Shown piece by piece: positions 1-42,218 of a stretch of DNA of 42,218 nt. The stretch is taken from contig JAGVNY010000221.1 in the NCBI GenBank assembly GCA_020053015.1, positions 1-42,218 on the forward strand, written 5' to 3'. Position 1 is the stretch's first letter. Every line of letters begins with the position of its first letter. The notes below the pieces were generated by a model. The model ran no database searches, had not been told where the DNA came from, and saw only the letters and a list, made by a program, of their open reading frames with translations. The stretch comes from Candidatus Zixiibacteriota bacterium. GTDB lineage: Bacteria; Zixibacteria; MSB-5A5; JAABVY01; JAHJOQ01. Made by a program: the position numbers and the translations under genes.

Positions 1-911
1 AACACTATGAGCACGCTCATGCGGCTGAAGCCGAGCGCGCGCAACGTACCGATCTCCCTTGTACGGTTTGCGACTGCCGCGTACATCGTAATCATCGCTC
101 CGACAACTGCCCCAAGGCTAAAGATGAAGCTGATGACTGTCCCCGTTATGTTGATAAACGTGCTCGTCGCTCGCGATTGGGAAGCGTAATATTCCTGTTC
201 GCGTTTGACTTCCATCGGAAGCCTCGGATCGCTCTCAATCTTGGACTTGAACGCTTCGAACTGGCTGGAGTCTGCGAGGCGCAGAGTCAGGGACGAATAG
301 ACCGGCCTGCGAAACGCGTCCGAGGCCTGATGGATGTCGCACCATATCTCTGATTCCTGGCTAGAGCCTCCGGCATCGAATATTCCGACTACGGTCCAGT
401 CGCGTGCCCCGAATCTCACCTGTTCGCCAACTGCGCAGCCACGGAACCGTTCCGCTGCAGACGTACCGGCGATGATCTCCGAGCCTGCATCCTGCCACAT
501 CCTGCCTTCGATCAGCTTGACATCCGGTCTGAGAGCCATCGACTTTTCACTGATTCCGCGAACAACGACATTCGCTTCATCGCCCGACTTGCGCTTCGGC
601 AAGCTAATTAGCACGTACACCTCATTGGCCAGCATTGGTGTGCCGTCAGCGTCAGTCGCGATGTCGGAGGAACTCTTGATGATCTGCGCCTGATCATAGC
701 CGATGATCGACTGGACTTCTGTCTGCGATGCCTTTCTAATCACCGTTACGTTTGAGGGATAGCCGGCAGCCACAAGGGTCTCCCTGAGTCCGTTCGAAAC
801 CATGAGCGAACCTGCAAATACAAAGACAACGAGGCTTATTCCAAGCACAGTCAGAGCCGAAGTCATCTTGTGCTTGACTATATTTCGAATAGCGTAATTG
901 GGCGGAATCAT
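1..911 (-). CDS. ABC transporter permease, FtsX/MacB type (C-terminus outside window)
   Basis: Reading the complement from the ATG at 911 gives 303 codons with no stop before the window edge, so the gene is partial. The protein starts with a short cytoplasmic stretch and a membrane segment at about residues 17-38, followed by a large extracytoplasmic domain of roughly 200 residues. A second membrane segment lies near residues 250-285 and is followed by the FtsX-family signature RTREIGTLRALGF. This is the layout of MacB/LolC-like permeases, which use cytoplasmic ATP hydrolysis to move substrates across or out of the envelope rather than to import them. AGGA lies a few bases before the start. 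The gene begins 18 bases after the stop of the permease gene upstream and is the last visible gene of a four-gene operon. The substrate is not predictable. Confidence 0.85.
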   Translation of the reverse strand, partial: MIPPNYAIRNIVKHKMTSALTVLGISLVVFVFAGSLMVSNGLRETLVAAGYPSNVTVIRKASQTEVQSIIGYDQAQIIKSSSDIATDADGTPMLANEVYVLISLPKRKSGDEANVVVRGISEKSMALRPDVKLIEGRMWQDAGSEIIAGTSAAERFRGCAVGEQVRFGARDWTVVGIFDAGGSSQESEIWCDIHQASDAFRRPVYSSLTLRLADSSQFEAFKSKIESDPRLPMEVKREQEYYASQSRATSTFINITGTVISFIFSLGAVVGAMITMYAAVANRTREIGTLRALGFSRMSVLIV

Positions 912-929
912 GTTTGTGATCCTGTCTGA

Positions 930-2087
930 TTAATCAACTACTCTCAAGCCATCCACTATCTTGATTCTCAGCGCGCGATTGATCGGAAAGACCGATGCAG
1001 CCACACCGATCAGGATTGCAGTTGCGGTTGTCAACATGTATGTCATTGCGTCAGCTTCGAATCCAGGGAAGAACTGACTAAGCGCCACACCGACACCCGA
1101 GCTGACTACATAGAGAAGCAGCATCCCGCACAGCCCTCCCATTAGAGCGATGAGTAGCGATTCGCCCAGAATCAACCCGACAAGATGGTATCCTCGGAAA
1201 CCGAGCGTCCTCATAAATGCGTTTTCGGAAATGCGTTCTCTCGCAGTCATTGCCATCGTGTTTGCAAGAACAAGGAAGATCACCCCGATGATCAAGTAAG
1301 AGACAATTCGCAAGCCGACGATGATCGCGCTGCTCATCTGTATGAAGCTAAGAGCGAAGTCTTTCTCTGTCTCAGTCTTCGTCTCGGCCCAGGAGTTGTC
1401 AAACCGCGCATCTATCTTCGAGCCTATCTCCGCGGAGCGATTCGGGTCGTCGATCTTCAGGATGTACCATCCTATCTGCCCTGCTCTTCCAGGACTCTCC
1501 TCTTTCATTCGTTCATCGAGGTAGTCATATCTGAAAAGAAATGCCGTTTCATCAGTGTCGACAGTCTTCCCCGAGTAGATTCCTCTAATGACGAACTGCC
1601 AATCGCCAGGATAAATCGTGCCAGTTAGAGTTATCTGATCGCCCAGTTTCCAGCCGAATCGGTCTGCGAGCTTCCGCCCCACTACTGCCGCCTGTCGTTC
1701 GCTTGCGAACGCATCGAGCTGATCAGGAGGCACGATGTACTCAGGGTATATGCGCAAGAACGACGTATGCTCGACCGCGAAATTGGCGAAGAAGTTCTTG
1801 GGGTCGACATAGATTCCTCCGAACCAGCAGCCGAACGTCACGTCTTCAACGCCATCGACCTGAAGCAGTTGTTCTTTGTAGGCCAACGGTAAGGTGAACA
1901 CAATCGAGACTGAATGGCGTGTGACCAGTCTGTCCGGAGCCGATGCTCTCGCCGAAGCATACCATGCGATGATGAACGTCCGAATCAGACCGAACGCCAT
2001 CACTGCCAGCGCGAGACCAACGACGGTCAGTATCGTGCGCAGCTTGTGTCGGCCTGCGTTCTTGGTTATCAGCTTCAGGAGCTTCAT
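930..2087 (-). CDS. ABC transporter permease, FtsX/MacB type
   Basis: A 385-residue membrane protein with a first membrane segment near residues 17-40, an extracytoplasmic domain, and three further membrane segments in the C-terminal third. [10 protein letters not shown] follows segment two and matches the loop motif of the FtsX family. Its start overlaps the ATPase stop by 4 bases (ATGA), so the two are translationally coupled. A second permease of the same type follows 18 bases downstream. Having two permeases suggests a heterodimeric membrane core, as in LolCDE, instead of the homodimer of MacB. The family is involved in lipoprotein release, antibiotic or peptide efflux and envelope stress; which of these applies here cannot be read from the sequence. 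Confidence 0.9.
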
Positions 2088-2761
2088 TGCTGCAATTCCC
2101 CTTTGTCGAGATGCCGTACGAAATTGGCCTTCTCGGCGGCTCGGGGGTCGTGCGTGACCATGACAATCGTCTTGCCGTACTCCTTGTTCAAACGAGCCAG
2201 CAATGTCATGATGTCCTCCGCCGAGTTCTTGTCAAGGTCGCCTGTCGGCTCGTCAGCAAGAAGCAGCGTCGGATCAGAGACGACCGCGCGAGCTATAGCC
2301 ACCCTCTGCTCCTGCCCTCCTGAAAGCTGGCGTGGATAGTGCTTCATCCTGTCTGAAAGGCCAACAATAGAGAGCGCCGTTTCCACATGTTCTTTGCGCT
2401 CCTTGCGGGACAGGCTTGTCAGGAGAAGAGGCAGCTCGACGTTCTCATAAGCCGTGAGGACGGGAAGTAGGTTGTAAAACTGGAATATGAAACCGATATG
2501 GCGGGACCGCCATTTCGCCATTTGCTGCTCGGTGAGTTTGCCGATCTCCTCACCTGCGACCGCGAGTGTTCCGGACGTTGGTCGGTCGATACCTGCGATC
2601 AAGTTCAGAAGCGTCGTCTTTCCTGAGCCGGAAGGTCCCATCAGCGCAAGAAACTGCCCCTGTGGTATGTCCAGATTAATATCGTGCAGCACCGGGATCT
2701 CAAGCGAATCCCGATAGTACGACTTAAACAAACCAAGAATCTTCACGATTGGTGCGTTCAT
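2084..2761 (-). CDS. ABC transporter ATP-binding protein (LolD/MacB type)
   Basis: A complete 225-residue ABC ATPase. The Walker A motif GPSGSGKTT is at residues 42-50, the signature LSGGQ at 146-150, Walker B LLLADEP at about 166-172 and the H-loop histidine at 204. The signature is followed by EQRVAIARA, typical of the LolD/MacB/FtsE branch. It would energise the two FtsX-type permeases encoded just downstream; the ATPase and first permease genes overlap by 4 bases. The fusion protein gene ends 3 bases before this start. The ATPase is a separate protein, unlike E. coli MacB where it is fused to the permease. Confidence 0.95.
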
Positions 2762-2764
2762 AAC

Positions 2765-4006
2765 TTATCCTGCTTGCGATTGAACCTCTTCCACTCTGTC
2801 GCCATCCTTCAACCCGCCGGCAGGCGACAGGATGACTCTGTCACCGGAGCTCAGTCCGGAAGTAATCTCAACTAAGTTGCCGAGACGCCGTCCCGCAATC
2901 ACAATTGTCAGGCGCGCATAACCTTTATCGGACTTGAACACAACTTGCTTGCCGTCTCGCGTTGTGAGCGCGTCCGCTTTGATCACAAGAGTCTGTGTAG
3001 CGGGTTCCACCTGATGCTTGTCTTCAGTGGGCATGAAATTCACCCGCGCTGACATCTCCGGCAGCACGCTTCTGTCAATCTCATTAAATACGATCTTAGT
3101 GAGGACGGTTGCACGGGTCCGATCAGCAGTCGGCACGATCTTCTTCACACATCCGCTGAACTTTCGCTGGGGATATGCATCGAGCACTATCTCGCACGGC
3201 TGCCCAACTGTCACTTTTTGTATGTTGGACTCCGAAACATCTGCCTCGACTTCAAGCGAAGTCATATCAGCCATTGTCACGACGGCAGCCTTCGAAGACG
3301 TTGCAGCAGCGAGCGGCGCCACCATTTCTCCCAGATCAGCATGTTTGATTAGAATCGTACCAGAGAAAGGCGCACGGATTATGCTGTTCTCGTACGCTAC
3401 TTCGGCCACCTTCATGCTCGCTCGCATAGCTTCGACCCCTGCCAGAGCTTTGTGGTAAGCTGCCGTAGCGTTGTCGAGAAATTCGTCGGCAGTGAATCCG
3501 CGACTCTTCAGCTCACGCTGGCGATTGTAATTCAACTCAGCGGCGAGAGAATCGGCAAGAGCCTGCTTGAGACTCGCTCGAGTCACCTCAAGCTCAGCCA
3601 TGATGTCATTGTTCTCAAGCTCGGCTATCACATCGCCCTTTACGACTGTGTCGCCTTCCTCGACATTGATCATCTTGAGCAACCCCGTCGCCTTTGCGGA
3701 CACATCAGCCTTCACCTGCGCAACAACATAGCCTGTAGCGACCAATTCCACTGCAGCGTCTGTCCCCGCAAGATACCTGGCTACGTCTACGTTTACTTTC
3801 AGCGATGGCGTGATCCTGGCAACGACAATCTGATATCCCGCATATGCAACTACCGGGAGAAGAATCCAGAGCAGATGAAGCCACCTTTTCCATCGCCCCG
3901 GCGGTCCCTGCCGACGCTCGCGATCTATTCTCAATCCCGACAGATCACTATTCTTAGCATCAAGATCACCCATTTCGCCGAACGAACTCCCTTCTTTCAC
4001 CTGCAT
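2765..4006 (-). CDS. HlyD/MacA-like membrane fusion protein
   Basis: A 413-residue periplasmic adaptor for the ABC exporter. A charged cytoplasmic tail of about 40 residues is followed by one membrane anchor (about 42-62). Next come a split lipoyl/barrel-sandwich domain (KADVSAKATGLLKMINVEEGDTV is the entry strand region, near 100-120), a helical hairpin, and beta-barrel domains with the family sequence SGDRVILSPAGGLKDGDRV near the C-terminus. The adaptor would link the inner-membrane permeases to an outer-membrane channel, implying a diderm envelope; no TolC-like gene is in view. The start is uncertain: the ATG at 4006 lacks a ribosome site, while an in-frame ATG at 3973 has GGGAG 13 bases upstream. 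A good promoter at 4024-4053 fits either choice. It is the first gene of the operon. Confidence 0.88.
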   Translation of the reverse strand: MQVKEGSSFGEMGDLDAKNSDLSGLRIDRERRQGPPGRWKRWLHLLWILLPVVAYAGYQIVVARITPSLKVNVDVARYLAGTDAAVELVATGYVVAQVKADVSAKATGLLKMINVEEGDTVVKGDVIAELENNDIMAELEVTRASLKQALADSLAAELNYNRQRELKSRGFTADEFLDNATAAYHKALAGVEAMRASMKVAEVAYENSIIRAPFSGTILIKHADLGEMVAPLAAATSSKAAVVTMADMTSLEVEADVSESNIQKVTVGQPCEIVLDAYPQRKFSGCVKKIVPTADRTRATVLTKIVFNEIDRSVLPEMSARVNFMPTEDKHQVEPATQTLVIKADALTTRDGKQVVFKSDKGYARLTIVIAGRRLGNLVEITSGLSSGDRVILSPAGGLKDGDRVEEVQSQAG

Positions 4007-4023
4007 GAAACCATCGAGGTTAC

Positions 4024-4053
4024 ATCATAACTTCCAACCAGTAGGTATGTCAA
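4024..4053 (-). promoter_or_regulatory. sigma70-type promoter for the ABC exporter operon
   Basis: On the minus strand, TTGACA (4053-4048) is followed after 18 bases by TATGAT (4029-4024), five of six bases of the -10 consensus. Transcription would begin only about 10-15 bases before the ATG at 4006, or about 45 before the alternative ATG at 3973. This favours the downstream start slightly. Confidence 0.5.
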
Positions 4054-4236
4054 CACAAAGAAGTTCCTCGTTCGCCAATGTCGCAAGATCGGCAACTTTC
4101 ACTTGCCGGTTTCATAGCATGGCCAACGAACAAACATGTTACTTGACTGCAACTTTCGATGAAGTAACTTGATGCCAGTCGAGTAGGCTTGGCTTAGCAT
4201 TCGCAAGCCTGGAATTCTAACCCACTTGAGGTGAAT

Positions 4237-5190
4237 ATGAAGCGTCGAGCTTTCGCTTATGTTACTTCCAGTGTATTTCTCGCGCTGCTGATTCTCAGCG
4301 CGTGTGGCGGCGAACGAGACGCCGATAGAGAGCAGGCATCTCCACAATCCGCTGCCAGGGTCACGATTGGTGTCTCACTGCTGACGAGAACCCATCCGTT
4401 TTACCAGGAACTGGAAGCTGGGCTGAGAGAAACAGCAGCCGCAGCCGGTTATGACCTGATCGTGAATGCAGGTGAATTCGACGTGGCCAAACAGAAAGAC
4501 CAGATTCAGGAATTCATCGTCAGGAAAGTGAACGCGATCATGGTTTCGCCCTGCGATTCAAGGTCTATCGGCACGTCGATTAAGGCAGCAAATGACGCGG
4601 GCATACCGGTCTTCACTGCGGACATCGCTTGTCTGGCGGACGGAGTCAAGATCATCTGCCACGTAGCATCCGACAACGAAGCAGGAGGACGCCTCGCCGC
4701 GCAGGCAGTGGCTGCGGCGATTGACGGGCATGGCAAAGTTGCCATCATCGATCATCCAGAAGTGGAGTCGGTCATTCAACGCGTCAAGGGGTTCGAGGAG
4801 GGCATTGCATCAACTCCGGACATCGAGATAGTCTCGAAGCTATCGGGACACGGCGTCAAAGATCAGGCATTCAGGACTGCAGAAGACATTCTTCAAGCAC
4901 ACCCCTATCTGACTGCCATCTTTGGAATCAACGACGACTCTGCGCTCGGCGCTCTTGCGGCAGTCGAAAAGGCGAATAGACTTGGCAAAGTCGCGATTGT
5001 CGGTTTCGATGCTGTTCCCGAGGCGCGCGACGCCATCAAAGCTGGCAAGATCTACGCCGACGTAATCCAGCAGCCACGACTGATCGGACAGAAAACGATT
5101 GAGGCTATCTCAGCTTACATGTCCGGAGCAAGGGTCGAGCCCACTGTGCTGATTCCTTGCGCGCTCTTCACTCAGACAGACGCAAGGTAG
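4237..5190 (+). CDS. sugar ABC transporter substrate-binding lipoprotein (RbsB-like)
   Basis: A 317-residue periplasmic binding protein of the ribose/galactose family. It has a lipoprotein signal: positive residues KRR, a hydrophobic stretch, then the lipobox LSAC with the lipidated cysteine at residue 23. VTIGVSLLTRTHPFYQEL opens the first lobe, and GINDDSALGALAAVEKA and AIVGFDAVPEARDAI lie in the second lobe, all typical of Peripla_BP_4 proteins. The ATG at 4237 was chosen over an in-frame GTG at 4231 because GAGGTG overlaps that GTG and stands at the right distance from the ATG. It begins an importer operon, and the linked alpha-mannosidase suggests a mannose-containing or related ligand (inference). 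Confidence 0.92.
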   Translation: MKRRAFAYVTSSVFLALLILSACGGERDADREQASPQSAARVTIGVSLLTRTHPFYQELEAGLRETAAAAGYDLIVNAGEFDVAKQKDQIQEFIVRKVNAIMVSPCDSRSIGTSIKAANDAGIPVFTADIACLADGVKIICHVASDNEAGGRLAAQAVAAAIDGHGKVAIIDHPEVESVIQRVKGFEEGIASTPDIEIVSKLSGHGVKDQAFRTAEDILQAHPYLTAIFGINDDSALGALAAVEKANRLGKVAIVGFDAVPEARDAIKAGKIYADVIQQPRLIGQKTIEAISAYMSGARVEPTVLIPCALFTQTDAR

Positions 5191-5210
5191 ACCTCAACGG
5201 AGACCGCTAA

Positions 5211-6698
5211 GTGAATCCCCAGCCAGATTTCGCTCTCAGGATGAGAGCTATCCATAAGCGGTTTCCTGGTGTTCAGGCCCTTTCGGGTGCTTCATTCGAC
5301 TTGCGGCCCGGTGAAATTCACGCACTTGTCGGCGAGAACGGCGCAGGGAAGAGCACCCTAATCAAAATCCTTTCCGGAGTGCTCAGCGCGGATTCAGGCT
5401 CGATTGAGCTATTGGGCCAGCCTGTCACATTTGGCTCACCTGCTGAGGCTCGGCGCGCCGGAATTTCCACGATATTTCAGGAGTTCACACTTATACCCTC
5501 GCTATCCGTCACAGCCAATCTGTTTCTCGGTCGGGAACAGACGCGGGGCATTCTCATCGACATTGCTGAAGAGCGTCGCAATGCGATGGTGATTCTCGAT
5601 CGACTTGGCGTCTCGATAGATGTCGACGCTCCGACGTCGCAGCTCGCGGTGGCTGTGCAGCAAATGGTCGAAATCGGTCGTGCACTCGCAGGCCAATCGA
5701 GAATCCTTGTGATGGACGAACCAACCGCGGCTCTCTCACCTCAAGAAGTTCAAAGGCTGTTCTCGATTCTTCGCGAACTGGCTGCTCAGGGAGTCGGCAC
5801 GCTGTTCATCAGCCACAGACTTGACGAAGTTATTAGCGTTGCGGATCGCATCACAGTGATTCGAGATGGAATCACGGTGGATTCGCGAGCCACGAGAGAG
5901 TACGACCGTCGAACTCTAATCCAGCAGATGGTCGGCCGACCGATCGAGCAGGAATATCCGAAGACTCAAACCACATTCGGTGAGATCAGTCTTGAAGTCG
6001 TCAACCTAACTGCAGGTAATGTTCGGGACGTCTCGTTCTCTGCGAGAGAGGGTGAGATAGTCGGACTGGCGGGCCTGATGGGCTCCGGGAGAACCGAAGT
6101 CGTCCGACTGATCTTTGGCGCCGATAGCGCAGAGTCCGGAGTGATCACTCTCGCTGGACGACGCGTAAAGATCAAATGCCCCGGAGACGCGGTTGCCTCC
6201 GGCATATGCCTGCTTACGGAAGATAGAAAGAAAGAGGGACTGGTATTGCATGCATCAATTCGGGACAACTTTGCGCTCCCCTCTCTTGCACAGTGGTCGC
6301 GACTCGGATTCATCAACCAAGTCGAGGAGAACAGACGTTTTGAGACTCACGTTCTCAAGTTGAATATCCGTATCAGCAGTCCCGACCAGCATGCAGAAGA
6401 CCTTTCTGGGGGCAATCAGCAGAAGCTGCTCGTTGCCCGGTGGCTTGAGAAAGACTCCAGCGTAATCATGTTCGATGAACCGACGCGAGGGATAGACGTG
6501 GGAGCGAAGCACGAGATGTATCTGCTGATCGGAGAGCTGGCAGCTCGCGGGAAAACAATCATTATGGTTTCATCTGAGCTCTTGGAGCTTCTTGGGATAT
6601 GTGATCGGATTTTAGTAATGCGTAGAGGAAGGCTGGCCGGAGAGATCACGGATGTGAGGCACTCATCTCAGGAGGACGTGATGGCGATGGCAGTGTGA
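5211..6698 (+). CDS. sugar ABC transporter ATP-binding protein (RbsA/MglA-like)
   Basis: A 495-residue protein with two fused ABC domains, the usual length for the CUT2 sugar importer family. Domain one has Walker A GENGAGKST at 41-49 and Walker B LVMDEPTAALS. Domain two has the degenerate Walker A GLMGSGRTE that is normal for CUT2 proteins, the signature LSGGNQQK and Walker B IMFDEPTRGID. The GTG start is supported by GGAG nine bases upstream. It lies 20 bases after the binding-protein gene and 41 bases before the permease gene, all in one direction, so the three form one importer. Confidence 0.95.
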   Translation: MNPQPDFALRMRAIHKRFPGVQALSGASFDLRPGEIHALVGENGAGKSTLIKILSGVLSADSGSIELLGQPVTFGSPAEARRAGISTIFQEFTLIPSLSVTANLFLGREQTRGILIDIAEERRNAMVILDRLGVSIDVDAPTSQLAVAVQQMVEIGRALAGQSRILVMDEPTAALSPQEVQRLFSILRELAAQGVGTLFISHRLDEVISVADRITVIRDGITVDSRATREYDRRTLIQQMVGRPIEQEYPKTQTTFGEISLEVVNLTAGNVRDVSFSAREGEIVGLAGLMGSGRTEVVRLIFGADSAESGVITLAGRRVKIKCPGDAVASGICLLTEDRKKEGLVLHASIRDNFALPSLAQWSRLGFINQVEENRRFETHVLKLNIRISSPDQHAEDLSGGNQQKLLVARWLEKDSSVIMFDEPTRGIDVGAKHEMYLLIGELAARGKTIIMVSSELLELLGICDRILVMRRGRLAGEITDVRHSSQEDVMAMAV

Positions 6699-6739
6699 AG
6701 AAGGCATTGCCTCATTGATCACTATCCTCCGGCGTGTAA

Positions 6740-8092
6740 ATGAAGAATAAGCCAACCCATATGAACTCCCGACTCCGTCGTCTCATCTCGGACTATGGAA
6801 TGCTGGGTGTGCTGCTCTTGCTATGCGTATTGTTCTCGATCCTTACGGTCACGGAACAATACCCGACCGGAGCTGAGGGTGCACGGATGCTGTTCGATGA
6901 TGTCATGTCAAAGACTCCGCCAACTACACCCATAATCACGATTACACCAGCGACCGAAGCCGACAGCGCATTTTCTATCGCACTTCATGAACGCCTGACC
7001 GCTTCCGGTTTCCGGAAGTCGCTAATCATCGCTGGGGACCCGCAGGCGGTCCGAAACAGTCTGACCCAACTGGCTGACTCTGTTACAGGCTCCACTATTA
7101 TCGCAACGACAGATGCATTCGCGCCGATCGTGACGTCGATCAAGCAGCAGATCCCGTCAATTGGATCAGCCCCGGTCGTAACGCCTCCCTCCTATCAGTG
7201 GCCGACATTTCTTCTCCCAGATAACCTGAGGAATGTAGCCAACCAGATTTCGGTGATTGCGATCATCGCAATTGGTATGACTATGGTCATCATAACAGCA
7301 GGCATCGATTTGTCGGTCGGCAGTCTGGTTGCGCTGTGTGCCGTGCTTGTGGCTTGGATTATCGGAAGACTCGGCGGGCAATCTGCTTCGACCAGCTCTA
7401 TGCTGGTAGCATGTATCACGAGCATGAGCATGTGCGCCTTGATTGGAGTATTCAGCGGACTGATGATCACACGCTTCCGAATTCCTCCGTTCATCGCGAC
7501 TCTTGCCATGATGCAGGTAGCAGCCGGACTCGCCTATATCATCTCTCAGGGCAAACCAATCTATCAGATTCCGGAGTCATTCGTCTGTCTGGGCAGAGGA
7601 ACCGATCCGCTGCTGAAGATTCCTGTAGCAGTCATTCTCATGGTTATTCTCTATGTGCTCGCCCACATCCTTATGACTCGTACCACGCTTGGTCGATACA
7701 TTTATGCTGTCGGTGGCAACGCCGAGGCCGCAAGACTCTCGGGAGTGCGAGTATCGAAGATAATACTGTTCGTTTACGCAGTCTCCGGCTTGATGGCAGG
7801 ACTTGGCGGCGTAGTGATGGCATCTCAACTGCGGAGTGGCGCGCCGACATACGGACTAACCTACGAGCTATATGTGATTGCTGCAGTCGTCGTGGGAGGA
7901 ACAAGCCTGAGCGGTGGCGAAGGGCGTATTCCGGGGACTCTTATCGGAGCATTCGTAATCGCAGTGATTCAAAACGGCATGAATTTGACAAATGTGGAAA
8001 GCTATACACAGAAAGTTGTGTTGGGATTGGTGATACTCGGAGCCGTGCTGCTCGACCAGCTCAAACAGCGAAGATTTCGGATGCTTTCCTGA
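6740..8092 (+). CDS. sugar ABC transporter permease (RbsC-like) with a large periplasmic insertion
   Basis: A 450-residue CUT2 permease; E. coli RbsC is about 320. The first membrane segment is at about 19-37 and the conserved family core starts near 168, with ITAGIDLSVGSLVAL at about 185-199 and VVVGGTSLSGGEGRIPGTLIGA near the end. Between them, residues about 41-165 form an extra segment that family members normally replace with a short loop. It is not hydrophobic, and the alternating strands and helices (PIITITP, KSLIIAG, STIIATT) suggest a small alpha/beta domain outside the membrane. The gene sits between the ATPase and mannosidase genes. No strong ribosome site precedes the ATG, but it directly starts the hydrophilic leader of segment one. 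Confidence 0.92.
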   Translation: MKNKPTHMNSRLRRLISDYGMLGVLLLLCVLFSILTVTEQYPTGAEGARMLFDDVMSKTPPTTPIITITPATEADSAFSIALHERLTASGFRKSLIIAGDPQAVRNSLTQLADSVTGSTIIATTDAFAPIVTSIKQQIPSIGSAPVVTPPSYQWPTFLLPDNLRNVANQISVIAIIAIGMTMVIITAGIDLSVGSLVALCAVLVAWIIGRLGGQSASTSSMLVACITSMSMCALIGVFSGLMITRFRIPPFIATLAMMQVAAGLAYIISQGKPIYQIPESFVCLGRGTDPLLKIPVAVILMVILYVLAHILMTRTTLGRYIYAVGGNAEAARLSGVRVSKIILFVYAVSGLMAGLGGVVMASQLRSGAPTYGLTYELYVIAAVVVGGTSLSGGEGRIPGTLIGAFVIAVIQNGMNLTNVESYTQKVVLGLVILGAVLLDQLKQRRFRMLS

Positions 8093-8133
8093 TGCTTGGA
8101 TCTGAAGGATCTTCTCGTAAGTTGGAGGTTGGT

Positions 8134-11100
8134 ATGTTAAGAAGGATCGCAAGTCTCACGGTCATGATTGCAGTGATGGTCTTTTGTTCGGCTTTGGGTC
8201 AGAATTCCACCGAGCAGCCGTCAGGTATACAACGCAAATTGCATGTCGTGGGCACGGCACACCTTGATACGCAGTGGCGATGGACTATCCAGCAGACAAT
8301 CAACGAGTTCGTTCCGAGTACTTTCCGCGACAACTTCAGGCTGATGGACATCTATCCGGACTATGTCTTCAGCTTCGAGGGAGCATTCAGATACATGCTG
8401 CTGCGCGAGTATTTCCCGGATCAATACGCGAAACTCTCAAAGTACGTATCATCCGGCCAGTGGCGTGTAGCAGGGAGCTGGGTGGATGCTGTAGATGTCA
8501 ACTTACCGTCGTTTGAGTCTCTCGTCAGAAATTGCCTGTACGGAAACGGATTCTTCAAGCAGGAGTTTGGCCAAACAAGTCGCGACATCTTCCTTCCAGA
8601 CTGCTTCGGGTTTGGGTATGCCCTTCCATCAATCGCCGCACACTGTGGGCTTAACAGCTTCTCCACGCAGAAGCTCTCATGGGGCTCAGCATATGGTGTC
8701 CCGTTCGATATCGGCGTCTGGCAGGGAGTGGACGGTTCATCCATCGTTGCTGGGCTCAATTCGAGCGACTACACGGGCAAGATCAGAACCGATCTAAGCA
8801 GAGACTCCGCGTGGACCGCGAGGGCGGATTCTCTCGGTCAAAGGTCCGGCTCCTATGTTGCCTACCGATACTTTGGAACCGGCGATACAGGTGGATCGCC
8901 CGATTCGCTTTCGGTCGATTGGCTTTCCAAATCGATACACAGCGACGGGCCGATGCAGATTATCAGTTCTCCTTCCGACACACTTGCGGACATGTTCACT
9001 GCCGATAAGCTTGCGAAGCTCCCGCACTATCGCGGCGAGCTCCTGATGACTCGGCACGGAGCTGGATGCTACACATCGCAGGCAGCCATGAAACGCTGGA
9101 ACCGCAAGAACGAACTGCTCGCTGATGCGACGGAGAGAGCATCGGTGATTGCTTCAGTCGTGGCGGGGTATGAGTACCCGACAGAGACGCTCCGCGATAC
9201 ATGGGTACGATTCTTGTGGCACCAGTTTCACGACGACCTGACCGGCACGAGCATTCCTGAAGCCTACGAGTTCTCATGGAACGACGAGATTCTATGCCAG
9301 AATCGTTTCGCGTCGATGCTTGAGGACGCTGTCGGAGCAACAACGGCGATGCTCGATACTCGCACTGAGGGCGTGCCGATAGTGGTTTTCAATCCGCTGT
9401 CGATTGACAGGACGGATGTGGTGGAAGCGACCGTGGATTTTGATGTTGGGAAAGACTCGTTCACATACATAAGGGTCGCCGGACCATCTGGGCCAGAAGT
9501 ACCTTCACAGATTCCTCCTGCTTCGCAACAGAGCTCAACTACACTATTTCGATATCCGCGCCACAGGGACAAACCTATCGGGGAAGATTATGTCCATTCA
9601 AAATCGGGGAAGGTCAAGGTGACTTTCGTCGCAACTGTTCCGGCCACCGGGTACGCTGTGTTTGATGTGCGGTCAGGTTTCCGCCCAACCGATAAGGTTT
9701 CTGAGCTCAGTGTAACTCCGCGCTTGCTGGAAAACACTCGCTACAAAGTCACGCTTGATGACAATGGAGATGTTGTATCGATCTTTGACGAAGAAGTAGG
9801 CCGTGAACTGCTCAGCGGCCCCATTCAATTCCAGTTGCTCTTCGACAAGCCTAAGCAATGGCCCGCGTGGGAGATCATGTATGACGATATCATGGCTAAG
9901 CCGCAAGCTGTACTCGGCGCTCCATCGAGTATCAAGGTTGTTGAGAACGGCCCAGCCCGAGCAGCTATTGAGATCATTCGCAGTCATGGGCATTCGAAAT
10001 TCCGTACCCGGATCAGCCTATCGAACGGCGATGGGCCTGTCGAATTCAAAAATACGATCGATTGGTACGAGAAGGAAACGCTGCTCAAAGTCGCCTTCCC
10101 GTTCGCATCGGCCAACGACAGCGTTACGTACGATCTCGGTCTCGGAACGATCAAGCGCGGCCCAAATCACGAGAAGCTGTACGAAGTCCCCGGACACCAG
10201 TGGGCAGACATGACTGCTGAGAACGGCGAATTCGGCGCCGCAGTCCTCAATGACTGCAAGTATGGTTGGGATCACCCTGAGAAGAATGTGCTGCGTCTGA
10301 CGCTGATTCACACTCCCGGCGTGTTTGAAAGCTGGGCTTGGGTCGGCGACCAGAGCTCTCAGGATATGGGAAGGCACGAGTTCACATTCGCAGTATGCGG
10401 CCACAAGGGCGACGTATCGCAGTCAGATGTCGCCTGGCAAGCCGCGCGTCTCAATCAGCCGTTACTCGCGTTTCAGGCGCCCAAACATGACGGCAAGCTT
10501 GGCAAGACCTGCTCGCTCCTGTCCGTGAGTTCTGACGATGTATTCGTGAACGCCGTGAAGAAATCGGAATCGAGTGATGACATTGTAGTCAGAGTGCGGG
10601 AATTAAGTGGTACCGGCGTTGACAACGCGAAAATCACATTTGCTAAATCGATATTATCTGCTCGCGAGATAAACGGATTCGAAGAGACCGTCGGCGATGC
10701 AGTGTTTCAGGGCAAGGAACTCACAGTGAGCCTGACTCCTTATCAACCCAAGGCGTTCGCTGTGAAGCTCCAGGAATCGGACTCTGACTTGCGGACCAAG
10801 ACGCAATTCGCATCGGTTTCACTTCCATTCGATCTGGATTGCATCAGCGGCGATGACAACCGCAAAGATGGTGACATCGACGGTCACGGCAACTGCCTGG
10901 TTGCGGAGTTGCTGCCGGACACTGTCTGGTTCAGAGGAGTCCCATTCGTCATTGGTCCGACCAATGCTGGTGCCAAGAACGCCGTGTCATGTACTGGCCA
11001 GGCTATTGACCTTCCGAAGGGAGAACACGATATACTGCATCTCCTTGCTTGCGCAGTTAACGGACCAACTCTGGGGAGATGCACCATCGGCGCAGAAACT

Positions 11101-12138
11101 CCAGTCTCTTTGCTCCAGGACTACTGCATTCCGCTCGGTCAATGGAACAATCGCATAAACTCCGGTAGATTCTCGGAGAACCCTGACGGAATCGCTCCCG
11201 CCTACGTCAACCGCCAGCCCGTAGCATGGTACGGCTCTCATCGCCACAGCCAAGGCGAAAACGAAGCATACAGATTCACATATCTCTACGATGTGCCTCT
11301 GAAGATACCGCAAGGCGCAACATCGCTGAGGTTGCCTATCAAACAGAACATCCGGGTATTCGCTGCAACTGTCGTCAAGTCGACAATTGATAACGTCACG
11401 CCTGCTCAGCCACTTTATGATGAGGCGGAGGCCGCAATCGCAATCGTGAACGTCGACAGCGTCGACTTTGCAGGTCACGCGACTATTTCAATGACCACTC
11501 CGAATCCCAGGGCGAATATCCGTTATGCGCTCGACGGCAAGGCTCCGGACCAAGGATCTCATCACTATGAGATGCCCTTCGCCATTGATTCATCCACCAC
11601 AATCAAGGCGCAGGCAATTCTCGCCGGAATAGACAGTAGTTTCGTAACCACTGTAACCTGCAGGAAGCTGATGCCGGTCGATGCTGTCCCGACTGTGGAG
11701 AGCGAACCGGGTTTGAACTGCACATACTACGAAGGGTCATGGTCGAAGCTGCCCGATTTCGATACAGTCAAAGCTGTGCGTCAGTTTGTGGCCGATCAGT
11801 GCGTCCTGCCGGAGTTCGCTCGGCAGGAAGACTTCGGGCTTGTGTTCTATGGTTTCTTCAATGCTCCGACCGAAGGCATGTACGAATTTATCATAAGCTC
11901 TGACGATGGCAGCCGCTTGTATATCGGTGATTCGCTTCTGATTGACAACGATGGTCTTCACGGATCGGGTGATATGACAGGCCATGTCGTGCTCAAGCCG
12001 GGGCTGCATCCCTTCACTCTGCGCATGTTTCAATGCAAAGGTGGACGAGATCTGAATGCATGGGTGTCAGGACCCGGCATCGTAAGAGAGCAGCTCGGAC
12101 CGACGAGGCTGTCGCATGCAACAACAGCAAACAGGTAG
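8134..12138 (+). CDS. secreted GH38 alpha-mannosidase with chitobiase-type and PA14 domains
   Basis: The frame is open much further upstream, inside the permease gene, but GGAGG at 8124-8128 stands six bases before the ATG at 8134. From there the protein has a clear signal peptide (residues 1-22), giving 1334 residues. The GH38 catalytic domain has the zinc motif TAHLDTQW (H43, D45), VDVN with D121 as likely nucleophile and zinc ligand, DCFGFGYALPS near 156-166, and RHGAGCYTSQAAMKRWNR near 308. These enzymes hydrolyse alpha-mannosyl bonds with retention. Residues about 1110-1170 resemble the C-terminal domain of hexosaminidases (IRYALDGKAPD), and about 1190-1320 form a PA14 domain (YEFIISSDDGSRLYIGD), which often binds glycans. 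It follows the importer by 41 bases and probably feeds it. Confidence 0.93.
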   Translation: MLRRIASLTVMIAVMVFCSALGQNSTEQPSGIQRKLHVVGTAHLDTQWRWTIQQTINEFVPSTFRDNFRLMDIYPDYVFSFEGAFRYMLLREYFPDQYAKLSKYVSSGQWRVAGSWVDAVDVNLPSFESLVRNCLYGNGFFKQEFGQTSRDIFLPDCFGFGYALPSIAAHCGLNSFSTQKLSWGSAYGVPFDIGVWQGVDGSSIVAGLNSSDYTGKIRTDLSRDSAWTARADSLGQRSGSYVAYRYFGTGDTGGSPDSLSVDWLSKSIHSDGPMQIISSPSDTLADMFTADKLAKLPHYRGELLMTRHGAGCYTSQAAMKRWNRKNELLADATERASVIASVVAGYEYPTETLRDTWVRFLWHQFHDDLTGTSIPEAYEFSWNDEILCQNRFASMLEDAVGATTAMLDTRTEGVPIVVFNPLSIDRTDVVEATVDFDVGKDSFTYIRVAGPSGPEVPSQIPPASQQSSTTLFRYPRHRDKPIGEDYVHSKSGKVKVTFVATVPATGYAVFDVRSGFRPTDKVSELSVTPRLLENTRYKVTLDDNGDVVSIFDEEVGRELLSGPIQFQLLFDKPKQWPAWEIMYDDIMAKPQAVLGAPSSIKVVENGPARAAIEIIRSHGHSKFRTRISLSNGDGPVEFKNTIDWYEKETLLKVAFPFASANDSVTYDLGLGTIKRGPNHEKLYEVPGHQWADMTAENGEFGAAVLNDCKYGWDHPEKNVLRLTLIHTPGVFESWAWVGDQSSQDMGRHEFTFAVCGHKGDVSQSDVAWQAARLNQPLLAFQAPKHDGKLGKTCSLLSVSSDDVFVNAVKKSESSDDIVVRVRELSGTGVDNAKITFAKSILSAREINGFEETVGDAVFQGKELTVSLTPYQPKAFAVKLQESDSDLRTKTQFASVSLPFDLDCISGDDNRKDGDIDGHGNCLVAELLPDTVWFRGVPFVIGPTNAGAKNAVSCTGQAIDLPKGEHDILHLLACAVNGPTLGRCTIGAETPVSLLQDYCIPLGQWNNRINSGRFSENPDGIAPAYVNRQPVAWYGSHRHSQGENEAYRFTYLYDVPLKIPQGATSLRLPIKQNIRVFAATVVKSTIDNVTPAQPLYDEAEAAIAIVNVDSVDFAGHATISMTTPNPRANIRYALDGKAPDQGSHHYEMPFAIDSSTTIKAQAILAGIDSSFVTTVTCRKLMPVDAVPTVESEPGLNCTYYEGSWSKLPDFDTVKAVRQFVADQCVLPEFARQEDFGLVFYGFFNAPTEGMYEFIISSDDGSRLYIGDSLLIDNDGLHGSGDMTGHVVLKPGLHPFTLRMFQCKGGRDLNAWVSGPGIVREQLGPTRLSHATTANR

Positions 12139-12174
12139 AACCGACGACCACAGGGCATGCAAAAGGCGCAGAGT

Positions 12175-12522
12175 CTACTTCACGGATACTCGATCTCCGT
12201 GGCTTCTCGGCGATGATATGACAAGAAACCAGAGCTCGGTGTTCGATTGGTTCAGAAGGCGATGATGTACACCTGCTGGGACTGACACTCCGTGCTCTGA
12301 CGTGATCAAGAGGCGCTCGCCACCAATCTCCATCGTAGCTTCGCCGGAAAGCACGAAGAAGAATTGATGAGCGTGCTCATGGAAGTGCATCTCCTCGCAC
12401 CCTCCCGGCGGTACTCTCTCTTGAATGATGCTGAGAGCTTCTGACTTGAGTAGATGCCATCCGTCACATACGCCGCCCCAGCGGTAGTGCTCTGCGATAT
12501 CTCTACTGATGATTCCAACCAT
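12175..12522 (-). CDS. small single-domain cupin protein
   Basis: A 115-residue single cupin barrel. Motif one contains H46 and H48 in HFHEHAHQ, with Q53 where a metal-binding glutamate is usual, and G60. Motif two is GVSVPAGVHH with H86/H87. The two conserved histidine sites suggest a metal-binding fold, but substrate and reaction are unknown; the family includes sugar-binding proteins, oxygenases and isomerases. GGAGG six bases upstream of the ATG fixes the start. It converges on the mannosidase gene, with only 36 bases between the stops, and has its own upstream region shared with the tetR-type gene. Confidence 0.85.
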   Translation of the reverse strand: MVGIISRDIAEHYRWGGVCDGWHLLKSEALSIIQERVPPGGCEEMHFHEHAHQFFFVLSGEATMEIGGERLLITSEHGVSVPAGVHHRLLNQSNTELWFLVISSPRSHGDRVSVK

Positions 12523-12727
12523 TTCGACCTCCGAATCCTACTATTAATCCCTGTTCACAACCGGCATGTCAAGCCAGAAATCCAAGGCAGAATGAGGGAC
12601 TCATACTCGGTTTGTCCCCACTTGACAGGTTCTCAGTTTCGCGTTTGGAGATCACGCACACCCTCGTACTATCAAGCGCGACACACACTTACATGACTAT
12701 GAGTCTCCGCCCCGAAATGGCTGATTT

Positions 12728-12750
12728 GGCTGTTCAGACTGTGAACAGCC
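12728..12750. promoter_or_regulatory. perfect 9-bp inverted repeat, candidate operator
   Basis: GGCTGTTCA and TGAACAGCC are exact reverse complements separated by five bases. No T-run follows on either strand, so a terminator is unlikely. The size and symmetry fit a dimeric regulator site, but which protein binds is unknown. Confidence 0.45.
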
Positions 12751-12780
12751 AGGTTCAATAAGCTCATACTGGCACGAGAG

Positions 12781-12821
12781 TTGACGAGCGTCGAGGATTG
12801 TGCTAACCTAAACGGCCGTTT
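12781..12821 (+). promoter_or_regulatory. possible promoter with adjoining palindrome AAACGGCCGTTT
   Basis: TTGACG (12781-12786) and TAACCT (12804-12809) are 17 bases apart; the -10 match is weak. The exact 12-base palindrome AAACGGCCGTTT (12810-12821) follows directly and would cover the transcription start, a common arrangement for a TetR repressor blocking its own promoter. Function is inferred. Confidence 0.35.
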
Positions 12822-12942
12822 TTCGGGCGATTTATCCGTCCTCGTAACTTTTTTAACCCCAATGAGAACATTTTGGGAACTTTTATGTTGACTGTTACGT
12901 CAAATCTGACGATATAGTCGGAAATGACTGGTTAGTCGGCTG

Positions 12943-13659
12943 ATGATTGGAGGATACTTAAGAAGAACAATGGAGCAGCAGACACCAAAATCGAAACGCA
13001 AACGTGGTCGTCAGCAGCGACGGACAAATATTACAAGGCAGAAATTGCTCGATGCAGCGAAAACGGTCTTCTCCGAAAGAGGGCTTGATCTTACCCGAAT
13101 TGATGAGATTACGGAACGGGCTGACGTTGGGAAGGGGACATTCTACTACCACTTCCGAAGCAAGGAAAAGCTCATAAAGGAATTGATAAAGGGAATGTTG
13201 GGCGAACTTGTGGCAGTGATAGATGAGAAGTGTGAAGGCATCAACGATCTCACTGCGCTGATGGACACACTCATCCAAGTGCACACCGAGTTCTTTAGCA
13301 ATCGCTGGGAGGATTTCGTCCTTTTCTTCCAGGGAAGAGCTGACCTCACGCTACAGGTGAGTTACTCAGGCATCGACACGCCGTTTGTGGATTATATCGA
13401 GAGAATGGAGTCACTTCTCGACTCGGTGATCGAACACAGAATATCCAAGCCTGCGCTGCGAAGGATCGCATGTGCAGTGGCCGGATTTCTCTCCGGATAC
13501 TACTCGTTTGCAGTGATCTCGCCTCAGGGCGAGGATATCGACGAAACATTCCGTTCGTTACGGGGCGCCATGGTGGCAAGCCTTGTGCGCTTCATAAAGG
13601 AAACTGCGCCATCAGCGGAGGCCATTGGAAATGTAGAAAACAATACTTCTGTCAATTGA
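12943..13659 (+). CDS. TetR/AcrR family transcriptional regulator
   Basis: A 238-residue regulator. After a basic leader (KSKRKRGRQQRR) comes a TetR helix-turn-helix domain: LDAAKTVFSERGLDLTRID, then ADVGKGTFYYHFRSKEKL, the recognition-helix signature. The rest is a helical ligand-binding domain without recognisable relatives. The start is uncertain: the ATG at 12943 has no ribosome site, and an in-frame ATG at 12970 has AAGAAG four bases before it and GGAGG further away. It lies 69 bases before the SpeD-like gene in the same direction and probably controls that cluster, whose MFS transporter is the type of gene TetR proteins often repress. Confidence 0.92.
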   Translation: MIGGYLRRTMEQQTPKSKRKRGRQQRRTNITRQKLLDAAKTVFSERGLDLTRIDEITERADVGKGTFYYHFRSKEKLIKELIKGMLGELVAVIDEKCEGINDLTALMDTLIQVHTEFFSNRWEDFVLFFQGRADLTLQVSYSGIDTPFVDYIERMESLLDSVIEHRISKPALRRIACAVAGFLSGYYSFAVISPQGEDIDETFRSLRGAMVASLVRFIKETAPSAEAIGNVENNTSVN

Positions 13660-13728
13660 CCGGATAACGGCAACGCGCAAGGAGGCGCGATTACAATTGA
13701 GTCTGATAATGACATTTCGGAGGCCAAA

Positions 13729-14118
13729 GTGCAAACTCAGAGTATTGTGGAACAAGCGGTGAAACAGTCGGTCTGGGGTATTGCGTCCAGCATCGACATA
13801 TACAACTGCGATCCAGACACAATCCGCGATGCGGAGAAGATTAAGCAGTTCGTTGTCGAGCTTTGTGAGCTAATTCAGATGCGGAGATTCGGCGACACGT
13901 TGGTGGTCAATTTCGGCGAAGACGAAAGAGTCGCCGGGTATTCGATGGTTCAGCTGATTGAAACATCTCTGATTTCCGCTCATTTTGCAAACCTTTCCAA
14001 CACTGTGTACCTCGATGTGTTCAGCTGCAAACCTTACGACCCGGACATCGTCGAGGAGTTCGCAAGGAAATACTTTGCCGGATCGCACAGCATCGTGCAG
14101 GTGAACATGAGGCACTGA
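13729..14118 (+). CDS. SpeD-like (S-adenosylmethionine decarboxylase family) pyruvoyl enzyme
   Basis: A 129-residue homologue of the SpeD proenzyme. WGIASSIDIYNCDP matches the first strand of the family. S80, H85 and C100 keep exactly the spacing of S63, H68 and C83 in the Thermotoga enzyme: the serine that becomes the pyruvoyl group, a catalytic histidine, and the catalytic cysteine in YLDVFSC. The residue before the serine is T79, where glutamate is usual. Family members decarboxylate S-adenosylmethionine, and some divergent ones decarboxylate ornithine or arginine instead; no spermidine synthase gene is nearby, so the substrate is open. The GTG start has an ideal GGAGG five bases upstream. 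It opens a tight gene run with an acyltransferase, a ligase, a PLP decarboxylase and an exporter. Confidence 0.8.
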   Translation: MQTQSIVEQAVKQSVWGIASSIDIYNCDPDTIRDAEKIKQFVVELCELIQMRRFGDTLVVNFGEDERVAGYSMVQLIETSLISAHFANLSNTVYLDVFSCKPYDPDIVEEFARKYFAGSHSIVQVNMRH

Positions 14119-14121
14119 CCG

Positions 14122-15087
14122 ATGCTGAGTGCACGTGCCGTGACCGACATCGAGGAAGGTCGGGCTCTCTGGCGGCGTCTGATTCCCGAGGAAGTGATCA
14201 CGGACATCTGGGATGTCCGCGAGTGTTTTCATCGCCACTATCAGAGAGACATCCACTTCCTGGTTACCGAGGACAACGGCGTCGTAAGAGGATTCCTCCC
14301 CTTGGCTCGTATAGACGAGTACAGCTGTTACGGTTACTTCCCCGGCGAGACATGGAGCGGAAAAACATGGCTTGAGCAAAACCGTGTCATCATCGACGGT
14401 GACACGATGCTTGACGAAATTCTCGCCATGTGTCCGGGGCCGTATCATGTGCGCTATCTGCTCGCTGCCGATGCAGCTCCGCAGTCATCGGACTGTGTCG
14501 ACGAAATCGGTTACCTCTTCCACCCTCCTGACTACGATTATGAATTGGACGAGTATTTCAGGGAGTTTTCTCACAAGACCTTAAAGCGCCTGCGCAGGGA
14601 ACTCGACGGCTTTCATGCTTCTGGCGCAAGCTACCGCTATGACGATCTCGCAGATTTCGACATCCTCGTCAGCATGAATCTCGACCGATTCGGCGGCAGA
14701 TCTTACTTCGCGGATAGCCGTTTTCGCGAAGGATTTCGCAGCCTGATGCTCTTCCTGCATGAACGAGGCTGGTTGCGTATGACAACCGTGTTGATGAACG
14801 GCGATCCCGCAGCAGTAGACATGGGATCTGTATTCAACGGGACATACACGCTGCTGGCGGGAGGCACAAACGCGTCCTATCCCGGAGTAGCAAAACTCAT
14901 TAACATCCATCACATGCGACGGGCCTGCGAGTGGAAGCTCGGTTCAGTTGACTTTCTCTGCGGGGACTTTGCCTGGAAACCGCAGTTTCATCTATCGCCG
15001 CGCCCTCTGTACTTGATCTCCAATCTTCCGCCGGGTTTTCTGCAGTCAGGAAAGGTCGAGATCAGGAGCGCCCAGAATGCTCCATAG
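14122..15087 (+). CDS. GNAT-fold acyltransferase, BioF2/FemAB-like
   Basis: A 321-residue protein with no signal or membrane segment. The pattern FSHKTLKRLRRELDGF followed by NLDRFGG and FRSLMLFLHERGWLRMT, then YTLLAGGTNASYPGVAKLI, is that of double GNAT-fold proteins (Acetyltransf_6, FemAB/BioF2-like). These move an acyl or aminoacyl group to an amine. The donor and acceptor here are unknown; a product of the neighbouring decarboxylases is a plausible acceptor (inference). It begins 3 bases after the SpeD-like gene and overlaps the ATP-grasp gene by 11 bases, indicating joint translation. GAGG stands nine bases before the ATG. Confidence 0.75.
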   Translation: MLSARAVTDIEEGRALWRRLIPEEVITDIWDVRECFHRHYQRDIHFLVTEDNGVVRGFLPLARIDEYSCYGYFPGETWSGKTWLEQNRVIIDGDTMLDEILAMCPGPYHVRYLLAADAAPQSSDCVDEIGYLFHPPDYDYELDEYFREFSHKTLKRLRRELDGFHASGASYRYDDLADFDILVSMNLDRFGGRSYFADSRFREGFRSLMLFLHERGWLRMTTVLMNGDPAAVDMGSVFNGTYTLLAGGTNASYPGVAKLINIHHMRRACEWKLGSVDFLCGDFAWKPQFHLSPRPLYLISNLPPGFLQSGKVEIRSAQNAP

Positions 15088-16366
15088 CCGCGTCCTGGTC
15101 GTCGGCACTACGTCAGATTACATCGACATCATCTACAGCCGCCACCGAGACAGAGCATTCTTCGTAACTGACACGGCTGAACGCAACCAGGCAACCGAGC
15201 AAGCGCCGCCGACTGAGTCGGAGCTGGTCTGTGACTTGTCTTCGATTGGCGAAACGCTCTCATCGCTTCGAAACAGTCTCAGCCAAGCTCTGATTCGTCC
15301 CAGCGGCGTAGCCTGCTTCGACTGCGAATCAATGCCGCTTGCTGCCCTTATCGCATCTGATTTAGGGCTTTCTTATCCAAGTCCGGAAACGATAAACATG
15401 GTCCGCAACAAGTACCTTACCAAATCGACTTGGACGGCGAAGGGAGTCCCGTGTCCCGATTGCACAATCGTGCGAACCGAGTCAGAAGCGATCGACTTCT
15501 TCCGGCTGAAGAGCAAGCCTATTGTCCTCAAGCCGCTGACCGGAAGCGGAAGTGAATTCGTAAGCTTGTGCAGGAATGAGCTCGAGTGCTCGGAGTCTAT
15601 TCGCAGCATGGCCGCAGGACTCGCATCTCACCCCAACATCAGGATGTATCCTGTCCAGCCTGATCGTCTCGGTGGGGGCATTCCAAGGAAGGAATTTCTC
15701 GCGGAGGAATTCATCGACGGGAGAGAATATAGTTGCGATTTTGTGATTGACGGCAATCGCATCAAGGTTATCCGCATTGCACAGAAGATTCGATTCGTTG
15801 ACAAACCGTTTGGAACGACGACAGGGTATCTTCTCCCCTCCCCGTTGCCGCCGACCATTTCACTTGAAGCGTTTGAAGAGACAATTCATGCAGCCGCGCG
15901 CGCGCTCAACATAGACCGCGCAATCTGTATGTTGGATTTCATGGTATCGTCCGGCGGGCTTTCGCTCATCGAGCTTACGCCGCGCCCTGGCGGCGATTGC
16001 TTACCCCCACTGATGCTCCATAGCTCAGGATTCGATATGCTTGGCTTCGCTCTTGACTTTGCAGAAGGGGGCAACTCGCCAATCCCGCCTCCGCGAAATT
16101 GGAAGCAGCTCATAGGGCTGCGCATAATTGCGACTCGCTCGGGTGTCATCCAACGGTTAGACATGGAAAGGGCCGCACTTGACCCGCGCGTTCTTGAGTG
16201 CGATATCAGACACGAGGTTGGAGATCGAGTTTGCATTGCAGGAGCTTCGTACGACTCCCGAATTCTCGGGCACATCATATTCCGTCCGAGCGACAAGAGC
16301 GATATTGAACAACAATGCGAGGAGATCGAGTCGCTGCTTGATCTCAATCTGGAGTATGATCTATGA
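15077..16366 (+). CDS. ATP-grasp ligase, likely carboxylate-amine type
   Basis: A 429-residue ATP-grasp enzyme. The N-terminal pre-ATP domain runs to about residue 110. KPIVLKPLTGSGSEFV (147-162) holds the ATP-binding lysine and glycine loop, EEFIDGREYS (210-219) is the central strand and hinge, and LSLIELTPRPGGD (295-307) carries the metal-binding acidic residues. Enzymes of this fold activate a carboxylate as acyl phosphate and join it to an amine, as in L-amino acid ligases and many small peptide pathways. Lying between an acyltransferase and an amino-acid decarboxylase, it could form an amide bond in the cluster's product. AGGAG eight bases upstream supports the ATG; the stop overlaps the next start by 4 bases. 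Confidence 0.85.
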   Translation: MLHSRVLVVGTTSDYIDIIYSRHRDRAFFVTDTAERNQATEQAPPTESELVCDLSSIGETLSSLRNSLSQALIRPSGVACFDCESMPLAALIASDLGLSYPSPETINMVRNKYLTKSTWTAKGVPCPDCTIVRTESEAIDFFRLKSKPIVLKPLTGSGSEFVSLCRNELECSESIRSMAAGLASHPNIRMYPVQPDRLGGGIPRKEFLAEEFIDGREYSCDFVIDGNRIKVIRIAQKIRFVDKPFGTTTGYLLPSPLPPTISLEAFEETIHAAARALNIDRAICMLDFMVSSGGLSLIELTPRPGGDCLPPLMLHSSGFDMLGFALDFAEGGNSPIPPPRNWKQLIGLRIIATRSGVIQRLDMERAALDPRVLECDIRHEVGDRVCIAGASYDSRILGHIIFRPSDKSDIEQQCEEIESLLDLNLEYDL

Positions 16367-17700
16367 ACGACCTCGAAAAATCGTTTCGGAAGGCAACTGA
16401 CATTCTTGCAAGGCCGTCACCAGCGCTTGATGACAGACTTCTTGCCGATGCAGTCTCCGCTTTCAATGACAGGTCAGGCCTGTTTCGAGGCCTTTGTAAG
16501 CAGTTCGGCTCACCTCTATATGTTATTGAAGAAGACGTGCTGGTTGAGAGAGCTCACCGGTTCATAAAGTCATTCAGGGCAAACAGCATTGACATAAATG
16601 CGTTCTACGCCGTCAAGTGCAACAACCATCCGACGATCGTGCGGATACTCGTCAAAGCTGGGATGGGACTTGATGTGTCGAGCGGAGATGAACTGAGATT
16701 GGCTCTCAACTGCAACGCCAAGCGCATCATCTTCAGCGGACCTGGCAAAACAATCGACGAGCTAGAGCTCGCGATTGCTCATCGGGACAGGGTCACTGTG
16801 CTTGTGGACAGCTTTTCCGAATTGGATCGCCTGGCAAGTGCGGCTTCCGCATCTGGCGTTACCATCCGATGTGGAGTCCGCGTATGCGTAGATGATCGCG
16901 GTCTGTGGCGGAAGTTCGGAATTCCGCTCGCCAATCTCGAACGATTTCTCGTCAGCGCTTCATCGCTAAGCTCGGTAAGACTCTCGGGCATCCAGTTCCA
17001 CACGAGCTGGAACATGAATCCATCAAATCAGACAGCGTTTATCGCGCGTCTCGGGTCGGTTCTGAAAGACATTGACACTTCCCTTCGATCGAGCATTGAA
17101 TTCATCGATATCGGAGGTGGCTATTGGCCGGAGCAGGGGGAGTGGCTTCAGCCCTCCGCGACTCCGGAAGGAACCATCAGAACAGCGATAGAGGGGCACG
17201 GAGCTCCATCCCTGAAGCATTATGCAATCCCGTCAGTCACAATTGAGCAATTCGCCAAGGAAATAAGCCTCGTTTTCGAGAAGCACATACTCCCTCACAA
17301 CAAGTGCGCCGTCTATGCAGAGCCGGGCAGATGGATCTGCCACCCCTGCGCGCATTATCTGCTGACAGTTATTGATCGAAAAGCGGATGACATTGTTATC
17401 ACTGATGGCGGAACAAATGCAGTCGGCTGGGAGCGGTTTGAGAGTGATTATTTCCCGGTGATCAATCTGTCTCAGCCGTCGCTAAGCGAGAAGTTGTGTT
17501 ATATCTTTGGATCGCTTTGCACACCTCACGACGTGTGGGGTTATTCGTATTTCGGAAATGACATTGCTCCCGGCGATGTTCTGCTCGTTCCGTTCCAGGG
17601 CGCGTACACATACAGCCTTCGTCAGCGGTTCATAAAGCCTATCCCTGCTTCTGTCCTGTTGCGGACGGACGGAAGCCATGAGGTCGTCTCTACGGACTAA
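16363..17700 (+). CDS. PLP-dependent amino acid decarboxylase, alanine-racemase fold
   Basis: A 445-residue fold-type III enzyme related to diaminopimelate and ornithine decarboxylases. FYAVKCN places the PLP lysine at K85; DVSSGDEL (104-111), KFGI (184-187), QFHTSWN (211-217), the phosphate-binding GGGYW (251-255), EPGRW (320-324), CTPHD with C386 and D390, and GAYTYS (413-418) follow in family order. Diaminopimelate decarboxylases usually read HIGS where this has HTSW, and the protein carries an extra N-terminal segment of about 40 residues. A role in lysine synthesis is therefore doubtful; another amino acid or a carboxylated amine is more likely. It overlaps the ATP-grasp gene by 4 bases. 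Confidence 0.85.
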   Translation: MNDLEKSFRKATDILARPSPALDDRLLADAVSAFNDRSGLFRGLCKQFGSPLYVIEEDVLVERAHRFIKSFRANSIDINAFYAVKCNNHPTIVRILVKAGMGLDVSSGDELRLALNCNAKRIIFSGPGKTIDELELAIAHRDRVTVLVDSFSELDRLASAASASGVTIRCGVRVCVDDRGLWRKFGIPLANLERFLVSASSLSSVRLSGIQFHTSWNMNPSNQTAFIARLGSVLKDIDTSLRSSIEFIDIGGGYWPEQGEWLQPSATPEGTIRTAIEGHGAPSLKHYAIPSVTIEQFAKEISLVFEKHILPHNKCAVYAEPGRWICHPCAHYLLTVIDRKADDIVITDGGTNAVGWERFESDYFPVINLSQPSLSEKLCYIFGSLCTPHDVWGYSYFGNDIAPGDVLLVPFQGAYTYSLRQRFIKPIPASVLLRTDGSHEVVSTD

Positions 17701-17734
17701 CGATGCAATGAGCAAGCCAGACGGACAATAGCAA

Positions 17735-19174
17735 ATGAGTGAGTCATCCGACATACCGCGCAATTCCCAGGTTGCACCCGTGGAATTAGCTCACTCAGTC
17801 CGCAGATGGCTGCCGATCATCTCCGTCGAAGGGGCTCTCGCAAATGTGTTCATCGTGCTCACAGGAGGCGCATTTCTTACGGGGCTTGCCTTGCACCTCG
17901 GAGCGAGCGACATGGAAATTGGACTGCTCGGTGCAATGCCTTTCCTCGCTCAATCCGCTCAGCTCATCTCGGCCTATCTCGTTGACAGGCTCGGAGAGCG
18001 CAAATCCCTGACTGTCATTGCATCAGTGATTGCACGACAAGTGTTCTGGCTGATGATACCGATCCTGTTCCTTCCCGGTTCTTGGCGGCTTTACGCCCTA
18101 CTCTCCGTCGTCACGATTTCTGGTATTGCCACTATGGTTGCCACCCCGAGCTGGCTTTCGTGGATGGTCGATCTTGTCCCCGACAGAATCCGCGGCCGAT
18201 ACTTCGGGAATCGAAGCGCAGCAATTGCGTTCACGACCGTAGCCGCGACACTCGCCGGTGGGATCATATTGGACAAATGCGGCGCGTTGGGCCAAGCCCA
18301 TCTGGGGTTCGCGGTAATCATCGGCATCGCATGCATCTGTGCACTGCTTGCAGTCATGCTGCTCAATCAGCTGCCTGAGACGGAAAGGCCACAGCGAATC
18401 GGCGTCAATCGCCGCATAATCATGGAGCCTCTGCGTGCTGACGGATTTCGAAGTCTCTTGCGCGTCACCTTTGCGTGGAATTTCGCGATCGGCACATCTG
18501 CGGTGTTCTTCGCCCCGCACATGATCACGAACCTTCAGATGAGCTTCACCCAGATTTCGCTATATCTCGTGGCATTCAATATCGCTGCGATAGCTCTCAA
18601 CAGACCATGGGGGATCTTGATCGATAGATTCGGCTCCAAACCAGTGCTTGTGATCTGCGCCTTCGGGATTTCGGTGATACCACTTATTTGGCTCTTTCCC
18701 CGTTCGGACTTTCTCTGGATTCTGACCATCGAGCCGGTCTATTCAGGGATGCTATGGGCAGGATTCAACCTGGCCGCATTCAACGTCCCGATTGCCAACA
18801 GCCCTCGCGAACGTCGAATCATCTACGTCGCCATGTTTGCGGTCGTTAGCGGTCTGGCGTTCTTCGGAGCATCGATCGCAGGTGGAGCGCTTGCGGAGAG
18901 ATGGGGTTTCGTGCAGTGGCACATCGGGCCGCAGACCATTGTTAACTACCACCTCCTGTTCATCCTGTCGAGCGCATTGCGCATTGTTTCATCCTTTTTG
19001 TTCATCACTTTTCGCGAGCCGGCGGAGCGACCACTCCCTGTGATGGTCCAGTTTATGGGCTACGCGATCCTCAAGCAGCTTTCTGCAGGTCTGCAGATTT
19101 TCCCATCAGGTATAAGGCGTTCTGAGGACGATAGAATCGACGACGACAGGACGGACAAGACACGAAATCACTAA
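17735..19174 (+). CDS. MFS transporter, probable product exporter
   Basis: A 479-residue membrane protein with about 12 hydrophobic segments. YLVDRLGERKSL in the loop between segments two and three and ILIDRFGSKPVL in the equivalent loop of the second half are the paired MFS loop motifs. The N-terminal tail is cytoplasmic and polar. It lies 34 bases after the PLP decarboxylase gene in the same direction. Coming last in a biosynthetic run under a TetR-type regulator, it may export the product, but import is not excluded. Only a weak ribosome site precedes the ATG. Confidence 0.88.
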   Translation: MSESSDIPRNSQVAPVELAHSVRRWLPIISVEGALANVFIVLTGGAFLTGLALHLGASDMEIGLLGAMPFLAQSAQLISAYLVDRLGERKSLTVIASVIARQVFWLMIPILFLPGSWRLYALLSVVTISGIATMVATPSWLSWMVDLVPDRIRGRYFGNRSAAIAFTTVAATLAGGIILDKCGALGQAHLGFAVIIGIACICALLAVMLLNQLPETERPQRIGVNRRIIMEPLRADGFRSLLRVTFAWNFAIGTSAVFFAPHMITNLQMSFTQISLYLVAFNIAAIALNRPWGILIDRFGSKPVLVICAFGISVIPLIWLFPRSDFLWILTIEPVYSGMLWAGFNLAAFNVPIANSPRERRIIYVAMFAVVSGLAFFGASIAGGALAERWGFVQWHIGPQTIVNYHLLFILSSALRIVSSFLFITFREPAERPLPVMVQFMGYAILKQLSAGLQIFPSGIRRSEDDRIDDDRTDKTRNH

Positions 19175-19197
19175 TCGGCGAAGGGAGGGATTGCGAG

Positions 19198-20280
19198 ATG
19201 AAGAGCGGAATCAGACGAGGCACGGCGAAGTCGGGTTTGAGGCCCGGTTCGATTCTGTACATCGGAAAGCCGAGGACCGAGAAACCTCGCATCCGAATCA
19301 TCGACTACTCGGAAACCGAATTGAAAGAGATCGAGGCGCAGTCTGCAACTAATTGTCTTCAATACAGGGATTCCCCGACGGTCACGTGGCTGCGCATTGA
19401 CGGTCTCCACGACACGACCCTTGTCGAGACAATCGGCACACACTATGGACTGCATCCTCTCGCTCTCGAAGACATAGTCAACACAGAGCACAGCCCAAAG
19501 TTCGAAGAGAGCGCCAAGTCGGTGCTGATCGTTCTCAAGTCGCTGTCATACAACTCGAGTCTCGCACGTGTGGAGACTCAGCATGTGGCTGTGGTGTTCG
19601 GAAGCAACTTCGTTATCACTTTCGCGGAACAGGACTGCAAACCATTCGATCACGTCTTGGATCGCATCAAGAATACGCCCCGGCGCAAGCGGCATATGGG
19701 GGCAGACTTTCTCGCTTATTCATTGATTGATTCCCTTATAGACGACTACTTCGTCACGCTCGAAGGACTGTCCGACGAGATCGAGGCCGTAGAAGAGAAG
19801 ATCATCGATCGCCCTCAGGCCCGAAACCTCGAAGCGATTCACGACCTTAAGGCATCGCTGATTACTATGCGACGAGCTTCTTGGCCTCTCAGGGATATCT
19901 TCTCCGAATTACGGCGCATCGAATCTCCTCTTCTGCATGACTACACGAGGCCGTACTTACGAGACCTCTACGAGCACATTAATCAGGTGCTGGACACAGT
20001 GGAGACGTTCCGCGAAATGGTCTCAGGCTTGCTGGAAGTGTACCTTTCGAGCGTCAGCATCAAGACGAACCAGGCGATGAAAGTGCTGACAGTTGTTGCG
20101 ACAATTTTCATCCCGCTCGGATTTCTTGCGGGCGTGTACGGGATGAATTTCAATACGAGCGTGAGCCCGTTCAACATGCCCGAGCTTTCGATGAAGTATG
20201 GTTACCTGATGTTCTGGGGAGTCTGCATTGCAGCGCTCGCAGGGATGCTGTGGTTCTTCCGCAAGCGTCAGTGGCTGTGA
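19198..20280 (+). CDS. corA: CorA family divalent metal transporter
   Basis: A 360-residue CorA-type channel for Mg2+, and in some members Co2+ or Ni2+. A long cytoplasmic alpha/beta and coiled region precedes two C-terminal membrane helices. The selectivity motif YGMNF (GMN at 315-317) lies at the end of the first helix, and the basic C-terminus RKRQWL follows the second. GGGAGG stands upstream of the ATG. It lies only 23 bases after the MFS gene, so it may belong to the same transcript; whether that reflects a metal link to the pathway is unknown. Confidence 0.95.
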   Translation: MKSGIRRGTAKSGLRPGSILYIGKPRTEKPRIRIIDYSETELKEIEAQSATNCLQYRDSPTVTWLRIDGLHDTTLVETIGTHYGLHPLALEDIVNTEHSPKFEESAKSVLIVLKSLSYNSSLARVETQHVAVVFGSNFVITFAEQDCKPFDHVLDRIKNTPRRKRHMGADFLAYSLIDSLIDDYFVTLEGLSDEIEAVEEKIIDRPQARNLEAIHDLKASLITMRRASWPLRDIFSELRRIESPLLHDYTRPYLRDLYEHINQVLDTVETFREMVSGLLEVYLSSVSIKTNQAMKVLTVVATIFIPLGFLAGVYGMNFNTSVSPFNMPELSMKYGYLMFWGVCIAALAGMLWFFRKRQWL

Positions 20281-20299
20281 TATTCGGAGCCAAGCTGTT

Positions 20300-20324
20300 T
20301 AGAATGCGCGTGAATGCCATTCTA
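20300..20324. terminator. hairpin between convergent corA and DUF6599 genes
   Basis: TAGAATG and CATTCTA are exact 7-base arms around an 11-base loop, 19 bases after the corA stop and between converging genes. No clear T-run follows on either strand, so a terminator role is only suggested by position. Confidence 0.3.
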
Positions 20325-20377
20325 GCCAGAGTCGAGTGCGAGTAGCACTGTGCTCGGCGAGAACCCCGACACGGATG

Positions 20378-21286
20378 CTAATCTGACCGGGAAGGCTTGG
20401 CGATAAGGTTCACCTTCGACTCAAGCGTGGCGCCGTCGAGCTGGACAATACCGTACATATTGCGATAGTCCTTGAATATGAATCCCCTATCCCACTTCTC
20501 TTGAACCTCCAAGTACTGATCCAGGCCAGCAAGAAGATTCTTGAAAGCGGCAAGCGCCGAGTTTGTGTCCGGATACGGAATGATCATCATTGTGAATCCG
20601 CTCTTGTCGGGAGCTCTGTATTGACCAACCGCGCCGAGCACTTTGCCGCGAAGCTGCAGAACGTCTCCTTTGCCGAAAGTGTACACTGGCTGCATGGAGT
20701 ATTCACCGCGAACGAGTAGCTCGGACCCTTTCACAAGCCCTTTCTCAGGCAGCAGATTGATCGGAGTATGAGGCCGCTTATCCGGCACCGATTTCAGGAA
20801 AGCGATTGCCAGTTCTGTCATCACTGGGACATTCGCGCTGTCGCCGTCGAAGTTGTTCACCTGAATGAACCACTCGGCTTTGATAGCTGACAACTGAAAC
20901 CTTCCTCCGGAATTCCGCGCAACGATGCCGGGAAGAGCTGTCTCCTTACCCTTCTTCGCGAGATAGATGCCCAGCGCCGCCTCTGGATCGGTCATTCGGT
21001 AGAGCTCAAGCGACAACTCGCTGTCGTCTTTCATGTACCGTTGAACAGTCAAGTCGTCGAATCCGAACTCATGGAATAACTCCGCACCGCCGTCGATGTG
21101 GCCGTAGAGATCGTCCTTCACGAACTTCTGCGCCTCCTCCGACTTAGTCCAGCCGTCACAAAAACGATCAGGAGGAAGAGGCGCTTGTCGCAGCACATCT
21201 TCTGCACACGCATTCACAAAGACGACAGCGGCAAGCAGCGGGGCAAGCGCAACCACCCTGAGCAAAACTGCTGAGCTCTTGTTCAT
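20378..21286 (-). CDS. DUF6599 family exported protein
   Basis: A 302-residue protein of unknown role. An N-terminal hydrophobic stretch ending in VNAC near residue 27 looks like a lipoprotein signal. The characteristic family motif LYGHIDGGAELFHEFGF follows near residues 60-76; the rest is an alpha/beta fold with no catalytic motif I recognise. GAGGTG five bases upstream supports the ATG. It follows the DUF362 gene by 12 bases, so both probably come from one transcript and act on the same process outside the cytoplasm. I do not know the function. Confidence 0.8.
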   Translation of the reverse strand: MNKSSAVLLRVVALAPLLAAVVFVNACAEDVLRQAPLPPDRFCDGWTKSEEAQKFVKDDLYGHIDGGAELFHEFGFDDLTVQRYMKDDSELSLELYRMTDPEAALGIYLAKKGKETALPGIVARNSGGRFQLSAIKAEWFIQVNNFDGDSANVPVMTELAIAFLKSVPDKRPHTPINLLPEKGLVKGSELLVRGEYSMQPVYTFGKGDVLQLRGKVLGAVGQYRAPDKSGFTMMIIPYPDTNSALAAFKNLLAGLDQYLEVQEKWDRGFIFKDYRNMYGIVQLDGATLESKVNLIAKPSRSD

Positions 21287-21298
21287 AAGTCACCTCAC

Positions 21299-22528
21299 TC
21301 AGATTCGCACGTGCTCGATTTTTGTCGGATCGGCGATACCCAAGCCCAATTTCTCGCCGTACCGCAAATAGTCGGTGAACATCGGATGCTCATTGACCGC
21401 GACACTCATACTTTTTCGCTTAGCGAGAATCGCATTATGACAAATCATGTCGAGTGCAAATGGATCAGTCGACAGGTAGAGCACGTTGTTGACATATGTG
21501 AATTGAGCAGCCGGCATCGGGCCGCCGTCGTACTGAGCGCGAAGCCCGTCGACGACGTTCAGGACGAGCTTGTCCCGGATTGCAGGAAAAGCAAGGACCT
21601 CTGTGCACACGTCGAAGAAGAGCGGGCGATGAAGCCTCCCCGTGTTGCAAATCGCGGCATAGCCGAGGTTCTTTGTCGCCACCGAGATACCGTTCCCGGT
21701 ATTTTTGAGTACCGGCACATTGATTATCTTCGTGAGCTTCTGAGTCACCAGCTTTCCAAAGTTCGAGAGCTTGCTGTTGACGACATGCTGATTCAAGTAG
21801 GGTTTGTCCTGTGGCGCATCGATATCCGCCCAGTAGTAAACGTTGTCATCGAAGTTTGAAGCGCTGATGTGCTTCCCAGCTTTGTCGAGCCACTTGCTGT
21901 CGTCGGTCGATTCTCCCGATGCGGCAGATTCGTCCATCGTTTGAAGACCTTCAATCCCGACTTCTGGGTACCTTTCGCGCGTGAATCCTGCGTCGGGCAA
22001 CATGTAATCGAATCGGTCCCAGATGATGATGTTGCTCCGTTTCACTCCGTTCGATGCAAGCCAATCGATGATTGCGTCGACCAATTCAAGTCGTGTGCTA
22101 ATAAGACCGGAGCCCACCGGATTCACTTTGATACCGACGATGTCTTCCTTTGTGAAAAGCCGCTCGAAACTCGCCATCGCGTCTACTCCGGTCAGCTTAT
22201 TAAGACCGGTGCCGAACATCTCCTTAACAACCTCCGCGGAAGTTGAGTCGCCAACCATGGCCTTCTCGTTGTGGACTTCAACGACTTTGCCTGGAAACGG
22301 GCCCGGAATCGACGTCTTTGTCCTCGGGATATTCATCACTTCGTCGATGTTGGTCTTAGGTTTCGATGGTGCCGCCTCTTTCTCTTTGTCCTGTGCCCAG
22401 AGAGACGGTGTTCCAAGTATCGGCCCCCCCAATAGGAGTCCAGCGCCTGCGATGCTTCCGGTCTTCAGGAAATTGCGTCTGTTGACCTGAAACATGGAAT
22501 TCATTGATCGATAGCTTCTATGCGACAT
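21299..22528 (-). CDS. DUF362 protein with twin-arginine signal
   Basis: A 409-residue protein from the ATG at 22528, chosen over a longer frame to 22576 because GGAGG lies seven bases before it. RRNFLK at residues 17-22 followed by a hydrophobic stretch is a twin-arginine signal, meaning export after folding, often with a bound cofactor. The body matches DUF362: KVNPVGSG, NIIIWDRFDYML, INVPVLKNTGNGISVATKNLG. I see no CxxCxxC iron-sulfur motif, although some relatives carry ferredoxin domains. It leads an operon with the DUF6599 gene; the biochemical role is unknown. Confidence 0.85.
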   Translation of the reverse strand: MSHRSYRSMNSMFQVNRRNFLKTGSIAGAGLLLGGPILGTPSLWAQDKEKEAAPSKPKTNIDEVMNIPRTKTSIPGPFPGKVVEVHNEKAMVGDSTSAEVVKEMFGTGLNKLTGVDAMASFERLFTKEDIVGIKVNPVGSGLISTRLELVDAIIDWLASNGVKRSNIIIWDRFDYMLPDAGFTRERYPEVGIEGLQTMDESAASGESTDDSKWLDKAGKHISASNFDDNVYYWADIDAPQDKPYLNQHVVNSKLSNFGKLVTQKLTKIINVPVLKNTGNGISVATKNLGYAAICNTGRLHRPLFFDVCTEVLAFPAIRDKLVLNVVDGLRAQYDGGPMPAAQFTYVNNVLYLSTDPFALDMICHNAILAKRKSMSVAVNEHPMFTDYLRYGEKLGLGIADPTKIEHVRI

Positions 22529-22575
22529 CGGTATCCTCCGGGCTGCATGAGGTTTTCGTGCACACTGCTGCAGCA

Positions 22576-22604
22576 AACATACCGATTGGAAGCCGTATCA
22601 TCAA
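22576..22604 (-). promoter_or_regulatory. possible promoter of the DUF362-DUF6599 operon
   Basis: On the minus strand TTGATG (22604-22599) and TATGTT (22581-22576) stand 17 bases apart, each matching four of six consensus bases. The predicted start is about 40 bases before the ATG at 22528. Confidence 0.35.
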
Positions 22605-22673
22605 GTCATTTTGGAGCGCTGCAGGGTCACGAATTGCCTCCGTGCAATCCGCGACGCATTGCATAAATAAGAT

Positions 22674-23570
22674 CTACGCGAAAGTAACCAGAAAGGCTCC
22701 ACCCACTCCAAGTAGAATGGCCAAGATTCTCATTGAAGTCAGCTTCTCTTTGAGGATCAGCGCCGCAAGCACGAAAATGATCAAGTTGCTGGTCTGATTC
22801 AGTGCTGCGGCTACCGAAGCCTGCGCGAATTTCATGCCCCCAAGCCAAAGGAGCATTGACAAATATGCCCCTACGAAGGAACTCGACACCGTGTAGCCCC
22901 AGCTGTGAGCGGACAGAATGGACTGTATGATGGCCCTCCGAGATGAATGGAAAGCGAGCACCGTCAGGACCACAATGACGCCTCCTGCAAGTCGTACCTC
23001 GGTCACCCAGAAAATGGGTGAGCGCTCAAGCAAGGGCTTGATCATGACGATTCCTATTCCGTTGGCGACCATTGCGGAGAGTCCATATGCTACGCCCTTC
23101 ATGACGTGACGACGGCTCGGTGAGCCCGAGTGATTATCGCCACCGGTCATCAACACAGCAGTAACGATCAGCAACACCCCGCTCAGTTGCCAAGGGCTTA
23201 GACTCTCGCCCAACCAAATCACTGACAGTATTATGATCACGGGAGCATAGGCACAATCCACAATAGCAGTGAGCCCGGCTCCAAGGGCATTGAGACTCTT
23301 GAAGAAGAGAGTGTCAGCGACACCAATGCCGAGCGCTCCACTCGCGAGAAGCAGAAGGTACTCGTGGGCAGGAACGTCGCGGATTATCGACTCACCAAAT
23401 AGATAGGCAGTCGGCACAAGAAGCGTCATCGACAGCAGGTTCTTGAAGAGATTCAAACCCAGAGGGTGAACAGTCTCCCCGCTCTTCTTGAAGAGAATCA
23501 CTGCGAAAGCCCACGCGATCGCTGTGAGCAGCGACAAAGTCTCGCCCAAATATGATCCCAGGATATCCAT
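22674..23570 (-). CDS. DMT-superfamily transporter (EamA domains)
   Basis: A 298-residue membrane protein with about ten hydrophobic segments in two EamA repeats. Segment one is LLTAIAWAFAVILFKKSG, a typical repeat start, and ALNQTSNLIIFVLAALILKEKLT with a final GGAFLV lies in the second repeat. Such proteins export amino acids, metabolites or toxic analogues; the substrate cannot be told. The frame is open to a TTG at 23630, but the ATG at 23570 directly precedes the first membrane segment and is preferred. It is 126 bases from the arsenic genes and may be independent. Confidence 0.85.
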   Translation of the reverse strand: MDILGSYLGETLSLLTAIAWAFAVILFKKSGETVHPLGLNLFKNLLSMTLLVPTAYLFGESIIRDVPAHEYLLLLASGALGIGVADTLFFKSLNALGAGLTAIVDCAYAPVIIILSVIWLGESLSPWQLSGVLLIVTAVLMTGGDNHSGSPSRRHVMKGVAYGLSAMVANGIGIVMIKPLLERSPIFWVTEVRLAGGVIVVLTVLAFHSSRRAIIQSILSAHSWGYTVSSSFVGAYLSMLLWLGGMKFAQASVAAALNQTSNLIIFVLAALILKEKLTSMRILAILLGVGGAFLVTFA

Positions 23571-23696
23571 TACAACAGTCTCTTGCACCAATCTCTCAGA
23601 AATCCCGCAAGGTAAGTGACAGAACTGCAACCTGTGCGGCTATCAAGACTGGAAAATGTAAGCAATGATCGATAGAACAACAAGGAGGCAATCAAC

Positions 23697-24779
<1,083 letters not shown>

Positions 24780-24835
24780 GAGTGTTCCGTGGAGACTCTG
24801 AGGATTGCTGCATGTATCCAACTTCGCACGTGGCC

Positions 24836-25267
24836 CTACTCCAACAAGATGTCCGGCAGCTTCTCAACCAGAGCGCGAATCTCGTCACGGACGCGCCGGT
24901 AATGCTTCAACGCTTCATCATCAGTTCGGCTCCCTTGAGCCAACCGGGGAGGATCGTCAAACCCGAAGTGCAGTCTCCTCGTGTTGCCCGGAAACACGGG
25001 ACAGTTTTCATCAGCTTGATTGCATACCGTTATGACATAGTCGAACTCAAGTCTGGAAAGATCTGTAACGGACTTTGAACGCTGACTCGAGATGTCAACG
25101 CCGACCTCTCTCATCACCCGAATAGCATGCGGATCAAGCCCCTTTGGGGTGATGCCTGCCGATCGAACATCGATCACATCGCCTTTCAGATGGCGAGTCC
25201 ACCCCTCCGCCATTTGACTCCGACAGGAATTCCCCGTGCAGAGATAGAGGATTCTCAGCTTTCGCAC
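24836..25267 (-). CDS. arsC: arsenate reductase, thioredoxin-coupled (pI258 ArsC type)
   Basis: A 143-residue enzyme of the low-molecular-weight phosphatase fold that reduces arsenate to arsenite. The catalytic loop CTGNSCRS holds C10, C15 and R16, and C82 and C89 lie in VCNQADENC. These are the same numbered cysteines as in the Staphylococcus pI258 enzyme, which relays electrons C10-C82-C89 to thioredoxin. DDPP near the C-terminal third supplies the acid aspartate. The GTG start overlaps the end of arsR by 13 bases and has AAGAAG just before it. Confidence 0.95.
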
Positions 25268-25644
25268 TGCTTCTTGCGCAAAACCTCGGGATCAAGCCTC
25301 AGTATCTGTTTCAGACGTTCCGCGTCATTTCTGAACTGTCGATCCTTTCTCAGTCGCAGAAACAGCGGTCCTACCATGGCAGCCAGATCACCTGTCATAC
25401 ACTCAGGCGCCAACCTGTAGTACATCCATCTCCCCTGTTTGCGGCTTTCGGTCAGACCGGAGCGTTTGAGGACCGACATGTGTTTCGACACGGTGGAAGG
25501 CGCCAGTTGTAGAAGCTCCGTAAGTTGGCACACGCACACTTCTCTGCCCCTCAAAGAGGCAAAGGCGCGAAGCCTGCTCGCATCTGACAGGGCTGAAAAG
25601 ATGTCGAGTAGCTGTCTCAGATTATCACATTCTTGTTTCGCCAT
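25255..25644 (-). CDS. arsR: ArsR family arsenic-responsive repressor
   Basis: A 129-residue winged-helix repressor starting at the ATG at 25644. EVCVCQL (35-41) is the arsenite-binding motif with C37 and C39, and LAPSTVSKHMSVLKRSGL is the recognition helix region. Arsenite binding would release it from DNA and turn on arsR-arsC-acr3. The frame continues to an ATG at 25662, but the promoter's -10 box lies inside that extension, so the shorter start is correct if the promoter is. The message would then begin at or within a few bases of the start codon. Confidence 0.93.
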   Translation of the reverse strand: MAKQECDNLRQLLDIFSALSDASRLRAFASLRGREVCVCQLTELLQLAPSTVSKHMSVLKRSGLTESRKQGRWMYYRLAPECMTGDLAAMVGPLFLRLRKDRQFRNDAERLKQILRLDPEVLRKKQCES

Positions 25645-25651
25645 ATGACGA

Positions 25652-25679
25652 AATATATCCATTGGAAGGCCAATGTCAA
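25652..25679 (-). promoter_or_regulatory. arsR promoter with operator palindrome in the spacer
   Basis: On the minus strand TTGACA (25679-25674, exact consensus) is followed after 16 bases by TATATT (25657-25652). Between and overlapping them lies the perfect inverted repeat CATTGGAAGGCCAATG (25660-25675), placed to block RNA polymerase when ArsR is bound. Transcription should start about seven bases further on, at or just before the ATG at 25644. Confidence 0.6.
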
Positions 25680-25821
25680 TGACTCATTTGTGGAAGACCG
25701 AGATTATGTCGCCCGGGTTGTCTCCGTTTGGCGCTTCCGTAGTCGGAGCACATGTGTTGCCCGCAGCAAGTCCGCCCGCTTTCCGGTTATAAATATTGTT
25801 AGAAAACCGGTGCGATTATTA

Positions 25822-25850
25822 TTGACAAGCCGCCACCCGCCTGCTATCTT
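25822..25850 (+). promoter_or_regulatory. sigma70-type promoter of the hydrogenase operon
   Basis: TTGACA (25822-25827, exact consensus) and TATCTT (25845-25850) are 17 bases apart. A start near 25857 gives a leader of about 40 bases before the ATG at 25898. An inverted repeat CCGGTT/AACCGG (25783-25788 and 25805-25810) lies just upstream. Confidence 0.5.
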
Positions 25851-25859
25851 GCCCTGGGC

Positions 25860-25877
25860 TTGTGAAATAAATCACAA
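25860..25877. promoter_or_regulatory. perfect CRP/FNR-superfamily binding palindrome
   Basis: TTGTGAAATAAATCACAA is an exact inverted repeat with the TGTGA-N6-TCACA pattern of CRP-type regulators. It sits just downstream of the predicted transcription start, where a bound protein would repress; if the true start is further downstream it could activate. The regulator is not in this window. Confidence 0.55.
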
Positions 25878-25897
25878 CGGGTAGGGTGTGATATCAT

Positions 25898-27007
25898 ATG
25901 GCCGTGAACAAGATCCTTCCAAGAGACGACTTCCAGCGACTGATTAGCTTTCTCCGGACCGACGGCTATCAAGTCATCGGCCCCACTTTGCGCCAGGGAG
26001 CGGTCGTGTATGAGGAGATCCAATCGACCTCGGACTTGCCCGAAGGTTGGATTGACCTTCAGGACGGAGGGTCTTACCGTCTTGAGAGAAGCGAAACCAG
26101 CGCTTTCTTCGGCTACGTTGTCGGACCTCAGTCATGGAAGCAGTTCCTTTGCCCGCCGCAGCGCAAACTGCTGACCGCGGAACAGACCGGCAAGAGCTTC
26201 AACGTAATTGTCTACGACGAGAAACCAATCAAACGAGCATTTGTCGGCGTGCGACCGTGCGAAATCGCTGCGATGGCAGTGCAGGACAAGGTGCTTATGG
26301 AGGGTCCATTCGTTGACCCTTCCTATCGCCTCGCTCGGCAGAACGCGATCATCATTGCGGTGAACTGCGCTCGCGCGGGCGGAACGTGCTTCTGCGTTTC
26401 GATGGGAACCGGCCCAAAAGCTTCGTCGGGCTTCGACATAGCCCTGACCGAACTCATCGATCAACATGGCCACCGGTTCCTGGTCGAGGCTGGCTCCGAG
26501 ATCGGTATCGGAATGGTGACGAAGTTGGCTCTCGGGGACGCCTCTGAGTCAGATATTGAGGCAGGCGAGAAGGCAATCGCGAACGCATCTGCCAATATGG
26601 GGCGCACTCTCGATACCAGCGGCATCAAGGAACTTCTCTACACTAACTTTGATCACGGCAGATGGAACGACGCTGCGTCGCGCTGCCTCTCGTGCGCCAA
26701 CTGCACGATGGTTTGCCCGACCTGCTTCTGCGCAACCGTAGATGAAGCAACCGATCTCTCCGGAAAGTGCGCGGAGAGGTGGCGAAAGTGGGACTCCTGT
26801 TTCACGGTCGGATTCTCGTATATCCACGGCGGGAGCATAAGAACATCCGGCATGTCTCGATACAGACAGTGGATGACCCACAAGCTTGCCTACTGGCAAG
26901 ATCAGTTTGGAACGTCCGGATGCGTGGGCTGCGGCAGATGTATCACGTGGTGTCCTGTGGGAATCGACATTACGGAGGAAGCCCGCGCGATTCGCCACAC
27001 ACGGTGA
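25898..27007 (+). CDS. hydB: [NiFe] hydrogenase beta subunit, 4Fe-4S protein (group 3b)
   Basis: A 369-residue soluble iron-sulfur subunit that passes electrons between the hydrogenase core and the flavin subunit. CLSCANCTMVCPTCFC (near 263-278) and CVGCGRCITWCPVGID (near 341-356) are the two ferredoxin-type cluster motifs. An earlier block around CARAGGTCFC is also typical of the sulfhydrogenase beta family. There is no signal peptide, so the enzyme is cytoplasmic. It is the first gene of the hydrogenase operon, with a good promoter 48 bases upstream. Confidence 0.93.
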   Translation: MAVNKILPRDDFQRLISFLRTDGYQVIGPTLRQGAVVYEEIQSTSDLPEGWIDLQDGGSYRLERSETSAFFGYVVGPQSWKQFLCPPQRKLLTAEQTGKSFNVIVYDEKPIKRAFVGVRPCEIAAMAVQDKVLMEGPFVDPSYRLARQNAIIIAVNCARAGGTCFCVSMGTGPKASSGFDIALTELIDQHGHRFLVEAGSEIGIGMVTKLALGDASESDIEAGEKAIANASANMGRTLDTSGIKELLYTNFDHGRWNDAASRCLSCANCTMVCPTCFCATVDEATDLSGKCAERWRKWDSCFTVGFSYIHGGSIRTSGMSRYRQWMTHKLAYWQDQFGTSGCVGCGRCITWCPVGIDITEEARAIRHTR

Positions 27008-27043
27008 GGAGCCGAGTCACATTTCATGGAGAGGATGTAACCG

Positions 27044-27508
27044 ATGGAGAATCTCGAAAGAATCCTTGCGGAGCACCCGTTCTTTGCGGGCCTCGCTCCC
27101 CAGCACCTAAAGCTGCTCGTGGGATGTGCTTCAAATATGGTGTTCAAGGAAGGGCAGTTCGTGTTCCACGAAGGACAGGAGGCGAACTACTTCTACATCA
27201 TCCGTCACGGCAAGGTAGCCGTCGAGACGTTCATTCCACAAAAAGGCCCGATCGTCATCCAAACCCGGAGCGAAGGCGAGGTGCTCGGCTGGTCGTGGCT
27301 GGTGCACCCGTACCGCTGGCATTTCGATGCAAGAGCGATGGAAGTCACGAGAGCCATCGTTCTCGACGGGAAGTGTCTGCGCGGAAAGTGCGAGGAAGAT
27401 CATGACCTGGGCTACGAGATGATGAAACGATTCACACAGATCATTGCCGCGAGACTCGAGGCTACAAGAATTCAACTGCTGGACGTATATGGTAGCTCGA
27501 AAGGCTGA
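27044..27508 (+). CDS. cyclic nucleotide-binding domain protein without DNA-binding domain
   Basis: A 154-residue protein made of one CRP-type beta-roll domain: FKEGQFVFHEGQEANYFYII near residues 31-50, then GKVAVE and EGEVLGWSWL. The CRP phosphate-binding arginine-serine pair is not evident in WSWLVHPYRWHF, so cAMP binding is doubtful. After a helix similar to the CRP dimer helix the protein stops, without a helix-turn-helix. It lies between the beta and gamma hydrogenase genes, 36 and 31 bases away, suggesting a ligand- or redox-sensing partner of the enzyme rather than a transcription factor. Similar genes are known in group 3b operons. Confidence 0.85.
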   Translation: MENLERILAEHPFFAGLAPQHLKLLVGCASNMVFKEGQFVFHEGQEANYFYIIRHGKVAVETFIPQKGPIVIQTRSEGEVLGWSWLVHPYRWHFDARAMEVTRAIVLDGKCLRGKCEEDHDLGYEMMKRFTQIIAARLEATRIQLLDVYGSSKG

Positions 27509-27539
27509 GACGCTTGCGGTAAAGGGCCAGGTGGATCCA

Positions 27540-28355
27540 ATGTCCACGGCGCCGTTCAGAATCACCCGCGTGATCAAGGAGACGCAGGATACATTCTCTA
27601 TGGAGCTGGCTCCGGAGGCCAGTGGCGAACGATTCTCGTTTTCTCCGGGTCAATTCAACATGCTCTACGTGTTCGGCGTGGGCGAAGTACCGATTTCGAT
27701 AAGCAGCGATCCTACTGGCCAGATGCCACTCGTCCACACGACGCGGGCTGTCGGCGCTGTCACGCAGGCAATGTGGAAACTGAAGGCAGGCGACGCCCTG
27801 GGAATTCGCGGACCCTACGGCCGTGGTTGGCCGGTCGAACAAGCGCTGCACAACGACGTCGTCATAGTGGCAGGAGGCATCGGACTTGCTCCGCTACGAC
27901 CGGTGATCTATTCCATTCTCGCTGATCGTGACAGATTCGGCAGAGTCGTCCTGCTCTATGGCACTCGCACGCCTGAAGATATGCTCTTCCGCAAAGAACT
28001 CGAGAAGTGGCGCTCACGCTTCGATCTCGAGATCCACATGACCGTAGATCGTGCAACGGGATCCTGGCGCGGAAATGTCGGCGTAGTCACTACTCTCATT
28101 GGCAGATCGCCCTTCGATCATCAAAACTGCGTGGCGATGGTCTGTGGACCCGAGATAATGATGCGATTCACAGTCCTCGAACTTCAGAAACGCGGCGTCA
28201 ACGACGACCGAATATTCATCTCCATGGAACGCAATATGAAGTGTGGTATCGGACTCTGCGGACACTGCCAGCTCGGATCGAGCTTTGCTTGCAAAGACGG
28301 CCCGGTCTATAGCTTTGCGGAGATCAAAGCTCTCTTCACGAAGAGGGAGATGTAA
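27540..28355 (+). CDS. hydG: hydrogenase gamma subunit, FAD/NAD(P)-binding with 2Fe-2S centre
   Basis: A 271-residue ferredoxin-reductase-like subunit where NAD(P)+ is reduced or NAD(P)H oxidised. The flavin domain holds VPISISSDP, and [20 protein letters not shown] (near 109-128) starts the nucleotide domain. Near the C-terminus [12 protein letters not shown] and a later cysteine in FACKDGPVY bind a 2Fe-2S cluster, as in dihydroorotate dehydrogenase electron-transfer subunits. The ATG at 27540 is chosen because AGGTGG stands six bases before it; a longer frame starts inside the preceding gene without a ribosome site. Confidence 0.93.
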
Positions 28356-28356
28356 C

Positions 28357-29136
28357 ATGGGCCGTAAGTACAAGCCGAAACTCGCAGTCTGGAAGTTCGC
28401 CTCGTGTGATGGCTGTCAGCTCACGCTCCTTGACTGCGAAGATGAGCTGCTGGCAGTCACCGATGAAATCCAGATAGCGAACTTCCCTGAAGCTTCCCGG
28501 GCAATTGTGAAGGGGCCGTATGACGTTTCGCTGGTCGAGGGATCGATCACTACTTCCCATGACGCCGAGAGGATACACAAGATCCGTCGGAGCTCGAAAG
28601 TGTTGGTTGTAATCGGCGCCTGCGCGACTGCCGGCGGAATCCAGGCCCTGCGCAACTTCGCGAATGTCGAAGATTACAAGTCGATTGTATACGCTTCGCC
28701 GGAGTATATCGATACGCTCAGCAAATCGACGCCGATCGCGGATCATGTATTTGTCGATTTTGAGCTCAGAGGTTGTCCGATCAGCAAGAGTCAACTTATT
28801 GAGCTGGTCACAGCGTATCTAAGTGGCAGGAAGCCGAATATACCACCGCACAGCGTCTGCATCGAGTGCAAGAGACGTGGCACAGTGTGTGTCATGGTCT
28901 CCACGGGGATTCCATGCCTCGGTCCGGTGACTCAAGCAGGATGCAGAGCGCTCTGTCCATCGTACAACAGAGGATGCTACGGCTGTTTCGGTCCCAAAGA
29001 AACGCCCAATACAGACTCCCTCTCGGTGCAGTTCAAGAAATTCAATATGTCCAGGGACGCAATCAAGAGAGCGTTTCGCGGCTTCAACGCCTATGCCGAG
29101 CCATTCAGAAAGGCGAGCGAGGCTCATGAAAAATAG
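28357..29136 (+). CDS. hydD: hydrogenase delta (small) subunit, group 3b
   Basis: A 259-residue [NiFe] hydrogenase small subunit. SCDGCQ near the N-terminus, GACATAGG and RGCPI supply the four cysteines of the cluster next to the active site. The C-terminal part is rich in cysteines ([32 protein letters not shown]) and binds two further clusters. No twin-arginine signal is present, in line with a cytoplasmic enzyme. It starts one base after the gamma stop, with GGGAG upstream, and overlaps the alpha gene by 11 bases. Confidence 0.94.
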
Positions 29137-30415
29137 AACTGTCAAAGTAGACTACTTAGCCCGTGTAGAGGGCGAGGGTGGGTTGTTTGTACGTGTGAAG
29201 AACGATGTCGTCACCGAGGCGAAGTTCAGAATCTTCGAGCCCCCCCGTTTCTTCGAAGCATTCCTTCGCGGTCGTCACTTCACCGAAGCTCCTGACATAA
29301 CGGCACGCATTTGCGGAATCTGCCCCATTGCATACCAAATGAGCTCCGTCCACGCGATGGAGCAGGCATGCGGAGTCGTGGTCGACGGTCAGCTGCGCGC
29401 TCTTCGGAGGCTGATCTACTGCGGCGAATGGATCGAATCACACGTTCTGCACATCTATATGCTGCATGCTCCCGATTTCCTCGGCTACGAAGATGCGATT
29501 CAGATAGCCAAGGATCACCCCGATGTTGTTAAGCAGGCGCTGAAACTGAAGAAGATAGGCAATGACATTGTCGCTTTGCTCGGAGGACGCGAAATCCACC
29601 CTATCAACATCAAGGTCGGCGGATTCTATCGCGTGCCTTCCAAAACCGAACTGGCTCCATTGGCAGAAAAGCTGAAGTGGGCGCTCGACACTGCCATCGA
29701 GACTGCTCGCTTCACTTCGACTCTCCCCTTTCCAAAGATGGAGCGAGATTACGAATTCGTTTCTACTAGCCACCCTGACGAATACCCATTCAACGAGGGG
29801 AATATCATCTCAAGCAAACAGCTGGACATCACGAAGGATGACTTCTATAACCATTTTGAAGAGCAGCACGTGAAGCACTCCACTTCATTGCACTCGGTCA
29901 GGAAGGCGACGGGAGAGTATCATGTGGGTCCTCTTGCTCGGTACAACCTCAACTATGACCGATTGCCTGATGTAGCCAAACAAGCTGCGACTGCAGCCGG
30001 ACTCGAGACAACATGTACGAATCCGTTCAAAAGCATCATCGTGAGGGCGGTGGAGACAGTCTTCGCATGTCACGAGGCACTCCGGATCATCACCGAGTAC
30101 GAAGAGCCCCGAACACCGTCAGTGGATGTACAGCCTAAGGCCGGCGTTGGACATGGATGCACCGAAGCGCCGCGTGGCATGCTCTATCATCGCTACAGAA
30201 TCGACGACAAGGGCATAATCCAAGACGCTAAAATAGTGCCGCCAACGTCACAGAACCAGAAAGTTATCGAAAGCGATCTTGCGGATTTCGTTTCTCGCAA
30301 CATAGGATTGCCTCAGGACAAGCTCACCTGGCAATGCGAGCAGGTCGTCCGCAATTATGATCCGTGTATCTCATGTTCCTGCCACTTCTTGAAACTGCAT
30401 ATCGAACGGGAGTGA
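29126..30415 (+). CDS. hydA: [NiFe] hydrogenase alpha (large) subunit, group 3b
   Basis: A 429-residue catalytic subunit holding the Ni-Fe(CN)2CO centre. The nickel ligands are C63 and C66 in RICGICP and C414 and C417 in DPCISCSCH. The nine residues after H420 form the tail that a protease removes once nickel is in place. The gene order beta-gamma-delta-alpha and the NAD(P)-binding subunit identify a group 3b enzyme, which oxidises H2 or makes it using NAD(P)H, and in some archaea also reduces sulfur. The ATG at 29126 was chosen over 29093 because GCGAGG stands near it and LARVEGEG comes at the usual distance. Confidence 0.95.
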
Positions 30416-30422
30416 TAAGGCC

Positions 30423-30917
30423 GTGTGCGGCCAGTCCGCAATAGTCGTCATCGGACTCGGTAATGAATACAGACATGACGATGGTGTCGGGCTGTACGTT
30501 GCACGATCCATCAGGGCGATGGCTCCAGATAAGGTTGCAGTCGTCGAGGGAGCTGCTGACAGCACGCAACTGGCTCTCGCAATAGCCGATAGGGATATCG
30601 CCTACATAGTCGATGCCGCCACTTCGGGCACACAGCCAGCGGGATACACTCACTGCTACTCCGCTCTTCGCGGCGCCATTCCAGAGGATGTGTTGAGCGG
30701 AAAGACATCTCACAACGTATCTGTTAACGAGGCATTGTTCCTCGTTGATTTGATTGGAACGCGACCACTTGGTGTCTTTGTCTATGGAATCGAGGGGGCA
30801 GACTTCTCGCAGGGAATCGGGTTGTGCGATGAGGTCAAGAAAGCTGGTGACTCGGTGATCGACATCATCGTCAATCTCATTCGACGAAAGTCGCCTCGCA
30901 GTAGAAGCCAGGCCTGA
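30423..30917 (+). CDS. hydrogenase maturation protease (HyaD/HycI family)
   Basis: A 164-residue endopeptidase that trims the C-terminal tail of the large subunit after nickel insertion. IGLGNEYRHDDGVGLYVAR near residues 10-28 is the family signature, with the nickel-probing glutamate and aspartate, and a second acidic site lies in VDAATSG. The expected histidine is in SHNVSVNEAL. It begins 7 bases after the alpha gene with a GTG start and so appears dedicated to HydA. Confidence 0.92.
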   Translation: MCGQSAIVVIGLGNEYRHDDGVGLYVARSIRAMAPDKVAVVEGAADSTQLALAIADRDIAYIVDAATSGTQPAGYTHCYSALRGAIPEDVLSGKTSHNVSVNEALFLVDLIGTRPLGVFVYGIEGADFSQGIGLCDEVKKAGDSVIDIIVNLIRRKSPRSRSQA

Positions 30918-30918
30918 G

Positions 30919-33252
30919 TTGGATCGACGAGCGATTACAACTGGGCATGCAACTCCTGATGCCAACGTCTCTCAGCGACTTAGGATTGACGCGTCGGGTC
31001 TTGTACAGGGAGTCGGATTCAGACCCTTCGTGTACCGTCTTGCGACTCGGAGCAAGCTGACCGGATGGGTTCGCAACACTGCCGGTGGGGCCGAAATCGA
31101 GGTCGAAGGCCCGAGAGAACGCATCGATGGATTCTTGCGAGCTCTCAGGGATGAACTCCCGTCGATAGCTCGGATTGACCAGTTGACAAGCCTCCAAATC
31201 GATTTGTCAGGCGACATAGATTTCGGAGTACTGGAAAGCGATGCCGCCGGTAAACGATCGGCTTCCGTGTTGCCCGACATAGCCACCTGTCACGACTGCC
31301 TGACAGAGTTGTTTGATCCGGCAAATAGACGATACAGATACCCCTTCACCAATTGCACAAACTGCGGACCGCGATACTCGATAATGGAAGCGATTCCCTA
31401 TGATCGGGAAAGCACGACAATGAAGTCGTTTGTCATGTGCAACGATTGCAGCGCAGAATACGAGGACCCGTCCAATCGTCGATTTCACGCGCAGCCAAAT
31501 GCATGTCCAACCTGCGGTCCTTGTGTCGAGCTCTGGTCATCTCACGGAGAAGCGCTGGCCTCTCGCAACGAAGCGATCGAGCGAACTTGCAGCGAGCTCC
31601 GTCAGGGCCGAATCGTGGCTCTCAAGGGACTGGGCGGATTTCAACTGGTCGTAAATGCTGCGGACAATGAGGCGGTATTCCTGTTGCGACGTCGAAAGGC
31701 TCGCGAGGAGAAACCGTTCGCAATTATGTACCCGAACATGGAAACGGTCGAGCAAGATTGCGTGCTCAGCGACAAAGAGCGCCAGATGCTCTTCTCAGTC
31801 GAGTCGCCGATTGTGCTCGTTCGCCGCAGAGATTGGCCGCAACTCAATGACCCGATTGTCTCCGCCGTTGCACCGCGCAACCCGTATCTTGGGGTAATGC
31901 TGCCGTATACTCCTCTTCATCACGTCCTGTTGTCAGATCTCGGATTCCCGATAGTCGCGACAAGCGGCAATCGATCAGATGAACCGATTTGCATAGATGA
32001 GAAGGAAGCTGTTTTCCGCCTTGGCGAAATCGCCGACTTCTTCCTTGTTCACAATCGACCCATAGCGCGTCAGGTCGATGACTCAGTCATCCAGATGATT
32101 GACAATGAGCCAATGATGCTGCGATCCGCGAGAGGTTTTGCGCCAGTAACGGTCGAGCTCCCGGCCGAGAGCAAGCCGATGCTCGCTTTCGGAGCACACT
32201 TGAAGAACACGGTCGCTTGTGCCGTAGGCAAGTGCGCTGTTGTTAGCCAGCATGTGGGCGACCTCGATACGACGCTCTCGATCGATGCGCTCAGGAAGAC
32301 CGCTGAGACTACTATGTCTCTCTTTGATGTCTATCCTCAAGCCGCATGCGCGGACCTGCATCACGACTACGAATCAACCAGATTGGCGGCTGCGTCGAAT
32401 CTGCCGGTGACTGCCGTGCAACACCATCTCGCTCACGTTCTTTCGTGCATGACAGAAAACAAGATTTCACCGCCTGTTCTCGGTGTCGCGTGGGATGGCA
32501 CCGGTCTCGGTTCAGATGGCACTGTCTGGGGAGGGGAGTTCCTCAGCATAGACTTCGGCACATGGTCACGCTGCGCACACCTCGCCAACTTTCGGCTTCC
32601 CGGCAGTGAACAGGCGATACGCGAAGCAAGAAGATCGGCGTTGGCCGTCTTGTACGAGACGTTTGGAGACGAAGTGGATCAGGTCGCGCTAAGACTAATG
32701 CCAGGCGTATTTTCAAACGTTGAGATATCGACACTTGTCACTATGCTCAGGCAAACGATCAACTCGCCGGTTTCATCGAGCGCTGGGCGTCTGTTCGACG
32801 CGGTGGCATCCATCTGTGGAATTAGCCATGTCTCGCAGTTTGAAGGTCAATCTGCAATGATGCTACAATTCGCGGCAGAGATGGATTTAGCCGACGGACT
32901 CCTCCCGTTCGAGTTAGTGCGGAGAGACAACCGTGTTCTAATCGACTGGAAACCAACCGTCAGGGCAATTGTGTCTGACCTCGATCGCGGAAAGGCTGTT
33001 CCAACAATTGCCTGTGAATTCCATGCCACGCTCGCAGCAATTGTGGCAGAAGTCGCGAGTCGTATGGACATTGAGAATGTGGCGCTCTCCGGCGGCTGCT
33101 TTCAGAATAGACTTCTCCTGAAGATGACAATTAGCCGCCTTCGGGAGAAAGGTCTCCGACCCTTCTGGCAGCGACGAGTCCCGTCGAATGACGGTGGGAT
33201 ATCGCTTGGCCAAATTGCTGCTGCGGTGCTTAATCTGACAGAGGTGCGTTGA
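30919..33252 (+). CDS. hypF: carbamoyltransferase HypF
   Basis: A 777-residue enzyme that makes the cyanide precursor by moving a carbamoyl group to HypE. Four parts are visible: an acylphosphatase domain (ASGLVQGVGFRPFVYRLA), a zinc-finger pair starting with CHDC near residue 124 and ending CPTCGP, a YrdC-like domain (LKGLGGFQLVVNA), and a Kae1-like carbamoyltransferase domain with HHLAHVLSC and ALSGGCFQNRLL. Length matches the family. The TTG start is one base after the preceding stop; no in-frame ATG or GTG precedes the acylphosphatase domain. Confidence 0.96.
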   Translation: MDRRAITTGHATPDANVSQRLRIDASGLVQGVGFRPFVYRLATRSKLTGWVRNTAGGAEIEVEGPRERIDGFLRALRDELPSIARIDQLTSLQIDLSGDIDFGVLESDAAGKRSASVLPDIATCHDCLTELFDPANRRYRYPFTNCTNCGPRYSIMEAIPYDRESTTMKSFVMCNDCSAEYEDPSNRRFHAQPNACPTCGPCVELWSSHGEALASRNEAIERTCSELRQGRIVALKGLGGFQLVVNAADNEAVFLLRRRKAREEKPFAIMYPNMETVEQDCVLSDKERQMLFSVESPIVLVRRRDWPQLNDPIVSAVAPRNPYLGVMLPYTPLHHVLLSDLGFPIVATSGNRSDEPICIDEKEAVFRLGEIADFFLVHNRPIARQVDDSVIQMIDNEPMMLRSARGFAPVTVELPAESKPMLAFGAHLKNTVACAVGKCAVVSQHVGDLDTTLSIDALRKTAETTMSLFDVYPQAACADLHHDYESTRLAAASNLPVTAVQHHLAHVLSCMTENKISPPVLGVAWDGTGLGSDGTVWGGEFLSIDFGTWSRCAHLANFRLPGSEQAIREARRSALAVLYETFGDEVDQVALRLMPGVFSNVEISTLVTMLRQTINSPVSSSAGRLFDAVASICGISHVSQFEGQSAMMLQFAAEMDLADGLLPFELVRRDNRVLIDWKPTVRAIVSDLDRGKAVPTIACEFHATLAAIVAEVASRMDIENVALSGGCFQNRLLLKMTISRLREKGLRPFWQRRVPSNDGGISLGQIAAAVLNLTEVR

Positions 33253-33253
33253 C

Positions 33254-33508
33254 ATGTGTCTTGCTGTGCCGGGACAGTTGCTGAGCGTGACTGGCGATGA
33301 TCAGTTGACACGAACTGGAAAGGTCGACTTCGGGGGAATAGCCAAGGAAGTTGGCCTCGCATTCGTGCCGGAAGCCGTTGTCGGAGACTACCTGCTGGTC
33401 CATGCCGGTTTTGCGATTGGCATCATTGATGCCGATGAGGCGGCGAGGGTGTTCGAGTATCTTGAAGAAATTGACCGACTTGGCTCCGATACCACTGGAA
33501 AGCCATGA
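33254..33508 (+). CDS. hypC: hydrogenase assembly chaperone HypC
   Basis: An 84-residue HypC/HybG chaperone. MCLAVPGQ leaves cysteine 2 at the N-terminus once methionine is removed; it carries the Fe(CN)2CO group from HypD to the large subunit. [22 protein letters not shown] and DADEA follow in family order. AGGTG stands eight bases upstream. It starts one base after hypF and overlaps hypD by 4 bases. Confidence 0.96.
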
Positions 33509-34596
33509 AGTTCATCGACGAATACCGTGACCCCAAATCCGTGACGCTGTATGCTGATGTGATCAGCAAGGCGACCACGCGTCCATGGTCGATAATGGAA
33601 ATCTGCGGCGGTCAGACACACGCAATTGTCCGAAGTGGCATAGACCAGCTTCTTCCTCCCTCAATTACGCTCCTGCACGGCCCCGGATGCCCGGTGTGTG
33701 TGACGCCCGCCGAAAGCATCGACAAAGCAATCGCGCTTGCATCGCGAGATGACATCACTCTGTGTTCGTTTGGAGACATGATCCGAGTGCCGGGCTCGAC
33801 GCAGGATATTGCCTCGGCGAAAGCGCTCGGCGCAGATGTTCGAATGGTGTACTCCCCTATGGACGCGCTTGAGATCGCGGCCACCAATCCCGACAGAAAA
33901 GTCGTATTCTTCGCGATCGGTTTCGAAACAACTGCCCCCGGCAATGCCGCCGCAGTTGCAGAGGCCAAGCGTTGCGGTATTCGCAACTTCTCGCTGTTGA
34001 CTTCGCAGTTCCTCGTGCCGCCAGCGATCGAGGCAATACTGTCCTCAGAAGGCTGCACTGTACAGGCATTCCTCGCAGCCGGCCACGTTTGCACCATTAT
34101 GGGCTATGATGAATACGAACCAATCGCACAAAGATATCGCATCCCGATAGTCGTTACCGGGTTCGAACCGCTCGATATAATCCAGGGTATCGCCATGGCA
34201 GTCCTCCAGCTGGAGCAAGGAACGACGACTGTTGAGAATCAATATGTGAGGGCTGTGCGACGAGAAGGGAACCCCTCGGCCAAAGCTCTGCTGAAGGAAG
34301 TCTTTGAAGCGGCGGATGGACTGTGGCGAGGCCTCGGTGTGATACCGGCGAGCAGACTGAGGCTTCGTGACGAGTACGCTGCATTCGACGCCGAGCGCAA
34401 GTTCGATGTGAAGACCGTTGCCGCAGAGTCGCACTCTCCGTGCGTGAGCGGCGAGATCCTGAAAGGCCGACTGAAACCAAGCGATTGCCCCGAGTTTGGC
34501 ATACATTGCTCACCCGAACATCCGCTCGGAGCCACAATGGTATCGTCGGAGGGTGCGTGTGCAGCGTACTACAGATACAGAGCCGTTCGAAAATGA
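33505..34596 (+). CDS. hypD: hydrogenase formation protein HypD
   Basis: A 363-residue iron-sulfur scaffold where the iron-cyanide-CO unit is assembled with Hyp[10 protein letters not shown] near residue 33, [12 protein letters not shown] near 57-68 and [11 protein letters not shown] match the conserved blocks, as does [18 protein letters not shown]. The C-terminal cysteines ([27 protein letters not shown]) bind a 4Fe-4S cluster. It shares 4 bases with hypC, so the partners are made together. Confidence 0.96.
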
Positions 34597-34620
34597 CCGT
34601 TACGACCTGGAAATTGTCTG

Positions 34621-35682
34621 ATGTCTGATAATTCGAATAGAGATGTTCAACCCTCCTGCGCGACGCCCGTCACTCGCCCCCGAGTGATTACTCTTGCCCA
34701 CGGCAGCGGCGGAAGGATAATGCATGATTTGATCCAGGATGTCTTTATTGGAGCATTCGGAGGACAGGAGAAGGCGCAGCGACATGACGGCGCCGTGCTC
34801 GACATGGCCACCGAGCGCATAGCCTTCACGACAGACTCCTACGTAGTTGATCCGCTCTTCTTTCCGGGTGGCGATATCGGCAAACTGGCAGTGTGCGGGA
34901 CAGTCAACGATCTGGCAATGTGCGGGGCACGACCCCGGTGGATGAGCGTTGCGTTCATTCTCGAAGAGGGTCTCCAGATCAAAACGCTGGAACGAATCGC
35001 CCTTTCAATGCGAGATTCGGCTGACCACGCCGGTGTTAGCTTAGTAACCGGCGACACGAAAGTAGTCGAGAAGGGCCGCGGACACAAAGTCTTCATAACC
35101 ACCGCTGGAATCGGATCGATCGACCACGGACTCGTGATCTCCCCGGACAGAATCAGAGCCGGGGATGCAGTCGTCCTCAGCGGTGACATCGGCCGACACG
35201 GAATAGCTGTTATTTCGAGCAGACAGGGCCTGTCATTCGAGACTGAGATCACGAGCGATTGCGCAGCCCTCGGCAATCCCGTAATGGCGCTGCTGGAAGC
35301 CGAAATCGAAATCCATTGCATGCGCGATCTTACTCGAGGCGGACTCGCGACAAGCCTCGTGGAGATAGCGGAGAGCGCGAACATGGGAATTCAGATCGCA
35401 GAATCTCGTATTCCAGTTTCTCAGCCCGTTAGAGCGGCGTGCGAATTGCTCGGATTCGATCCGATGTATGTGGCGAATGAAGGCAGATTCGTTGCGTTTG
35501 TCCCTCAAACTCAAGCAGACCAAGCATTGAGCATTCTCCGCACACACGGCAACAGCCAGGGCGCCGAATTGATCGGCGAAGTCACTGGCAACATGCCCAC
35601 TGGAGTTACACTTCTCACTTCCCTCGGAACCCAACGGCCGATCCACATGCTGAGCGGCGAGCAGTTCCCGAGAATCTGCTGA
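34621..35682 (+). CDS. hypE: hydrogenase maturation protein HypE
   Basis: A 353-residue enzyme that dehydrates its own carbamoylated C-terminal cysteine to thiocyanate, supplying cyanide to iron. AHGSGGRIMHDLI starts the ATP-binding AIRS fold; DSYVVDPLFFPGGDIG and VTGDTKVVEKG follow. The protein ends PRIC, the required terminal cysteine. It has an N-terminal extension of about 20 residues. It is the last gene of the run; hypA and hypB are absent nearby. Confidence 0.96.
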   Translation: MSDNSNRDVQPSCATPVTRPRVITLAHGSGGRIMHDLIQDVFIGAFGGQEKAQRHDGAVLDMATERIAFTTDSYVVDPLFFPGGDIGKLAVCGTVNDLAMCGARPRWMSVAFILEEGLQIKTLERIALSMRDSADHAGVSLVTGDTKVVEKGRGHKVFITTAGIGSIDHGLVISPDRIRAGDAVVLSGDIGRHGIAVISSRQGLSFETEITSDCAALGNPVMALLEAEIEIHCMRDLTRGGLATSLVEIAESANMGIQIAESRIPVSQPVRAACELLGFDPMYVANEGRFVAFVPQTQADQALSILRTHGNSQGAELIGEVTGNMPTGVTLLTSLGTQRPIHMLSGEQFPRIC

Positions 35683-35698
35683 GCCCGCCCCTCTGGGC

Positions 35699-35889
35699 CT
35701 GTTGAAAAAGTCTTGATTCGGGTTGTATGGTTCTGGAAGACGCATAGTGTTCGGGCAGGTCTTGACCGAGACGAAGTTGAGGTTGTGACATGCCCGTAAG
35801 GAGTTATGGAAGCGCCAAGTCACACGCCCCGACTTTGTCGGGACGCAAGACCTGTCGCAACTTCTGGTGCCGTCTGGGTTTTTCAACAG
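35699..35889. mobile_element. MITE-like element with 11-bp terminal inverted repeats
   Basis: CTGTTGAAAAA (35699-35709) and its exact complement TTTTTCAACAG (35879-35889) bound a 191-base stretch with no gene. Inside are hairpins CGGGCA/TGCCCG (35752-35757, 35791-35796) and CCCGAC/GTCGGG around TTT (about 35828-35842), plus CAGGTCTTG/CAAGACCTG (35756-35764, 35846-35854). Termini of this form occur in several insertion sequences, so it may be a non-autonomous derivative. No certain target duplication is seen. It fills the gap between hypE and the cytochrome gene; 35890-35941 shows nothing else. Confidence 0.6.
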
Positions 35890-35941
35890 TCCCCTCTGTG
35901 CCGGCGAACAGGTCTGGAGTAGTCGGAACGCACATAGACGC

Positions 35942-35967
35942 AAAAAACGCCCCTGATAGGGGCGTTT
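35942..35967 (-). terminator. rho-independent terminator of the four-heme cytochrome gene
   Basis: A perfect 9-base stem (AAACGCCCC and GGGGCGTTT) with a five-base loop is followed on the minus strand by six T. It lies 28 bases beyond the stop of the cytochrome gene and is the clearest terminator in the window. Confidence 0.85.
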
Positions 35968-35995
35968 CACATCAATCGATTGACAGGGAAACTCG

Positions 35996-36535
35996 TTATC
36001 CCTTACCCTCGTCTGACTTTTTCACGCGCATCTTGTGTATGCCCGCAGCTTTTGCCTTTGCGAAGTCGAACGGAGCCTTGAAGCCGCAAACTTCAGGTGC
36101 AGTTGCATTGTGGCACTTCACGCACGTCTTCTCATCAGGCATAAGAAGCCCGCTTTCCATAGCAAGCTTGTGGTCCTTCATTACCTGCATCTTCTGGTAG
36201 GCGCTTCCGGGACCATGACACACTTCGCATTCAACTCCGACCAGCATGTCCCCTGCAGCGGTCTTGCCGGTCGTGTGGCATGCCAGGCACTTCGCATCTT
36301 TCTGATTCTCAGCCTTCAGCACCTCAAATGCCTTTGCGTGCTTTGTCTCAAGCCACGTCGGGTAGGTGCCGTCGGTCTTGTGACACATCATACACTTCTT
36401 CGCGCCGATGTACTCATACTTCGCAGCCTTGGCCGCTTCCGGATTTGCCTCCTGCTTCGCCTCTTCAGCGATCGCCGTTATGGCAACCGACGCAAATAGA
36501 ACCAAGATAAGCAACGTAGCAGCTTTCCTTGCCAT
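35996..36535 (-). CDS. periplasmic four-heme cytochrome c (c554-like)
   Basis: A 179-residue secreted cytochrome from the ATG at 36535, which has AGGAGAGG just upstream; a longer frame to 36577 would begin at the predicted transcription start. A Sec signal peptide ends near residue 24. Four CxxCH heme sites are visible: CMMCH, CLACH, CEVCH and CVKCH, with HGPGS after the third as in the cytochrome c554 family. It probably shuttles electrons in the periplasm between membrane complexes and terminal partners. It is transcribed with its own promoter and terminator, downstream of the 11-heme gene. Confidence 0.9.
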   Translation of the reverse strand: MARKAATLLILVLFASVAITAIAEEAKQEANPEAAKAAKYEYIGAKKCMMCHKTDGTYPTWLETKHAKAFEVLKAENQKDAKCLACHTTGKTAAGDMLVGVECEVCHGPGSAYQKMQVMKDHKLAMESGLLMPDEKTCVKCHNATAPEVCGFKAPFDFAKAKAAGIHKMRVKKSDEGKG

Positions 36536-36583
36536 AACCTCTCCTCGTTGGATACTACCAATCAGCCATAGCTTCACTTGAGT

Positions 36584-36589
36584 ATTATA
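36584..36589 (-). promoter_or_regulatory. consensus -10 box upstream of the four-heme cytochrome gene
   Basis: TATAAT is an exact consensus on the minus strand. The -35 region 17 bases away (TGGGCT) is poor, so an activator may be needed. The start would be near 36577, giving a leader of about 40 bases. Confidence 0.35.
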
Positions 36590-36664
36590 CGCAACGAATT
36601 CGCCGCAGCCCAGAGTTTTTTGGACGAGAAATATCCTGTATGCGTAGAAATAGTCGCCGGGGTG

Positions 36665-38635
36665 TCAGTTCTCCTTTGACTCCGGCGATCCGGCTTTGTC
36701 AGCGTCAGCAGCCAGCGCCGGATCATCAGCGTGCTCATGCAAGTACCAATCTCTGGGCATCTTCCCCGTGTACCAGGATGGGTTCATAGGGTATGTGTCG
36801 GGATTGAACACGGTTGAGTACATGTGCCAAACGGCGATTGCCAATGTCGCAAGCCAGGCTTCATAATAGTGCATCACAAGCATCACGTCGAGAAACCCCT
36901 TCGGAAACCACTTCACTGCCACATTATCGAACCAAAGCAGAAGTCCGGTTACTATCATGACCGCCGTACCCCACACAAGCGCCCAGTATTCTGCTTTCTC
37001 GATGTAGCTGAACCTCCCGAATCGCGGTTTGTCTTTGCTTATCCCAAGATTGTATTTCATCATGCTGACAAACTGCGAGAAATCTCTTCCGCGCGGGAAG
37101 ATGTCGACAACAAACTGCCGGCCTCGTTGCGACCGGAGATAGATGAGATGCCATAGAGTCGCAACTATGAGCGCGACTGCCGCCACTCGGTGAATTATGC
37201 CGCGCAGCGGGAATCCCCCTTCAAATCCGAACAGCCACTGCACCCACGGCGACTCCGAAAAACGCAGCGAAAAGCCCGATATTACGAGCGCAATGAACGA
37301 CACCATGAGCACCGTGTGCTGCGCCACCTCGTTGCAGTTCATCCTAACTACCTGCGGAACGAGACTTACCTGCTTCACCTTCTTCCGCAGATCAAGCAGC
37401 CAATGAACTACCATCGCGCCGACGATCAGCGCTATCGCCACCACATAGATGTTCTTCACAATGCCGGCTGCCGGAGTGCTCGACATACCGGGAGTTCCGT
37501 GGATCGGCGTCTGCGCCATCTGCTCTGATATTCCGGGATGGCAAGTTCCGCATGTTGCTCTGAGGTTGCTCGCGTAGATCGATGATGTCGTGTCAGTGTG
37601 CGGAAGAATCCGGTGCGCGCCATGACACGACGCACAGTTCGCCACAGTAACGTCGCCAGCCTTGCTCTTCAGACCGTGATAGCTGTCCACGTATGACTGC
37701 AGTCTGCCGGTCGGAATGCCGTATTTTTCGTTGAGATAGGCAGATTCATGACACGGGGCGCATGTCGCTTCCGCCAATCGTGCCGAGTTTACCGGCGAAC
37801 GCGGGTCGCGCGGAGAGATGATCCCGTGCTCGCCGTGACAGTGTGTACAGACTGGTGCGTCGACCTCGCCTCTGGTGACCAGCTTCCCATGGATTCCTTC
37901 CCAGTAGTCCTTCTCGGTGTTCTGGTGACACTTGCCGCATGTCTTGGGAATATTGAAGTGGTTGATCATCGATTCGCTCTGGCTCGGCGCGAGAATCCTG
38001 TGCGCGGTGCCCCCGGTCGAATGGCAGTCATTGCAGGTGGCCGCAAAGTAGACCCCTCCCGCTGTAGCTTGCCCGTGAACGCTGCTTTCATAGACCTCGA
38101 CAGCCTTCCCGTAGAGAATCTCGTGTTTGCGCGTGAGATTGACGTCCTCGTGACACCTGCCGCAGGTTTTCGGCAGGTTCTGTGGATTCACGGCAGACTG
38201 CCTGTCAGATGATGGGACTATATCGTGATGGCTATGGCAATCTGCACACGAGGGGAGATCACCCCCGGTCGAAACCTCGAGTCTGCCATGCCACTGGTAC
38301 GTATCGAATTCCGAAGTGTGGCAGTTTCCGCATTGGACTGCCGACACGCTGTCTTGATGAGGAAGCTCCGTTACTTCACTGTGACACATCGTGCAGTCGA
38401 ATCCGCTGTGAATAGACAACCCAAGTGCGCCAGCATATGAGCCTCCGCGCTCGCCGTGCACATCCGAATGGCACTGAATGCAGGACTCTGTCGTCACCGG
38501 CATCTGATCATCTGCCAAGGCGATTCGGCATGGCGATGATAGCCACAGGGTCGCGATCAGAAGGCACAAACGAAGAATGGCCTGCCACGGTCGGAATACC
38601 GGGAAGCCACTCTGAAGTCGTGCAGCCAACTGCAT
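36665..38635 (-). CDS. 11-heme cytochrome c fused to a cytochrome b561-type membrane domain
   Basis: The chosen ATG at 38635 gives 656 residues with a signal peptide ending in IALA; ATGs at 38728 and 38734 would give an overlong leader, and none has a ribosome site. Eleven CxxCH motifs follow (CIQCH, CTMCH, CGNCH, CADCH, CGRCH, CNDCH, CGKCH, CTHCH, CAPCH, CASCH, CGTCH). A membrane helix and a four-helix b-type unit come next, with histidines in IHRVAAVALIVATLWHLIY and VMHYYEAWLATLAIAVWH that could bind two b hemes. This would link quinones to a periplasmic heme wire. A cytoplasmic tail ends the protein. It diverges from the 19-heme gene. Confidence 0.88.
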   Translation of the reverse strand: MQLAARLQSGFPVFRPWQAILRLCLLIATLWLSSPCRIALADDQMPVTTESCIQCHSDVHGERGGSYAGALGLSIHSGFDCTMCHSEVTELPHQDSVSAVQCGNCHTSEFDTYQWHGRLEVSTGGDLPSCADCHSHHDIVPSSDRQSAVNPQNLPKTCGRCHEDVNLTRKHEILYGKAVEVYESSVHGQATAGGVYFAATCNDCHSTGGTAHRILAPSQSESMINHFNIPKTCGKCHQNTEKDYWEGIHGKLVTRGEVDAPVCTHCHGEHGIISPRDPRSPVNSARLAEATCAPCHESAYLNEKYGIPTGRLQSYVDSYHGLKSKAGDVTVANCASCHGAHRILPHTDTTSSIYASNLRATCGTCHPGISEQMAQTPIHGTPGMSSTPAAGIVKNIYVVAIALIVGAMVVHWLLDLRKKVKQVSLVPQVVRMNCNEVAQHTVLMVSFIALVISGFSLRFSESPWVQWLFGFEGGFPLRGIIHRVAAVALIVATLWHLIYLRSQRGRQFVVDIFPRGRDFSQFVSMMKYNLGISKDKPRFGRFSYIEKAEYWALVWGTAVMIVTGLLLWFDNVAVKWFPKGFLDVMLVMHYYEAWLATLAIAVWHMYSTVFNPDTYPMNPSWYTGKMPRDWYLHEHADDPALAADADKAGSPESKEN

Positions 38636-38781
38636 GCGGACAGTTTCGGTCTGGCTTCTGTGGTCTTGGACCTGCCGAGAAACGACATGAGAATCAAAGC
38701 GGTGTCTGAACAAATCCCCATTCTCCATGAACATCGGACGACTGCTCGACACTAGTGAAACAGGAACGATCACTTGACATC

Positions 38782-38810
38782 TACCATACAATTCATCGTG
38801 TGCCTGTCAA
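38782..38810 (-). promoter_or_regulatory. possible promoter of the 11-heme cytochrome gene
   Basis: On the minus strand TTGACA (38810-38805) and TATGGT (38788-38783) stand 16 bases apart. The -35 is exact and the -10 has four of six bases. A start near 38776 precedes all candidate ATGs. Confidence 0.4.
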
Positions 38811-38850
38811 CAAGATTGTCGGAATCCGAGTGAAATTTGTCACATTTATC

Positions 38851-38878
38851 TTGACCGGCCCTCCCAACGGCGTATGTT
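38851..38878 (+). promoter_or_regulatory. possible promoter of the 19-heme cytochrome gene
   Basis: TTGACC (38851-38856) and TATGTT (38873-38878) are 16 bases apart. The predicted start near 38885 lies about 17 bases before the ATG at 38902, supporting that start over the longer frame opening at 38755. Confidence 0.4.
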
Positions 38879-38901
38879 GGTTATGCAGTGTGAGGATGAT
38901 G

Positions 38902-41739
38902 ATGGACTGGCTCGACTCCGTTAAGTCTGTCATCGGGAGTGCTGACCGGGTCGCCAGCCACAGAATGTGTTATAGACTTGTCTATCTTCTATTAATCGTA
39001 TCCCTTTTTCCACTGATTGCAGTCGCCCAGACCGTGGACGACTGCCTTCTCTGTCACGGTGATGCCACGCTCAGCGCTGAGAGGCAAGGCAGTGAAGTAT
39101 CGCTTTACGTCGACTTGGAGACACTTTCAAAGACAGTGCATGGCGGCTTCGAGTGCATCAACTGCCATCAAGACCTTGAGGGCGTCGAGCTTCCGCACGA
39201 GCCGATCCTTAAACCGGTCGATTGCTCAGTCTGCCACAATGACATCGCTCAGGAATACGACAGAAGCCTCCACGGAATCAAAGTCAAGGAAGGTGAACCA
39301 CTCGCTCCCCGGTGCTGGGATTGCCACGGCGCCCATGACATATTCCCTCCGGAATCGCCGCTTGCTCGAGTCACGAAGTTCAACATTCCGTTCATGTGCG
39401 GCACATGCCACAAAGAGGGTAGCCCGGTTACGCAGAAATACGATATCCCGCAGGACAGCATATTGTCACATTACTCGGAGAGCATTCACGGGATGGGTCT
39501 CTACAAACGTGGGCTAACAGTCACGGCAGTCTGTTCCGACTGCCATACCGCACACAGTGTCCTTCCTCACACTGACCCACTGTCCAGCATATATCGGGAA
39601 AACATTGCCAGGACCTGCGAGAAATGCCACGGCCAGATCGAAAATGTGCACCAGAAGATAATAAGAGGAGAGCTTTGGCGGAAGGAGCCTGACAAAGTGC
39701 CTGTCTGTGTCGACTGCCACGCGCCTCATCAAATCAGGCGTGTCTTCTACGACCGAGGCATATCAAACGATGACTGTTTGAAGTGTCACTCCAGACCTGA
39801 CATTGTCGGACATCGCAATAACACAACTGTCTCCATGCACGTCAATGATGAAGAGCTGTACGGCTCGATTCACCGCGGCGTCACGTGCGCACAGTGCCAT
39901 ACCGGGGCAAGCATCGACCACGATCGCCCCTGCGAGACCGTGATCGACAGAGTCGACTGCTCAATCTGTCACGCCGAGGTATCATCGATGTACGCGGAAA
40001 GCGTACATGGTCGACTCGAAGACAGAGGGGCTCCGAACGCGCCGGAGTGCACCAAATGCCACGGCACGCACTCGATCCTCGGCAAGCATAACACGGATTC
40101 CAGGACATTTCCGACAAATGTGCCAAAGCTCTGCGCCGAGTGCCACGGTATAGATGGCAAGGCCGAGGATCGATATGCCAAACAGGGGCGCGACGTAGTC
40201 AAGGAATACTCGCTGGGCATTCACGGCAAGGGGCTCATCGAGAGCGGTCTTGTTGTCACCGCAATGTGCACCGATTGCCACACGGCGCATCATGAGCTCC
40301 CTGCTGATGACCCGCGGTCAACAGTAAACCGCACTGCCATTCCTAACACATGTGCGAAGTGCCATAACGGGATTTTCGAGCAGTTTCAGAAGTCGATCCA
40401 CTCCCCTGCAATCTCGCGCTCAGAGGAGCCCCTTCCCATATGCAGCGATTGCCACCAGTCGCACTCTATCTTGCGCGCAGACGAAGAGGGCTTCAGGCTC
40501 AACATCATGACCCAGTGCGGCGGCTGCCACGAAAACGTCACGGAGTCGTACTTCGAGACGTTCCATGGTAAGGTTTCGAAGCTCGGTTACCAATCAGCCG
40601 CCAAATGCTACGACTGCCACGGAGCGCACAATATCCTTCCGCCATCCAACGCTGAATCCAAACTCTCTCGCGACAACATCGTACAGACATGCGGAGAGTG
40701 TCATCCGGGTTCTCACAGACAGTTTGCCGGGTATTTGACTCACGCTACGCATCACGACAGGACGAAATACCCGGTGTTGTACTACACTTTTTGGTTTATG
40801 ACGTCTCTGCTTGTCGGTACGCTGGTAATCGCAGGAACACATACGCTCCTATGGTTACCCAAATCCTTCCGCCTGATGCAGGAGCACAGGGCGCTGCGCA
40901 GGCAGTACTCGGGCAGCCTTGAGTATAGAAGATTCAAGCCACTGCACAGTTTCCTGCACGTGCTTGTTGTGATCAGCTTCTTGGGATTGGCGCTGACCGG
41001 GATGACGCTGAAGTTTTCGTACTTGGGATGGGCGCAGTGGATATCGGCGATGTTGGGAGGGTTCGAGTCGGCCGGGTACATTCATCGAGTTTGTGCAGTC
41101 ATCACGTTCTTCTATTTCGGCGCTCACATCTTCGATGTGATCAGCACCAAGTTCAAGGAGAAGACACCCTGGAAGGATGTCGTATTTGGCCCGAGCTCTA
41201 TGATGTTCAATCGAACCGACCTGAGGGACTTCGTCGGGACGCTCAAGTGGTTCTTCGGACGGGGGCAACGACCCGAATATGGACGCTGGACATATTGGGA
41301 GAAATTCGATTATTTCGCAGTATTCTGGGGTGTCGCCGTAATTGGTTCCACAGGTCTGATTCTCTGGTTCTCCGAGTTCTTCACGTTATTCCTGCCGGGC
41401 TGGATAGTCAATGTCGCGACAATCATTCACTCGGACGAAGCCCTGCTCGCCGCGGCTTTCATATTCACAGTCCACTTCTTCAACACTCACTTCAGGCCCG
41501 ACAAGTTTCCGATGGATACGGTGATTTTCACAGGCAGAGTGCCGGTTGAAGAGCTGAAGCTCGACAGACCGCGTGAGTTCAGAGAGATGGTCGAATCTCG
41601 CAGATTGAAGAAGCACCTTGTCGAGCCGCTTCCTCCCGTCCTCGTGAAGGTCGCGCGTGTTTTCGGATTCGTGGCGCTCTGCATCGGGCTCACATTGATT
41701 GCACTCATCGTCTACGCACAGATATTCGGCTATCGTTGA
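38902..41739 (+). CDS. 19-heme cytochrome c fused to a cytochrome b561-type membrane domain
   Basis: A 945-residue protein from the ATG at 38902, where TGAGG stands six bases upstream; three ATGs lie in tandem there. A signal peptide ends AVAQ near residue 43. Nineteen CxxCH motifs fill about residues 50-605, from CLLCH to CGECH. Segments around CSDCHTAHSVLPHTDP and CTDCHTAHHELPADDP are near copies, showing growth by internal duplication. About six membrane helices follow, with histidines in SFLHVLVVISF, YIHRVCAVITFF and FIFTVHFFNTHF suited to b hemes. It probably exchanges electrons between membrane quinones and periplasmic or outer carriers. The 11-heme protein has the same design. Confidence 0.92.
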   Translation: MDWLDSVKSVIGSADRVASHRMCYRLVYLLLIVSLFPLIAVAQTVDDCLLCHGDATLSAERQGSEVSLYVDLETLSKTVHGGFECINCHQDLEGVELPHEPILKPVDCSVCHNDIAQEYDRSLHGIKVKEGEPLAPRCWDCHGAHDIFPPESPLARVTKFNIPFMCGTCHKEGSPVTQKYDIPQDSILSHYSESIHGMGLYKRGLTVTAVCSDCHTAHSVLPHTDPLSSIYRENIARTCEKCHGQIENVHQKIIRGELWRKEPDKVPVCVDCHAPHQIRRVFYDRGISNDDCLKCHSRPDIVGHRNNTTVSMHVNDEELYGSIHRGVTCAQCHTGASIDHDRPCETVIDRVDCSICHAEVSSMYAESVHGRLEDRGAPNAPECTKCHGTHSILGKHNTDSRTFPTNVPKLCAECHGIDGKAEDRYAKQGRDVVKEYSLGIHGKGLIESGLVVTAMCTDCHTAHHELPADDPRSTVNRTAIPNTCAKCHNGIFEQFQKSIHSPAISRSEEPLPICSDCHQSHSILRADEEGFRLNIMTQCGGCHENVTESYFETFHGKVSKLGYQSAAKCYDCHGAHNILPPSNAESKLSRDNIVQTCGECHPGSHRQFAGYLTHATHHDRTKYPVLYYTFWFMTSLLVGTLVIAGTHTLLWLPKSFRLMQEHRALRRQYSGSLEYRRFKPLHSFLHVLVVISFLGLALTGMTLKFSYLGWAQWISAMLGGFESAGYIHRVCAVITFFYFGAHIFDVISTKFKEKTPWKDVVFGPSSMMFNRTDLRDFVGTLKWFFGRGQRPEYGRWTYWEKFDYFAVFWGVAVIGSTGLILWFSEFFTLFLPGWIVNVATIIHSDEALLAAAFIFTVHFFNTHFRPDKFPMDTVIFTGRVPVEELKLDRPREFREMVESRRLKKHLVEPLPPVLVKVARVFGFVALCIGLTLIALIVYAQIFGYR

Positions 41740-41808
41740 TCCCCGACAAGGCGTTTCGTTTGCATGACAAGTATACTGACTTGTATTCACTGAAGGTATT
41801 ATATGTGT

Positions 41809-41826
41809 CCCGGACGTTCGTCCGGG
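41809..41826. terminator. strong hairpin after the 19-heme cytochrome gene
   Basis: CCCGGACG and CGTCCGGG are exact 8-base arms around TT, 69 bases after the stop. The downstream sequence TATTTGG is only weakly T-rich, so this may be a terminator or simply another of the hairpins common in this gap. Elsewhere in 41740-41910 I see nothing. Confidence 0.35.
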
Positions 41827-41910
41827 TATTTGGCGGTGGACTGCGCAAGTACATCACAGCTCTGCCGTGGGTAAATTGGATATGGAGCGTCTTGTGGAAG
41901 GAGAGAGAAA

Positions 41911-42041
41911 TGTAGCCCACCCAGAGTCTTCCGCAGAATGCGGAGACGGCGGGTGGGAAAGCGGTGTCAACTTGGACAATTGCTGAAACATACCCACCCG
42001 TCGTTCCCCGTCTGCGACGGCGAAACTTTGGGTGAGCTACA
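41911..42041. repeat. 131-base inverted-repeat element
   Basis: The ends TGTAGCCCACCCAGAGT (41911-41927) and, as complement, TGTAGCTCACCCAAAGT (42041-42025) match at 15 of 17 bases. Inside lie hairpins TCCGCA/TGCGGA around GAA (41930-41944) and CCGTC/GACGG around TGC (42008-42020), and GGGTGGG pairs with CCCACCC. No gene is present. It resembles a non-autonomous mobile or structured intergenic repeat. Confidence 0.6.
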
Positions 42042-42108
42042 AGTCTGCGGGTCCAGCGTGTGGTTAGAATGTCAAGAATCATTATTGGGATGGATTCCCG
42101 CTTTTGGG

Positions 42109-42218
42109 GCTGTTGAAAGACCCCGGAGAGAGACATTCTTCGTAGGTCGGGTTCCGAGTGACGCGAAGCGGAACGAGAAACCCGACAACAGCTTGTCGGC
42201 TTTCTCTCCCGACCTCCG
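42109..42218. repeat. palindrome-rich segment at the window edge
   Basis: CTGTTGAAAGA at 42109 matches the terminus of the 35699 element at 10 of 11 bases. It is followed by exact inverted pairs GTCGGGTT/AACCCGAC (42146-42153, 42179-42186), GTTCCG/CGGAAC (42151-42156, 42169-42174) and CCGACAA/TTGTCGG (42182-42188, 42193-42199). This may be a related element cut by the window edge. Between 42042 and 42108 I see nothing. Confidence 0.4.

Follow-up and report, generated by a model that had tools for sequence, protein, structure and literature searches.

The window, a stretch of 42,218 nucleotides from a Candidatus Zixiibacteriota bacterium, carries a block of four genes that encode in this order a SpeD-like protein, a FemX/GNAT-like protein, an ATP-grasp enzyme and a fold-III PLP decarboxylase, and the same cassette occurs in at least four named phyla in addition to the window's own (Planctomycetota, Nitrospirota, Thermodesulfobacteriota, records classed as Myxococcota and the window's phylum); among its carriers are several uncultured groups. 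By every available sequence test, the SpeD-like enzyme is predicted to be an L-ornithine decarboxylase of the SpeDC type, and the amine that it makes is predicted to be putrescine. We propose, with belief and doubt in about equal parts, that the cassette is dedicated to the NRPS-independent synthesis of a small amide of putrescine and an amino acid, a decarboxylated pseudopeptide, under local control and with MFS export as an option. Neither the cassette nor its combination of enzymes was described in the literature searched; a 2009 survey by Iyer et al., which reportedly deals with amidoligase gene neighbourhoods, may list this one, so that an earlier bioinformatic mention is possible.

Organization and conservation of the cassette

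The layout that the earlier note had read from this DNA, closely packed genes behind a TetR gene, was recovered in full (Table 1): 3 bases separate the SpeD-like gene from the GNAT gene, the latter overlaps the ATP-grasp gene by 11 bases, the ATP-grasp and PLP decarboxylase genes overlap by 4 bases, and 34 bases lie between the PLP gene and the MFS gene. The SpeD-like gene has a GTG start with GGAGGC in front of it, and the Pfam class agrees with the assigned class for each gene of the block. The region had been drawn to position 20280, and its open reading frames are real, but what ends there is a gene for CorA (score above the TIGR00383 cut-off), which went unmentioned and lies outside the conserved block. 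CorA was rejected as a cassette member because it adjoins the cassette only in the window and in G097, a genome of the same family.

Table 1. Features of the cassette region, in coordinates of the window
Feature	Position	Strand	Evidence
Probable operator of the cassette TetR, TGACGATATAGTC	12907..12919	+	Upstream motif common to cassette TetR genes
Repressor of the TetR family; heads the operon in the window's class	12943..13659	+	PF00440 61 bits
SpeDC-type pyruvoyl L-ornithine decarboxylase (predicted)	13729..14118	+	PF02675 77.8 bits; residues; tree
FemX-like double-GNAT transferase	14122..15087	+	PF13480 75.7 bits; Foldseek
ATP-grasp ligase, L-amino-acid-ligase type	15077..16366	+	PF13535 50 bits; Foldseek; profile match
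Fold-III (alanine-racemase fold) PLP decarboxylase, own subfamily	16363..17700	+	PF02784 111.7 bits
MFS transporter, optional accessory	17735..19174	+	PF07690 110 bits

Order and strand of the four genes are the same in all 45 loci that hold all four, and cultured sulfate reducers of the genera Desulfobacter, Desulfospira, Desulfocicer and Desulfamplus carry the cassette. In the window-phylum set, the ATP-grasp gene was found in 14 of 15 SpeD-like-positive genomes, the 15th locus meeting a contig edge inside the GNAT gene, versus 0 of 118 negative genomes (Fisher p 5e-18); a second genome survey gave a co-occurrence of the SpeD-like and ligase genes of 13/18 versus 1/377 (Fisher p 2e-19). The conserved co-occurrence of the SpeD-like, ATP-grasp and PLP genes, for which the earlier note had advised a search, is borne out by the kept order, and that of the SpeD-like and ligase genes twice by a Fisher p of about 1e-18. 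The neighbourhood is conserved in relatives, and the two unrelated decarboxylases and the carboxylate-amine ligase, taken at the outset for one biosynthetic set, form a real, conserved cassette. SpeDC is truncated in one locus (L015) and missing from the block in another (L078), so it is not absolutely required there. The sole surveyed genome with the other three cassette genes but no SpeDC (G302) has, inside a speD-speE operon, a PLP ornithine-type decarboxylase that could supply putrescine.

The SpeD-like protein as a predicted ornithine decarboxylase

SpeDC (Li et al., 2023; PMC10407285) is an L-ornithine decarboxylase with a pyruvoyl group that arose from AdoMetDC, and its processing and catalytic trio is Ser63, His68 and Cys83 in T. 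maritima numbering. The window protein has Ser80 (pyruvoyl), His85 and Cys100 at the correct spacing, as do all cassette copies read, and the diagnostic Gln, Thr, Phe and Tyr of SpeDC, four positions deduced from the text of that paper (PMC10407285), correspond in order to its Q75, T79, F86 and Y94. The Q/T/S/H/F/Y/C set is complete in every cassette SpeD read. The same four diagnostic residues are present in the SpeDC domain of a Desulfotignum fusion protein, whereas canonical SpeD is without them, and in the homologue of Sinorhizobium phage phiM12 a D replaces the diagnostic T. The window protein is 66% identical to the C-terminal SpeDC domain of the Desulfotignum fusion, and the SpeD-SpeDC fusion of D. 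phosphitoxidans is a proven ODC (PMC10407285). In a quick tree of this short protein, the cassette copies split from canonical SpeD with a support of 99 and the Desulfotignum fusion SpeDC is nested among them.

A canonical AdoMet decarboxylase was rejected, since the protein scores 25.8 bits with TIGR03330 against a cut-off of 75.65, lacks the conserved Pro of the WPE motif at the site and stands apart in the tree. The initial view of a pyruvoyl decarboxylase holds; S-adenosylmethionine as its substrate is disfavoured by the SpeDC residues, the profile score and the tree, and would be the wrong first assay substrate. SpeE, already listed as absent, was not found (PF17284) in the window's 88%-complete genome. 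The cassette SpeDC shares all processing and diagnostic residues with known SpeDC and falls in the same clade; known SpeDC genes, however, adjoin speD/speE, hss or casdh/casdc, whereas this one adjoins a ligase, a FemX-like transferase and a second decarboxylase.

The ligase, the transferase and the second decarboxylase

The model of the ATP-grasp enzyme (AF2, pLDDT 90.4) finds its best Foldseek match in the L-amino acid ligase 3vot (TM 0.75/0.81), with 4wd3 and 3vmm also among the best, and the profile match to 3vot reaches 2e-24, giving fold-level support to an enzyme of the L-amino-acid-ligase type. It has the ATP-grasp fold in common with BL00235, RizA and BacD (TM about 0.7-0.8) but is 14-18% identical to them, and its C-terminal LAL_C2 region stays below the cut-off (23 versus 29.4 bits). 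Plasmid relatives of the ligase reach 20-27% identity only, in an uninformative context.

The GNAT protein (AF2, pLDDT 87.7) is modelled with a double-GNAT fold, for which aminoacyl-tRNA-dependent peptide synthases and FemX are the best Foldseek matches; CoA-dependent tandem GNATs match too, with similar E-values. The fold is common to FemX and the peptide synthases Sba18 and Sbb17, at an identity of about 10-14% and a TM of about 0.55-0.65. The second GNAT domain holds an invariant Trp285-Lys286 that could provide the catalytic lysine, which is Lys305 in FemX and Lys329 in DhpH-C (PMC12945691). Sequence relatives were found neither in the PDB nor on plasmids. The protein had been called an acyltransferase; it is indeed a transferase of the GNAT class (PF13480), but by fold it most resembles the FemX-type aminoacyl-tRNA-dependent transferases.

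The PLP decarboxylase has Lys85 and an invariant GWERFExDY and GSLCTPHDVWG region. In LysA, diaminopimelate is bound by the Arg and Tyr of RPALY and the Glu of CES; at these places the cassette enzyme has Trp356, Glu360 and Thr387, invariant in 33/33, and the invariant E360 aligns with Asp332 of ODC. LysA was rejected accordingly (TIGR01048 143 versus 297.9 bits; diaminopimelate-binding residues replaced), as were FslC (NF041039 104 bits, cut-off 500) and NspC, SpeA and the exosortase-associated decarboxylase (TIGR03099), the PLP gene scoring below the cut-off of each model. The enzyme is akin to FslC (rhizoferrin) and BtrK (butirosin), fold-III DapDC-family decarboxylases that act on conjugated amino acids, and shares the CTPxD motif with BtrK; it differs from both in its own GWERFExDY, and neither an NIS synthetase nor an acyl carrier protein was seen nearby.

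Regulation, transport and possible roles of the product

Each of the 14 window-phylum loci fetched has a TetR gene, 49-72% identical, in this position. Of 18 TetR loci, 10 have the exact 13-mer TGACGATATAGTC and 14 have it with at most two mismatches; the window holds a single exact copy (chance expectation 0.75 with up to two mismatches), and in six whole genomes the exact 13-mer occurs once per genome, each time at the cassette. It is the probable private operator of the cassette TetR in the window's class. Since these six genomes have no second exact site and their one-mismatch sites are in low excess (1.6 to 4.7 times the reversed-pattern control), no TetR regulon can be named. Outside the window's class, a sigma-54 activator gene, divergently oriented, takes the place of TetR, and a -24/-12 site was found in 22 of 24 activator loci versus a background of 0.116 per kb per strand. 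A single branch, with a support of 100, parts the two regulatory types.

An MFS gene comes right after the PLP gene in 3 of the 12 window-phylum loci readable that far, namely in the window and, 48-51% identical, in L071 and L072; a distant homologue (26%) follows the PLP gene in a Pirellulales locus, L025, and the gene is absent elsewhere. With the gene in so few loci, export is not a core feature, and the exporter that had been counted in the set, although present in the window, is optional. That most loci are without an exporter and that an MscS channel gene adjoins the activator in four Desulfocicer/Desulfotignum loci would suit an intracellular compatible solute or stress protectant, which we consider unlikely, as MscS is limited to one family and TetR and sigma-54 control are not specific to osmotic stress. 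It also seems improbable that the product is an exported bioactive metabolite (an antibiotic-like basic pseudopeptide or a metal chelator) with TetR and MFS for self-protection: this would fit the two genes in the window, L071 and L072, the solved relatives of the PLP enzyme, which include N-citrylornithine decarboxylase (siderophore) and BtrK, and the Foldseek matches of the GNAT model to streptothricin-type peptide synthases, but the exporter is missing from most loci, and NIS synthetase, Fur and TonB genes are absent among the conserved neighbours scanned.

Polyamine genes of the hosts and variable neighbours

In the window genome, G097 and G124, which have a deoxyhypusine-synthase/SpeY homologue but neither SpeE nor canonical SpeD nor ODC, SpeDC is the only putrescine source recognised; it is therefore not provably dedicated in these genomes, and in the window genome it may also feed homospermidine. 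In Leptospira, a 58% identical SpeDC lies directly 5′ of speE, and in Desulfobacter latus the pyruvoyl serine is gone from the fused SpeDC domain (likewise in PMC10407285), the cassette copy being the intact one. All this favours polyamine housekeeping, in which spermidine or homospermidine is made from the putrescine that SpeDC supplies, and the GNAT, ligase and PLP genes are neighbours that belong to another route. We judge it quite unlikely, because it explains neither the attachment of GNAT, ligase and PLP genes in the same order nor why G027, G064, G065 and G088, which have ODC, SpeE and SpeD as a complete set, keep the cassette SpeDC. Modification of the cell envelope or of a protein with a putrescine-containing tag is very unlikely: it could draw on the FemX/MprF-like fold of the GNAT, on pairs of RimK-like ATP-grasp and GNAT/C39-peptidase genes beside the cassette (L005/L065, L070, L074) and on adjoining C39-like proteins (L012, L016; by eye also L011, L014, L022, L023, L027), but these neighbours are not constant and by eye the four enzymes have no obvious membrane segment or signal.

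Proposed pathway and implications

In a dedicated amide cassette, the reading that we prefer, SpeDC would cleave itself at Ser80 and then convert L-ornithine to putrescine, a step well supported by homology. The ATP-grasp enzyme would turn the carboxylate of an amino acid into an acyl phosphate and couple it to an amine, and the FemX-like GNAT would add a further aminoacyl, less likely acyl, group, both as suggested by the folds. The PLP decarboxylase may take the alpha-carboxyl off a basic amino acid or its conjugate, as the residues of the enzyme and a family precedent, N-citrylornithine decarboxylase in rhizoferrin synthesis, would suggest. Expression would be controlled locally, by TetR with its private operator in the window's class and by the sigma-54 activator elsewhere, with MFS export optional. 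The product, the order of the steps and the physiological role are inferred, and the last three steps may run in another order. The earlier note had envisaged an amine made from an amino acid, joined to an acid and exported as the amide; SpeDC homology and the ligase fold support the amine and the ligation, and export drops out of the core (MFS in 3/12).

Somewhat more tentatively, the cassette may stand for a new class of pseudopeptides that contain putrescine and are widespread among anaerobic and uncultured bacteria, built independently of NRPS by four enzymes on one scaffold (SpeDC, ligase, aminoacyl-tRNA-dependent FemX-like transferase and PLP decarboxylase), with SpeDC neofunctionalised. 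The cassette gives SpeDC, reported in 2023 from polyamine operons, another context, one beyond classical polyamine synthesis. The swap between TetR and sigma-54 control suggests one chemistry with different inducing signals in each lineage, and the conservation of the pathway in cultured sulfate reducers would make its product searchable by ordinary metabolomics.

Gene Organization and Conservation of the Cassette

The ORFs, gaps and overlaps of the block agreed with those in the earlier note, which had proposed an undescribed pathway closing with an exporter; the last gene of the interval, however, is corA, encoding an ordinary magnesium transporter (NCBIfam). The block comprised the Pfam classes TetR, AdoMet_dc, Acetyltransf_6 (PF13480), ATP-grasp, Orn_Arg_deC_N/Orn_DAP_Arg_deC and MFS, and none of the SpeD-like, GNAT, ligase and PLP proteins reached the cut-off of any NCBIfam model.

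Features of the window (coordinates in nt)
Feature	Position	Remark
Large ORF	7336-12138	by eye GH38-type alpha-mannosidase-like with extra C-terminal domains; GTG start as listed seems to lie too far upstream
Inverted repeat TGGCTGTTCAGACTGTGAACAGCCA	12727-12751	10-base arms, upstream of putative operator
Putative operator TGACGATATAGTC	12907-12919	upstream of tetR
TetR	12943-13659
SpeD-like (SpeDC)	13729-14118	+ strand
GNAT	14122-15087	+ strand
ATP-grasp ligase	15077-16366	+ strand
PLP decarboxylase	16363-17700	+ strand
MFS	17735-19174
CorA	ends at 20280

Scanning GTDB genomes with the window ATP-grasp protein yielded 36 loci, belonging to Planctomycetota, Nitrospirota, Thermodesulfobacteriota and two records assigned to Myxococcota by taxonomy lookup; with the loci of the window's phylum and of Desulfobacterota the set reached 52. 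All four genes were present in 45 of the 52, always on one strand in the order SpeD-GNAT-ligase-PLP (45/45), which bears out the conserved neighborhood named beforehand as a check. The other seven lacked at least one cassette gene, and contig edges end most of them. Among these seven, SpeDC appeared truncated by eye in locus L015 and was missing from L078. Identity to the window ranged over 64-81% (SpeD), 36-58% (GNAT), 32-48% (ligase) and 41-57% (PLP enzyme). Among 133 genomes of the window's phylum, 15 encoded the SpeD-like protein and 14 of these also the ligase; in the odd genome (G063) a contig end cuts the locus. Among 395 Desulfobacterota genomes, SpeD (≥60% identity) was found in 18, the ligase in 14 and both in 13, and five had SpeDC without the ligase. 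One genome, G302, had the GNAT, ligase and PLP genes with a sigma-54 activator and no SpeDC; its speD-speE operon includes a PLP ornithine-type decarboxylase, which could therefore supply putrescine. The block is thus directly observed in its genes, order and co-occurrence, is real and conserved and, to the extent of the literature searched, undescribed.

Lone SpeDC genes (59-65% identical) lie outside any cassette in five Desulfobacterota genomes (L079-L083), several having common neighbors, by eye indolepyruvate oxidoreductase-like and tryptophan synthase beta-like genes.

The SpeD-Like Protein Is a Predicted Ornithine Decarboxylase

The window protein carries Ser80, His85 and Cys100, spaced as S63, H68 and C83, and, in order, the four residues diagnostic of SpeDC, the pyruvoyl L-ornithine decarboxylase derived from SpeD (Q75, T79, F86, Y94). 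The full set occurred in every cassette copy read. Not one of the four diagnostic residues is present in the canonical SpeDs, and the Thr is missing from the Sinorhizobium phage phiM12 protein, whose phiN3 relative was demonstrated to be a true AdoMetDC (PMC9992855). Several sulfate reducers possess, additionally to the cassette, a SpeD-SpeDC fusion adjoining speE. In the Desulfotignum fusion the SpeDC half shares 66% identity with the window protein, and for the fusion of D. phosphitoxidans an ornithine decarboxylase activity that requires the second serine has been proven (PMC10407285). Together, the residues, this identity and the proven activity strongly predict that the window protein converts ornithine to putrescine, which would be the amine of the cassette.

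In Desulfobacter latus (L052) and D. vibrioformis (L055) the SpeDC half of the fusion is degenerate, through loss of the pyruvoyl Ser and a Gln to Arg change, respectively, and the cassette SpeDC is intact, so that the supply of putrescine may have passed to the cassette copy.

GNAT, Ligase and PLP Enzyme

The GNAT structure model (pLDDT 87.7) best matched streptothricin-type aminoacyl-tRNA-dependent peptide synthases, FemX and aminoacyl-phosphatidylglycerol synthases, and CoA-dependent tandem GNATs also matched. L-amino acid ligases were the best matches of the ligase, both by structure model (pLDDT 90.4) and by profile search. In the PLP enzyme Lys85, the Gly-rich phosphate loop and EPGR are retained, but the Arg, Tyr and Glu of diaminopimelate decarboxylases are replaced by Trp356, Glu360 and Thr387; the roles of the compared residues we take to be those in solved enzymes. 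Glu360 is invariant (33/33) and falls on Asp332 of ornithine decarboxylase in a gap-free alignment of the DxG motifs; this suggests that the substrate carries a distal positive charge. For the cassette we propose that amides are formed with amino acids and that the PLP enzyme carries out a decarboxylation; any succession of steps and any physiological role assigned to it would likewise be inference.

Two Types of Putative Regulation

A tetR gene precedes the cassette in the class of the window and in Phycisphaerae. In the region upstream of tetR, TGACGATATAGTC was exact in 10/18 loci and had at most two mismatches in 14/18, L004 being cut too close to judge. Upstream of tetR in L006 (start about 5879), three exact copies and one degenerate copy, near-tandem at 18-base spacing, form a putative tandem operator array. 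The exact motif occurred once per whole genome, each time at the cassette, in G000, G097, G027, G065, G084 and G088, which therefore have no other exact target. The inverted repeat TGGCTGTTCAGACTGTGAACAGCCA is possibly a terminator or a second regulatory site.

A divergent sigma-54 activator (PF00158) replaces TetR in Desulfobacterota, Nitrospirota, the Myxococcota-labelled records and Pirellulales. An intergenic -24/-12 site, a candidate promoter, was found in 22/24 activator loci and in 0/11 TetR loci, the background frequency being 0.116 per kb per strand. As sequence patterns these motifs are directly observed. In the tree of the three larger enzymes a single branch (support 100) splits the TetR from the sigma-54 type; Planctomycetota members stand on both sides of it, a distribution that indicates interphylum transfer.

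Accessory Genes and the Role of SpeDC

The proposed exporter is indeed present in the window, directly after the PLP gene, as in L071 and L072 (48-51%), and a distant MFS homologue takes this place in L025; the other loci examined have no MFS gene there, so export would be optional. Downstream of the cassette in L005/L065, L070 and L074 lie a RimK-like ATP-grasp gene and then a GNAT-DUF3335/C39 peptidase fusion; C39-like proteins also neighbor the cassette in L012 and L016 and, judged by eye, in L011, L014, L022, L023 and L027. One family has a nearby MscS channel. None of these neighbors is constant among loci.

PF02784 searches of seven window-class genomes (G000, G097, G124, G027, G064, G065, G088), several of them 96-100% complete, revealed no obvious diaminopimelate decarboxylase (LysA); lysine there may come by another route or be acquired.

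G027, G064, G065 and G088 keep the cassette SpeDC even though they also have canonical SpeD, SpeE and a PLP ODC-type gene, an argument for SpeDC serving the cassette. For the window's genome, as for G097 and G124, a search for a second putrescine source found none, SpeE is absent and a deoxyhypusine-synthase/SpeY homologue is present; SpeDC may therefore also feed homospermidine in these genomes. The two supplies are compatible, and both can be true.

Follow-up and report, generated by a model that had tools for sequence, protein, structure and literature searches.

A predicted Rex operator and a conserved stand-alone CNBD protein in the group 3b [NiFe] hydrogenase operon of a Zixiibacteriota bacterium

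Described counterparts and layout of the operon

Binding of Rex before [NiFe] hydrogenase genes has been described in Caldicellulosiruptor bescii (PMC6391272), and Rex-like motifs precede the group 3b operon (hyd-3b) of Calderihabitans maritimus, which is induced under CO (PMC7306483). At the protein level, HoxI, a small cyclic-nucleotide-binding-domain (CNBD) protein, sits as a dimer on the diaphorase of the soluble hydrogenase of Cupriavidus necator (PMC3702609; PMC3189943) and is required for the NADPH activation of that enzyme (PMC3702609). In Rhodococcus equi and in a methanotroph, CNBD genes are known by annotation within group 3b clusters (PMC13332983, PMC12319191). Published examples exist both of Rex control of a group 3b hydrogenase and of CNBD genes in such operons. 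Searches of mainly open-access literature gave no report of a Rex-controlled hydrogenase in Zixiibacteriota, nor any experimental work on a CNBD protein from a group 3b enzyme.

The operon analysed here lies in a 42,218-nucleotide stretch of DNA (hereafter the window) belonging to a Zixiibacteriota genome that is 88% complete in 263 contigs. Its genes follow the order hydB-CNBD-hydG-hydD-hydA-protease-hypFCDE (Table 1), and HydB (4Fe-4S), HydG (FAD/NAD(P)) and the small and large subunits are all encoded in this one operon, the gene content expected of group 3b. NCBIfam equivalogs of the Pyrococcus type were among the best matches of the hydrogenase subunits, yet these fell below the cut-offs. 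The locus resembles known Rex regulons in its operator sequence, in a rex gene with its own operator, in having nuo and hydrogenase genes as predicted targets and in the repressor position of the site, and differs from them in its phylum and in the skew of its operator. With C. maritimus it shares a predicted Rex site before a group 3b operon; it also includes a CNBD gene, whereas none is among the C. maritimus genes consulted. The clusters of R. equi and the methanotroph, as annotated, share the CNBD gene. Beside the hydrogenase promoter, the divergent minus-strand genes at 22674-25662 encode an ArsR-type regulator, a low-molecular-weight phosphatase/ArsC-like protein, an SBF-family transporter and an EamA transporter, a cluster that looks like an arsenic-type resistance unit.

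Table 1. Promoter, predicted operator and genes of the hydrogenase operon in the window
Feature	Coordinates	Strand	Remarks
Sigma-70-type promoter	25822..25850	+	TTGACA 25822-25827, 17-bp spacer, TATCTT 25845-25850; read from sequence
Predicted Rex operator TTGTGAAATAAATCACAA	25860..25877	.	1 mismatch to TTGTGAANNNNTTCACAA; about +3 to +20; exact 18-mer found again before hydB in 7 relatives
hydB/hyhB-like 4Fe-4S dicluster subunit, group 3b [NiFe] hydrogenase	25898..27007	+	Pfam Fer4_22; NCBIfam ShyB/HydB below cut-off
Stand-alone CNBD protein (154 aa)	27044..27508	+	CRP sensory half without HTH; conserved member of 3b operons
hydG-like FAD/NAD(P)-binding subunit	27540..28355	+	Start uncertain, in-frame starts upstream
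hydD-like hydrogenase small subunit	28357..29136	+	
hydA-like [NiFe] hydrogenase large subunit	29129..30415	+	RICGIC and C-terminal DPCISC motifs
Hydrogenase maturation protease	30423..30917	+	TIGR00072 over cut-off
hypF, hypC, hypD, hypE maturation genes	30919..35682	+	TIGR00143, TIGR00075, TIGR02124 over cut-off; HypC PF01455

The palindrome before hydB and its probable regulator

TGTGAAATAAATCACA at 25861-25876 is the sole perfect TGTGA-N6-TCACA palindrome in the window, and stands with its flanks in the 18-bp context TTGTGAAATAAATCACAA (25860-25877). Only the perfect copy is informative, because matches with two mismatches allowed were rarer in the window than by chance (18 compared to 22), and counts of such matches were discarded as uninformative. 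The palindrome lies ten bases downstream of the TTGACA-17-TATCTT promoter, which carries a TG one base upstream of its -10 box (25845-25850). Transcription would start near 25857-25858, so that the palindrome would span approximately +3 to +20; it lies directly behind the predicted -10 box, where a repressor would sit and where overlap with the promoter would permit repression. The initial annotation had noted a perfect palindrome at the predicted start of transcription, and this observation was confirmed.

At one of 14 fixed positions the 18-mer departs from TTGTGAANNNNTTCACAA, the consensus for Rex given in PMC6391272 and PMC2883068; the Staphylococcus aureus Rex operator is given as TTGTGAAW4TTCACAA (PMC2883068). 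A Rex weight matrix was trained solely on the rex-gene promoters of relatives (20 promoters yielding 15 distinct operators, with 15 promoters from genomes that also have this kind of operator at the hydrogenase and five from others). The hydrogenase operator had the top score in the window with this matrix, approximately 21.4 bits compared to 13.5 for the runner-up, and its score was reached in 0 of 200 random (resampled) windows, the largest value being 18.5 bits. All 20 rex promoters held an operator within two mismatches, 19 of them within one, and each of these operators stands behind a TTGAC box in the same layout as the hydrogenase promoter.

Genome-wide, ten perfect TGTGA-N6-TCACA sites were found compared to none for the reversed control pattern, and seven of the ten scored at least 19 bits with the Rex matrix. 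One of the seven is the hydrogenase operator and another, the perfect operator TTGTGAAAGGTTTCACAA, lies directly upstream of the single rex gene of the genome, whose product has solved structures of Rex as its nearest matches (E 7e-47). The same motif thus precedes both rex and the hydrogenase genes, which suggests that rex is autoregulated through it. The remaining five lie upstream of an HdrCB-like pair (TTGTGAAACGATTCACAA), nuoAB (TTGTGACAAACTTCACAA), a citrate synthase gene (ATGTGAACATCTTCACAA) and a glutamate dehydrogenase gene (ATGTGAACAATATCACAA), and between the genes of an Rrf2 regulator and an FAD-linked oxidase (TTGTGATAAATTTCACAA), with gene labels taken from Pfam. The other three perfect palindromes (L006, L008, L012) scored at most 11.1 bits, and two of these (L008, L012) are inside open frames.

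Since the sequence of the site, its position and its conservation (see below) all fit, as do the genes found with its sister sites, we infer that the palindrome is bound by Rex, an NADH/NAD+-sensing repressor, and that Rex is very probably the gene-level switch of the operon. The redox signal at the gene proposed in the initial annotation is supported by this, while its designation of the site as a CRP-like operator is not.

CRP needs an Arg-Glu...Arg arrangement to read TGTGA, whereas FNR/DNR proteins read TTGAT. The TGTGA-N6-TCACA core equals the CRP consensus and the genome encodes one clear CRP/FNR protein, the only HTH_Crp_2 protein over the cut-off, so a regulator of the CRP/FNR/HcpR family, activated by a nucleotide or redox signal, was weighed as the protein that binds the palindrome. 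The best solved relative of this protein is, however, DNR, and its recognition helix reads S-E-T-L-S-R where M. tuberculosis CRP reads R-E-T-V. An Arg before the recognition Glu was present neither in this protein nor in any of 20 homologues from relatives, 17 of which have ET[LF]SR; a regulator with a CRP recognition helix was not found in the genome, although a CRP could have been missed because the assembly is 88% complete. In line with the reading of TTGAT by FNR/DNR proteins, a TTGAT-N4-ATCAA-like site stands just behind the CRP/FNR genes; 4 of 20 relatives have it in perfect form, and the genome containing the window has it with one mismatch. One relative with both operator and rex (G083, 96% complete) gave no HTH_Crp_2 match at E 1e-6, and a site at +3 to +20 suits a repressor. 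In favour of the CRP/FNR family, the operators of relatives retain TTGTGA/TCACAA while their position 12 departs from Rex, and the group 3b operons of two acidobacterial loci have non-Rex TGTGA-N6-TCACA palindromes. A CRP regulator was nevertheless ruled out as first choice by the DNR-like helix, by G083 and by the position of the site, and control of the palindrome by this family is very unlikely. Presence or absence of the two regulators was uninformative and does not by itself decide, because rex and a CRP/FNR protein were each found in 16 of the 18 genomes with an operator close to hydB (type A, below).

Control regions around CRP-type genes scored high with the Rex matrix in 1 of 20 cases (G093, 20.8). 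A TTGAC-N4-ATCAA-like site on contig 252 of the genome containing the window (L002:807-820) lies where the DNR/FNR-like gene ends, ahead of a ferredoxin-like gene of the same orientation.

Conservation of the operator within and beyond the phylum

The phylum sample consisted of 132 genomes, with rex detected in 118; it was taken as Zixiibacteriota because Candidatus Zixiibacteriota bins are the closest named relatives as judged by the CNBD protein. The Rex matrix was applied to the 250-base region upstream of hydB at 58 phylum loci and in the window, and 37 of these 59 upstreams held a site of at least 14 bits compared to 0.22 expected (11,800 resampled sequences), with no such site in the other 22. 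Two arrangements were seen: the site is no more than 60 bases from hydB in 18 of the 59 (type A, window included) and 100 to 236 bases upstream of it in 19 (type B). Mean pairwise identity among the 18 type-A sequences was 0.89 in the operator compared to 0.30-0.34 in its flanks, indicating that the operator was kept while the surrounding promoters diverged. For 11 of 17 type-A relatives, 8-13 bp separate the end of the best -10 box from the operator, as is also the case in the window. Outside the phylum none of the hydB upstreams tested reached 14 bits; among 28 usable upstreams from a CNBD search of genome contigs only L016 and L017 did so, and both are Zixiibacteriota. Conservation of the palindrome before related operons, on which the initial annotation had staked its proposal, therefore holds inside the phylum and fails among the operons tested outside it.

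In G079 and G092, each 83% complete and each carrying the operator, neither a domain search nor a whole-protein search recovered rex. The sisters of G092 (G091 and G093) carry rex with a perfect operator, and G079 has eight Rex-like sites compared to none for the control. G079 (L016/L090) is a single-contig bin with neither a rex nor a CRP/FNR match; its assembly is doubtful and probably a misassembly, since hydA lies 0.8 Mb from hydB-CNBD-hydG.

The operators close to hydB are skewed to TTGTGAA-N4-ATCACAA: 15 of the 18, across genera and families, have A at position 12, whereas rex promoters have T. Two regulators sharing the hydrogenase operator, Rex and a second protein, would explain this skewed right arm; the skew is, however, absent from three of the 18, one of which is a perfect Rex site (G113), no candidate for the second regulator was identified, and we regard such sharing as most improbable.

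Type B sites, seen at L128, L131-L133 and L136-L138 among other loci, form a second class of Rex-like sites 100-236 bp upstream of hydB, and in the genus of G025-G028 the site stands just before a TTGAC box. Upstream of hydB in acidobacterial group 3b operons, TGTGA(C/T)....TCACA palindromes were observed at L024 (-141) and L029 (-101) and, weaker, at L023. They are poor as Rex sites (6-11 bits), and these operons may be controlled by another regulator, perhaps of the CRP/FNR type.

The stand-alone CNBD protein and possible control at the enzyme

The product of the second gene (27044-27508) matches Pfam cNMP_binding (E 5e-14), and no HTH domain was found in it by Pfam. Its structural model (pLDDT 91) has the fold of CRP-type sensory domains (M. 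tuberculosis CRP, GlxR, Geobacter 3mdp; Z 16-20) and ends in a long C-helix like the helix that pairs CRP dimers. The initial description of the protein as a CRP-type sensory domain devoid of a DNA-binding part holds, and this lack of an HTH sets it apart from the CRP proteins. In the phosphate-binding cassette of cyclic-nucleotide receptors a conserved Glu contacts the ribose and an Arg the phosphate. With the pocket register taken from an alignment to PKG, the pocket Glu (position 83) is Trp in 36 of 39 aligned members of the family and Glu in none, and the pocket Arg (position 93) is retained in three, which again differs from CRP sensory domains. A cyclic-nucleotide signal through this protein is unlikely because these conserved residues are not kept, and the protein is probably a CNBD by fold and not a cAMP/cGMP receptor. 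W85, P89, D108 and R113 are invariant in the 39 members, C28 and C111 are kept in 38, and the rebuilt pocket carries the motifs GWSWL-PP, FDARA and LDG-CLR-KC.

The CNBD protein is a widespread and constant partner of bacterial group 3b operons in several phyla. The gene order hydB-CNBD-hydG was found at all 83 loci having the three genes (loci rather than genomes, with at least four pairs that seem to be duplicates: L016/L090, L017/L093, L019/L122 and L033/L139), and the same order occurs in annotated plasmids of Paraburkholderia and Rhodococcus. Across the 132 phylum genomes HydA was detected in 65 and the CNBD protein in 65, with both in 61. The four genomes with HydA only are all cut by a contig end, one of them retaining the last 24 CNBD residues; no HydA operon in these 132 genomes was shown to be without the CNBD gene, and four other genomes have the CNBD only.

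Like HoxI in the C. necator HoxFUYHI2 enzyme, the protein is small, has a CNBD but no HTH, and belongs by its gene to the operon of a bidirectional hydrogenase; it differs in the hydrogenase group and in the GWSWL-PP motif, which HoxI lacks. The two proteins share 20% identity (26.9 bits), and profile comparison gave HoxI a probability of 92.5 compared to 94.4 for an ordinary CRP/FNR protein, so that kinship to HoxI is no closer than to other CNBD proteins. Orthology was ruled out on these grounds, and the protein is at most HoxI-like in role, not a HoxI. Its constant membership in the operon, together with the HoxI precedent, makes a role at the level of the enzyme, which the initial annotation had put forward tentatively, plausible and HoxI-like in a loose sense.

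Two further searches concerned contact with the enzyme. No natural fusion of CNBD and hydrogenase genes, which would have served as proof of contact, was found among the loci examined, and no chain named as a hydrogenase subunit was among the best 60 matches of each search against solved structures. On a Streptomyces plasmid, a CNBD relative with 37.5% identity (L192:4980-5432) lies outside any hydrogenase operon, adjoining a CBS-domain gene amid universal stress proteins.

The protein might instead serve in maturation or assembly, or act as a signalling protein on its own, and not be a subunit of the enzyme. Such a role would suit the related gene beside a CBS-domain gene in Streptomyces; the gene in group 3b operons is, however, fixed between electron-transfer subunit genes in several phyla and HoxI2 in the C. 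necator enzyme offers a precedent, and we consider a role apart from the enzyme somewhat unlikely. In the reading we prefer, the CNBD protein would be a constant accessory subunit of group 3b hydrogenases, encoded beside the flavin/NAD(P) subunit and probably a homodimer through its long C-helix. It would most likely tune the enzyme and not take part in gene regulation, with a ligand that is perhaps other than cAMP or cGMP.

As to the gene, we infer the direction of Rex control as follows. At low NADH/NAD+, Rex, a winged-helix/Rossmann repressor, would sit on +3 to +20 and block the hydrogenase promoter, and as NADH rises Rex would be released and the whole operon from hydB to hypFCDE expressed. 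The hydrogenase so made may discharge surplus reductant as H2 or re-equilibrate the nicotinamide pool with H2. Nicotinamide sensing at two levels, with Rex reading NADH at the promoter and the CNBD subunit sensing NADP(H) or another non-cyclic ligand, or acting via its conserved cysteines, is an unlikely extension of this scheme.

What appeared to be a CRP site thus becomes a testable point at which NADH may control the H2 metabolism of Zixiibacteriota, a phylum in which the analysis found no cultivated member. The conserved CNBD family, which accompanies group 3b hydrogenases in several phyla, could be a regulatory subunit of these reversible enzymes.
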